Below are positions 1 to 53,391 of a DNA stretch of 53,391 nucleotides, piece after piece. The position numbers and the translations under genes were made by a program. This DNA is from Mycoplasma todarodis (GTDB taxonomy: Bacteria; Bacillota_I; Bacilli_A; Mycoplasmatales; Metamycoplasmataceae). Every line of letters begins with the position of its first letter. Within the stretch, counting starts at the first letter, position 1. The stretch covers positions 1 to 53,391 of the forward strand of contig NZ_PSZP01000004.1 of assembly GCF_004335995.1 (NCBI RefSeq). Direction: 5' to 3'. The notes under the pieces are model-generated. The model did not search any database. It worked only from the letters and a program-made list of their open reading frames with translations, and was not told the origin of the DNA.

Positions 1-314
1 TTCATATATAAAGCATCTTTTTCTTCCATAACTGCGAACATTTCTTTATGTCCTGAGATTACAACTGATGTTGCGTCTAGTTCATTATATTTAAAGTGAT
101 CTTGTTCCAAAGTTGAAATTCTTTTACCTTGATCAACTGAAACTTTACCTGAAGTTGACTCCATAGCTCCTGCAAGTATTTTTAGGAAAGTTGATTTACC
201 AACACCATTAGCACCTATTACGCCATATGTGTTACCTTCTGTAAATCTTAAACTTACTCCTTGGAATAGCTTTTTATCACTAAAAGCCATACCTAAATCA
301 TGTGTTTCTATCAT
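1..314 (-). CDS. ABC-F family ATPase, N-terminal part (partial)
   Basis: The gene starts at the ATG complementary to 312-314 and runs off the left edge, so only about 104 residues are visible. The start MIETHDLGMAFSDKKLF and Walker A GANGVGKST, followed by a segment ending TLEQDHFKYNE, are typical of soluble ABC-F proteins (translation and ribosome-associated factors, YkpA/YbiT-like) rather than transport ATPases. No membrane segment is present. A good SD (GGAGGC, 319-324) lies 4 nt before the ATG and a TATAAT box lies about 25 nt upstream, so this mRNA has a conventional leader, unlike divergent parC. The ABC-F subfamily cannot be fixed from this fragment. Confidence 0.85.
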   Translation of the reverse strand, partial: MIETHDLGMAFSDKKLFQGVSLRFTEGNTYGVIGANGVGKSTFLKILAGAMESTSGKVSVDQGKRISTLEQDHFKYNELDATSVVISGHKEMFAVMEEKDALYM

Positions 315-338
315 TTTTGCCTCCTAATTTTCATACTA

Positions 339-344
339 ATTATA
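339..344 (-). promoter_or_regulatory. -10 box of the ABC-F gene
   Basis: TATAAT on the minus strand, 24 nt before the ATG with an SD in between. A 16-bp palindrome (348-363, GAGTTTTTAAAAACTC) lies between this box and the parC -10 box. Confidence 0.6.
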
Positions 345-375
345 ATAGAGTTTTTAAAAACTCAAAAAAATAATC

Positions 376-381
376 TATAAT
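376..381 (+). promoter_or_regulatory. -10 box of parC, leaderless layout
   Basis: TATAAT ends 7 nt before the parC ATG. Transcription should start on or next to the start codon. No SD is present. Confidence 0.65.
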
Positions 382-388
382 TTAGCAT

Positions 389-2923
389 ATGAGTAAAAAT
401 ATAGCAGCACAACTACTAAAACAATCGTTAGATCAAATCATGTCAGAAAGGTTTGGAAGGTATTCAAAATACATCATCCAAGATAGAGCTTTACCAGATG
501 CAAGAGATGGATTAAAACCCGTTCAAAGAAGAATATTATATGCGATGAATGAATTGGGATTAACCCACAACAAACCTTACAAAAAATCTGCCAGAGTTGT
601 TGGTGAAGTAATTGGTAAATACCACCCACATGGTGACACATCTATTTATGATGCTTTAGTACGTATGACGCAAGATTGAAAAATGAATATGCCTTTAATT
701 TCGATGCACGGTAATAATGGTTCGATTGATGACGATCCAGCTGCAGCTATGAGATATACAGAAGCTAGATTAGAAAAACTAACTGATTTACTTCTAAGAG
801 GGATTAAGCAAAAAACAGTTCCGTTTGCACCTAACTTTGATGATTCTGAATCAGAACCAACGGTGTTGCCTGCTGGATTCCCCAACTTATTAATTAATGG
901 GGCTAAAGGTATTGCTGCTGGATATGCAACTGAAATGCCTCCGCATAACTTAGGTGAGGTTCTTGATGCAGTTATTGCAACTATTAAATCTCCAAACATT
1001 AGATTAGATACATTGATGAATTATGTTAAAGGTCCTGATTTTCCTACTGGTGGAATTGTTCAAGGGATTGATGGTATTTATTCAGCATTTGAAAGAGGTA
1101 AAGGTAGAGTTATCATTCGTTCAAAGGTTGAGGTTACTGAATCAAAAACAAAACCTACAATCACTATTTCAGAAATACCTTATGGAGTTATTAAATCAAA
1201 ACTTGTAAGAGATATAGATGAAATAAGATTTAATAAATCAATTCACGGAATAAAAGAAGTTAGAGATGAAACTGATAGAAGAGGTACATCAATTTACATT
1301 GAATTAATGCCAGGAACTTCACCCAAATTAATTCTTAACTATTTATATTCAAAAACTGATTTACAAATTTATTACAACTATAACAACATCGCTATTAAAG
1401 ATAGAGCGCCTAAATTACTTTCACTTAGAGAATTAATTGATGCTTTCCTTGTTCACCAAAAAGAAGTGCAAAGAAAACAAATTAAATTTGAATTAAGTAA
1501 AGATGAACTAAGACATGAAATTGTTTCTGGTTTGGTAAGAGTTGCTGCGATGGTTGATGAAGTTGTTAGAGTTATTAGAGCAGCTTCTGGATCAAAAGCC
1601 GGAGTTATTAAAGCTCTTATTGAAAACTTTGAATTCACTCAAATACAAGCAAGCGCAATTGCTGAATTAAGACTTTATAGGTTATCTTCAACAGATCAAT
1701 TCGTATATGTTCAAGAAAAAGAAGAACTTGAAGGTAGAATCGAACGTTATAAAGAGTTGTTAAGTGTTGAAGAAGAATTCAACAAACACCTAACGGATTT
1801 CTTTAGACAAGTTAAAAAAGATTTCGCTATTCCAAGGCGTACTGTTGTAGAAAGTGAAATTGAGAAAATTGAAATTAACGTTGCCGATTTAATCAAACAT
1901 GAAGATGTTTATGTTGGTATATCACGTAAAGGATATGTTAAATCATTTTCTAATAGAGTCTTTGAAGCTAATAAGTTAGAACACTATGGATTAAAAGATG
2001 GGGATTCATTAGTTTTCATGGATAAAATCAATACAGCTCAAAAATTATTGGTATTTACTGATGCTGGTCAATTCATATTCTTACCAGGTCATAAAATCTC
2101 TGAAGAGAAATTCAAATCAGCCGGAAAACACATTAATGATTATGCTGCGATAGATCCTGATCATAATATTGTTTCAGTTATAGCTGTTGAAGATTTCTCT
2201 CTTCAAGGTTATATAACATTAGTTACAAGAAAAGGTAAAGCAAAACGTGTCCAATTAAAAGATTTTGAAGTGTCAAGATATTCAAGACCTTTAATGGCTA
2301 TTAAATTAGGCCAAGGCGACAAACTAATTGGTGCCAGAGTTTCTGGAGGAGATAAAAAAGTTGTAATTGTTACCTCAAGTGCAAAAGCTACTTTATATGA
2401 TGAGACAACTATTTCTGTACAAGGAACTAAATCCGGTGGGGTTATTGGTATTTCATTAGATGATAATCAAGTAACGGCATTTACATTAGCTAATCCTGGT
2501 GATACATTAGGGCTACTTTCAAGTAGGGGTGGAGTTAAACGTATTAGAGTTTCTTCGATACTTCCTTCGTCAAGAACAACTAAGGGGCGTAATTTATTTA
2601 GAATAATTAAGTCTAAACCACACATTATTTATGATATGAATGTTGTGGATACAACAACAAAAGCAAACTTTATGAAACAAGATGGTATTTTGGAAGTTGT
2701 TGAACTTAAATCAGCTGATATAACTGATACAGAAGCAGGTTTAAGCACTCTAGGTCCCGAAAAGATTCTAGCGGCTAAAATAATGACTTCTCAAATCATT
2801 ACAAAAGATTCTGAATTGATAAAAATAACTAATATTTCTGAAACTGATCAATTCGATAAAGCAGAAAAAGCGATCGAATCAGTATCACAAATGTCAATTG
2901 AAGATATACTAGGCGATATTTAA
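389..2923 (+). CDS. parC: DNA topoisomerase IV subunit A
   Basis: 844 residues once UGA 677-679 is read as Trp97. This is the breakage-reunion subunit of topoisomerase IV, which decatenates chromosomes. Visible are the winged-helix core ([17 protein letters not shown], residues about 34-51), the quinolone-determining region with HPHGDTS at 79-85 (Thr84 and Asp88 sit where E. coli ParC has Ser80 and Glu84), the catalytic tyrosine Tyr123 in [11 protein letters not shown], a coiled-coil tower, and a C-terminal beta-pinwheel domain with [10 protein letters not shown]- and [14 protein letters not shown]-like repeats. Length is normal for the family. parE is not beside it; the upstream neighbour is a divergent ABC-F gene. 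GyrA is the alternative, but the sequence around the active site and the short pinwheel favour ParC. Confidence 0.93.
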
Positions 2924-2937
2924 CGTATCGTCTTTTT
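2911..2937 (+). terminator. Intrinsic terminator of parC, containing its stop codon
   Basis: Arms 2911-2918 and 2926-2933 (one G-U pair), loop of 7 nt holding the parC TAA, then a T-run. The azoR -10 box follows at once. Confidence 0.6.
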
Positions 2938-2941
2938 GTAT

Positions 2942-2947
2942 TATAAT
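2942..2947 (+). promoter_or_regulatory. -10 box of azoR, leaderless layout
   Basis: TATAAT ends 6 nt before the ATG; no SD. Confidence 0.6.
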
Positions 2948-2953
2948 TTAGGT

Positions 2954-3541
2954 ATGAAAACACTATTTATAACAACAACAATGACAAAAAATACGCCAAA
3001 AGGCTCAATATCACTAAAAGCACTTGCTAAATTTAAAGAATTATATGAATTGAAATACCCAGATCACGAAACTATTTGAATGGATTTAAATGATCAAGAT
3101 GATTTAAGTGTAGGTATGACATCGGAGAATTTCGAAACATTTTTTGATGATTCTGATAAATATATTAACCTCTTAAAATCAGTTGATAAGTTGGTTATTT
3201 CAGTACCAATGACTAATTTTTCATATACAGCACAGATGAAAAATCTATTTGATAAAATTTGCGTTGCCGGAAAAACTTTTAAATACAAGTATGACGGAAA
3301 AGGGGAATCAGAGGGATTGTTAACTAATCTTGAAGTTCAAATTATCGCCGTACAAGGAGCACCTGAAGGTTGGTATGCATTTTCTAATTTTATCCCAGCT
3401 ATGGAAGGGACATGAGAATTCCTTGGAGCTAAAGTGATGAAAACAATACAAATAGATGGAGTTAAGACATCTGAAAAGATGAAGTTAACTGTCGACGAAA
3501 ACGTTGAGTTAGTTTTAGATAAAATAAAAGAAAGAGTGTAG
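2954..3541 (+). CDS. azoR: FMN-dependent NADH-azoreductase-like flavoprotein
   Basis: 195 residues with UGA-Trp codons. It matches the AzoR/AcpD flavodoxin-like family: an N-terminal strand MKTLFITTTM, the FMN-contact segment VPMTNFSYTAQMKNLFDKI (near residues 79-97; canonical form is PMYNF..P..LK.YID), and QGAPEGWY further on. These enzymes use NADH to reduce quinones and azo dyes as cytosolic homodimers; here a quinone or redox detoxification role is inferred. The canonical glycine-rich GGIY/SRGG segment near residue 140 is not clear. The gene is isolated between terminators, with its own leaderless-type promoter. Confidence 0.85.
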
Positions 3542-3551
3542 CTCTTTTTTT
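3531..3551 (+). terminator. Short terminator of azoR spanning the stop codon
   Basis: AAAGAG / CTCTTT arms around a 5-nt loop that carries the TAG stop, then a T-run. Stem of only 6 bp. Confidence 0.5.
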
Positions 3552-3553
3552 AC

Positions 3554-3559
3554 TATAAT
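3554..3559 (+). promoter_or_regulatory. -10 box of the YqeG-like gene, leaderless layout
   Basis: TATAAT ends 6 nt before the ATG at 3566; it directly follows the azoR terminator. Confidence 0.6.
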
Positions 3560-3565
3560 TTTTAT

Positions 3566-4147
3566 ATGAAAAAAAATAAACGTGGACTAGTTGCCAACTA
3601 CTTTAAACCATCAATGTACGTTCGTTCATTCAAAGATGTTAATATAAATTCACTAAAAGAACAAGGGATAAAATTATTCTTGTGTGACTTAGATAATACA
3701 TTAGTGCCTCACTATACTCGTTTACCAAATAAAGAAGTATTGAGATTTATTAAGACGGTTGAGTCATATGGTATGGAATTTGTTGTTGTTTCTAATAACA
3801 CCAAAAAGAGAGTTGATATGTTTTGTAAAAGGGCAAATATCAAACAATGAAAAGGTAATGCTAAAAAGCCTCTTAAATCCTCAATTTCAGACATCATGAA
3901 GAACTCTTCAGTAAAACCAAGAGAAACAATTTTTATGGGGGATATGATTATTACAGATATATTGATAGCTAACCGTATGAAAATGGAATCAATCCTAGTT
4001 CAACCTTTAGTTTCCACAGATTATAAAATGTCAGCATTGCATACTTTTTTAGAAAATGTTATCTATAAACGTCTAGAAAAGAAGAATATTCTTAAGCGGG
4101 GTAAATATTCTTTAGGACATTTAAAAACTTCCTTTGAGCTTTTATAG
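3566..4147 (+). CDS. YqeG family HAD IIIA-type phosphatase
   Basis: 193 residues. HAD motif I is CDLDNTLVPH (Asp at about 41 and 43), motif II is VVVSNN (about residue 74), and motif III/IV is MGDMIITDILIANRM (about 126). This is the layout of B. subtilis YqeG, a small cytosolic HAD-IIIA phosphatase that lies with aroE, yqeH, yqeI, nadD and yqeK. Here too it precedes nadD and the YqeK domain, so the order is conserved, though each gene has its own promoter. Physiological substrate unknown. Confidence 0.85.
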
Positions 4148-4157
4148 CTCTTTTTTT
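4136..4157 (+). terminator. Terminator of the YqeG-like gene spanning the stop codon
   Basis: GAGCT / AGCTC arms (4136-4140, 4146-4150), loop TTTAT, then a 7-T run. The TAG stop lies within the hairpin. Confidence 0.55.
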
Positions 4158-4158
4158 A

Positions 4159-4164
4159 TATAAT
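4159..4164 (+). promoter_or_regulatory. -10 box of nadD
   Basis: TATAAT ends 10 nt before the ATG at 4175, immediately after the preceding T-run. No SD. Confidence 0.55.
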
Positions 4165-4174
4165 TGATTTAAAT

Positions 4175-5224
4175 ATGAAAATAGGAATATTCGGCGGATC
4201 ATTTAATCCAGCCCACAAAGGACACATAAACGTTGCAAAATTTGCAATGTCAGAGCTAAGTTTATCACCATTTAAATCAAAGGTTAAATATCTTGATGCT
4301 GAGGATAGAATCAACATGTTAAACCTTGTAAAACCAGAAAATACTGAGGTTTCACTATTTGAAATCAACAGAAAAGGTACTTCTTACACAATAGAGACTA
4401 TTAAGCATTTTAGGAAAAACTTCCCTAATGATGAATTAGTATTATTGATTGGAAGTGATAATCTTTATAAATTACATAAATGAAAAGATATAGAGACAAT
4501 CGCGAAAGAAGCAACTATTGCAATTTTCCAAAGAGAAGATGTTTTCTCTAAAATAAACATCAAAAAATATAACGCAATCCTACTTAAAAATGAAAGATGA
4601 ACACATTCTTCATCTAATGCCCGTTCAGGAGACTTTACCGGCTTAGATGATAAGGTTATTGAGTACATTGGAGATAATAAATTACTTCTTTTAGAAATTG
4701 GAAGATCTAATTTAACAGTTCGTAGACACAAACATTGTATTGCTGCAGGTTCAATGGCGGCAGATTTAGCAAAAGCTAATGGAGTTAGCGCTAAACAAGC
4801 ATGAGTAGCGGCTTTGATGCATGACATTACAAAAGAATGAAGTAATGAAAAGCATAAAGAATTCTTATTGGAGCGTGGTTACGACCCAACAGGAACACCT
4901 GAACTAATATGACACCAATGAACTGGTGCTTTATGACTGCAAGACATTTATAAAGTTAATGACCAAGAAATTGTTAATGCTGTATTCAAGCATTCAAACG
5001 CAGATGCTATGCCATTTGAAGATTTAACAACTTTAGATAAGATAGTGTATGTTGCGGATAAATTATGCGATGGTAGAAGATACCCTGGTATTCAAGAACA
5101 TAGAAAATTAGCTATGACAGATCTTGATGCTGGTTTTAAAGCAGCAGCAAAATACGCAATGTCAGAAATAACAAAAAAATATGGGAGTGTAAATCACTTC
5201 ACATTAAAGAAAGTTGGTAAATAA
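4175..5224 (+). CDS. nadD: Nicotinate-nucleotide adenylyltransferase fused to a YqeK-like HD domain
   Basis: 349 residues in one frame. Residues 1 to about 190 are NadD: GIFGGSFNPAHKGHINVAK holds the (H/T)xGH nucleotidyltransferase motif, LLIGSDNL follows, and SSSNARSG is the ISSTxIR-like ATP site. It adenylates nicotinate mononucleotide in NAD synthesis. Residues about 195-349 form an HD-superfamily domain: RHKHCIAAGSMAADLA, MHDITKEW (the HD pair), HQWTGA and FKHSNADAMP supply the metal-binding His/Asp set. This matches YqeK, now known as a diadenosine tetraphosphate hydrolase; that activity is inferred. In Firmicutes nadD and yqeK are separate adjacent genes, so this is a fusion. Its stop overlaps the mtnN ATG by one base, so the two are co-translated. 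Confidence 0.9.
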
Positions 5225-5874
5225 TGATTGGATTAATAATAGCAGATAAACACGAACTTAATAAAATTCGTTGAAGCGAGAAGGAAGAAGTAACTAAAAA
5301 TGGTTTTGACTTCATTGTATATGAAGTAAATGGACAAGATGTTGTGGTTTCTCACTCAGGTATTGGTGTAGTTAAAGCTGCAGCATGTATCCAAGAGATG
5401 ATTTCATCATTTGGAGTTAAAAAAGTATATAACTATGGTGCTGTTGGCGCTGATTCAACTTTAAATGTATTTGATTTAGTAACTCCCAAAAAGATTTACT
5501 TTCATGACGTAATAACTCCATGATACCCAAGAGGTCAAGTACCTGGCGATGTACAATTCTATATTAATAACTTGAGAATACCAGGAGTTAAGAACAATCC
5601 TATAGCTTCAGGTATGAAATTCATTTCATCGGAAGAAGATGTTCAAGAAATTCAAAAAGACTTAGTTGTAAGTATCTTCGATATGGAAACAGCTGGAATG
5701 GCACAAATTGCATATAACAACAATGTTGATTTATATGTATTGAAGTGTGTATCTGATATTATTGGTAAAGATTCTTCTAGATTAGGAGATATCAACTACA
5801 GAATAACTGAAGCTGGTAAAATAGCATTCCAAAGAACAATGGAATTAATTGATGAAGCAACAAAAAACGCCTAG
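5224..5874 (+). CDS. mtnN: 5'-methylthioadenosine/S-adenosylhomocysteine nucleosidase
   Basis: 216 residues starting at the ATG in TAATG shared with the nadD stop. The family signature is complete: the N-terminal strand MIGLIIADKHE, HSGIGVVKAA, NYGAVGADSTLN, the base and ribose pocket FDMETAGMAQIA, and the catalytic Asp in CVSDIIG. It cleaves MTA and SAH to free adenine plus the thioribose product, recycling by-products of polyamine and SAM metabolism in the cytosol. Length is slightly below the usual 230. A bidirectional terminator overlaps its last codons. Confidence 0.92.
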
Positions 5875-5888
5875 TTGGCGTTTTTTTA
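5862..5888. terminator. Bidirectional terminator between mtnN and the minus-strand membrane gene
   Basis: AAAAAACGCC / GGCGTTTTTT arms (5862-5871, 5877-5886) with a 5-nt loop. The mtnN TAG lies in the loop, and the TAA of the opposing gene (5886-5888) lies in the T-run. Confidence 0.8.
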
Positions 5889-6224
5889 TTTATTAATAAC
5901 CTTTGAATTAGAATAATGCATAAACCAAAGTATTATTTGTAAAGGGAATAGTCCAATTCAAGAACTAATGAATAGTAATACCAAGGTAGGTTTACTATAG
6001 ATTTTATGTTTGTGTAATTGAACTATGATAATGCATCATATAACATTGATTGATAATAAGGACTCTAGCACCCAAAAGATTGAAGGTAAATGTTTGTTAT
6101 TTAAAGAATCTTTGTGTGAAATACTATAAATTAAGAAAAAGGTATTTATCGATAGAAATAGAAATATAAAAACTAGGGTAACACAAGTAAAACCTTTAAC
6201 TCCCATTCTTTTATCTTCTTGCAT
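5886..6224 (-). CDS. Small membrane protein, three predicted TM segments
   Basis: 112 residues when three in-frame UGA codons are read as Trp; under the standard code only a 62-residue fragment appears. The start is fixed by a GGAGG SD at 6229-6233, 4 nt before the ATG. Hydrophobic stretches lie at about residues 11-34 (VTLVFIFLFLSINTFFLIY), 48-69 (SIFWVLESLLSINVIWCIII) and 79-102 (LVLLFISSWIGLFPLQIIWF), with a Lys/Arg N-terminus. No family recognised. It is convergent with mtnN, sharing its terminator. Continuous hydrophobic frame, good SD and shared terminator argue for a real gene. Confidence 0.7.
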
Positions 6225-6265
6225 AAAACCTCCATAATCATTTATAGTTATTTTACATCATTTTT

Positions 6266-6285
6266 AAAAACGTTATAGCATAACG
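6266..6285 (-). promoter_or_regulatory. Inverted repeat with short T-run upstream of the small membrane gene
   Basis: CGTTAT (6271-6276) and ATAACG (6280-6285) around a 3-nt loop, followed on the minus strand by five Ts. It may be a second terminator for the gene at 6350 or an operator; the sequence does not decide. Confidence 0.35.
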
Positions 6286-6321
6286 GATGTTTTCCTTTTT
6301 ACAGAATGATAACTGATTGAA

Positions 6322-6350
6322 AAATAAAAAAATAAGGATTCCTTATTTTT
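6322..6350 (-). terminator. Terminator of the Cys-cluster gene
   Basis: Ten-bp perfect arms AAAAATAAGG / CCTTATTTTT (6328-6337, 6341-6350) with a 3-nt loop. The minus-strand T-run follows, and the TAA stop overlaps the arm. Confidence 0.7.
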
Positions 6351-6658
6351 TACCCTTCGAAGTCAAATCTGTATAACTTTACTTCTTTTAGTTTTTCAAT
6401 TGTTTTTATAGCTAATTCATCTAAAACTTCAGTTAAATCTCTGTCATTAATTTTAACACTAACTTTTTTTGTATATTGTTGTTCGTAAAATAGAACCTCT
6501 TTACCCGCTTTATTTAATTCAATATCTAATTTAGTGTCAATAACGTTTAACATTTTTGTAGTTTTACAATTACACTTAGTAAAATTTTTACATTTGCATA
6601 TCGCTTTTGCGATTCTTTTGTAAAACTTCGCTTTTAATTCTTTATTTATAGTTTGCAT
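6350..6658 (-). CDS. Small hypothetical protein with a four-Cys cluster
   Basis: 102 residues, basic N-terminal half, acidic C-terminus. Cys21, Cys23, Cys29 and Cys31 form a tight CxC-x5-CxC cluster (CKCKNFTKCNC), which looks like a zinc or other metal site. No other domain recognised, no membrane segment. The SD is GGAGGAT just before the ATG, and a TATAAT box lies about 25 nt upstream. It stands alone between a strong terminator and rnhB, read away from rnhB. A regulatory or metal-handling role would be a guess. Confidence 0.65.
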   Translation of the reverse strand: MQTINKELKAKFYKRIAKAICKCKNFTKCNCKTTKMLNVIDTKLDIELNKAGKEVLFYEQQYTKKVSVKINDRDLTEVLDELAIKTIEKLKEVKLYRFDFEG

Positions 6659-6771
6659 AGATCCTCCGATGCTTGTAAATGAATTATACTTATTTAAGTT
6701 GACTTTTTTTATTTATTTGCCACAAATATAAAAATCAATGATTGAACCATAATTAATACATCCTTATTTAA

Positions 6772-6793
6772 CGTTTTAAAGCCGTTTTAAAGC
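6772..6793. repeat. Tandem 11-bp repeat in the 6659-6887 intergenic region
   Basis: Two perfect adjacent copies of CGTTTTAAAGC, about 80 bp before the rnhB promoter. The rest of this 229-bp stretch holds only the promoter of the Cys-cluster gene and the rnhB -10 box. Possible protein-binding site; could be chance. Confidence 0.4.
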
Positions 6794-6875
6794 TTATTCA
6801 TTTAAAAAAGGCATATATTCCTTATGGATAATAAAAAATAGTGGAATACTTAAAAAGTTTAAATGGAAAGCAAGG

Positions 6876-6881
6876 TATACT
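6876..6881 (+). promoter_or_regulatory. -10 box of rnhB, leaderless layout
   Basis: TATACT ends 6 nt before the ATG; no SD. Confidence 0.55.
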
Positions 6882-6887
6882 TTACTT

Positions 6888-7481
6888 ATGTATAAATATG
6901 AACAAGAACTAATTAATAAAGGCATTAAATATATTGCTGGTTGCGATGAGGCAGGAAGAGGTCCTATGGCAGGGCCGGTTGTCGCTGCTGCGTGTATTCT
7001 ACCGATTAATTACAAAAATGACTTAATCGACGATTCTAAAAAAATGTCAGAGAAGAAGCGTGAAGAAGCCTTTGAACAAATAATGAATGATGCACTAGCA
7101 TTTGATGTGCAAATTATAGAAGCATCAGAAGTTGATGCTTTAAATCCAAAAGAATCATCAAGAGTTGGTATGACTAAAGCGATCAATAATTTAAAAATTA
7201 AACCAGAACATATATTGGTTGATTTTGAAAAAGTCTATGTTGATATAGAACAACAAGGCATTAAGAAGGGTGATTCTTTATCAATTACCATTGCTGCAGC
7301 AAGTATTTTAGCAAAAGTTACACGAGATCGAATAATGGTTGAATATGCCAAAGAATATCCAAATTATGGTTTTGAGAAACATAAAGGATATGTAACTAAA
7401 ACTCACAAAGAAGCTTTGAAAAAATACGGAGTTACTGCAATTCATAGAAAAAGTTACAAGCCAGTCAAAGAGTTTTTATAA
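6888..7481 (+). CDS. rnhB: Ribonuclease HII
   Basis: 197 residues, normal length. It begins YIAGCDEAGRGPMAGPVVAA, where the DEAGRG motif (residues 20-25) gives the first catalytic Asp-Glu pair. SITIAAASILAKVTRDRIM and YGFEKHKGY(V)T are the other RNase HII signatures. It removes ribonucleotides and RNA primers from RNA-DNA hybrids. Monocistronic, with a leaderless-type promoter and its own terminator. Confidence 0.94.
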   Translation: MYKYEQELINKGIKYIAGCDEAGRGPMAGPVVAAACILPINYKNDLIDDSKKMSEKKREEAFEQIMNDALAFDVQIIEASEVDALNPKESSRVGMTKAINNLKIKPEHILVDFEKVYVDIEQQGIKKGDSLSITIAAASILAKVTRDRIMVEYAKEYPNYGFEKHKGYVTKTHKEALKKYGVTAIHRKSYKPVKEFL

Positions 7482-7506
7482 ATAAGGTAATAATCCTTAT
7501 TTTTTT
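7480..7506 (+). terminator. Terminator of rnhB
   Basis: AAATAAGG / CCTTATTT arms around a 7-nt loop, overlapping the TAA stop and followed by a T-run. Confidence 0.7.
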
Positions 7507-7517
7507 GTTTAATATAT

Positions 7518-7523
7518 TATAAT
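7518..7523 (+). promoter_or_regulatory. -10 box of pepF
   Basis: TATAAT 22 nt before the chosen ATG, leaving room for the SD AAAGGTGG at 7533-7540. A leadered promoter. Confidence 0.55.
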
Positions 7524-7545
7524 TTTTTAAAGAAAGGTGGTTACT

Positions 7546-9324
7546 ATGATTAAACCAGTTATGATAGCAGATGTTAAACTGTCTTATAAAACAAAAGAAG
7601 ACTACGAACAAGTAGTAGTAAAGATTAAGGAGGAATTAAATAAATTTCTTGAAATTGATTTTACCAATATTGATAAAGCTAAACTTTTAGAATTCATTAC
7701 AAAATATAATTCTATTTGAGGTATGTTTGAACATACACTAACATATGTAGATGTTCAGTATTTTTCTGACACACGTAAAACAGAACTATTGAAGGAATTG
7801 GAAGGTTTACATGAATTAGTTGATTCTTTCGAATTAAAAGATTCTAAATTAAGTGAACAAATGGTTGCGTTTGGAAAAGAAAAAGTTATGAATCTTGTTA
7901 AAGGAAATGATGAGCTAAAGATATGAGAAGAATTAATTTCTAAAAAAATAAGGAATCAAGTTGGAGTACTAACTCCTGAGCAACATAAAGAAAAAGCTGC
8001 TTACCAAAAAGAATTTACAAAAAATTCATTAGAAGCTCAAAAGCTTGGTAACAAACCAGTTGTAAACCCCTTTGTTAAAAATGGTAAAAAATACACAGAG
8101 GATGAATCAAATGTTATTGCATTAGATCCGACTAATGATAGAGAAATTAGAAAAGAAATATTTGTTCATAATTTTGAAGATAAAAGAAATAATGAAGAAG
8201 ATATAACTATAGGTGTTGCAAAGTACATAAATAAACGTACTGAATACCTTAAAAAATTCGGTTATACTTCATACCAACAATTCATTGGTCAAAAAAGAGA
8301 TGAAACTCCTGGATTCGCCAAAGAAGTGATGAAGTCATCTAAAGAACTTTATAAAGAAATTTATGCAGAATACATTTCACAATTAAATGTGTATAGAAAA
8401 GATGAGTTTGGTTTAGATAGTGTTCAACCATGGGATGAAAAAGCATACCCCTCAAAAATTATTCCTATACCTTTAAAAGAGATTGTAGATTTTTATCAAA
8501 ATGAAGTTAAAGATATTTTCCCTAAAGAAAGCAAATATATAATAGATAACTTTTCTAAAGAAGGTACATTAGCTATTCTTGAAAGTGAACATAAATACAA
8601 TGGAGCAGCTGCAACGTGAACAGGGAATAATGATATTTATTATGTAACGCAAAGTTATATTGATAGCAATCCTTATTCAGCATCTACATTAGCTCATGAA
8701 ATGGGTCATACGATGCATATTGTCGCTGCTAAGCTTAATAAACCAATTGAAGATGCTAGATTCTCTCTTGCTATTGGGGAAGCTGTAGCGGATACATTTT
8801 CAATGTTGTTTGCTTTTGCATCAATGGATAAAAAAGCAACATATGCAAAAACAATTGCTTATGAAGCATTAGCTAGATTATTATCAGTTACAAATAATTT
8901 CGCTACAACAACATTAGCTGAAGATACTTTATATGAAATGGCTTGAGAAGGAACAACTATTACTCCAGAATTAATTCGTGATGTTGTTTATACTGAAAAG
9001 TTATCATTAATGCCTAATAATAAACCAGAGGTTGTTGATGGAGTTAATCTTACCAAAAAAGGTTCTATGTTAGGGTACTTTTCAATGGACAACCACTACA
9101 CATACTCAAGTTATACAATTTCATTCATTCTTGCCATCTACTTAGCTGATCAAATAAGAATGGGTAATACTGAAACTTTTATAAAAATTCTAAATATGGG
9201 TGGTGAAGAATATTCAACTAATACTATATTAGAAAAAGTTGGGATTGATATTACATCTAAAGAAGTTAGGGAAGTAGTGTTAAAAACAACAAAAGAAATC
9301 ACTGATTACATAATCGAAAAATAA
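7546..9324 (+). CDS. pepF: Oligoendopeptidase F (M3 metallopeptidase)
   Basis: 592 residues including UGA-Trp codons. The zinc motif HEMGH is at residues 384-388 and the third zinc ligand is Glu412 in IGEAVADTFS, the M3B oligoendopeptidase pattern. The N-terminal half is helical; the C-terminal half carries the catalytic fold and ends with the substrate-loop segment DNHYTYSSYTISFILAIYLA, typical of PepF. It cleaves cytosolic peptides of roughly 7-17 residues, useful in an organism that imports oligopeptides. The ATG at 7546 is preferred over an upstream in-frame GTG (7537) because the SD AAAGGTGG ends 5 nt before it and overlaps the GTG. A terminator follows. Confidence 0.93.
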
Positions 9325-9330
9325 ATATAA

Positions 9331-9365
9331 AAAAAAAGACAGGTGGAACCCGTCTTTTTTTATAT
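9331..9365. terminator. Bidirectional terminator between pepF and fhs
   Basis: A-run plus AGAC (9337-9340) pairs with GTCT (9352-9355) plus a T-run. The loop holds an inner GGT/ACC pairing. It serves the two convergent genes. Confidence 0.7.
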
Positions 9366-10990
9366 TAAGACACCCCTTCAATAATTCCATTAATAACATC
9401 TATTCGTTCCGCTGCTGGTTTTTTCGGCAACCCAGGTAATACCAATATATCATCACAATATAATGTTATAAACCCAGCGCCATTAGATAATTTGATTTTA
9501 TTTATGGTGATGGTAAAGTCTTTCGGAGCACCCATTAACTTAGGATTACTTGATAAAGAACTAGGTGTTTTTGCTACACAAATTGGTTTTTTATCAAGTT
9601 TGTTCTTCTTAAGATATTCAATAGTAGTTAGTGCATCATCGGAAAAAACAATATCATTAGTTCCGTAAATTGTTTTTGCAAGTTTTTGCATTTTGGTTTC
9701 AATCGAGTCTGTTAAATCGTAAGTATAATTCACTTCTGTTTTATCTTTTATATTTTTTAACAATGATTCAACCAGTTCTTGCCCGCCATTAGAACCCTTT
9801 TCTCAAATTTTAGATATTGAAAATTCAACAGCATTTTCTTTTGCTCATTTTTTCATAAAATTAAGTTCTGATTCATAATCTTTAACAAAATGATTCAAGG
9901 TAACTATGAGAGGGATATTAAAAGATTTTAAAATAGAAATATGTTGCTCGAGATTTTTGATTCCTTTCGATAGTGAAGTTATGTCTTCATTGTCTAATTC
10001 ATCTTTCTTAGCTCCACCTTGCATTTTCAAAGCTCGTATTGTAGCAACTAAAACAATAACATTTGGAGAGATATTTGCTATTCTAGCTTTTATATTCATA
10101 AATTTCTCAGCGCCTAAGTCAGATCCAAATCCAGCTTCTGTTACTGTGTAATCTGCTAAAGATAACGCTGTTTTTGTTGCAAGGATACTATTGCAACCAT
10201 GCGCTATATTCGCAAAAGGTCCACCATGAACTAATGCTGGATTGTTTTCTAAAGTTTGTACAAGGTTAGGTTTAAACGATTCCTTTAAAAGAGCAATCAT
10301 AGAACCTACAACATTAAGTTCTTTAGCAAATATAGGTTTTTCTTTGGCATATCCAACAATTATATTATCCAACCTATACCTTAAGTCATTCATATCTCTT
10401 GCAAGGCAAAAAATAGCCATTAATTCAGATGCAGCAGTTATTTGGAATGATTCTTCTCGTTCGGTTTTGCCGTTCTTAATAATAATGTTTCGTAGAGCTC
10501 TATCATTCATATCTATGCATCTACTTCAAATTACCTTTGTTATATTTAGATTATTGCCAAAATATATATGATTATCAATGGCAGCACTCAATAAGTTGTT
10601 TGCTGTTGTTATTGCATGGAAATCTCCTGTGAAATGCAGATTAATTTCATCTATCGGCGCTATTTGAGCTTTACCTCCACCCGTTGCACCACCCTTGCGA
10701 CCAAAAACAGGACCTAAAGAAGGTTCTCTTAGTGCGAGTATTGTTTTATGTCCTGCTGCATTCATTGCGTCTGCAAGTCCAATTGATGTTGTGGTTTTAC
10801 CCTCACCTGCCGGAGTCGGATTTATCGCAGTAACTAATATTAGATTACCTTTTGGATTATCAATACTTTCAACCTTAGCTTTTGTTGCTCCATAAGTTGT
10901 GAAATTTATAATACCAGCTTTTTTGGCGATGTCACTTATAGGTTCTAGTTTACTTATTTTTGCAATTTCCATATCTGACATATTTTTCAT
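9365..10990 (-). CDS. fhs: Formate-tetrahydrofolate ligase
   Basis: 541 residues (family about 555). The ATP loop [18 protein letters not shown], the [20 protein letters not shown] segment and FTGDFHAIT are hallmarks. It makes 10-formyl-THF from formate, THF and ATP. The product feeds Fmt, encoded at 52.0-52.9 kb here, and any purine or thymidylate needs. The start is supported by an SD (AAGGAGGG) and by an extended -10 box at 11038-11043. In-frame UGA codons fall at Trp positions. Confidence 0.94.
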
Positions 10991-11037
10991 ATACCCTCCT
11001 TTTTTCTTGGATCAATATTCAAGTTCTTCTTATTAGT

Positions 11038-11043
11038 ATTCTA
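11038..11043 (-). promoter_or_regulatory. Extended -10 promoter of fhs
   Basis: TAGAAT preceded by TGT (TGnTAGAAT) on the minus strand, about 48 nt before the ATG; a leader with a strong SD. Confidence 0.45.
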
Positions 11044-11069
11044 ACACTTGACATTAGTGAAAGTTTACA

Positions 11070-11110
11070 AAAAGAAAACAACACCTAGTTTTGCATAAGC
11101 GTTGTTTTTT
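11070..11110 (-). terminator. Terminator of the purine permease-hpt operon
   Basis: Ten-pair stem with one G-U (11075-11084 with 11099-11108), 14-nt loop, then a T-rich tract on the minus strand, a few bases after the hpt stop. Confidence 0.6.
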
Positions 11111-11114
11111 TAAA

Positions 11115-11654
11115 TTAGTAATATTCTTTTTTAAGAGTTCCTATATAAGGAAGATGTCTTAGGTCGTCGTGTAAGTCAAAACCAAACCCAACTACATATT
11201 GATTGGGGAGATCAATACCATATCAAGTTGGTTCTATCTTTACCTTTCTAGCAGTTGGCTTATTTGCTAGAACAGCTGAAGAAACGGTTTTGGCACCGTG
11301 TTCTTTGAAGTATTCATAAAGAAATTCCATTGTATAGCCCGTATCAACAATATCCTCGATTATTATTACGTTTTTATTTGTGACGTTCGTCGTATGTTTG
11401 GCAATTAATTTTACTTCTCTCTCATTGTTTTTAGTCCCGTTATAAGACTTTACGTGTATATAATCTGTTTCAACTGTGGCTCCATGTATATATTTCAATA
11501 AATGCCCATAAAATGTAATGGCACCTTTGAGCACGCATACCAATACAATTTTTTCACCGTTAAATTTCTTTGAAATAGAATCACCTATTTCTTTTATAGG
11601 TTTGATTAAATCTTCATAATCAAACAACTTCTTTTCTATATGTTTATCTAACAT
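11115..11654 (-). CDS. hpt: Hypoxanthine phosphoribosyltransferase
   Basis: 179 residues from the ATG giving MLDKHIEKK. The PRPP loop IIIEDIVDTGYTM, CVLKGAITFY and the C-terminal WYGIDLPNQYVVGFGFD signature are all present. It converts hypoxanthine and guanine plus PRPP to IMP and GMP, the main purine salvage step in mollicutes. The stop of the upstream permease lies one base before this ATG, so translation is coupled; an in-frame ATG at 11663 is a less likely start. The final stretch is reached only by reading UGA as Trp. It shares the guanine riboswitch at 13.2-13.4 kb. Confidence 0.93.
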
Positions 11655-11655
11655 G

Positions 11656-13194
11656 CTAAGCATATAAAGGAATGGTTGCAATATATATTAATGCAAGAGC
11701 TGATAATGATAGCACCATTCAATTAATCTCCGTTTTAAATAGGTTTTCTTTCATCTCGCCGTCGCTTACGTGATTTGAAAGTGTTCTTCCTCTTTTGTTT
11801 CAAATGGCTTGTTTAAGAGCAACTGTAAGGTACACTACTGAATGTGTTACAAATGCAAAGGCCATACCTAGTGAAATTGAGTATCCTAGCATTGTCATCA
11901 TCAGTCCCACAAATAAAGGAATGACATCTAATGAACGTTTTCAATTAAAGTATCTTATACTTCCGAACATTAACATCCCAACTATTACCAATGCAGGAGC
12001 TGTAACTGGGAATATCAATCCCGAAGAAGTGTTTGTTACACTAACGGGTAAGAATACACCCATTATAGGTCATGCAGCGATTGCTAAAAGGAATAATGAT
12101 CCAGTAACTATTGAAGCCACACCTGTTTTTGCACCAGAAGAAATTCCAACTGATGATTCTAAATATGAAGTAACTGTTGAAGTTCCCATTGCAGAACCTA
12201 CAACAGTACCTACAGCATCAACGTGATTAGCACGTCTAAATCATTTAGCTTTTTTTGTTCCGGGTTCAGGAAGATCCATAATTTTACCGAAAGCGTTTAG
12301 TGTTCCTGTTGTATCAAAGAAATCTTGATATAGGAAAGTTAGAATAGCAACGTAAGTCATAGGTTTGGCTAACGCACTACCCATTGAAGAGAATCCAGAA
12401 CCAGCAACGTGCTTAATCCCTTTTAAATCTCCGTATGGTCTTATTAATCCACCTCAATCTTTGTGATTGATGTGTAATTTAGCATTTGACATTGTATTTG
12501 TCATTATTGCGAAGGTAACAGCTGAAATAATCATTGCAAGCAACATACCTGCAGGAACTTTCGCCACCTTGAAGATAATCATTAAGAATAAGGTACAAAC
12601 CGCTAATATAACAAACGGATTTGAGAAATCACCCATTTTAACGATTGTATTTGATACCACTACTCCTTTTGCAGGTGTGAAGGCATCTGTTCTAATAATA
12701 CCTGCGTCATTAAGCCCGATGATTGCTAGGAAGAATCCTACACCAATTGCTAATGATAGTTTTAAGTTTTTTGGAATTAATTGCATAATTTTACGTCTAA
12801 ATGGTGACATTGCAATTATGAAATAAAGTAAACCTGAGAAGAATGTAGCCGCAAGTGCTTCTTGTGCAGTAAGTCCCATTCCACCTTGTGATGAAGCTAC
12901 CGTAAATGCGAAGAAAGCATTTACTCCCATTCCTGGGGCTAGTCCAAGAGGTATATTTGCATATAACCCCATAACCATTGTTGCGAAGAATGCTGAGATA
13001 GCAGTCGCTAAGAATAATCCACCCATAATTTGCGATTTAGAAGCGTTACCACTTCACTTAGCACTTGAAAGTAATGAAGGGTTTACGGCAAGAATATATG
13101 CCATCGCTACAAATGTAGAGATTCCACCAATAATTTCTTTCCTAAGAATCGCTTTACGAGTATCAAATTCAAAATATTTTCTTAATTTATTCAT
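11656..13194 (-). CDS. NCS2 family purine permease (AzgA/PbuG type)
   Basis: 512 residues, about 12-13 TM segments. Diagnostic stretches are EIIGGISTFVAMAYILAVNP near the N-terminus and PLGLAPGMGVNAFFAFTVA, the AzgA-type signature of adenine/guanine/hypoxanthine carriers. It imports purine bases by proton symport. Start ATG 13192-13194 (MNKLRKYFEFDTRKA) has an AAAGGA element about 15 nt upstream. The gene is first in an operon with hpt, preceded by a guanine-type riboswitch, which supports guanine or hypoxanthine as substrate. Exact specificity cannot be read from the sequence. Confidence 0.9.
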
Positions 13195-13238
13195 TGATTT
13201 ATATTGTTTTCCTTTCGAATATATTGACAAATTTATCG

Positions 13239-13380
13239 AAAAAACGCACACTTAATTTAAATAAGCGCGCGTCTCTAAAAAGAATGTGTAATTAAAAATA
13301 ACTAGACACAATCTTTATAGTCTTTAGATATAGGTCTAAAGGTAGAGACGCCTGACCAAATTACAGGCTTATATAAAGAT
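13239..13380 (-). promoter_or_regulatory. Guanine-type purine riboswitch with transcription terminator
   Basis: Aptamer at 13311-13380 read on the minus strand. P1 pairs ATCTTTATA (13372-13380) with TATAAAGAT (13311-13319). P2 is GCCTG/CAGGC with a loop holding GG. J2/3 is GTCTCTACC. P3 is TTTAGA/TCTAAA with a CC-containing loop, so the loop-loop GG-CC contact is possible. J3/1 is GACTAT, placing C at the specificity position (guanine class; U would mean adenine). The terminator is a 10-pair stem with G-U pairs (13262-13271 with 13245-13254) plus six Ts (13239-13244). An antiterminator is visible: 13269-13277 is the exact complement of 13343-13351 (P2/J2-3). Purine binding should therefore stop transcription. 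Confidence 0.88.
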
Positions 13381-13466
13381 GTCAAAACTATTATAGCATG
13401 TAAATTTTTACTTTAAATATCCAGCATATAATTTTTTTCTAACATTGCAAATAAGTTATTTTTATA

Positions 13467-13495
13467 TAAAAAAAGAACCCTTAGGTTCGTTTTTA
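13467..13495 (-). terminator. Terminator after pgmB
   Basis: GAACC / GGTTC arms (13475-13479, 13484-13488) and a 7-T minus-strand run, at the end of the alpha-glucan cluster. Confidence 0.65.
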
Positions 13496-14155
13496 TTAAA
13501 TATTTATCACTTTTTCAAAATTTAATTCAGCTGTTGAGTTTAGAATAAGATCGGCTTTTTCTCACTCACCCTCATCTCCTCAAGTTATTGCAACTGTTTT
13601 AATATTTGCAGCTTTAAGTCCTACAACTCCAGGCATAGCATCCTCAAATCCAATTGCTTCATGCGGTTTAATATTAATAAGTTCACATGCTTTTAAATAA
13701 ATATCAGGTGCAGGCTTACCGTTGATTATTTCTGTTGGATTAACTATATCTTCAAAATAATCAAGAAGACCAAGTTGTTTAAGGATTCTAGGAGCATTTA
13801 AAGATGAAGAAGCAATAACAAGTTTAACATTATTTGCTTTCGCATCTTTTAGTAGATTTTCAATACCTGGAAGAATATCATCTTTTGAAAGGTCTGTTTT
13901 TAATAGTTTTAGGTATTCTTCGTTTTTAACTAAAGCCATTTCTTGAATTGTTTCTTCAGAAACTTTGCTGGTCATATTATGTATTTTTAAAATACCGCGA
14001 AGTGTTTCAACTCTTGGCAATCCTTTTAATGTTGCATTTTCTTCTTCAGTAAAATCAATACCGATTTTTTTAACTTCATTTTTTCATGCTTTATAGTGTA
14101 ACTTAGCTGTTTCTGCTATTACGCCATCTAAATCAAATACAAATCCCTTAATCAT
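13496..14155 (-). CDS. pgmB: Beta-phosphoglucomutase
   Basis: 219 residues (family about 221). HAD motif I FVFDLDGVIAETAKLHYKAW lies at the N-terminus, followed by GLPRVETLRGIL (cap), ASSSLNAP (motif II), K at GKPAPDIYLKA (motif III) and GFEDAMPGVVGLKAA (motif IV). It converts beta-glucose-1-phosphate to glucose-6-phosphate. Its ATG overlaps the end of the GH65 gene by 8 nt, so the two are co-translated; the phosphorylase product is exactly its substrate. Confidence 0.94.
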
Positions 14156-16523
14156 GTTTCACCTCGAATTTCATTTCTTTGTTTGTTATTAAAGTTCTTT
14201 CTTCATTTATATAAACTTCTAATTCATCACCATTAATTGTTTTAACCGTGAATGTATCGCTATTCACAATAACAAGAATATCAACACCTTTGTAAGCAAC
14301 TTTATATTCTAGATTTGTTCACTCTTTTGGAAGAATTGGATTGATGTGTAATTCTCCATCGATTCATCTTAGTCCACCAAATCCATACACAGTTGTTTGT
14401 CACATAGCAGCAATCGCTCCAGCATGAATACCCGCATCACAAGATTTCATGTTTTCACCCATATCGATGTTTAGTGAATATTTGTATAGTTTATATGCTA
14501 AATCCATTTTTCTTAAATCAACAGCCTGTACTGCATAGGTAGTTGGTGATAAAGAAGAGTCGTGTGTTGTGATCGGTTCATAGAACTCAAAGTTTTTCTG
14601 AATTTCTTCTTTAGTGAATAATTCTGGCATTAACAATGTTAATAGAACAACATCAGCTTGTTTAACTAATTGTGAACATAATCTTTTATGTCCTTCAGCT
14701 GTATTGAATAGTTTTTTACCGGCATCACCCAATAATTGGAATGGTGTTACATCAATTCTATCTAATCCTAGGAATTGATCATTCTCTGCAACAACACCCT
14801 CAGCATTTGGTTTTTGTTGAACTAAGTTTTCCATAACATCTTTCATTTTATTCAGCGGAACTGCATAAGGTATTTTGTCGTAAACTTTTTCAAGTATTGT
14901 TTTACCTTCTTTTGTTTCATTTAATTTATTAATATATTTAAATGCTAATTGAAGGTTCTTTTTGGCAAATGCATTTATATATGCATTATTATCGATGTTA
15001 CCTTTGTATTCATTAGGTCCCATAACATCTTTAATTTCATAAGTTCCGTTTGTTTGTTTCTCAGCTCTGTGAGCTCAGAAAATAGCTGTATCAATAATAA
15101 TCTCATAACCCATATCTTCCATGAATTTTATATCGTTTGTAAAATCAAAATATTGATCTACTGCATACGCAACATCAGCTGGAACATGTATCTCTTGTCT
15201 TCTTGATGCTATCGGAACTTGTTTACCAGTAACGACATCAGCTTGACCTCAATAAGGACATACTTCACCGTCAGTTGGTCATGCCATTTCTCATGGGAAT
15301 TGAGCCCCTTCTAATTTAGATTCTTCTGGTCTTTCTTTTTGCTCCATAGCTTTTGCTCTAGCACCCTGTATCCCTTTATATCTAAACTCCAATAAGTTTC
15401 TTGCGATTTTCGGTTGTGTAAATAGATAGTTAGGAACGATAAAGAATTCGGTATCTCAAAATGCATGTCCTTGATATCCTTCTCCCGAAAGCCCTTTGGC
15501 TCCAACGGATAAGTTTGTATTATCTTTCGGTACAAAAGAATTCATATGGAAAATACTAAAGTCCATAGCTAAACTATCATACTCAGCTTCTTTTGTTCCT
15601 TCAATCTTAATATGGAATAAGTTGAAAATGTTCTCAAATTCAGCTTTTGAAGCCCCATACAAGCTTTCAAATGATTCTTTAAGTAAGTTAGTTGAAAGTT
15701 TATCTGCCGTTGCTTGAACCACGTCTTTTTTAAGGATAGTATCATTATCATCTATCGAAGTATTAACTGACATTAATTTTTCAAGCGTGAAAATTTCGCC
15801 ATTAGATTTAATTGTTGTTTTAATTTTAAATCCAATTTGTCTTCTTGCCATAGCAACAATATAATCATCATTTCCACCTTTAAGAGTTGTATCTCCTAAA
15901 ATGGCTTTAGTAACCATGTTATGTATAACAAATCTACCAGATTGATTTGATTCTTCGATATATTGAACTGATTCTAATGTAGTTCTTCTTTTTAATCCTT
16001 CTTTAAAGTGTTGAGCACCATTATTTGTTGTTTGACCATTGATTCTTGGTTCTATAACGATAATTGAGTCAGCACCCTCCAATTGTTCAACCTCTATTTT
16101 TTGTCCGTAGAAATTATGTTTGTCTTGCGAAACAAATCTTGAGAATGTTAATTTAAAAACTTTGTTCCCACGTTTTGCTTCAACTACTCTTTTAAGTAGA
16201 CCGGTTTTTAAGTAAATAGTTTTTAAGTATTTATCGTTTTCATTAATTGAGAATTTTTCCCCATCAATTGAAATAGGTGTTTGGATTGAATCAGCTAAAT
16301 TAGCTAATTCTGAAACCATCTGATCATCTGCTTTATTGAACACTCCATTAACAAATAAATCTTCTTTGTTAAATGATTCAACTTCTTCATCGACAGACCT
16401 AAGACCTAAATAACCATTCCCTAGTGCCATCATAGATTCTGACTTTGCAGTTAAATTCCTATCAAAAACAATTTGTGAAATTGATGATTCTTTTACATTG
16501 TAATTCATATATTTTTTATTCAT
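14148..16523 (-). CDS. GH65 disaccharide phosphorylase (maltose phosphorylase-like)
   Basis: 791 residues with several UGA-Trp. Family features include GYLGLRSVDEE near the N-terminus, GYQGHAFWDTEFF, and MGPNEYKGNIDNNAY, whose Glu505 is the expected general acid. GH65 enzymes split maltose, trehalose, kojibiose or nigerose with inverting phosphorolysis, giving beta-glucose-1-P and glucose. Maltose is the best guess because the locus encodes maltodextrin uptake and alpha-glucosidases, but specificity is not readable from motifs alone. SD AGAGGT precedes MNKKYMNYNV. The 68-bp gap before it (16524-16591) has no clear terminator, so it probably co-transcribes with malL. Confidence 0.9.
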
Positions 16524-16591
16524 TTTAACCTCTTTTCATATAATCATGCTTTTTGTTCAAAACTTCACGGCATGTACGCTACGATTTTTGA

Positions 16592-18235
<1,644 letters not shown>

Positions 18236-18278
18236 TTTTTTCTCCATTTTTTCGGTTTATCTTATATTAATATTTTCC

Positions 18279-18290
18279 CATATGAATCAA
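18279..18290 (-). promoter_or_regulatory. Shared TTGATT(C/G)ATATG motif at the malL promoter
   Basis: TTGATTCATATG on the minus strand; its TTGATT could be the -35 with TATAAG about 18 nt downstream. Near-identical elements lie at 29717-29728 (+) and 28878-28889 (-), before two other glucan genes. Proposed operator for the GntR protein encoded nearby. Confidence 0.35.
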
Positions 18291-18336
18291 CTAAACCCTT
18301 AATGTAATAACAAGCATTTTACCTACTTAAAAGTTT

Positions 18337-18365
18337 AAAAAAAACACCATTTTATTGGTGTTTTT
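18337..18365 (-). terminator. Terminator after malK
   Basis: AAAAACACC / GGTGTTTTT arms (18340-18348, 18357-18365) with an 8-nt loop and minus-strand T-run, just past the malK stop. It separates the transporter block from malL-GH65-pgmB. Confidence 0.75.
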
Positions 18366-18367
18366 GA

Positions 18368-19615
18368 TTATTTAGATGAATTCTCAATTCTTTCTTCAAG
18401 TTTCTTAAGTTTTTTCTCTCTTAATTTCATTTTCTTGAATAATTGTTTTTTCATTTTTGTTTCTGTTATTGAAGATTTTAAAAATTCTTCGTGTTTTTTT
18501 CAAGCTTCTGCAAGTTCTTCGTAATTTTCACAAACTCTTTGTTCGGTATCTTTATCAAAGAAATGTGCTGTTCTTAAATCGAAATCAATATACATCTTGC
18601 TTTTGATTTCAACTCAATTTGGAACCAACACCCTAAGAACCATCCCACTTGTTTTAACTCTAACTATCTGATCATTACCTAATAATTCAGTTGACTCAGT
18701 TAGTATTTCAATTGGGTTTTTCATCCCTGTTTTTTTAGGTGATAATGAAATGTTCGAAGGTCTAATACCAAATACAACCTTTTTACCTTCTCATTGTTTG
18801 TCAAGTTGCTTTTTATATGTTGTACCCACTTCGAATTTGAAATCATCTTTCCCTGAATTGAAAACACCTTTTGAATAAGTACCTTCTACAAAATTCATTG
18901 TTGGTGAACCGATGAATTTTGCTGCAAATATACAGTTTGGCTCATTATAAATCTCTTTTGGATGTGCTACTTGTATAATTCTTTGATTATTCATTAAAAC
19001 AATTTTAGTTGCCATTGTCATAGCTTCTAATTGATCGTGCGTAACATAAATAGTTGTTGTACCAAGCATTTCATGTATCTCAACTATTTCAACACGCATT
19101 TTCTCACGAAGTTTAGCATCAAGATTTGATAAAGGTTCATCCATTAAGAATATTTTGGGTTTTTTTGCAATAGCTCTACCAAGCGCAACCCTCTGTCTTT
19201 GCCCACCTGATAAATCGGAAGGTTTGTTATATAGGTAATCGTAAAGATTCATAACTTTTGCAACATCCCTAACTCTTTTTTCAATAATTGATTTTTTTTC
19301 ATGTTTTAACTTTAATCCAAACGCAATATTATTAAAGACATTCATGTGTGGGTATAGAGCGTATGATTGGAATACCATTGCAATATCTCTATCTTTAGGT
19401 GCTAATTCATTAACACGTCTCCCATTGAATAATAAATCACCCTTAGTTATAGAGTTAAGACCTGCAATCATACGTAAAAGTGTTGTTTTACCACAACCAG
19501 AAGGTCCAAGTAATACAGTGAAGTCTTTATCTGCTATATCTAAATTAATATCATTAAGAGTGTAAGCTTTGTTACCCTCATATTTTTTTCCTATCTTTTT
19601 AATTTCTATTTTCAT
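18368..19615 (-). CDS. malK: Maltodextrin ABC transporter ATP-binding protein (MalK/MsmK type)
   Basis: 415 residues. Walker A GPSGCGKTTLLRMIAG, signature LSGGQRQRVALGRA, Walker B IFLMDEPLSNLDAKLR and the switch H in IYVTHDQLEAM are complete. A C-terminal regulatory OB-like domain (VVFGIRPSNISL) follows, as in carbohydrate importer ATPases. Beyond it is a Lys/Glu-rich tail of about 50 residues predicted to be helical, longer than in typical MalK. The ATG sits 2 nt after the malG stop, so it is coupled. It powers uptake through the MalF/MalG pair at the membrane. Confidence 0.92.
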
Positions 19616-19617
19616 AA

Positions 19618-20907
19618 TTAACCTTTCACTCCTCCTGCTGTCATTCCTGATTGGATATTTCTTTGTAACACCATAAATAGTGTTGTAATTGGAATCGCAA
19701 CGATGATCGCTCCCGCTGCAAAGTATGTCTCTTTATTGTCGCTAATCAATGATTGTAGACCTACAGCAAGTGTTCAATCATCGGGTTCTGGAAGCAGTAA
19801 TGCAGGTAGAATGAAATCAGCGAAAGGTGTAGCGAATGCACCAATACCAACTATAACCAACATAGGCCCCATTAAAGGAAGCAGTATTCTATAAAATAAT
19901 TTAAATTTTGAACAACCATCCAATTTAGCTGCGTCATCAATTTCAGTAGAAATTGAGTCTAGATAACCTTTTAAAATAAAGATGTTACCAATAACCCCTC
20001 CTGCTCCATAGATTAAGATTAGATACATCAGTCTACTCATTCCGAATCCTAATGTAAATATTTGAGATAAAACAATATGTGTTATTAATCCGGCCATAGC
20101 AGGAATTAAACCAAGTGTCATAACTAAAATAAGTGAAGTTTTCTTACCTTTAAATCTATTTCTTGAATAAACAAATGCAGCAAACGAAGAGCCCAATACA
20201 ACAATTATGAATGTAATAGCTGCAACGTATAAAGTGTTTAATAATCAATCAAGATATTTTGTGTTTTTAAATAATCCAGAAAAATGCTTGAATGAGAATG
20301 AAAATTTATCTGAAGATGTAAGTGTATCTGTCAATTCTCCATTAAATGTTGTTTTTAAAATTTGGTAAAGTGGTCATAATATTATTAATGATCATAATAT
20401 AATCACAAAGTAACTAATTGCCAAAGAGGCAGTTTGACCAGCCTTCATAGGCATATTATCTGATAGTCATAAGTCTGACTCCGGTAAGTTATCCTTATTT
20501 TTTTCTCAAAATACTTCAAATTCTTTAGTTCTTTTAATTTTTATTTGGAAATAAATTAAGAATATTAACGATATGAATAATGAAGGAATAATTAATACAA
20601 TAGCTAACGACATAATGTTTTTCTTTTCCATTAGCAATTGATAATCATTTAATTTTCTTTTTGATAAAAGATTAAAACTTATGAATAATCCAATCAATCA
20701 AAATGCTGAAAATAGCAAAGCGTATATTGGATAACCGAAATAAGAGGCTTTCTCTATTAAAGTCATCACTCCAAAGAACGGCAATATAAATGTCATTAAG
20801 AAGTATCCCAACAAGATAGAAGTTAGAACTATAGAGACAATTGCAGTAGTCTTTATGGCTTGTTTTTCTCTGCTGAAATAACTTTTAAAAGTTTTATTTT
20901 CTTCCAT
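19618..20907 (-). CDS. malG: Sugar ABC transporter permease (MalG type)
   Basis: 429 residues, longer than the usual 280-300. The C-terminal part holds the BPD_transp core with the EAA loop [19 protein letters not shown] that docks on MalK. The N-terminal extension of about 140 residues adds up to four hydrophobic segments ([60 protein letters not shown]). Two UGA codons in this region hide the true length in standard translation. The ATG shares a base with the malF stop (TAATG). Confidence 0.9.
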
Positions 20908-22922
20908 TAGAATGCCTCCTTAAATGTTTTAGTTCTTAAGAATCCAGCAAGACCTATACCCCCAAGAATTAGAGATATTAGAAGTACGTATGCTGCTCCA
21001 AGAGCTGGTTGTTGTTTATCCCTAACAAGTTTAAATACATACGAAAGAAGAATATCTGTTTCTCCAGGTCCAGCTAAATCCTGACTATTAACAGGTCCAC
21101 CTTCATTAAATAGATAGATCAGACCGAAATTGTTGAATCCACCAACAAATGCCCCAATTAATAGTGGTGCAATTTGATACATAAGTAACGGTGCAGTTAT
21201 TTTACTAAATTTTGTAAATGAGTTTGCTCCGTCAACATCGGCAGCTTCATACAATTCTTGTGAAATTGACTGCAACAGTCCAGTAACAAGTAAAAACATT
21301 CCTGTGAAACCTAATCAAATATTAATCACGAAAAGAAGTGATTTCAATGTTGATACATCAGTTTTTCATTTAATATCACTAAATTGAGCATGTGTAGCTG
21401 CATTCTCCAATTTATCAACCCATGGGAATAAAATCGGAGATATTTCTTGGTTGAACATTCCATTATTTGCAAATATTATTTTGAAATAAAGGATTGTTAT
21501 TAAACCAGGTATTGCAGTAGGTAATATATAAATTAATCTAATTAATTTTTTACCTTTAATACGTTTGTTGTTAACCATTAATGCAAGCCCTATACCTGCA
21601 ACTGTTGAAGTAAGTGTTGCACCAAGACCTCAAATAAATGATCAAGATAAAACATTAAGGAATCTTTTACCTTCTTGTCCTGAGAAATCAAATATCCTTC
21701 TTAAGTTATCAATACCTGATCAAGTAATTAAATCTCCCGGAGGTACGTGACCTACCTCACCATAGTTTGTAAAGATTATAACTATTGATACAACAAGGGG
21801 TAGGATTGTTGCGAATGTTATGATTAAATACAATGGAAATGTAACGACATATGAGAATCCATCTTCTGAAAGATATTTCCTAGTCTCTTTTCATGTATTT
21901 GGTCGAGAACCTTTTTCCATTGCTTTACCAACAATGTAAGCGTTTCTGACCGATATATAAAGATATATGGCATACAACGCTAAAAATACCGTTGTAACTA
22001 TACCTTCTATCAAAAAGTATCTTGAATCATCAATGATAGGTTCTGAACCTAAAGTAAATAACCCCCTAAGTCCTTGACCGTGTATTTGCATATCAGAAAC
22101 TTCACCGAATTTACCTAACGCAAATATTAAAACAAATGCTAGGAAAATTGATGAAAAGATTGTTTGAATAATTCCTTTGATATATTGTTTGTTAAGAATT
22201 GTACCTAATCCAGGTAATAATGCATTCATACCAACAGCAAATCAACGCCTACCTTTTATTTTGCTTTCAAATGGATTTTTCTTATTAATATATTGCAATT
22301 CAGCTCTATGTTTTTTGTTTAGGTTTTGACGACCTTTAATTAATCTGTATGAATCGAAAATAAAATTTTCTCTTTTATTGTATTTTTCTTCTAACATCTT
22401 AATTTGTCTAACGTCTGATTTCGCAAACATTTTTATTCTTTTCTTTTCTGCTTTATATGCAGCTCTCGAAACTTTTTTATTATCTCTTAAAGATTTTATA
22501 TTTTCTAAATCTTTGATTTTTTTAGAGTTTATTGCATTTATTTCTTGTTGTGCTTTTGAATCATTTGTTTCAACAGCTTTAACCCTAATATCTTTTGCAC
22601 TTTTTGAGAAGTTTATCCAATCTTCTTTTTGCATTTTGAATTTTTTCTTAAGATAATCTAACTTAACGTTTGCAATTTCAAACTTACTTAAAGCATCATA
22701 ATCAATTTCTTTTATCTTTTCATAGATAAACGCTTGTTTCTCTCAAAAAATCAATTGTTTAATTTGAATGTTTGTTCATTCCTTTTTATCGATGTTGCTT
22801 TTAAAGTCTTTTTTCGCTTCTCTTTTCATTTTTGCAATCATTTTAAAGTGCTTAAAATAATTTGAATTAATCAGAGGTTCAAAACTTTCTTTTTCACCAC
22901 TTATAAGTTCTTTTTTATCCAT
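20907..22922 (-). CDS. malF: Sugar ABC transporter permease (MalF type) with long basic N-terminal domain
   Basis: 671 residues. About the first 230 are cytoplasmic, very rich in Lys/Glu/Arg and predicted coiled coil. Next comes ALLPGLGTILNKQYIKGII, a segment seen in MalF-type permeases, then membrane spans, and the EAA loop EAADVDGANSFTKFSKI near the C-terminus. It partners MalG. The SD AAAGGA and an 8-nt overlap with the upstream 4-TM gene support the ATG at 22922. The extension is the odd part; no domain was recognised in it. Confidence 0.9.
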
Positions 22923-23448
22923 GTTTCATCCTTTCTTTTCCTGCTCTAACTCTTTCGATGTATTTAGCAAGTAAATTTTTTCTATATCATCTTAAGTCCA
23001 TTGCAAAAGATATTAAAGCTCCAATTGGAACTATCAATACCAATGAAATGATTATGTGTTTTCACACCTGATCATTCATGAATGAAACTTGTATTGCAAT
23101 CATAGCGATTAATAAAGCTATTCAGAACAATGGAAATACTCAACCATACCTAATTTTTTTAATCCCTAAATAAGCTACCAATATAAGTATTAATCCAATC
23201 ATTACACTACCAATATATTTCATAATATAAGAAAGTCTAACAATAGTATAAGCCTGTGAAAAAGCGCTTATTTTATGCTTGTGTTGGTATTCAGAAACAA
23301 TCTTCACAAAAGTTTCTTTTGAGAAGAAAGTTGCCATTATCACGATAGTCATAGCAAATATGTATAACGCTATCCCAATTGAGATCCATTTAAATTGTTC
23401 AGGCTCTACAGAAATTTTCTTTCTGGTGTGATATCAATTACTTTTCAT
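22915..23448 (-). CDS. 4-TM membrane protein of the maltodextrin operon
   Basis: 177 residues including Trp from UGA. Four hydrophobic segments: WISIGIALYIFAMTIVIMAT, YIGSVMIGLILILVAYLGI, VFPLFWIALLIAMIAIQV and IIISLVLIVPIGALISFAM, with a basic C-terminus. No family recognised. It starts 1 nt after the lipoprotein stop and overlaps malF by 8 nt, so it is translated with the transporter and may be a subunit or assembly factor of it; that is inference from position only. Confidence 0.75.
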
Positions 23449-23449
23449 T

Positions 23450-25123
23450 TTATTTAGCCATCAATTCTTTAGAAAGAGATACGATACCAGATGTAAATGA
23501 CTCATAAGTTAATGACTTATCAAGAGTTTTAAGTGATTGAGTCATCATAGATTGGAAATTTTGATCCATTCTTAAATGATGATATTCTTCTGGTAAATTA
23601 TTTTGATTAACAATGTATTCAGCACTGTGGTTAGAAATAAATTTAATTCCTGCACGAGAAATGAATGTTCCATTTGAAACTTCACTCGAATTATCCCTTG
23701 AACTAATGAAGTTTTCAACTTGTTTATATCATTTCTTCTGAGCATCAGTTCCAAGTTGGAATTCTAAAATGTGTCTTATAGCTTTTTGCTTTGGAAAATT
23801 ATTTATATTCCTATTATTAACACCATACAACCATCCATTCATATAGTGACGCATTGCATTGCTATATAAAGTTCCGGGTGCTGCAGTATAAATGAATTTT
23901 TCTAAATTACCATCATATGTAGATGAATTTACAATCCCTTTATCTTCTCATGGTCCACTTATATAAAAGGCAGCATCACCTTTTTTAAATCTATCTTTAA
24001 TATCAATATTAGCCTCTGCTGAAGCATGATATAAGTCATACAACGTTTTAGTAATTTTATCTTGTGGCTTAGTTGGGTTGGAAGGATATTTGGTTGATAA
24101 CTCACTTCAAAATGAAGTTTTTTCTTTGTATTCACCAGCGGCAGAATCTTTTAAGAATCTTTTGTCTTGTGGTTTAATCGAAGGTGTTGAGTTGATGAAA
24201 GCATTTTTAGGAGAGAACTGAGAGTAGATCAATGGATTGGTGAATCAGAAGTTTTGATAATCCAATTCAAGAGCTGTCGCATATTGTTTTGCATCTCTTT
24301 TCGCCATTTCTCCAAGTCTCTCTAATTTAAAATGTTTAGAGAAGAAATCTGCAAATTCATCCCGTTTCTTGTCATTTGAAACTACAAGTGGTAATCCCTT
24401 AGGATTTCCATATACTTTTTGAATTTCATCTCACGTTGGATTCATTGCAACTGATTTTAATTCTTTTGCAGCATCAGCTATTTGTGTTAGTCCAAATAAC
24501 TCTTTAAATTCATCTTCTGTATCGAAAATTTCAAACATTTTTTTATAATTTATAAAACTTTCTACTGTTTCTACTTTCAAAGGTATTCCAACATTTGATC
24601 CCACACCTTGAACAGTTTCTGACGAAATCCCATGTTTGAGACCCCCTTTGGAAGTCACCTCATCAGCAAAATATTTATTTGGTTGCGCTAAATCACTAAA
24701 TGCACTAGGGAATTTTTTACTACCCCTAAAATCTAACAATGAATTCATAACCTTTAAACTTGACATTTTATCTGCTTGATAAAATATAATGTCTGGATTT
24801 GTAGGTTGATTAAATCCTTGAGTTCTAATTCTAGATGTTACATCTCCACTACCTAAATTAGTTCATTTGATATCGTATTTGGCAGCTTCTTCTGGAAATT
24901 TTTCTTTTCATTTTTCAACTGATGATTTTCATATATCTCTAATTGCATGTGATACATATTTATTCCCGTTAGCGTCTGTCATTTCTCTATCTTCAGCATT
25001 GATAACAATCGTAGATCTTAAATCAACTACTGAGCAAGAACTAAGTGCTAAAGCAGCTGGTACTATTGATGTCAATCCCAACGAAAGTAAAACACCTTTT
25101 TTTCCTTTTTTTGTTAACTTCAT
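23450..25123 (-). CDS. Maltodextrin-binding lipoprotein of the ABC importer
   Basis: 557 residues. The signal peptide has a basic start (MKLTKKGKKG), a hydrophobic core and the lipobox ALSSC, so Cys30 would be lipidated and the protein anchored outside the membrane. The mature part has the style of a large family 1 sugar-binding protein (NPDIIFYQADKMSS; GPWEDKG). Its place before malF/malG and after pulA supports maltodextrin binding. SD AAGGAG ends about 6 nt before the ATG, in the 13-nt gap after pulA. An upstream in-frame ATG at 25177 would destroy the signal peptide and is rejected. Confidence 0.87.
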
Positions 25124-25136
25124 ACATCGCTCCTTT

Positions 25137-27095
25137 TTATTCTTGAATAAGAATAGTCGAATTACCTTGTAACTCACCTATTTTATTAACTTGTTTTATT
25201 TTATTATCAAAAAGTATCTTTCCATTAGATTCATATTTATATAAAGTATCTTTAAAATTATGAATAACTCTAATTTTCCCATCATTTGTTTCTACTCTGA
25301 AATCAATCACACCCTCATCTTTTGAGGTGTAAATAAATTCATATGCTTCATTAATCTCTTTGGCGTTCTTAAGGTTAAAATATTTTGTACTAAGTCTAAA
25401 TTTATTAATTTTAGAAATAAAATCGTGTATATGTTTCTTAACTTCGCCTTGAAGATTGTCCCAACGTAAACCATTAACATAGTCTGTTGTTTTATATGTA
25501 TTTTCATTAAATTCCGTTGTGCCTAAATTAAAAATATCGATTGCAAGATCAGTTTTATGACTTCTTTCAGAGTCTTGACCAGTTACATCATTAGGCTTTG
25601 TATAAAGCAATTCAGTTCCTTCAAGGAATAATGTTCTACCTTGTAAGAATTGTTGCATCATAATTACTTGTCTATAATATTCAAACTTAGTTTCTTTATC
25701 ACCTTCAACTGTTAAATTAACTTTATCTCACATTGTGTGACCATCGTGGCAAGCTGTGTAATTTAATAAAACACTTGTGTTATTAGTAAATCTCGTGTAT
25801 TCTGTGTTTGATATATCCCTCAAGTTAAATTTAGACTCTTTAATATTTCCAATAATACCAGCTAAATAATTTGGGAATTCTTCTAAATTACCTCCAATTA
25901 CACCTAAAGCAAAACCTTCACCGTCATCCTCTCCTTTGATGGCATTTCTTGTGGTGTCATTAAAATAACCAAAATCAATTTCGTTATCTGAATGACCCTT
26001 TATCATTGCATCATCATATGATAAATCAGATCATGGTCAAGCTTCTCCATGTAAAATTATGTTAGGTTTAATGGCTCTCAACTCTTTTGTTAATTTTTCG
26101 ATAGTTATTTTATCTGTAAAGCAAGATAAGTCAAATCTAAATCCATCAACATCATAACATTCAACAAAATGCTTTAATGAATCAATTATGATCCTTCTAG
26201 CCATCAATCTTTCAGAAGCAAAAGCAGGTTGATCAACAGGTTTTATTTCACTACCCTCCCTGAAATAATAACCTGGAATAATGTTATTTAAAATAGAGTT
26301 GTGGAACATATGGTTATATACAACATCGTTTATAACTTTAATATTGTTACTATGCATATAATTAACCAATTCTTTAAATTCATCTATTCTTGAATACGGA
26401 TTTTTAGGGTTGGATGAATACCACCCATTAATTGAAAAATAGTTGTGTGGATCATAACCTCAGTTATAATTCGTCCCTCAACCTTGACCCATACCTTTTT
26501 TTAAAATTATTTTATCCGATTCATCTAATGTATAGCAATTATGTATCGGTAGGAACTGAATGTGAGTAATATTCAAATCTCTCAGATGTTCTGCAAATTT
26601 AATTTCTTTTAAAGCGTTAAATGAACCAGGTATCTCCACATCTTCCCTTAATGAAGTTAAATCTCTAACATGAGCTTCGTATAAAATGGGTTGGGGTTCA
26701 TTGATTTTATTTAGTTTATAAAGTTTTTTTATTTTATTTATTTTAACAAATGCTGCTTTTCCGACATTCCTGTTATGTCCTTCTCAGTTGAATGAAGCCA
26801 TAGACTTTGCATAAGGATCTAATGCATATGTAATAGCGCCATTTTCCTGCTCTATTCTATATTGATAATAATAACCATCTAAGTCATCTTCTAATTCTCA
26901 TTTTCAATTAGGTAATTCAAATCTACCTTTGATTGTTTTTATTTCTTTATTTTGGTCATCTTTATCAAAAATTATTAACTCGACATTCCTAGCAAATGGA
27001 TGTCATAAATTAACTATTCATTTATTTCCAACTCTATTTGCACCATAAATCGTTTTTAAATCCGCGTGTTCTTCATATTCTTGTCATTTTTTCAT
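25137..27095 (-). CDS. pulA: Type I pullulanase (GH13_14-like debranching enzyme)
   Basis: 652 residues, no signal peptide, so cytosolic. An N-terminal CBM48-like domain (about residues 1-110: IYGANRVGNKWIVNLWHPFA) is followed by YEAHVRDLTS, the pullulanase hallmark YNWGYDPHNYFS, DVVYNHMF, DGFRFDLS (nucleophile Asp), LHGEAW (acid Glu) and YTACHDGHTMWDK (third Asp). It cuts alpha-1,6 branches of imported glycogen or starch fragments. SD AGGAGA lies just before the ATG. It is first in the run pulA, lipoprotein, 4-TM, malF, malG, malK. Confidence 0.9.
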
Positions 27096-27127
27096 TTTCT
27101 CTCCTACTATTGCATTACAAATATTAT

Positions 27128-27133
27128 AGTTTC
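27128..27133 (-). promoter_or_regulatory. Putative -10 of pulA
   Basis: An ACTATAATATTTG stretch on the minus strand supplies TATAAT about 33 nt before the pulA ATG (box position approximate within a few bases); no convincing -35. It lies between the terminator at 27165-27186 and pulA. Confidence 0.35.
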
Positions 27134-27164
27134 CACACACTTCTTTCTTGCTATGTCATATCAA

Positions 27165-27186
27165 GAAAAAATACCTTGTGGTATTT
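27165..27186 (-). terminator. Terminator of the neopullulanase-like gene
   Basis: AAATACC / GGTATTT arms with loop TTGT and a minus-strand T-run, overlapping the stop codon at 27185-27187. Confidence 0.65.
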
Positions 27187-28858
27187 ATAAAATGGCTTGA
27201 TTATTAATGAAGACTATATCATTTTCTATATCGATATATATTTCTGTACCATCTTCTCAAGTGAATCTTAATTCATTGGTTTCAATATTAGTTCAACGAA
27301 TATTCCCTTGAATAACTTCATTTCTTTTTTGTCTAATCTCATTCAGTTTTTTTATTAGTTTATATGTTTTGTGTTCTGAATGATCACTGAAATCCATAGG
27401 AAATCTATTATCGCTATCATATCTTCCAATTTGATTATATTCATCTCCATAATAGAATGAAATTGAACCAGGTATTAAGAACATAAATGCAAACATAGCT
27501 CTTATTATTTTTTCATCCTTTACAATGGATGTTATTCTATCAACATCATGAGAACCTACCAAAGTAAATAAACCTGCGTTAATATAGTCTGAATATAAAT
27601 ATTTTTGTTTTGTGAAGACTGATTTAAAATCTGAAATTGAAATATTCTTATAAACCATAGCTTCCAAGATATTTGTTCTAAATGGATAATTCATTGACGT
27701 ATCAAACATATCCCCTCTTAAAAATGGAATAGCGTCATATCAAACTTCCCCTAGAATAGCACAATCAGGATTGATATTTTTGACTGTGTTTCTAAAGAAT
27801 CTTCAAAACGTAAATGATGGAGCATCAGCAACATCCAATCTTCAAGCATCAATTCCTAAAGATGTTCAAAATTCTATTACCTTTTTAAAGTATTTTTTCA
27901 CACCTTCGTTTTCTCAATTAATTCTTGGCATAGTTGGAGTATCCCCAAATGTCTCATATGCTTTATTCTTTTGAAACTCCCCAAAATCGTAATCCATCGC
28001 ATTTTTCAAATTATTAAAGTCTTTAACTCAAAATCAATCTTTATATTTTGAATTTGCTCCGTTTTTTACAACATCTACTCAAGGTTCAAACTCATATCCC
28101 GAATGATTAAATACACCATCTATCATTATTTTCATTTCATTCACATGACAAACTCTAATTAATTCTTTGAAATCTTCTATAGTTCCAAATTGCGAATCAA
28201 TTTCAAGGTAATCAATAGTGTCATATTTGTGGGCTGATGTTGCTTTAAAAACAGGATTAATATACAGACCTTTGAATCCCAAATCTTTAATATACCCTAT
28301 TTTTTCAGTAATACCTTTAATATTACCTCCAAGCACTTCCAAATGCTCTGGTCCGTCAGTTTTAAATTTCAATTCCTTTTCAGAACTTGCGAATCTATCA
28401 GGGAAAACTTGATATCAATCTGTTTGAGTTCATCATTTAGGGGGAACATTTAGTTTCCCTTCGCACGCGTATCCTCATGTGAACCCTAATGCATGACCAT
28501 TAATATTCTTGGTTCAGTCACGAACTCCTTGTTCTCCAAATAAAAATTCTTCACCATTTCTATCTGTTAATTTAAAATAATACTTAAATCGTTTATTACT
28601 ATTGTACATCGTAAATTTATAATAATCGAATTCACCATCTGTTTCATATTTCTCAATAACATCAGAATTCTCTTGCATTCATATATGCTTAGATTCTGTT
28701 GAATTAGGATCTTGCACTCAATGGAAAGGGTCTCCGTAAATCAACTCCACCTTTTTGATATCGTCTTTTGCAGTTCTTAATCTTATATGGAATCCATTAT
28801 CCTTTGTTTGATAACCATAAATTCCGTCTGCACGGTGGAATATTGCTATTTTATTCAT
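27185..28858 (-). CDS. Neopullulanase/cyclomaltodextrinase-like GH13
   Basis: 557 residues. An N-terminal beta domain resembling CBM34 (about 1-130) precedes WYQVFPDRFASS, a start typical of GH13_20. Catalytic motifs: DGVFNHSG, GIDAWRLDVADAP (nucleophile), ILGEVW (acid), GSHDVDRI (third Asp). Such enzymes hydrolyse cyclodextrins, pullulan and maltodextrins inside the cell. Its protein is clearly related to the plus-strand GH13 at 29.75 kb, suggesting duplication followed by divergence. SD AAGGAGA precedes the ATG. Confidence 0.85.
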
Positions 28859-28877
28859 ATTTTTCTCCTTAAACTTG

Positions 28878-28889
28878 CTATTGAATCAA
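28878..28889 (-). promoter_or_regulatory. Candidate operator upstream of the neopullulanase gene
   Basis: TTGATTCAATAG on the minus strand, inside the near-palindrome ATTGATTCAAT, downstream of a possible TATATAAG -10. It shares TTGATTCA with the malL site. Confidence 0.35.
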
Positions 28890-28944
28890 TCATACAACTT
28901 ATATATCCAAGAATTTTAATGTCATTACAAATTAAAGAGATATT

Positions 28945-28965
28945 AAAAAAACAACTTTCGTTGTC
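28945..28965 (-). terminator. Terminator of the GntR gene
   Basis: ACAAC / GTTGT arms (28951-28955, 28960-28964), loop TTTC, minus-strand T-run, overlapping the end of the gene. Confidence 0.65.
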
Positions 28966-29610
28966 TTAAAATGGTCTTTCCTTTTTCACTAAAGAATACA
29001 CGTCATGAGAGATAACACTCCTACTCAAAGCAAGAACCTCATCACTTCCGTAATAAATTTTATATTCAACTATTTGCATCTCATTCCCAAAAGTATCATC
29101 CTTCTCAAAATGAATAAACCTTGTGATTGACACTAATATATCTTTACTATTGATAAAGTCTGTTAAAGAGACATCTTCCTCAAAAGGATTAAGAAATTCA
29201 AGGTACTTAGATAATCACACTTCACTAACAAGGACTTTCTTTCCTTTTGAATACATTGTTTTACAAATAATTTCATTTTTAGCCACGAGATTTTTAGTGG
29301 CTAAGAATTTCTTGAAATTCTCATTTGGTTTTACTTTTGTCAGTTTAGATTCATTAACATCATACTGCAAATGATATGGGTGAGTTATTCCTGAAAATCA
29401 CTCAGCTACAAAATAACCTTGATGTGGCTTTGAGTAAACAAGATCCATTTCTTTCAAGATTGAAAATACTTTATTAGTAATAGCTCTTGAAACATTAAAT
29501 TTTATAGATAATTGTGCTTCACTCGGTAATTTCTCATTTGCTTTGTATTTCCCTAACGTAATTTCCTTAGCTAGTATTTTTATAATATCTTTAGTTGTAT
29601 ATATTCTCAT
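28966..29610 (-). CDS. GntR/HutC-family transcriptional regulator
   Basis: 214 residues. The N-terminal winged helix is classic GntR: EITLGKYKANEKLPSEAQLS, VSRAITNKVFSILKE, and the wing GYFVAE (residues about 16-69). The remaining 145 residues are of UTRA type (LVSEVWLSKYL, VEYKIYYG), which bind small effectors. Located between two divergent glucan genes, it is the likely maltodextrin repressor. Its own promoter has TATAAT 9 nt before the ATG and no SD. Confidence 0.87.
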
Positions 29611-29619
29611 ATTGTTGTA

Positions 29620-29625
29620 ATTATA
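29620..29625 (-). promoter_or_regulatory. -10 box of the GntR gene
   Basis: TATAAT ends 9 nt before the ATG; near-leaderless. Confidence 0.5.
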
Positions 29626-29716
29626 TCACTTAGTATGTTTTTATTGTTTCTTTGGTGGTTTAAAGTGAAATCTTGACATTACAAGATTAATAGTTCAATT
29701 AACATTTCCAACTTTA

Positions 29717-29728
29717 TTGATTGATATG
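29717..29728 (+). promoter_or_regulatory. Shared motif over the promoter of the plus-strand GH13
   Basis: TTGATTGATATG, 11 of 12 identical to the malL site. It overlaps a possible TATGAT -10 box, a position suited to repression. Confidence 0.35.
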
Positions 29729-29749
29729 ATTTAAGTGAAAGAGGTAAAT

Positions 29750-31408
29750 ATGATTTTAGAAACATTTGAACATAGGGCAGTCAGTCCTTTTGTTAATCAA
29801 AAAGAAAACGGAAAAGTTGAAGTAACTTTTAAAATAGGAAAAAATAAATTAAAAAGTGCAAAAGTTTATTATGGTGATGCATTGGGACTTTACATCGATG
29901 GTAAGTGATTTTGCAAAGAAGGTGAATTTAAGAAAAAGGGAGAAGGTACCCACGGTGAATATTGAAGCGTTGAAATGGATCACTTTACAAAAAGATATAG
30001 ATATGGAATTCTTTTAGAGACTCTAGAAGGCGATGAATATTTAATTGGGGAAGTGGGTTTAATCGACGGAAAAGATCAAATCAATCAAGAAGGAAATGGT
30101 TTCACTTTCAATTATTGGAATGATGCAAACAATTTAAATACTCCCGAGTGATACAAAAGTATAAATTGATTCCAAATTTTTCCTGATCGGTTTAATAAAG
30201 TTGGAAATGATAATGAAAAATTTGCAAAATGAGAGAATTTAAACCCAAAATCACACGAGTTATATGGTGGTAATATCAAAGGAATAATTGCAAAGCTTGA
30301 GTATATAAAATCTTTAGGATTCTCCGGGATTTATTTAACACCTATCTTCGAATCTGATACATCGCATAGATATAACACTAAGGATTATTACAAAATTGAT
30401 CCTGTATTAGGTAAAGAAGAGGACTTTCAAGAACTTATAAACAAAGCACATAAACTTGGTTTAAGAGTTATGTTGGATGCTGTTTACAACCACATAGGTT
30501 CTCTTTCTGATATATGACAAGACGTTTTAAAAAATAAGGAAAATTCAAGGTATAAGGAATGATTTTGAATTAATGACTTTTCAAATCTTAAACAACCTAA
30601 CGAATATAAAGAAGGGGAATTCCAAAAAACATATCCTTATGAAACTTTCTCTTTTGTTAGTGAAATGCCAAGATTAAATTGAAATAACCCCGAGGTAACT
30701 GACTACTTATTAGATGCTACAAAAAAATGAACAAATATGGGTATTGATGGTTGAAGATTAGATGTCTCATTTATTCCTTCGTATGATTTTTGAAGAAAGT
30801 TTAAAAATTGCGTAACTCATATCAATCCCAGCATAGTGATAATTGGTGAAGTTTGATGAGATTCGATAAATTATCTCCGTGGGGATATGTGACATGGAGT
30901 TATGAATTATCCCTTAAGAAAAATTATTATTGAATACGTTAATTCTGAAAAAGCACTCAACGATAAAAAAAGGTTTATATTTAGATTTAATGAAATTTCA
31001 TATCTATATACACCAGAACAACAATGAGGTATGTTTAATTTAATATCATCACACGATATTTTAAGAGCTATAACCTTATTTGAAAATGATGTTGAAAAAT
31101 TCAAACTTGCAGCAGAGATGCTATTTATAATGCCAGGTTCAACCTCGACATACTATGGCGAAGAAATTGGTTTAGAGGGCAAACACGATCCCGACAATAG
31201 AAAACCAATGCCTTGAGGAATAATTAGGCATGATTTTAAAGATTTTTACAGGGAACAAAATGCTTTAAAAGAAAAACTTACAAAACGCACTTCAATCTTT
31301 AATAGATATTTTGCCAAACTTATTAAAGGGAAAATAGTGATTGAAAATGGAGTGGATGAATTTATTTTTGACAAAAGATTAGAAAACTACGACGCATTAA
31401 TCAAGTAA
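29750..31408 (+). CDS. Alpha-amylase family GH13 (neopullulanase-like)
   Basis: 552 residues with about 18 UGA-Trp codons, so most of it is invisible under the standard code. N-terminal beta domain, then WFQIFPDRFNKV, DAVYNHIG, GIDGWRLDVSF (nucleophile), IIGEVWW (acid) and ISSHDILRA (third Asp). Clearly paralogous to the gene at 27.2-28.9 kb. It is divergent from the GntR gene. The SD in GAAAGAGGT precedes the ATG. Role: intracellular maltodextrin breakdown; exact bond preference unknown. Confidence 0.85.
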
Positions 31409-31424
31409 TGCCCGTAGTTTTTTT
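31384..31424 (+). terminator. Terminator after the plus-strand GH13
   Basis: AAACTACG / CGTAGTTT outer arms plus inner GCATTA / TAATGC arms and a T-run; the TAA stop lies inside. Confidence 0.75.
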
Positions 31425-31491
31425 GTATCAATATAAAATGATTATTATTTTATTAAGGAGGTATTTGATAAAATTAATTGAAGGAGATTTC

Positions 31492-32376
31492 ATGTCATTA
31501 ATAATTAAAAATGTAACAAAGACTTTTGGCGATAATAAAGCTTTAAATGATGTTTCAATTGAATTTAAGGAAGGTCAAATAACTGGATTGATAGGTTTTA
31601 ATGGTTCAGGGAAAACAACTTTATATAATGTAATCTTGAAATTCATCGAAAAGCACGAAGGTGAAGTTAGATTAGATGGTAAACCTATAACAAAGAGTGA
31701 TTTAAGGAAGTTTACATTCCTAGGAGCGGGTAGTGAAACCAAAAATGCAACAATCGTTAAAACTTACTTATTGCAGATTGCAGATCTTTATTTTGTGCCT
31801 AGAAAAGTTGCGCTTAAGCAAATAGAAGAGCTTGCAAGTCAAATGGATTTTTCGCAAAATTTAGGGAAACCGATTAAATCACTTTCAAAAGGTAACCAAC
31901 AAAAAATTAAAGTAATAGCATCTTTCTTAAATCCTAATGCGGAATACATAATTTTAGATGAGCCTTTTGATGGGTTGGACCCATTAATGGTTCAAAAGAT
32001 TGCACACCTTTATATGAATCTTAAAAACACAACCATAATCATTACATCACATAGGATGGAAGTAGTTCAAGAAATGTGCGAAGAATTTTACGTTATAAAA
32101 GATGGGGTAATTATCGATTCTAAAAAAGTTGAGCAAAAGACAATTATGGTTCAAGTTAATAAAGAAGTTAATTTATCAAATTTAAAAGAACTTGAATGCG
32201 TCAATAAGATAATTGCTCGCGATGATAATCAATTAATTGAGTTAAAAGGAATTGAATTCTACAAAACTTTAACTGAATTACTGATTAAAGATAAAAACTA
32301 TATCTATTCAACAATAAAAGAAAAAAACATTGCTGAATCGGTATTCTTAGGATATGGAGATAATGATGGAAAATAA
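31492..32376 (+). CDS. ABC transporter ATP-binding protein (exporter type)
   Basis: 294 residues. Walker A GFNGSGKTTLYN, signature LSKGNQQKI, Walker B YIILDEPFDGLDP, H-loop IITSHRME. The LSKGNQQK form and the C-terminal extension of about 80 residues resemble multidrug or bacitracin-type exporter ATPases. Two SD-like sequences lie upstream (AAGGAGGT at 31455 and GAAGGAG just before the ATG); the ATG at 31492 follows the second and is preferred. The next gene overlaps its end, forming a two-gene exporter. Substrate unknown. Confidence 0.88.
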   Translation: MSLIIKNVTKTFGDNKALNDVSIEFKEGQITGLIGFNGSGKTTLYNVILKFIEKHEGEVRLDGKPITKSDLRKFTFLGAGSETKNATIVKTYLLQIADLYFVPRKVALKQIEELASQMDFSQNLGKPIKSLSKGNQQKIKVIASFLNPNAEYIILDEPFDGLDPLMVQKIAHLYMNLKNTTIIITSHRMEVVQEMCEEFYVIKDGVIIDSKKVEQKTIMVQVNKEVNLSNLKELECVNKIIARDDNQLIELKGIEFYKTLTELLIKDKNYIYSTIKEKNIAESVFLGYGDNDGK

Positions 32377-33409
32377 AACAACGCCGCAAACAAGAAGTCA
32401 TGGTAAAAATGAATACATACGTGAATTGAAAGTTGCTTCTTCTTCATTTAAATCTCAATTTAGTTTAAGTAAATTACTAGTTGCCGCGGTCTTAATTGTC
32501 TTGATATTGCTTGGACCAATCATCTTGATAACAACCAACAATATAGAGGAACATCAAATTAAAAAAATCCAATTGATCGTAGGAAAGATTTCTCCAGAAA
32601 ATAAAGCATTAATAGAAAAATCACTCCCATTCCCATTGGATGCTTCTAAAATAACCGATGCCAACATACACCAACTAATTGAGTTCCTTGAAACTCATAA
32701 AGGATTAGCACCGATATTTGAAAAAATGGGAGTTACAAAAGAATTACTTCAACGTGCCACCATTTCAGGACTTTCTTTTGCATCATTAGCTCAAGTTTTC
32801 TCAACAGCAATCCTTTATGCATTAGGGTGAGGTATATTTTCAGCTTTAAAAGATAAAAATATGATCGATAAAAACAGAGTTATGTATATGAACTTTTCAA
32901 AACACTCAGTTCTTTTTTGAAAAATATTAGCAGAAACAGCGATGTTCATATTTATAGTTATTGTTGCAGATGGATTAGGGATGTTACTGGTATCAACTAT
33001 AGGTAAGGGTGAGATTAGTCATGATTTAATCAAACAATTGAGTATTCAACTTATTGCAATAACTATTTTCTACTTTTTTATACAAATAGGAATGAGGTTG
33101 ATCGTTTCAAAAATCCAATCTAAATCAATAAAAGGTATCGTCTTAGCGATTTGATTATTATCAACAGCATTTTTATACATAGTACTTTCTATTGTGTTTG
33201 GAGTAAAACCAGAAACAACTAAAATAATTATCGATAATAAATACTTATTTGCTTTCCTACCAATAGCCAACATTGTTGTACTTCCCTTGGTATTATATGG
33301 AACACTCCCTTTATGAACTGTTGTTCCTTTCATTATTTATTCTATAATTCCAATTATTATAGTTTGAAAAGGACTGACATCTTCAGTTAAGAATTATCTA
33401 TGCAGTTAA
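32366..33409 (+). CDS. ABC-2-type transporter permease
   Basis: 347 residues. TM segments at about 32-56 (LVAAVLIVLILLGPIILI), then an extracytoplasmic stretch of about 80 residues, then five more spans. Partner of the preceding ATPase. Two adjacent ATGs (32363, 32366) are possible; 32366 has the better spacing from GGAG at 32356-32359. It overlaps the ATPase gene by 11 nt. Confidence 0.8.
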
Positions 33410-33430
33410 GAACTAGTTAGTTCTTTTTTT
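33408..33430 (+). terminator. Terminator of the ABC exporter operon
   Basis: AAGAACT / AGTTCTT arms, loop AGTT, T-run; it overlaps the TAA stop. Confidence 0.7.
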
Positions 33431-33441
33431 ATTTCCAAATT

Positions 33442-33466
33442 AAAAAAACCATCAAGTGACGGTTTA
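33442..33466 (-). terminator. Terminator of the pncA-like gene
   Basis: AAACC / GGTTT with further internal TCA/TGA pairing, and a 7-T minus-strand run; it overlaps the stop codon. Confidence 0.7.
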
Positions 33467-34039
33467 GTACTTTATTAATTTTTCTTTAAATGCATTTAGT
33501 GTTGGTTCGATATTTGCTTCATCTATATATTTGATCAATTCTTGATTTGCAAATACTTCGTATCCAAGTTCCGCAGCATCAAAAGATGTATGTTTTATGC
33601 AATATTCTCCAGCTACCCCAACAATTTCAATTTCTTTAATTTCTTCTTTTTCGAAGATTTTTTTAACATCTTCATTTCAATTGCCATTAGCGTCTTTAAA
33701 AACTGAGTAAGTCCCAATCATTAAATCATCACCTCTTGTAACCTCGTATCCCACTTTATTCAATTGTAGTCTGTTATCCAATTGTGCTCCATGTGTATTC
33801 TTGATACAATGTTTCGGTCATAATGACCCTTGCAATGATTGGTCTCAAGTTGAGTCTTTAAATGAAATATGATTTTTCGGGTGTCAATCTTTAGCTGCCA
33901 TAATAATTTGGTCGCCACTTATGTAATTCTCTATTTTTTTGTTTATACCTTGGATGATGTCTGAGAACCCGGGAACTGGCAAGGCCCCATTTTCTGAGAA
34001 ATCATTTTGCATCCCTACAATTAGTAAACATTTTTTCAT
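33464..34039 (-). CDS. PncA-like isochorismatase-fold protein, catalytic residues altered
   Basis: 191 residues, aligning well by eye with bacterial nicotinamidase. Metal-site residues are kept: KDWHPKNH (Asp, His) and WPKHC (His). The cysteine nucleophile is kept in VGVAGEYCIKHT. However, the catalytic Asp of the LxVDxQNDF motif is Gly9 here (LLIVGMQNDF, codon GGG), and the catalytic Lys of the HKGxxxxxxSYSAF motif is Arg (TRGDDLMIGTYSVF). Nicotinamidases use an Asp-Lys-Cys triad, so this may be inactive, altered, or a binding protein. If active it would feed nicotinate toward NadD at 4.2 kb. SD GGAGA lies before the ATG. Confidence 0.82.
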
Positions 34040-34047
34040 TGAGTTTC

Positions 34048-34111
34048 TCCTCGTTAAATCTTGTTTATCAAGAGGACTTATTTGTCCTACTTTTCAGCAA
34101 ATGAACAAGAT
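34048..34111 (-). promoter_or_regulatory. Structured leader of the pncA-like gene, candidate riboswitch
   Basis: The -10 box (34183-34188) lies about 145 nt before the ATG, giving an unusually long leader for this window. Next to the SD, an outer stem pairs ATCTTGTT (34104-34111) with AACAAGAT (34058-34065) and encloses the hairpin AGGAC-AAATAA-GTCCT (34073-34088). TCCTC (34072-34076), part of that hairpin, is also complementary to the SD GAGGA (34048-34052), so the two pairings exclude each other. That is a plausible translational switch. It matches no riboswitch class I can recognise. Confidence 0.45.
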
Positions 34112-34182
34112 ATTTTTATCATCATTCTATATTTTAAGTAAATATAAAATTCTTTTATATTTGGCTTTTATTACCGATATGT

Positions 34183-34188
34183 ATTATA
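34183..34188 (-). promoter_or_regulatory. -10 box of the pncA-like gene
   Basis: TATAAT with a TG two bases upstream (TTGTATAAT). A 10-bp perfect A+T inverted repeat (about 34141-34163) lies in the leader downstream of it. Confidence 0.5.
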
Positions 34189-34249
34189 CAATAAAATAAA
34201 TCAAAAAGTAAAGTTTTTCACCCTATTACTCTAATTTTAATCATTTATT

Positions 34250-34281
34250 CAAAAAAATAAAAGATATTATCTATCTTTTTT
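34250..34281 (-). terminator. Terminator of the Cof-type HAD gene
   Basis: AAAGATA / TATCTTT arms around TTATC with a long minus-strand T-run; the stop codon at 34267-34269 lies in the loop. Confidence 0.6.
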
Positions 34282-35070
34282 TGTTCTATGTAAATAATCC
34301 ATAATTGCCATACCTACACCATTTTGATTATATGCTGTTGTATTGTATTTGGCTCATTCTTTAACTATCTTCGGTGCGTTAGCCATGGCATAAGAATATC
34401 CTGCAAGTTTTAACATTGTTTCATCGTTAGCTGAATCACCTATCGACATAACATCTTCAACTTTTGCGTTGTGACGTTCACAAATGATTTCGATAGCGTG
34501 CGCTTTTGATACGCCAGGTTTAGTTACTTCAATATGTATAGGCTTCATTCTCGCAACAGTTAATCCAAGTTCTTTTAATGAAAGTTCTAATTTATCAATT
34601 TTCTCAGTATCATAATCGTAAAATTCAATTTTAAACATTTCATCAACAACTTCATCCGAAACGATAATTTCCGGTCCTTTTGAAGCCATGGCTGCTTTAA
34701 TTATTTCTCTCGCTTCATCAGAAACATATTTATTACAATAAATATTCTTATCATTTCATCAATTAGCGTGAACTTCTAATTCATTAGCTAATTGCAATGC
34801 TTTATTTGTCATTTCTTGTGACAACATATTTTTATGAATGTATTCGTCGGCTACTAAATCTACAATTCCTGCTCCATTTGAATTGATTAAGTATTTAGCA
34901 CCCAAATCATTTGCTAATTCTTTAATTGCTTTAAAGGCACCATTACCAGTAGCAATATTGAACATAACAGATGCTTTTTTAGCTTCTTTGATCGCAGGTT
35001 TTAATCCTGGATGTATTTTGTGTTCAGGACCATATATTGTCCCGTCTATATCTGAAAATATTAATGACAT
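34267..35070 (-). CDS. Cof-type HAD-IIB family phosphatase
   Basis: 267 residues from the ATG giving MSLIFSDIDGTIYG. Motif I is FSDIDGT (Asp7, Asp9), motif II is ATGN, the C2-type cap fills the middle, motif III is KAHAIEIICE and motif IV is SIGDSANDETMLKLAG. Mollicutes hold several such sugar-phosphate, FMN or PLP phosphatases; substrate unknown. The start choice follows the TATAAT at 35077-35082, 6 nt away; an ATG 18 nt further upstream would lie in the promoter. Confidence 0.9.
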
Positions 35071-35076
35071 AAAATA

Positions 35077-35082
35077 ATTATA
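35077..35082 (-). promoter_or_regulatory. -10 box of the Cof-type HAD gene, leaderless layout
   Basis: TATAAT ends 6 nt before the ATG; no SD. Confidence 0.6.
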
Positions 35083-35158
35083 AAACAAAACACTTTATCA
35101 TTGAATTATTTGTAAATAAATATAATCATAAAAAAAGAAAATACTTTTAATAATAAAT

Positions 35159-35164
35159 TATAAT
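35159..35164 (+). promoter_or_regulatory. -10 box of the small membrane gene
   Basis: TATAAT ends 9 nt before the ATG at 35174; no SD. Confidence 0.5.
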
Positions 35165-35173
35165 ATTAGTAAT

Positions 35174-35503
35174 ATGAGACCAGTTTATAAGAAAAGACAT
35201 AGATTCAATTGAAAAGATTTAATTAGAATTAGTTTAGTTGCAACTGGTTATTATTTGGCCTTTGCAGTATACACAACATTCTTCTTAGCGCTTAGATGAG
35301 CAATCTTTGGTGGTGCATTTTTCGTAAAACCAAGTGAATATAATTGATGATTAATTTACGGAGTTGTTATTTCACCAGGCATCAATGCTATTGCACACTT
35401 AATTTATTCTGAAACTGGTTGATTAAACTATAAAGCATTTATTTGAATTCATTCAGTAATAATTGCAATAGTGATTCCATTAATAATTTTTATATGATTG
35501 TAA
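35174..35503 (+). CDS. Small membrane protein, three TM segments
   Basis: 109 residues, split by several UGA-Trp codons so that standard-code ORF calling finds nothing here. It starts MRPVYKKRHRFNWKDL (basic, cytoplasmic) and has hydrophobic segments at about 20-46 (VATGYYLAFAVYTTFFLALR), 58-76 (WWLIYGVVISPGINAIAHLI) and 88-109 (AFIWIHSVIIAIVIPLIIFI). A -10 box in front and a strong terminator directly after the TAA support it. Family not recognised. Confidence 0.75.
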
Positions 35504-35504
35504 T

Positions 35505-35526
35505 AAACAGGGTTCCTGTTTTTTTA
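35505..35526 (+). terminator. Terminator of the small membrane gene
   Basis: AAACAGG / CCTGTTT arms with a 3-nt loop and T-run. Confidence 0.75.
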
Positions 35527-35529
35527 ATG

Positions 35530-35535
35530 TAAAAT
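35530..35535 (+). promoter_or_regulatory. -10 box of the phosphodiesterase-like lipoprotein gene
   Basis: TAAAAT ends 6 nt before the ATG at 35542; leaderless layout. Confidence 0.4.
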
Positions 35536-35541
35536 AATAAT

Positions 35542-36606
35542 ATGAAATTCAAACTTAGTAAAAGATTATTATTAGCAACAACCATAACCTTAACTCCTGT
35601 GGTTGCTTTAACTTCCGTTTCTTGCGGGAGTAAAAGCTCCGAAGTTGACCCTTCCAATCACACAAGAGTTGTATGAGTTGGTATAGATGGATTTTCTGCC
35701 AATGTTTGAAAGCAACATAAAACTCCAAATATAAAAAAATTATTAACTAATTCAAATTACTCTATGGATGCGCAAGATATAATGCCTTCTAAAACATACC
35801 CTAATTGAACAGCTTTATTCACTTCTATGAAGCCAAATAAAACTGGGATAGAATCGAATCCAGGATCTGTGTTCGATTCTAAATTGATTAAAAAACCAAC
35901 CAAATGGAATAACGATGGCAAAGGAGTTGCCTATTCAATTTTTGATGCTATAAAAGAGCAAACTAAATTAAAGAGTGCATTTGTCTACCCATTAATTAAG
36001 GACTTTAATATTACTAAAATCATAAGTAAGGATGTTGCAGATTTATATTTTGCAGAAGGTGATTTAAATAATAAAGAAGAATTTATCAAGGTTCAAGCAG
36101 AGGCGATGCAGAAAAAGAAAAGCAATCCTTCAATGAGTTTCTCTTCAATTGCGGCTTATGTTGCATCAGAATTAACTGACAAATACTCAATTGAAAAAGC
36201 TGGAGACTTATTAATTAATCAAAAATCAGACTTTACATTCTCTTATGTTACAGGTCTTGATATAAGAGGTCACGCATTTGGGTGAGGTTCGAAAGAGTAT
36301 TTGGAATATATGAACAAAGTTGATGCTTATATAGGGAAGTTGATAGATACAATTCAAAATTATAATAATTTCAAAAATACCATCTTTGTGTTGACGGCGG
36401 ATCATGGTGGTGTGATAAATGGCAAAAACCACGGAAACAATACACCTGACGAGCGTACCGTTCCAATAATAATTCACAATGGAAATCAAATTAAATCAAA
36501 AAATTTAGGGATAATATCAAATCTTGACGTTGCTCCAACTTTAGCAAAATCACTTAAATTAAAATCAAACTCGGAATGAGAAGGAAAATCTCAAAAACTA
36601 ATTTAA
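35542..36606 (+). CDS. Lipoprotein of the alkaline phosphatase/phosphodiesterase superfamily
   Basis: 354 residues. Signal peptide with lipobox LTSVSC (Cys28), so the enzyme is anchored on the cell surface. Metal and active-site elements follow nucleotide pyrophosphatase/phosphodiesterases: VGIDGFSANVW (Asp49), PSKTYPNWTALFTS with Thr85 as the likely nucleophile, DIRGHAFGW (Asp/His) and LTADHGG (Asp-His). ERTVPIIIH near the end is common in this superfamily. It could hydrolyse extracellular nucleotides or phosphodiesters for salvage; substrate not determined. A lipoprotein gene follows after 18 bp. Confidence 0.85.
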
Positions 36607-36624
36607 CAAAGAAAGAGGGTACTT

Positions 36625-37938
36625 ATGGAATTAAATAAAAAACTTAAAAAGAAAACTTTATTATCTTTAGGGGCTATAGCAATAGTTTCAACCCCACTAA
36701 TCACTGTAATGTCGTGTGGTAAAAACACTGGTAATTCTTCAAAACGAGGAGTTAGAGAAGATGAAAACAACACCTCTTCGAACAACTCTAATGGTTTGGA
36801 TACAGATAATGTTTCTTTAAAACGTATTGAAGAGGATTTGAGTAAAGTCAATAGGAAAATTTCACGAGAATTAAAAAGGCCTAAAGGTTCTTCTAAATGA
36901 ATTACTAAATTAGAAAAACAAAACTTTAAAAAATTCTACGCTGATCGGGATTTTGTATATAATCCAAATGCCGTTTTTCAAAAGTCTCCAAGGACAATCA
37001 TAAATGGTTCTCCCATCATTCAAGGTTTTATTGATGATGATTCTACCATCCAACTACCAAATAAATATAGGGGTACAATAGATACCAATAATTTAAATCC
37101 TGAGTTGTTCGGAATGACTAACTTAGAAAGTTTTGTTAAAAGCAACAATGGTAAATTAATTCTCTCTGTTATTAAAGGCACTGAAGATGACTCAACAGGA
37201 ACAATTGGAATTAAAGCAACTATGAGCTTTAATAACAACAAGGAAGTTGTTGAGGCGGAATATTTAGTTGATGGTTTTGCAATTACAAAAGATATTGAAA
37301 TGGATGGAAATAAATTCACTTCGATATCAAGTATAATCAATGCTTTGAATGAAAAAACTCATTTAGATTTTGAGAAAAAAGTTGCCATTATGACTCCTCA
37401 AGATTTAAAGAATGAGTTAATTGATCTTTATAACAGAACTTATGGTGGTAGACTAACAATTATTGGTACATACAATGGTAAAACAAGTGCTGTTGCACTT
37501 GATAGAAATACAATGTTAAATGATTTAATCAATGCTTTTGGCGATGTCTCTAAAACAAAGAGATATGATGGAACTTGAATACAATTAGGTTTAAGTATCG
37601 CTACACACCCAGGTGAAGTTAAAGTTGGTAAGTTAGTTGATTTATTCAAGGAATATTCCAATGATTTACCACGAAATGAAGATAAGGATGATGTCGCTGG
37701 ATTACTTGGTAACTTGCCTGCAGGAGTTATGAATATGTTCCCAAGTCTTTTAAAACTTTTCTCTCAAGTGGCGAATGGTGTAAAAACTATGCCTATGGTA
37801 TCTGATTGAGCTAAGAATACACCCGATAATACAACAATAAGTGAATCCAATCCAAAGGGTAATACTTATGAAGAAAAAATAAAAGATCTTAATCACATAT
37901 TGGTGCGTTGAGTTCTTAAAACAGGTAATTGAAAATAA
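36625..37938 (+). CDS. Hypothetical lipoprotein
   Basis: 437 residues. Basic start MELNKKLKKK, hydrophobic core, lipobox ITVMSC with Cys31, then an Asn/Ser/Asp-rich linker of about 30 residues typical of mycoplasma surface lipoproteins. No catalytic motif or repeat recognised in the rest. The SD in GAGGGT precedes the ATG. It probably shares the transcript of the phosphodiesterase-like gene, since no terminator separates them. Confidence 0.82.
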
Positions 37939-37962
37939 CAGACATAAGTCTGTTATTTTTAA
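37931..37962. terminator. Bidirectional terminator
   Basis: AAAATAACAGAC / GTCTGTTATTTT arms (12 bp) with loop ATAA. It contains the stop of the lipoprotein gene and abuts the stop of the convergent permease gene. Confidence 0.85.
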
Positions 37963-39512
37963 TGAGAATCTTTCCTCGAAATTATTGTAACCGAACCTGC
38001 AACAATTAATAATGTTAATATTGTTCATACAATGTATGTTCCTTTTTTATCAATGTATTCAACAGGTAATAGTATAGGAACTTCTTCCCCATCTTTAATA
38101 AGTGTTAAATCATAGGGATTACCAAATCGATTTATGAATCCTAAAGTTTTTGGTGATTTCAATAAAGTTTTAGAATTTATTTCTTTATTATTGATCATTA
38201 ACGATCAACTCATTAGTGATCACCCATCAACTTTGAATGTTGATAGTGGTTGCTTATTATCACCTATTAGCATCCCTCTTCCATATTGCAAATTAGCTTC
38301 TTCGTTTGTTAAAGAATCTATTATACGAGTTGTTTGTTTAATGAATTTTTCCAATAAAATAACATCTTTATCAGTTGAATGTTCTTTTGTAGCACTTACA
38401 AATAACATTTGCTTTACGAAACTTCATGAATTAAATGTAGATGAAATGTTCCTGATGTTTTTTAAGTATTCAAGTGAGTTATTTTGACTGTTGGGGTTGA
38501 TGTTCATGATTCCAGCAGTTGATTCTTTCTTTGTTGAAGTCATTTCCCCTCTAAAACCACTTGATATTAAAGGTGTATATTCTTCACCACCAATCTTAAT
38601 AGTGAACTCATTTGCCCTCCTATGATAAGTTATAGTTTTTTCAATTCATTTTTTACCTTCATTAGCGAATTTTGTTTCGTATGTTACATCATACAAACTA
38701 GAAATCTGATATCACGGATCAAAGAAAGCTAGTGTTTTATAAAGAGAATTTTGTTTATATTCATCATATTTATATTTGAAGTTAGGTACAAAAATTGAAT
38801 CTTTATTTATAAAGATGGTATTCTCACTATCTTCATCTATGTATATATCTTTTTCCGAACCTGTCGCTATATCTTCAAGATTTTTACCCGCTTTTACATA
38901 TGCTGGCAATAAATGTGATGCTGGCATTTGAGGTTTAACCGTTTGTGAGAGAATGATTGAGAAGGAAGGGACAAATACTGCAGCGACGGCCGCTAAAAGA
39001 AGGATTATCTTTTGAGAAGCTACCGTTGAAACAATAATAAGAATAGATGATACAGCAAAAAGTATGGTTATATTACCTATGAATATTGAAATACTGTAAT
39101 CTCATATTAAACGAGAGTCTGCCTTTGAATCCATTAACGCAACGAGTGAAGTGGCTATAAATAAAACAACTGAGAAATATACTATTAAAACCCAAATAGA
39201 TATAAACTTCGAGAAAGTTATTTCTTTTTGTGAAATTGGTTTTGAAATATAAACAATATCTAAACCAGTATCTTTTGGCTGCCTGAAGATATTAACAACT
39301 TTCAAAGCAATGAATATAACTGAAATCGCAAACACCGTTATAAATGCATACTCATTACCTTTTCTTATAAAGGATATACCTTTTTCAGAAAAGGTACCGA
39401 ATACTTGAGCGTATGTCAATATAGAATAAATGATTATCCCGAATATAGGAATTAAATAAGTACTAAGCTTAAGAAATTCATTTCTTAATGTGTATCTAAC
39501 TAATTTAAACAT
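37959..39512 (-). CDS. Large ABC transporter permease subunit
   Basis: 517 residues. Start MFKLVRYTLRNEFLKLSTYL after a perfect SD (AAGGAGGTG). TM segments near residues 18-36, 52-75, 98-123, 136-158 and 165-185, then an ectodomain of about 290 residues and a final TM (TYIVWTILTLLIVAGSVTII) with a basic tail. This suits an ABC-2-type exporter or lipoprotein-processing permease. The ATPase gene overlaps it by 8 nt, so they form a unit. Substrate unknown. Confidence 0.82.
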
Positions 39513-40245
39513 TAGACACCTCCTTAGGTTTAACACTTTCTAAAAAAGCATCAACCAAAGTTCTACCATTTTTAAATGTATTAACATCACCAGAAAAAAT
39601 AACTTTACCTTCAGATAAGATTGTAGCATCATTTATAAAACCATCAAGTTCAGCTAGGATGTGCGATGTAATAAATACAGTAACCCCATCTTTGTTCAAT
39701 TTTCTTAAATCATCAAATAATTCAGCACGAGCTATTGGATCTAAATTAGATGCTGGCTCATCCATGATAATTAAACTTGGAGAATTAATCAATGCTTGAA
39801 TTAAAAGGATTTTTTTCTTTTGTCCCGATGATAATCTATTAGGATTCTTTTTAGCTAAGTGATTAACCTCATATTTATCTAATAACTCTTTAACTCTTTG
39901 TTTCGAATCCCTTAACGTCATACCGGATAGATTACCCATGTAAGTCAAATATGTTAATACATTTTGTGCAATTGGGAATATCGGCCTTTCAGGAACATAA
40001 CCGATTATATTTTTTGTTATTTTTAATTTTGAAGATAATCCATCAATGGTGATTTCCCCCTTGTATTGATTGTATGCTCCAATTATTGCTTTGATAGTTG
40101 TGGTTTTACCAGCACCATTAGCGCCTAAGAAACCATGAAACGAACCCCTCTTAACCTTAAAAGAAACATCATCAACCACAGTTGATTTACCAAAGCTTTT
40201 TACAAGCCCTTTAACTTCGATGATGTTCTCTATAGATTTAGACAT
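39505..40245 (-). CDS. ABC transporter ATP-binding protein
   Basis: 246 residues. Walker A GANGAGKTTTIKAI, Q-loop region GYVPERPIFP, signature LSSGQKKKILLIQA, Walker B LIIMDEPASNLDP, H-loop FITSHILAEL. The ABC-2/CcmA-type sequence indicates an exporter. It partners the overlapping permease gene downstream. TATAAT lies 6 nt before the ATG with no SD. Confidence 0.9.
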   Translation of the reverse strand: MSKSIENIIEVKGLVKSFGKSTVVDDVSFKVKRGSFHGFLGANGAGKTTTIKAIIGAYNQYKGEITIDGLSSKLKITKNIIGYVPERPIFPIAQNVLTYLTYMGNLSGMTLRDSKQRVKELLDKYEVNHLAKKNPNRLSSGQKKKILLIQALINSPSLIIMDEPASNLDPIARAELFDDLRKLNKDGVTVFITSHILAELDGFINDATILSEGKVIFSGDVNTFKNGRTLVDAFLESVKPKEVSNV

Positions 40246-40251
40246 AAAACA

Positions 40252-40257
40252 ATTATA
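40252..40257 (-). promoter_or_regulatory. -10 box of the ABC ATPase gene, leaderless layout
   Basis: TATAAT ends 6 nt before the ATG, directly after the T-run of the preceding terminator. Confidence 0.6.
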
Positions 40258-40258
40258 T

Positions 40259-40281
40259 AAAAAATACCCAGTAAAGGGTAT
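40259..40281 (-). terminator. Terminator of the YhgE-like pair
   Basis: ATACCC / GGGTAT arms around a 6-nt loop with a minus-strand T-run, about 10 bp past the stop. Confidence 0.7.
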
Positions 40282-40290
40282 AAATTATAA

Positions 40291-41652
40291 TTAATGTTCA
40301 TCATGCACATCAGGATCATGAGATGTGTAGTGACCATATTTCTTAAATCTTTTCTTATCAGCAAAGAAATTAACTGTTAATGATAATGGAATAAATCCTA
40401 GATATATAAAGATTGGTCATTGGTGTAATCACACAACGGCATTGTTAGGGTCTACAAATAACTCTCTAAATGATGCTATTGTGTATGTAAACGGCACTAG
40501 AGGAGCTAATTTACCTCAAGCAGGCGCTTGCATAGTAACTGGGAAAACACCACTAGAAACCGATAATTGAATAATAAGAATTATCAGCACCGCAAATGAA
40601 CCTACCTCACCAACTCTAAATATTGATGAAATACCCTGACAAATTAAGGCAAATATTATAGAAACAAATAATGTATAACCAATTAAATAGCCAGGACTTT
40701 CTACTTTCAATCCAATTGCAAGACATAACGTTGACATTAATAGTGATTGAATCATTGCAGTAGTAACTCACATAATAGTTTTTGAGAAGTAATTTTTGAA
40801 TGTCCCTGCTTGTTGAGCAATCGGTCCAATACGTCTATTTTTATACATGAATATCATCATTAAACATCCAGCTCAAAGAGCTATTGAGAAGAAGTAAGGA
40901 TAAAGAGCATTACCATAGTCTTTTATCTCTCTTCCACCGATTGTTTCAAATTGAAGGAAATGATCTCTGAATGCATTAAATCTTTTGGAAATATTAACAT
41001 GTTTTAAAATTTCAGCCATTTTAGCTGGATCAGCATTATGTGCCTTACCAACTTCTTCAAGTGCTGCTTTTAAAGCATTATTTATAAAACTAGTTTTTAA
41101 AGAAACTATATCCGCACGCATACCTAATAATCTAGCAGAAACATAATTACGTTTGTATGAAGTATAGAATGTTATATGTGGCATTTCAACGCCGGTTAGT
41201 ATATTAGATTTTTTAGCAGTGAAATTAGCATATATTTGAATAGCGTCAGCCATTATCTTACCTGTGAATCCTTCAGGTATGATAAATGCACCATCTATTT
41301 CACCTTCTTGCACAGCTGTTTCTACAGATGCTTTGGTTTTATAGATATCAGAAGCATCTTTAATTGTCATATTGTACTCATCAACATGTAAATCAATTTT
41401 ATGAGTTCCAACCATTGATTTCTTTACAATTTTACTAATTAGTGTATCTTCACTTTTTCCTTTTGATGAAAGTGTCTTATCTAAAGAAACAACCTTGATA
41501 TTCGCTTCATCTGATTTGTGAACTGGATTTTGGAATGCAGATATAAATACACTAGCATATAAAGCTGGTAGCAATAATAACAAGAACATACCAAATGTTT
41601 TTCATCTATTACTTGTCAACTCTCTTAAGTCTTCTCTGATTATTTTTCACAT
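40291..41652 (-). CDS. YhgE/Pip or ABC-2-like membrane protein B
   Basis: 453 residues starting M-W (ATG TGA). One N-terminal TM (FGMFLLLLLPALYASVFISA), an ectodomain of about 220 residues, then about five TM spans including the ABC-2 core (SSISSIF-like; VLIILIIQLSVSSGVFPVT) and a His-rich tail HYTSHDPDVHDEH. The architecture matches YhgE/Pip proteins, linked in Firmicutes to phage infection and to secretion. Its ATG shares a base with the stop of the paralogous gene upstream. SD AAAGGAGGT. Confidence 0.8.
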
Positions 41653-43367
41653 TATTGCACCTCCTTTTTATCTTTCACATCTGAAGGTTGATTTTTATTC
41701 TTTTTTTCTTTTGGTTTCTTAGGTTGTTTTTTGTGTTTGTCTACTCAATCTTTAACACGATCTGTTAATGCAGATTCAATTTCTTTAATTTCTCTTGATT
41801 TTTCTACATCAACTTTTGTAAATGCTTCTGGATTATTTCTTTCTAACTTATTTTTTCTATATGAATAGATAGCTGGCCCTGCGATTAAGAAAGGGATTGC
41901 TAACAAGAATAATGAAAGTAAATTCATACCCCAGTCAATAGCAACAGTATTTGTCAATGTTTGTCTAAAAATATTAACCGAATAAGTGAAAGGAACAATA
42001 GGGTGTAATACTTTAAAGAATCCCTTTTGAGTATATGTTGGGAATAATCCGCCTGATGCGGTTACTTGGAATACAAAGAAGAAAGTAACGAGTATAATAC
42101 CTGTTATTTTTGTAGGAACCATACATCTTATCGAGAATACCATGGTAGAAAATATCATTGCCACTAAATAACCAGTTATGAAGAATAGCGGTATGCCAGA
42201 TCCTAATGAATGGAATCCAATACCAACTAAAGCTCCCAGCAAAATAGTTTCTTGCATTATATTTGCTATTCATATTAAAGATAGTTTAGCGAAGAAGTTT
42301 TTCACTTTTGAAGTTCCACGTTCATGAACTTTTGGTGTGACCATTAAAGTTGTTGATAACGCACCAATTCAAAGACCAACACATATGAATAATGGAGCTA
42401 AACCAAATCCATACTGTTCTATTTCACCTTTACCCTCAAAGTCATTCACAATAACCCTTGGATCAAATGGTTCGAAATGTTGAGACAGAACACCCTTTAC
42501 AATATCAACTGCGCTTACAACGTCATTTTTAACGCTTTGGGGAGTTTTGTTTAATAATTTTGCATATTCTTCAACAGTTTTATTTGTAACTGCATCTATC
42601 ATTGTTTTGTCAGCTGGTTCTTTTGAAGTTAAAGCCGCTTTTATTATTTTCATTATCGATTCACTACCAAGGATTTTGTTATTTGAACCAAATCCTAAAA
42701 CGAAATTCTTTTTATGATTAAAATAAAGTTTAAAAGGAGCTGTAAAATGTTTTGTCGCATTATTTAATGAATCCGCAACTAATGCAGCTGTAGTACCTTT
42801 CGCAACTGGGGTTGGAGAAGTATTTTTTGGCAATCATTTAATTAATGTTTTTGCTATTGTTGAACCAGGTATATTGTGAAAATCATTCAAAGTATAAGCA
42901 AATATACTACCAATATATTCAGTTAAGTTATAAACCTTACTTTTATCGATATTCCCTTGTGCATCTTTTTTATAAATAGGTTGCATAACTATCGAGAGGT
43001 TATGTTTACTTAACTCTTCTTTAAATTCATCATTTTGAGAATATAAATCATTTGCAGCAACTGTTGTTTTCTTGAAATTAATAGTTTTAGATGTTTTATT
43101 CAAGTGGTCAACCTTTTTCATTAAAGATTTATAAACTTCATCATTTTGTTTCATCTTATCAGATGCAATAATAGCCATATCACTTGACTTAGTATTTGTT
43201 ATAGGATCTCACATTGCGAAAATATAAATAAAACCATATAGAAAAGGAACTACAAGAACCCCTAAGAATTTAAGCATCTTTAGTCTATGTCCACCAAAGT
43301 TTGTCTTAAATTCCAATCTAAATATACGGAAAAATTCTTTAACATTCTCCTTGAAACGTTTTCACAT
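41652..43367 (-). CDS. YhgE/Pip or ABC-2-like membrane protein A
   Basis: 571 residues, also starting M-W (ATG TGA). TM1 near residue 30 (KFLGVLVVPFLYGFIYIFAM), an ectodomain of about 270 residues, then TM spans with the ABC-2 core (IILVTFFFVFQVTASGGLFP) and LHPIVPFTYSVNIFRQ, followed by a basic cytoplasmic tail. Same layout as the next gene, so a tandem duplicate or heterodimer; the TAATG junction points to equal expression. No ATPase is in this operon, though one lies just downstream. The SD is AAAAGGAG. Confidence 0.8.
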
Positions 43368-43431
43368 GATAACTCCTTTTAGTTTTTGTATTAAATACAT
43401 TTTAACATTATTTTAAATAAAAAAATATAAA

Positions 43432-43453
43432 TTAGTTAACTTTTGTTATCTAA
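43432..43453 (-). promoter_or_regulatory. Inverted repeat upstream of the YhgE-like pair
   Basis: TTAGTTAAC-TTTT-GTTATCTAA: 9-bp arms with one central mismatch, about 65 bp before the start codon and just upstream of A+T-rich -10 candidates (TAAAAT). Not followed by a T-run, so more like an operator than a terminator. Confidence 0.35.
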
Positions 43454-43468
43454 TTTTATTCTGAAACT

Positions 43469-43490
43469 AAAAAAAGGCTTAAATACCTTT
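43469..43490 (-). terminator. Weak terminator downstream of the 5S-like sequence
   Basis: AAAGG / CCTTT arms with an 8-nt loop and a 7-T minus-strand run. Confidence 0.4.
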
Positions 43491-43561
43491 ATTTTTACTT
43501 AAAAGATACTATATAAAAAATCTTCTTTCTTTTTGCCGAAATCCAAAAATGGCGTAAAAAA

Positions 43562-43671
43562 AAGCGACTTTCTATTTTCACCTTACGGCTATCGTCGACG
43601 TTAACGGGCTTAACTGCTGAGTTCGGAATGGATTCAGGTGCGATACATAAATATTTAAGGTTTTTTCACTT
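43562..43671 (-). rRNA. 5S rRNA-like sequence with aberrant 5' arm
   Basis: Read on the minus strand, positions 43640-43562 contain the conserved 5S core: CACCTG, CCGAACTCAGCAGTTAAG, then a helix IV-like GCC-GTAA-GGT and GTGAAAATAG. The 3' end TCGCTT can pair with AAGTGA at 43666-43671 to form six pairs of helix I, and eight Ts follow the 3' end. But the 31 bases before CACCTG are nearly pure A+T, helix II is poor (CCTTAA with TTAACG, one mismatch), and the spacing to loop B is about 14 nt instead of 3-4. It may be a diverged 5S gene or a pseudogene whose 5' third was replaced. It begins 4 bp after the stop codon of the DMT transporter gene. Confidence 0.55.
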
Positions 43672-43674
43672 TTT

Positions 43675-44793
43675 TTATTTTTTATTTTTCTTATCCTTTT
43701 TGGAAGATTTTTTTAAAAGTTCCTTTAGAGGTATAACTTCTTGTTTCCCATGGAACACAAGCACCAACATAAGGCCTATTGATAGTGGGAGCAATAAGAA
43801 TCATAAGTACCATGCTAACAATGACTCGGTAAATGTCACACCAGGAACACCAGGTAAGAATTGCATTACCAAGGCAAATACAGAAGGAATAATAAAGTTA
43901 TTCGTATCAATAATAGCAGTTAATTTTTGACCAATCATTTCAATAGCTGATGTATGCATTATTCTTAATAACAACACATTAAATCCTGCCGCAAATAGTA
44001 CTACTCATACAATTCATGCTTGTTTTTCATAGAATAATCTACCTATTAAACCAGAATAAGTATTAAACATTGTTCCTGTAACTCCATAATTAATACCCAT
44101 TGAAATTGGAACAAACACAACTCACGTTGTAATTACAACAGTCATCGTTCTTATTGCAATAACCTCTTTTTGAGTAACATCAGGATTCCTATCCATAGCA
44201 AGTCTCAATAATAACCCTTCCATTGCTCAGAAAAATCCAGCAAGAAGTCCACAACACATACCAGCAATAACTCTATTATTTATTTCTCCACCACCTATAA
44301 CAACAGGAAGAACCACAAATAGAGCTCCAGATAAAATAGAAATTAACATACCAACTTTAGAGATTCAATTATCCTTTTCTTTAAAAATAATTTTATTTAA
44401 TCCTATGGCGAATATTGGATAAAATGCAGTTAAGATAACTCCATAGGAAGGTCCCGCCAATACAATTCCAACAATAAAGAATAAATTCCCCATAGCGGTA
44501 CCAAATATTCCCGACAATATAAAGAAGAAATTTTTCTTCTGAGACATTAACTTTAATGCTTTCATTATTATTTTAGGACCTAAATACACAACGATCATAA
44601 TAAGTGAAATCAACTCTTTTAAAGACATTACTCCAGCCGAATAAGCAATTCCATCATTATTAGAAATTGCTACCATAAATCCTGCGTAAAATAGCAGGGG
44701 TAAAAGCACAGCTTCAAAACCTTGTGAAAATACCACTCCACCCGCGGCAAGCATACCAATTTTTTTGTTTTGAGAGTCTGTTCTTTGTTTCAT
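43675..44793 (-). CDS. DMT/EamA-like transporter
   Basis: 372 residues, about 10 TM segments in two halves, each near 150 residues and containing EamA-like signatures (YSAGVMSLKELISLIMIVVY; FGTAMGNLFFIVGIVLAGP with YGVILTAFYPIFAI). Such carriers move small metabolites; substrate unknown. Short Lys/Ser-rich C-terminal tail. The ATG at 44793 lies 7 nt from TATAAT and has no SD; an ATG 24 nt upstream overlaps the -10 box and is rejected. Confidence 0.85.
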
Positions 44794-44800
44794 ATTGTGT

Positions 44801-44806
44801 ATTATA
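44801..44806 (-). promoter_or_regulatory. -10 box of the DMT transporter gene, leaderless layout
   Basis: TATAAT ends 7 nt before the ATG; no SD. Confidence 0.6.
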
Positions 44807-44862
44807 ACAAATAGCAAGCTTTTTCTTTATTCATTAGGAGAAAATAGCACATATTTAAAAAT

Positions 44863-44891
44863 AAAAAAATAATGGCTAAAACCATTATTTT
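44863..44891 (-). terminator. Terminator of yneF, containing its stop codon
   Basis: AAAATAATGG / CCATTATTTT, 10-bp arms with a 6-nt loop; the TAA stop at 44885-44887 is in the stem; minus-strand T-run follows. Confidence 0.8.
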
Positions 44892-45112
44892 GCAGCTTGC
44901 ATTGAACGCATAACTGATTTAATTTGTGCTTCAGATGGTTTTCTTCCCATTTGTAAGAACATAGCTCTAATCATTTTTTCGTTAATTGGAGGATTTTCTT
45001 TAAGTTGTTTCTCAAACATTTTTTTAGTAACGAAGAAACCAATCCCACCTCCAACTAACATTCCGATGATGAATAATCCGATAATTAAACCGATTGCTAA
45101 ACCTAATGACAT
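44885..45112 (-). CDS. YneF family protein
   Basis: 75 residues. One N-terminal TM (GLAIGLIIGLFIIGMLVGGG), then KKMFEKQLKENPPINEKMIRAMFLQMGRKPSEAQI, the hallmark of the YneF (UPF0154) family, which is nearly universal in Firmicutes and mollicutes. Function unknown. SD AAGGAG 6 nt before the ATG and a TGTATAAT promoter about 40 nt upstream. Confidence 0.93.
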   Translation of the reverse strand: MSLGLAIGLIIGLFIIGMLVGGGIGFFVTKKMFEKQLKENPPINEKMIRAMFLQMGRKPSEAQIKSVMRSMQAAK

Positions 45113-45153
45113 ATTATCTCCTTGTTTATTTCGTTTATACGATTGATAATAAT

Positions 45154-45159
45154 ATTATA
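45154..45159 (-). promoter_or_regulatory. Extended -10 promoter of yneF
   Basis: TATAAT preceded by TTG on the minus strand, directly after the T-run of the upstream terminator. Confidence 0.5.
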
Positions 45160-45160
45160 C

Positions 45161-45181
45161 AAAAAAAAGCGCTAACGCTTT
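45161..45181 (-). terminator. Terminator of the winged-helix/4-TM operon
   Basis: AAAGCG / CGCTTT arms, loop CTAA holding part of the TAG stop, and an 8-T minus-strand run. Confidence 0.75.
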
Positions 45182-45993
45182 CTTCTTATTAATTTTAATA
45201 TTATTAATACAACAATTGGTATTACTAGGATGATCAATATTGATATGATGAATAACCTTCTATACGCTTTATTCCTAATTGCTTTTATTTCTTCTATTTG
45301 TGATTCAGGAGCCAATTCTGATCCAAAGTATAAGTTCATATCATTGATACGTTTTTTTCTTTGGATTGCGAAGATAACATGTCCAATCGCAATTACCAAT
45401 AATGCAATCGACATTAATGTTGCAATCAATGAAGGATTCCCCATTCAATTTTTTATTCAAATGTCAAATTTAAATACTCATCAATTTACATCTTTTAATC
45501 ATCAAAGGATTATTGTTGAAAGTCCACCGTAAAATAACAAAGTGAATGTGATTCAGTTATGAGCAACTTGTTTCTTATGCATTCCAACATACATTTTCGA
45601 AATGAATGGAGGTGTTGATGTTAATCCAACTTGTATATCTTGACGATATCTAGTTACTGATTTTTTTAAGTTGAAAAATTCTAATGTTGAAATCGAAAAT
45701 CTATAAAGTGCTAGTATACCAGCTATTGAAGGTGCAATATATGTTAATGGTCCAAAATTTCATTTGAAAACCCCTAGTGTTATTATTATCGCCATTGCTA
45801 TTAGCATTGCTCCAGAAAGTATCATTGTAATTATTTGCCTAAACTTTTCTCATCTGATAACTCCATAAATTCCATTTGGAATTTTTCCAGCAGGATCAGC
45901 TACTATTTTTGAATGTTTTAATTCTGTTTTAGTAAATGTACTTGTATTTGTGAATGTAATTGTATCATTACTATTTATTGGTGTTAATTGCAT
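45172..45993 (-). CDS. 4-TM membrane protein, partner of the winged-helix protein
   Basis: 273 residues with several UGA-Trp. The N-terminal 50 residues are soluble, then come TM pairs at about 52-72 (IITMILSGAMLIAMAIIITL) with PLTYIAPSIAGILALYRFSI, a loop containing a WWLKDVNWWVFKFDIWIKNW Trp-rich stretch, and two more spans plus IISILIILVIPIVVLIIL at the end with a KLIRRKR tail. No family recognised. SD AAAGGAGG is inside the upstream gene, and the ATG shares a base with its stop (TAATG), so both are made together. Confidence 0.78.
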
Positions 45994-46646
45994 TAAATAC
46001 CTCCTTTCATAATATTTTCTAGTTTTTCTGTCGGTCTAAATACAAATCTCTTGCCTTGCTTATCTTTTATAAACAATTCTAACTTAGCAAGTCTTTCTAA
46101 TGAACTCCTGGCCGTTTCATAAGAACATGAAACATGTTTTATATAATCATCAATGGAATATGACTTTGTTCTTTCGTTGTAATTTTTTATAAAAGATTCA
46201 TCTTTTTTTGATAATTCCGGAATCATCCTTCTTAAGTCAACATCCTTTTCTTTAACGAAAAAGCTATCAATCTCTTTTATCAACCAGTTTGTTACCAATG
46301 TAAGATCATTACCTTCTTCTTCGAACTCTTTCAAGATGTATAACTTCTTATTTTGCGGAATACTAATAGGAGCTTCTTTATTGGAAACAATCAATTTCGC
46401 AATTTCTGTTATGTAGTCATAATCAATTGCTTCAATGTTTAATTTATGCGATATTTCTACGTTTTTAGCATATCTTTTCTTGATCAATTCGGGTGTTTCA
46501 ACCATCTTTGCATACATATCTTCAAATGAGATAATACTGGTGAATTGAGTTCTATAAGTTTTTACAAATGAAGAAATACTAGAGTCCATTTGCTCTAGTT
46601 TTTTTATTGGAACGTAAATATCATTAGTAAATTTCCCTTTTTCCAT
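45993..46646 (-). CDS. Winged-helix DNA-binding-like protein
   Basis: 217 residues. The last 60 (DYIKHVSCSYETARSSLERL, then KLELFIKDKQGKRFVFRP) look like a winged helix of the kind found at the C-terminus of Fic proteins, but no Fic motif HPFxxGNGR is present. The first 150 residues are helical and unassigned. Encoded with a 4-TM protein, which suggests membrane-linked sensing. TATAAT lies 6 nt before the ATG with no SD, and a direct-repeat array lies immediately upstream, suggesting autoregulation. Function inferred only. Confidence 0.72.
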   Translation of the reverse strand: MEKGKFTNDIYVPIKKLEQMDSSISSFVKTYRTQFTSIISFEDMYAKMVETPELIKKRYAKNVEISHKLNIEAIDYDYITEIAKLIVSNKEAPISIPQNKKLYILKEFEEEGNDLTLVTNWLIKEIDSFFVKEKDVDLRRMIPELSKKDESFIKNYNERTKSYSIDDYIKHVSCSYETARSSLERLAKLELFIKDKQGKRFVFRPTEKLENIMKGGI

Positions 46647-46652
46647 ATAAAT

Positions 46653-46658
46653 ATTATA
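46653..46658 (-). promoter_or_regulatory. -10 box of the winged-helix operon, leaderless layout
   Basis: TATAAT ends 6 nt before the ATG. The repeat array starts 9 bp upstream of it, covering the -35 zone. Confidence 0.6.
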
Positions 46659-46667
46659 CAGCAAAAA

Positions 46668-46729
46668 CTATTTTTTTACTAATTTACTACTATTTTTTTA
46701 CTAACTACTAATTTACTACTAATTTACTA
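46668..46729 (-). repeat. Direct-repeat array at the winged-helix promoter
   Basis: On the plus strand, CTATTTTTTTACTAA occurs at 46668-46682 and 46690-46704, and CTAATTTACTA occurs at 46679-46689, 46708-46718 and 46719-46729, all perfect copies. The last copy covers the stop of the MFS gene. Spacing and position suit multiple regulator sites. Confidence 0.7.
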
Positions 46730-48047
46730 CTTTATTTTCTGTAAAGTGAAATTCATATTGTTGGATTATTTTATAATATGAATTCATTTTCAATCTATTT
46801 GCAACATAAAAGATTATGGTTATGATACTTGTTAATATCGCCATCCCGAATATAATTGGCAACGCTACTCTTACAACATCGAGATTCGCAATTAATTCTC
46901 TACTAATAAGTTCACCTGTTCCTAATGAAAATGAACGCACCGAAAGGAATATACCTAAAACTAATGCGGGGTGTTTATGATCCAGATGTAATGTTGAACC
47001 AAATAAAGTCACTTGGAATACAACAGCACTAATAGAGATGATTGTCACGACAATCCCTCAAACAATAGCTGATTGAGTTTTAGTAATCGCTAGCACAAAC
47101 CCTACAATTGCACTTGCAACCATACTGATAAATGAAAATGCTTTAATTTTTAAAATAGAAAATACTTTAACTAAATATGTTCCTGTTACAATCGCAGCTA
47201 GAATCGAAAGTATAGTGATTCCAGCTAAAATACTTTCTCTTTGATTATAGTCCACCACACCCATTGCTTTCATTACCGCAGAGTTTGACATTAACATTGT
47301 CATAAAAGCCACCAAAGAAGCTGTAATTGATAATTTTCACACCATTGAATAACCTTTAGAAGTGTGCATAACCTCATCCGGCGCACCCAAATCTAAACCA
47401 ATGGTTTCTTTTCTTTCTTTTGTCATTGTGTAAATACCAACATATAAAACCTCAATGATTAAAGCTGAAAGTATTATTCACCTTAAACCTTGCATCGAAA
47501 TACCACCGTTTAAATGTGTTCCTTGTTTAATGATATTTGCCAAAGAAGAAGTTAATATCGGAACTGTAAACATAATAACCGAAGATCAGAAGACTTTCTT
47601 AATATCTCAATTCTCAGATCAATATTGTGAATTAAGACCAAAAGTAGCTCCAACCATACCTGCACCCATCATTGTTAAAACAATTGATCAAAAAGCAAAG
47701 TTTGATGCCACGAGCGTGATCGCTGATAATATAAAACCTATAGCTGAAATTTGAATTATTAATTTCCTAGATTTGAATTTAGCAGATAATATACCGAAAG
47801 GTATACGGACTGCTACTTGTGTAAATTGGTAAAGAGATATAACTATTGGTCATACTCAAGTCTTTGACATTACCCCCGTAACGGAATTAGAATTAACCTT
47901 AAATATTTGCATAGCTATTCAAAAGAAAAATAAAGATACATATATAAAAATGTTGTATCTTTTTAAGTTAGTTGTTTTAAATAGTAATGCAATCACAATA
48001 GAAAACACTAAAGCGAAAGTCATTATAGAAATAATTAATGTTGTCAT
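46719..48047 (-). CDS. MFS-like transporter
   Basis: 442 residues, about 12 TM segments. WPIVISLYQFTQVAVRIPFG followed by ILSAKFKSRKLIIQ resembles the MFS motif A loop, with GLDLGAPDEV in the central cytoplasmic loop. Substrate unknown; no efflux-specific motif recognised. TATAAT lies 10 nt before the ATG and no SD is visible. The winged-helix operon follows with its repeat array overlapping the stop. Confidence 0.82.
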
Positions 48048-48057
48048 ACTTGAAATA

Positions 48058-48063
48058 ATTATA
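48058..48063 (-). promoter_or_regulatory. -10 box of the MFS-like gene
   Basis: TATAAT ends 10 nt before the ATG, adjoining the T-run of the lepA terminator. Confidence 0.5.
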
Positions 48064-48064
48064 T

Positions 48065-48088
48065 AAAAAAATAGGTTATTAACCTATT
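48065..48088 (-). terminator. Terminator of lepA
   Basis: AATAGGTTA / TAACCTATT arms and a minus-strand T-run that runs into the next -10 box. Confidence 0.7.
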
Positions 48089-48096
48089 AATTAATA

Positions 48097-49890
48097 TTAT
48101 TTATCATTATCTGTTCTAAGCACTTGTAAGAAAGCTTCTTGTGGAACTTCTACAGAACCAAATTGTTTCGCTCTTTTCTTACCAGCTTTTTGTTTTTTAA
48201 GTAGTTTATCTCTACGTGTTCTATCTCCACCATATAGTTTTGCTGTAACATCTTTCCTATATGCTTTGATAGTTTCTCTAGCTATTACTTTTGCACCGAT
48301 TGCTGCTTGAACCGGAATTTCAAAGTTATGCTTAGGAATAACATCTTTAAGTCTTTTAGTTAAATCTCTACCTCTATAGTATGCGAAGTCTCTATGACAA
48401 ATGAATGAAAATGCATCAACTCTATCAGCATTTAACAAAATATCAACTTTAATTAAATCTGATTTTGCATAACCTACAAAATCATAATCAAAGGTTGCAT
48501 AACCTTTTGAAATTGATTTTAATTTATCGAAGAAATCAAAAATAATTTCAACCAATGGTAATTTATAAACCACTCTTCTACGCGTATCATCAATATATTG
48601 TAAATCAAGATATTCACCACGTTTATTTTGACATAACTCCATGATTCCACCAAGGTGTGCTTCAGGAGTTACAATTGTAGCTTTAATGAATGGTTCTTCA
48701 ATGTAATCAATAAATGAAGGATCAGGTAATTTTGTTGGGTTTGAAATAACTTCCATTTCTTTATCTGTTTTATAAACATGGAACTCAACAGAAGGAGCAG
48801 TCGCTATTAATGGAACATTAAATTCTCTTTCCAATCTTTCTTGTAGAACTTCCATATGTAGCATACCAAGGAAACCAACACGGAATCCATGTCCAAGAGC
48901 TAAAGAAGTTTCTGGTTCAAAAGTAATTGAAGAATCTGATAAAGATATCTTTTCAAGCGCTTCCTTAAGTTGTTCATAATCTTTTCCATCAATTGGGTAA
49001 AACCCTGTGAATACTACTGGATTAAGTTTTTTGTATCCTTGTAATGGAGATTCTGTTGGGTTTGATGTAAGTGTTATAGTGTCACCAACAGCAACATCTT
49101 TAGCATCTCTTATTGAAGCAGCGATTCAACCAACCTCCCCAGCTTCTAATGAATTCTTTTTAACTTCAGCAGGATTCTTTATTCCAAGTTCTGTAACATC
49201 AAAAGTATTTCCAGAAGTCATGAATTTAAAGTGATCACCTTTATTAATTTTTCCTTCAAAAATCCTAACTAAAAGAACAACTCCCCTATATGGATCAAAA
49301 TATGAATCGAAAACCAATGCTTTAAGTGGTTTAGAATCATCTGCATTTTTTGGAGCAGGCACAACTTTTATTATTTCTTCAAGTACTTTATCAACATTTT
49401 GACCTGTTTTGGCAGATATTTCAATTGCATCATCCGCAGGAATACCAATAACATCCTCAATTTGTTTTTTTACACCTTCTGGATCAGCTGAAGGTAAATC
49501 AACTTTATTTATAACAGGAATGATTTCTAAGTCATTATCCATGGCTAAGTAAACATTTGCTAAAGTTTGTGCTTCAATACCTTGGGTTGCATCTACTAAT
49601 AGGATTGCACCTTCACAAGCAGCTAAAGAACGTGATACCTCGTAAGTGAAGTCAACATGCCCTGGAGTATCTATTAAATGGAAAATATGATCCTTGTATT
49701 CTATTTGAGCTGCATTCAGCTTGATAGTAATACCTCTTTCTTGCTCTAAGTCCATAGTATCCATGTGTTGGGTATTTAAATCTCTTTTCTGGATTGTGTT
49801 GGTTTGTTCCAAAATTCTATCTGCTAATGTTGATTTTCCGTGGTCTATATGCGCAATAATTGCGAAGTTTCTTATATTTTTCTTATTCAT
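48097..49890 (-). CDS. lepA: Elongation factor 4 (LepA)
   Basis: 597 residues, the usual length. GTPase motifs: [14 protein letters not shown] (G1, residues 13 on), RGITIKLNA (G2 region), [16 protein letters not shown] (G3), [10 protein letters not shown] (G4) and ISAKTG (G5). The C-terminal LepA domain ([28 protein letters not shown]) separates it from EF-G. It acts on stalled or mistranslocated ribosomes. The ATG at 49890 is chosen because the longer reading would extend into the TATAAT box, 9 nt upstream. Confidence 0.96.
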
Positions 49891-49899
49891 AGTGTAAGT

Positions 49900-49905
49900 A
49901 TTATA
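49900..49905 (-). promoter_or_regulatory. -10 box of lepA
   Basis: TATAAT ends 9 nt before the ATG; near-leaderless, no SD. Confidence 0.55.
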
Positions 49906-49947
49906 AATTAAATAAACATATTTAACTAATATATTTAATATTTGCAT

Positions 49948-49974
49948 AAAAAAACAAGGTTAATAACCTCGTTC
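49948..49974 (-). terminator. Terminator of the SHOCT membrane gene
   Basis: AACAAGGTTA (49953-49962) with TAACCTCGTT (49964-49973), one G-U in the transcript, plus a minus-strand T-run. Confidence 0.65.
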
Positions 49975-51899
49975 TATAATTCTTTTTCTATTAAATTCTT
50001 TCTCATTTCAGCGTATTCTTTTTCGCTAATTATGTTACTTTCTTTTAAATCTTTTAATTTTTTTAATTTTTCTTCTAAAGTTGAATTATTTTGTTCGTTG
50101 GTAATTTTATTAGCTTCTGCTATTTTAGGTGTTTCAGCAGTTTCTAAACGGTATTCCTCATCTTTAAGTTCTTTATGTATTAGAATAAGAAGAACTAATC
50201 CAGCGATTTGAATAAATATACTTAAGATAGCTATAATTTTAATAGTTGAATATCTTGAGCCGTGAATACTTGGAACGAACCCTTCTCTTGATTCTAGCTT
50301 AAGAGCTTTAATTATTACTTTAATTGCAATAACTCATGAAACTACTACAACAACAAGTAATTCAATGATCATTAGCATTACCATAACGATTGAAATAACC
50401 ATTGAACCACCATCTGATGTAGTTACCCCAAATAATATTATTCATATTGGCATAAATATAGCAATACATAAAATCGCTACTCCACAGAATAATCCAGAAA
50501 TTTGTAGTCTGAAGATATGGTGTAGTTCTTTTTTATACTCTGAAATACCTCCAGTTATCAGCCCACCACTTTTTATTTCCTTACTTATTGATGTGTTACC
50601 ATAAGCGTCAACTCCCATTAAAATAACGAATACAAATTGACAAATCAATAGTAATGATACAAGCACTACTCCATATGTATAAATTGCAGAAATTGCACCG
50701 TAAGGTTCTGTAAGATCGACTGAATTACCTCATGACATTCCATCTCTTGCACTTCTTTTAACTCATTCTAAATCCACTTCCATAGCAAGGGATATATTGA
50801 TAATAAGCATTGGAATAATAATTATAAATAATGAAACCGTATATAATGTAACACCAAAAACACTTAATTTTGTTCTACTTATTTTCTTAAAGGATTTAAC
50901 TTGAATAATTCATGTGGTTAGTGTCATGATAAATGCAAGTGCAAATAACCCTGCTGAAGCAGCTATCATATTTGAATCATCGATAGTTTTATCAATCATA
51001 TACGAGTGACGTGAAAAAGTACTTTTCGTTGTAACTCAGTTTGATTCACCAAAAAGAATAATCGCTATCATTGTAATAACCATTGTGATTACAGATAATA
51101 TGAAAATTGTGTTTTTTGTTTTTTTAACCTTTGTTGATTTATTTGGTGTTGTTCTCACCTTTGTTGCTTCTGAGTTTTGAACTGTTTCCAACACTTTTCT
51201 TGGTTTCCCTTTAATTAAAGTTAACGTTGAAGTTAGTACTGCAAGTACACCAATAACTAAACCAAAACTTGCAAGTAACGAATCAATTACAAATGATTCT
51301 GTTGTTATGATCGAGTCATTCGAGAATGTTGAAATCATTCCATTTAAAGCTGATGGTTTTTTCTGAATGAAATCTGAGAAATCTTCTCAGTTATACCTTC
51401 AACCAAAACTACGCATCTTACCTTGTTGAACCATGAAATGTCTTGGATCAAGCATAATTTCAGATGGAATAAGAATTACGATAGACATACTTAGTAAGAA
51501 TCCTAAAACCGCTATAACTATTCCTAATATAGCTGAAATTGAGCGCATCTTCACTACGCATGTTATCGATAACGACATAAATACTAAAGCGAATATAGTT
51601 GAAATACACGCTAAGGCAAAGGTGACCACTTGCATCTCCGGATCTCCGATAGTATAGCTACTTGAAACTGTAAAGAAAGCTGTACCATTTTCAAATACAT
51701 CTCTTAAGTCTTGAGTAAAACTTGAATTTTGAAACCCTACATTAACAGCTCAGTTTTTAAAATTTTCAGTAGTTTGCGATGAAGTAGTGAACACTATAAT
51801 CGCAATCATAAATAACATTATAAATGTTAATATACCAAAAATCATTGTTGAGATTCTTAATCCCAAGAATGGTTTTGGTGCTTTTTTGACTGTTGTCAT
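49974..51899 (-). CDS. Large repeat-built membrane protein with C-terminal SHOCT domain
   Basis: 641 residues with many UGA-Trp. Roughly four similar blocks, each a TM span, an extracellular loop of 35-65 residues rich in Ser/Thr/Asn, and two TM spans (for example ALVFMSLSITCVVKMRSISA; SFGLVIGVLAVLTSTLTLI; ALAFIMTLTTWIIQVKSFKK). The C-terminus is a cytoplasmic coiled-coil SHOCT domain: LEEKLKKLKDLKESNIISEK then EYAEMRKNLIEKEL. SHOCT domains mediate oligomerisation in many unrelated proteins. No enzyme or transporter signature. SD AAGGAGAAA before the ATG. Isolated between lepA and fmt. Confidence 0.78.
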
Positions 51900-51986
51900 A
51901 TTTTTCTCCTTGAATTTTTATTTTTTATAATACTTTTTTAATGGTATCACAATTTTAAAATGTTGTATATACATTTCGAAAGATTT

Positions 51987-52018
51987 AAAAAAAATAAAAA
52001 GCTAAGTAGCTTTTTATT
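51987..52018 (-). terminator. Terminator of fmt
   Basis: AAAAAGC / GCTTTTT arms (extendable by TA) overlapping the stop, with a minus-strand T-run. Confidence 0.7.
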
Positions 52019-52871
52019 AAAATTCACTTCCTTTTAAAAACTCTTTGTATGGTAACGCTTTTTTTCCAGGCGCTTGTAATTCAGTTATGTAAATTGAACC
52101 ATCTTTCACTTTAAACTCAATACCCTCTTGATTATTTGAGTAATTAAGAATTTTGAACTTTTTACCATCCCTCATAATGAAAGCTCCCGGGAAAGGATTG
52201 AATGCTTTAATCATTCTTTGTGATTCGAATATTGTTTTTTCACTAGTTATTTCGCATTCTTCTTTTGTTATCTTAGGTGAGAATGAAACTTCTTCTTTTG
52301 CTTGTGGATATCTATTGAACAATCCTTTTTCAATATTATTTAATCATTCTGTAATATGATCCGCTGCAATCATGGATAAAATACCAAACATTAATCCTGT
52401 TGTATAGCCCTCTTCAATAGGTGTTGATGCTTTGAATATCATATCTCCTGCATCCATCTCTTTAACCATGTACATTAATGTAATTCCAGTTTCTTCATCT
52501 CCATTTAAAATAGAATAATGAATAGGAGCTGCACCCCTATACTTAGGTAAAAGTGATCCGTGAATATTCAATGCCGCTATTTTAGGTAAATCCAATATTC
52601 TTTGGGGTATATATTGTCCATATGCACAAGTTAATAAGATATCAAAGTCCATATCTTTTAACTCTTCATAAATTTCCGAAATCTTTTCAGGTTGAAATGT
52701 TTTAATTCCATATCTTTTTGCTAATTGTTTAACTGGTGTTTCGATGACCTTTTGCCCTCTCCCTTTCGGTCTATCTGGTTGTGTTATAATTCCGACTACA
52801 TCAAAATGATTGATGACTTCTTCAAATGATCTTACTGAGAATTCAGGTGTTCCTGCTAATATTATTTTCAT
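52017..52871 (-). CDS. fmt: Methionyl-tRNA formyltransferase
   Basis: 284 residues, slightly short (family about 310) because of a compact C-terminal tRNA-binding domain. Begins MKIILAGTPEFSVRSFE. Catalytic region NIHGSLLPKYRGAAPIHYSI (Asn and His) and MYMVKEMDAGDMI (Asp) are intact. It formylates initiator Met-tRNA with 10-formyl-THF, made by the fhs product at 9.4 kb. The ATG at 52871 lies 6 nt from TATAAT and has no SD; a longer in-frame start would lie upstream of the promoter. def is not adjacent. Confidence 0.95.
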
Positions 52872-52877
52872 AGATAA

Positions 52878-52883
52878 ATTATA
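52878..52883 (-). promoter_or_regulatory. -10 box of fmt, leaderless layout
   Basis: TATAAT ends 6 nt before the ATG; no SD. Confidence 0.6.
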
Positions 52884-52926
52884 GCAAGTGTTTTGAAAAA
52901 CATTGTGTAAAATATTAAAGTTTTTA

Positions 52927-52953
52927 ATAAAAAAACAATCCATTTTGGATTGT
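52927..52953 (-). terminator. Terminator of the coiled-coil repeat gene
   Basis: ACAATCCA / TGGATTGT arms (52935-52942, 52946-52953), 3-nt loop, minus-strand T-run. Confidence 0.8.
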
Positions 52954-52960
52954 AATTTAA

Positions 52961-53391
52961 TTAATACATGTTTGCTATTGAATTATTTAAATCATTTGAA
53001 TAAGAATTAATACCACCTATGATTTTTTTAGCTTCTGAATTTATTTCAATGATAGTTTTTGATTTTAATTCAACTTTAATATTTTTACTTCTTTTTATAG
53101 CAGCTTCTCAATCTTTTCTATATTTCTCAACTACTTCAGTACTGTGAGAATTAGCTTCGATTATGTTTGCTACACTTGCTAGCATTTCTTTAATTGCAAA
53201 TATTGTAAGTTTTAAGTCGTTAATCAAATTAGCGTTAGCATCAAGTTTAGCATGCGCATCTTTTGTTGTTGCTTTAGCGGTATTAAGAGCTGTTGTAGCT
53301 GCTTTGTTTGCTTTATCTAAGTCACTGATTGTTTTAGTGTTAGCGTCAAGTTTAGCTTGTGCAGCTTTTGTTGTTGCTTTAGCAGTATTAA
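52961..53391 (-). CDS. Coiled-coil repeat protein, C-terminal part (partial)
   Basis: The last 142 residues are visible; the 5' end lies beyond the window. A 35-residue (105-nt) unit repeats at the right edge: TALNTAKATTKxAxAKLDAN, followed by a TISDLDKANKAA-type stretch, in almost two copies. It is rich in Ala, Lys, Thr and Asp, and helical. The C-terminus (IINSEAKKIIGG-like; NSYSNDLNNSIANMY) has no membrane anchor or sorting motif. Such repeats in mollicutes are often surface or cytoskeletal and vary in copy number by slippage; function unknown here. Confidence 0.75.

Follow-up and report, generated by a model that had tools for sequence, protein, structure and literature searches.

A Fic-derived winged-helix protein family associated with an 11-bp direct repeat at its own promoter and, in deeper relatives, beside dif

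Sequence comparison and structure models place P0001, a protein encoded in the window (the whole 53,391-nt stretch of Mycoplasma todarodis DNA analyzed here), in an undescribed family whose members are catalytically dead Fic proteins ending in a winged helix. The family is called REG in this report and comprises proteins with a Fic fold, loss of the catalytic motif and a C-terminal winged helix. We think it probable that REG proteins act on TAGT-N7-TAGT, control their own expression and were ancestrally associated with the terminus and dif, with the Fic core lost in the window lineage. Our judgment is evenly divided on the broader statement that this widespread family marks the terminus in a branch of the class by binding TAGT-N7-TAGT around dif and at a near-fixed distance from it, and that the mycoplasmas keep a pared-down form linked to a membrane protein. 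The analysis assigns an uncharacterized pair of mycoplasma genes to a family and provides them with an origin and a precise candidate DNA site. The features concerned are:

44885-45112, minus strand, gene for a UPF0154 protein, downstream of P0002 (PF03672, E = 3e-29)
45172-45993, minus strand, P0002, 273-residue MSC_0882-family membrane protein (TGA read as Trp; NF045846 match)
45993-46646, minus strand, P0001, 217-residue protein read as a Fic-derived winged helix (TGA-free frame, start ATG at 46646)
45996-46238, minus strand, residues 137-217 of P0001, the C-terminal winged helix, aligned by VIA-align to MarR-type winged helices
46000-46007, minus strand, Shine-Dalgarno sequence AAAGGAGG of P0002, inside the 3' end of the P0001 gene
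46473-46637, minus strand, residues 4-58 of P0001, an N-terminal segment with homology to the N-terminus of long pseudo-Fic relatives
46653-46658, minus strand, -10 element TATAAT, at -12 to -7 before the ATG and invariant in six genomes
46667-46729, minus strand, candidate operator array of TAGT(A) direct repeats, mostly at 11-bp spacing
46719-48047, minus strand, MFS transporter-like gene (PF07690, E = 4.7e-7, below the curated cut-off)
48097-49947, minus strand, lepA, identity read from the sequence, the conserved upstream neighbor of the regulator across the class

P0001 had been described in the first-pass annotation as a winged-helix protein of unknown family. The winged helix agrees with the AlphaFold model (mean pLDDT 87), whose C-terminal domain aligns to MarR-type proteins with VIA-align Z scores of 8.5-10.2 and an rmsd of about 2-2.8 for most entries. 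The family is indeed missing from the curated libraries, as Pfam, NCBIfam, PHROGs and PADLOC scans returned none, but the fold itself points to a Fic origin. Sequence searches against the PDB yielded only weak matches, of the BlaI type. Foldseek ranks 1-5 for the P0001 model are all chains of the Fic protein SO_4266 (probability 0.97-1.0, E = 2e-3 to 7e-3). The same winged helix forms the C-terminus of a longer protein in seven genomes (G037, G041, G043, G047, G059, G062 and G064), with a length of 386-425 residues where complete. The AlphaFold model of the long form has a mean pLDDT of 69; its Foldseek ranks 1-43 are all Fic proteins with E values down to 6e-7, and it aligns to most Fic entries with VIA-align Z scores of 15-20. 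In one deep relative, the PF02661 (Fic/DOC) model scores 25.3 bits and passes its cut-off of 24.

Profile-profile comparison relates the short and long forms at both ends. The C-terminal winged helices match with a probability of 99.7% (E = 2.7e-25) and the N-terminal segment with a probability of 80% (E = 1.5e-5). The Fic core that lies between them in the long form is absent from P0001, where the middle of the protein aligns weakly over 33 columns. P0001 is therefore best read, from the alignments and models, as derived from a dead Fic protein by deletion of the core. The catalytic HxFx[DE]GNGR(xxR) motif is absent from all short forms and from the long forms of Mycoplasmatales, and a scan of eight deep loci did not flag it. 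Of this motif, P, F and N persist in deeper relatives (as in PFDxxNE), whereas the catalytic histidine does not. A Fic enzyme may thus have become a pure DNA-binding protein by losing first its active site and next its core.

The array upstream of P0001 was read on the coding (minus) strand, where it extends from -83 to -21 relative to the start codon and shares sequence with the stop codon (46719-46721) of the MFS gene upstream. Exact copies of CTAATTTACTA occur three times (46679, 46708 and 46719) against an expectation of 0.14 in the window, and none of 100 shuffles reaches three; exact CTATTTTTTTACTAA occurs twice, at 46668 and 46690. These are the three and two perfect copies that the first reading had placed over the -35 zone, and the true register of the repeat is TAGT(A) with an 11-bp period. 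TAGTA is present eight times in the 85 nt of the array and at most two or three times in every other 85-nt stretch of the window. A genome scan for the repeat, as had been suggested, finds the phased array at the P0001 promoter alone and one further exact CTAATTTACTA (locus L001, G000:C47:12685-12695). The shuffles and the genome-wide unique phased match rule out general AT-rich noise as the source of the array. A wider regulon does not emerge from the window genome, where paired sites with up to two mismatches number 21 versus 28 in the reversed control.

The P0001/P0002 pair is present in G001 (MAG DT_67), G002 (Mycoplasma marinum), G009, G020, G021 and G008. The G008 contig stops inside the regulator, and the upstream comparison covers the window genome and the other five. 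Across the six genomes, the array and TATAAT keep a constant distance to the start codon, with the G009 array displaced by one base. Identity in the five gap-free genomes is 90% in the TAGT columns, 71% in the array spacers, 32-45% in the upstream flank and 100% in TATAAT, and the 11-bp phase is retained while spacers and flanks diverge. A genome-wide search for three phased TAGT units (up to one mismatch) matches only the P0001 promoter in each of the six, and the TAGT copy number per array ranges from 4 to 10 between species. Conservation of phase amid diverging spacers, together with the unique match, makes a dedicated autoregulatory operator a well-supported reading, and the comparison thus strengthens the earlier suggestion of autoregulation.

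The promoter itself is leaderless as judged from its layout, because TATAAT lies at the same -12 to -7 position before the ATG in all six genomes compared. The leaderless start proposed earlier holds up on this basis, with 6 nt separating TATAAT from the ATG in six of six. About 9 of the 42 window genes (for example at 3566, 39505, 43675 and 52017) likewise have TATAAT at -13/-12 relative to a potential start codon early in the open reading frame. Leaderless transcripts look common in the window genome, so this architecture is not special to P0001. A TAGTAA unit occupies the position of the -35 hexamer. PhoB is a winged-helix protein that uses the pho box, an arrangement of 11-bp head-to-tail repeats upstream of the -10 element like that of the P0001 promoter. 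In contrast to PhoB, P0001 has no response-regulator domain in the Pfam scan, and the one unit between -35 and -10 suits repression better.

The class-wide search detected REG relatives in 64 of 395 genomes. The usual deep gene order in the regions inspected is lepA-REG-hemW-hrcA-grpE-dnaK-dnaJ, and REG of deeper relatives usually has hemW rather than MSC_0882 as its neighbor. TAGT-N7-TAGT lies between the two genes in 27 of the 31 relatives with lepA directly upstream of REG. Among all pairs formed from 256 4-mers at 21 spacings it ranks first, with 27 genomes versus 10 for the next unrelated pair, and shuffles give a mean count of 0.2 and a maximum of 3. The pair persists upstream of REG at a genome G+C of 50-56% and is missing in two diverged relatives of the f28 group (G572 and G490). 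Its presence before REG in so many deeper relatives, including those of higher G+C, indicates that the 11-bp operator is, by sequence comparison, much older than the array in the window. The MFS transporter-like gene stands between lepA and the regulator in the window clade. In G009 (L008, about 1326-1480), the stretch between lepA and the regulator resembles a remnant of this MFS gene.

REG-positive genomes carry further sites, largely on the contig that holds REG. Genome-wide counts of TAGTAG-N5-TAGT in AT-rich relatives are not above the reversed control, and the informative site evidence consists only of clustering, recurrence at the same genes and proximity to dif. In G551, a 620-kb contig has 12 sites, of which 10 are gathered in 52 kb surrounding dif and the switch of coding strand; the terminus was placed there by coding-strand bias and dif, the GC skew being too noisy. 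DnaA-box-like words near some sites raised a location near the origin, which was rejected as dif and the strand switch indicate the terminus.

In six REG-positive genomes, dif lies 100-160 bp from a site. The association was then measured with dif located by its own pattern in a 40-genome set, of which 29 matched. Of the REG-positive genomes, 16 of 20 have a TAGT-N7-TAGT no more than 300 bp from dif, against 0 of 9 REG-negative genomes; the latter are mostly from other families, so that the site and REG could co-vary by descent. The REG-positive genomes not used before give 14 of 16, and random places of the same loci give 0 of 413. The flanking sites are oriented toward dif and lie mostly about 135-195 bp away on the XerD-arm side, with sites on both sides in some genomes. 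The REG gene and dif are separated by 30-52 kb in 18 of 18 genomes. The dif pattern was unmatched in the window genome (G000) and in G002, G037, G041 and G043, and no site is evident in the window genome beyond the promoter array. For these two reasons, a role at dif cannot be extended to P0001.

These observations suggest the following model. REG probably binds TAGT-N7-TAGT direct repeats side by side on one face of the DNA, the units being one helical turn apart. On its own promoter, it would most likely repress by occluding RNA polymerase, which is favored because the array covers the -35 zone and spacer of the window promoter; activation is the alternative. The ancestral REG was most likely a terminus- and dif-associated DNA-binding protein, either an Xer accessory factor or an organizer of the Ter domain, because the sites of deeper relatives lie beside dif and also in intergenic positions of the surrounding terminus domain. 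The same type of site would have let it control its own level. In the window lineage, the Fic core would have been deleted and the operator expanded to 4-10 units, leaving a self-regulating winged-helix gene that drives an operon with an MSC_0882 membrane protein.

A plain autorepressor with no chromosome role would act on its own operon and a few neighbors, and the sites near dif would be promoters or terminators of a local regulon. Sites recur directly upstream of the yqeG operon, dxs, tkt and dnaG across genomes, as such a regulon would predict, and the array of the window clade is confined to its own promoter. Against it, conserved sites also occur between convergent genes, where no gene follows (plsY/efp and rsfS/permease), and at a near-fixed distance and in a fixed orientation relative to dif. 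We regard this reading as unlikely, at perhaps one chance in a handful. Less likely again is that another protein, for example an Xer or segregation factor, binds the sites and also regulates REG, which itself binds elsewhere. Sites near dif would suit a segregation factor, and binding by REG is putative. Against this stands the occurrence of the site at the promoter of REG in 27 of 31 relatives and its absence from dif in the REG-negative genomes. REG remains the putative binder of the dif sites, an assignment based on the presence of the site in REG's own promoter.

The partner gene had been described as encoding a 4-TM protein that forms a two-part sensing device with the winged-helix protein. 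NF045846 covers profile positions 2-244 of 244 in P0002 at 191.5 bits versus a curated cut-off of 60, so P0002 belongs to a known family, MSC_0882. A Kyte-Doolittle scan gives five hydrophobic segments rather than four, and the sequence thus probably encodes five TM segments. In the literature searched, one paper mentions MSC_0882, and its title and abstract deal with strain differences and not with function. The proposed translational coupling is borne out by the shared base of the P0001 stop and P0002 start (TAATG) and by AAAGGAGG just upstream of the second start.

A two-part sensor, in which MSC_0882 holds or releases the winged-helix protein upon a membrane signal, is improbable, and we rank it below both preceding alternatives. 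Adjacency could be assessed in 13 of the 14 regulator genomes of the order: MSC_0882 adjoins the regulator in 10, is separated from it by one gene in 2 and is not beside it in 1 (G062). In G064, the two genes stay together at a different locus (obg-REG-membrane protein-hrcA). Weighing against the sensor, 287 of the 320 genomes in the order encode an MSC_0882-type protein, compared with 14 that encode the regulator. In many genomes, the membrane gene directly follows lepA with neither regulator nor array, and the deeper REG genes adjoin hemW. A search for the pair in other mollicutes succeeds in close relatives; MSC_0882 is usually encoded without a regulator. Regulator homologs without the membrane partner beside them likewise exist (G062 and, usually, the deeper relatives), although most of those in the order adjoin it. 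A functional link between the regulator and MSC_0882 is possible and is not needed to explain the array.

BlaI/BlaR1 also combines a winged-helix protein with a membrane-protein gene in one operon, as do P0001 and P0002. P0002 differs in having no peptidase or penicillin-binding domain, and the P0001 operator is not a palindrome. A Pfam scan of P0002 found no family at E values up to 1, and so no metallopeptidase or sensor domain as in BlaR1. BlaI/CopY models score below their curated cut-offs in P0001 (PF03965, 15.3 versus 22.6 bits; TIGR02698, 12.8 versus 121.95). Other members of the MSC_0882 family (NCBIfam NF045846), to which P0002 belongs, are usually encoded without a regulator. Finally, the array could be a repeat prone to slippage (phase variation), or a product of low-complexity drift, in place of an operator. 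This would fit the variable TAGT copy number of 4-10, but is very improbable given that spacers differ between units, that the TAGT cores and their 11-bp phase to TATAAT are preserved, and that the pair persists in genomes of 50-56% G+C.

In kind, the kinship of REG is rated as lying with terminus-site binding proteins and with Fic-HTH autorepressors. CccR is a Fic protein that represses its own gene through a C-terminal HTH (PMC9755527). REG shares with CccR and further class II Fic proteins (SO_4266; Coxiella Fic2, 8cil) the arrangement of a Fic fold and then a C-terminal HTH. Unlike them, REG has lost the catalytic HxFx[DE]GNGR and the window form lacks the Fic core. The CccR site is an inverted repeat with a 26-bp gap, whereas the candidate REG site is an 11-bp direct repeat. 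MatP holds the terminus at midcell (PMC6538776). MatP/matS and RTP/Ter pair a protein with dedicated short sites clustered in the terminus, as proposed for REG, whose sites lie beside dif. REG differs from both in being a Fic-derived winged helix and in having sites also in its own promoter and at a near-fixed distance from dif. Terminus-clustered sites are found in relatives (the G551 cluster; the 16 of 20 REG-positive genomes with a dif-adjacent site) and not in the window's own genome.

At plasmid cer, an accessory sequence of about 180 bp flanks the Xer core site (PMC5357621). ArgR and PepA are transcriptional regulators that take part in Xer recombination at cer, and the candidate sites of REG likewise flank an Xer site. 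In contrast, REG is an unrelated protein at the chromosomal dif, where its accessory role is putative. REG bound about 150 bp from dif could act like the cer accessory proteins or like MatP. If the dif association is functional, REG would be the first accessory factor at chromosomal dif known to us in these bacteria, none appearing in the titles and abstracts searched, and terminus marking without MatP or RTP becomes a directly testable question.

Some further observations concern repeats and neighboring genes. Long (TAG)n microsatellites in G007, G019, G022, G034 and G045 fit the loose pattern and were rejected as a different thing, probably unrelated phase-variable repeats. Two TAGT arrays occur in G037, which has a long-form regulator. 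One lies within a dxs-like gene, toward its 3' end (L038, 1500-1540), and one in the intergenic space separating an rpmF-like gene from rsmH (L121, 1400-1450); both are possibly chance or relic. In the window, a 641-residue multi-membrane protein is encoded at 49974-51899; the MMOB4860 gliding-motility complex model gives a weak match to its final 40 residues (E = 3e-4, below the cut-off). The region at 39505-43400 holds a gene for an ABC-type ATPase and two consecutive YhgE/Pip-like membrane proteins, apparently in one operon.
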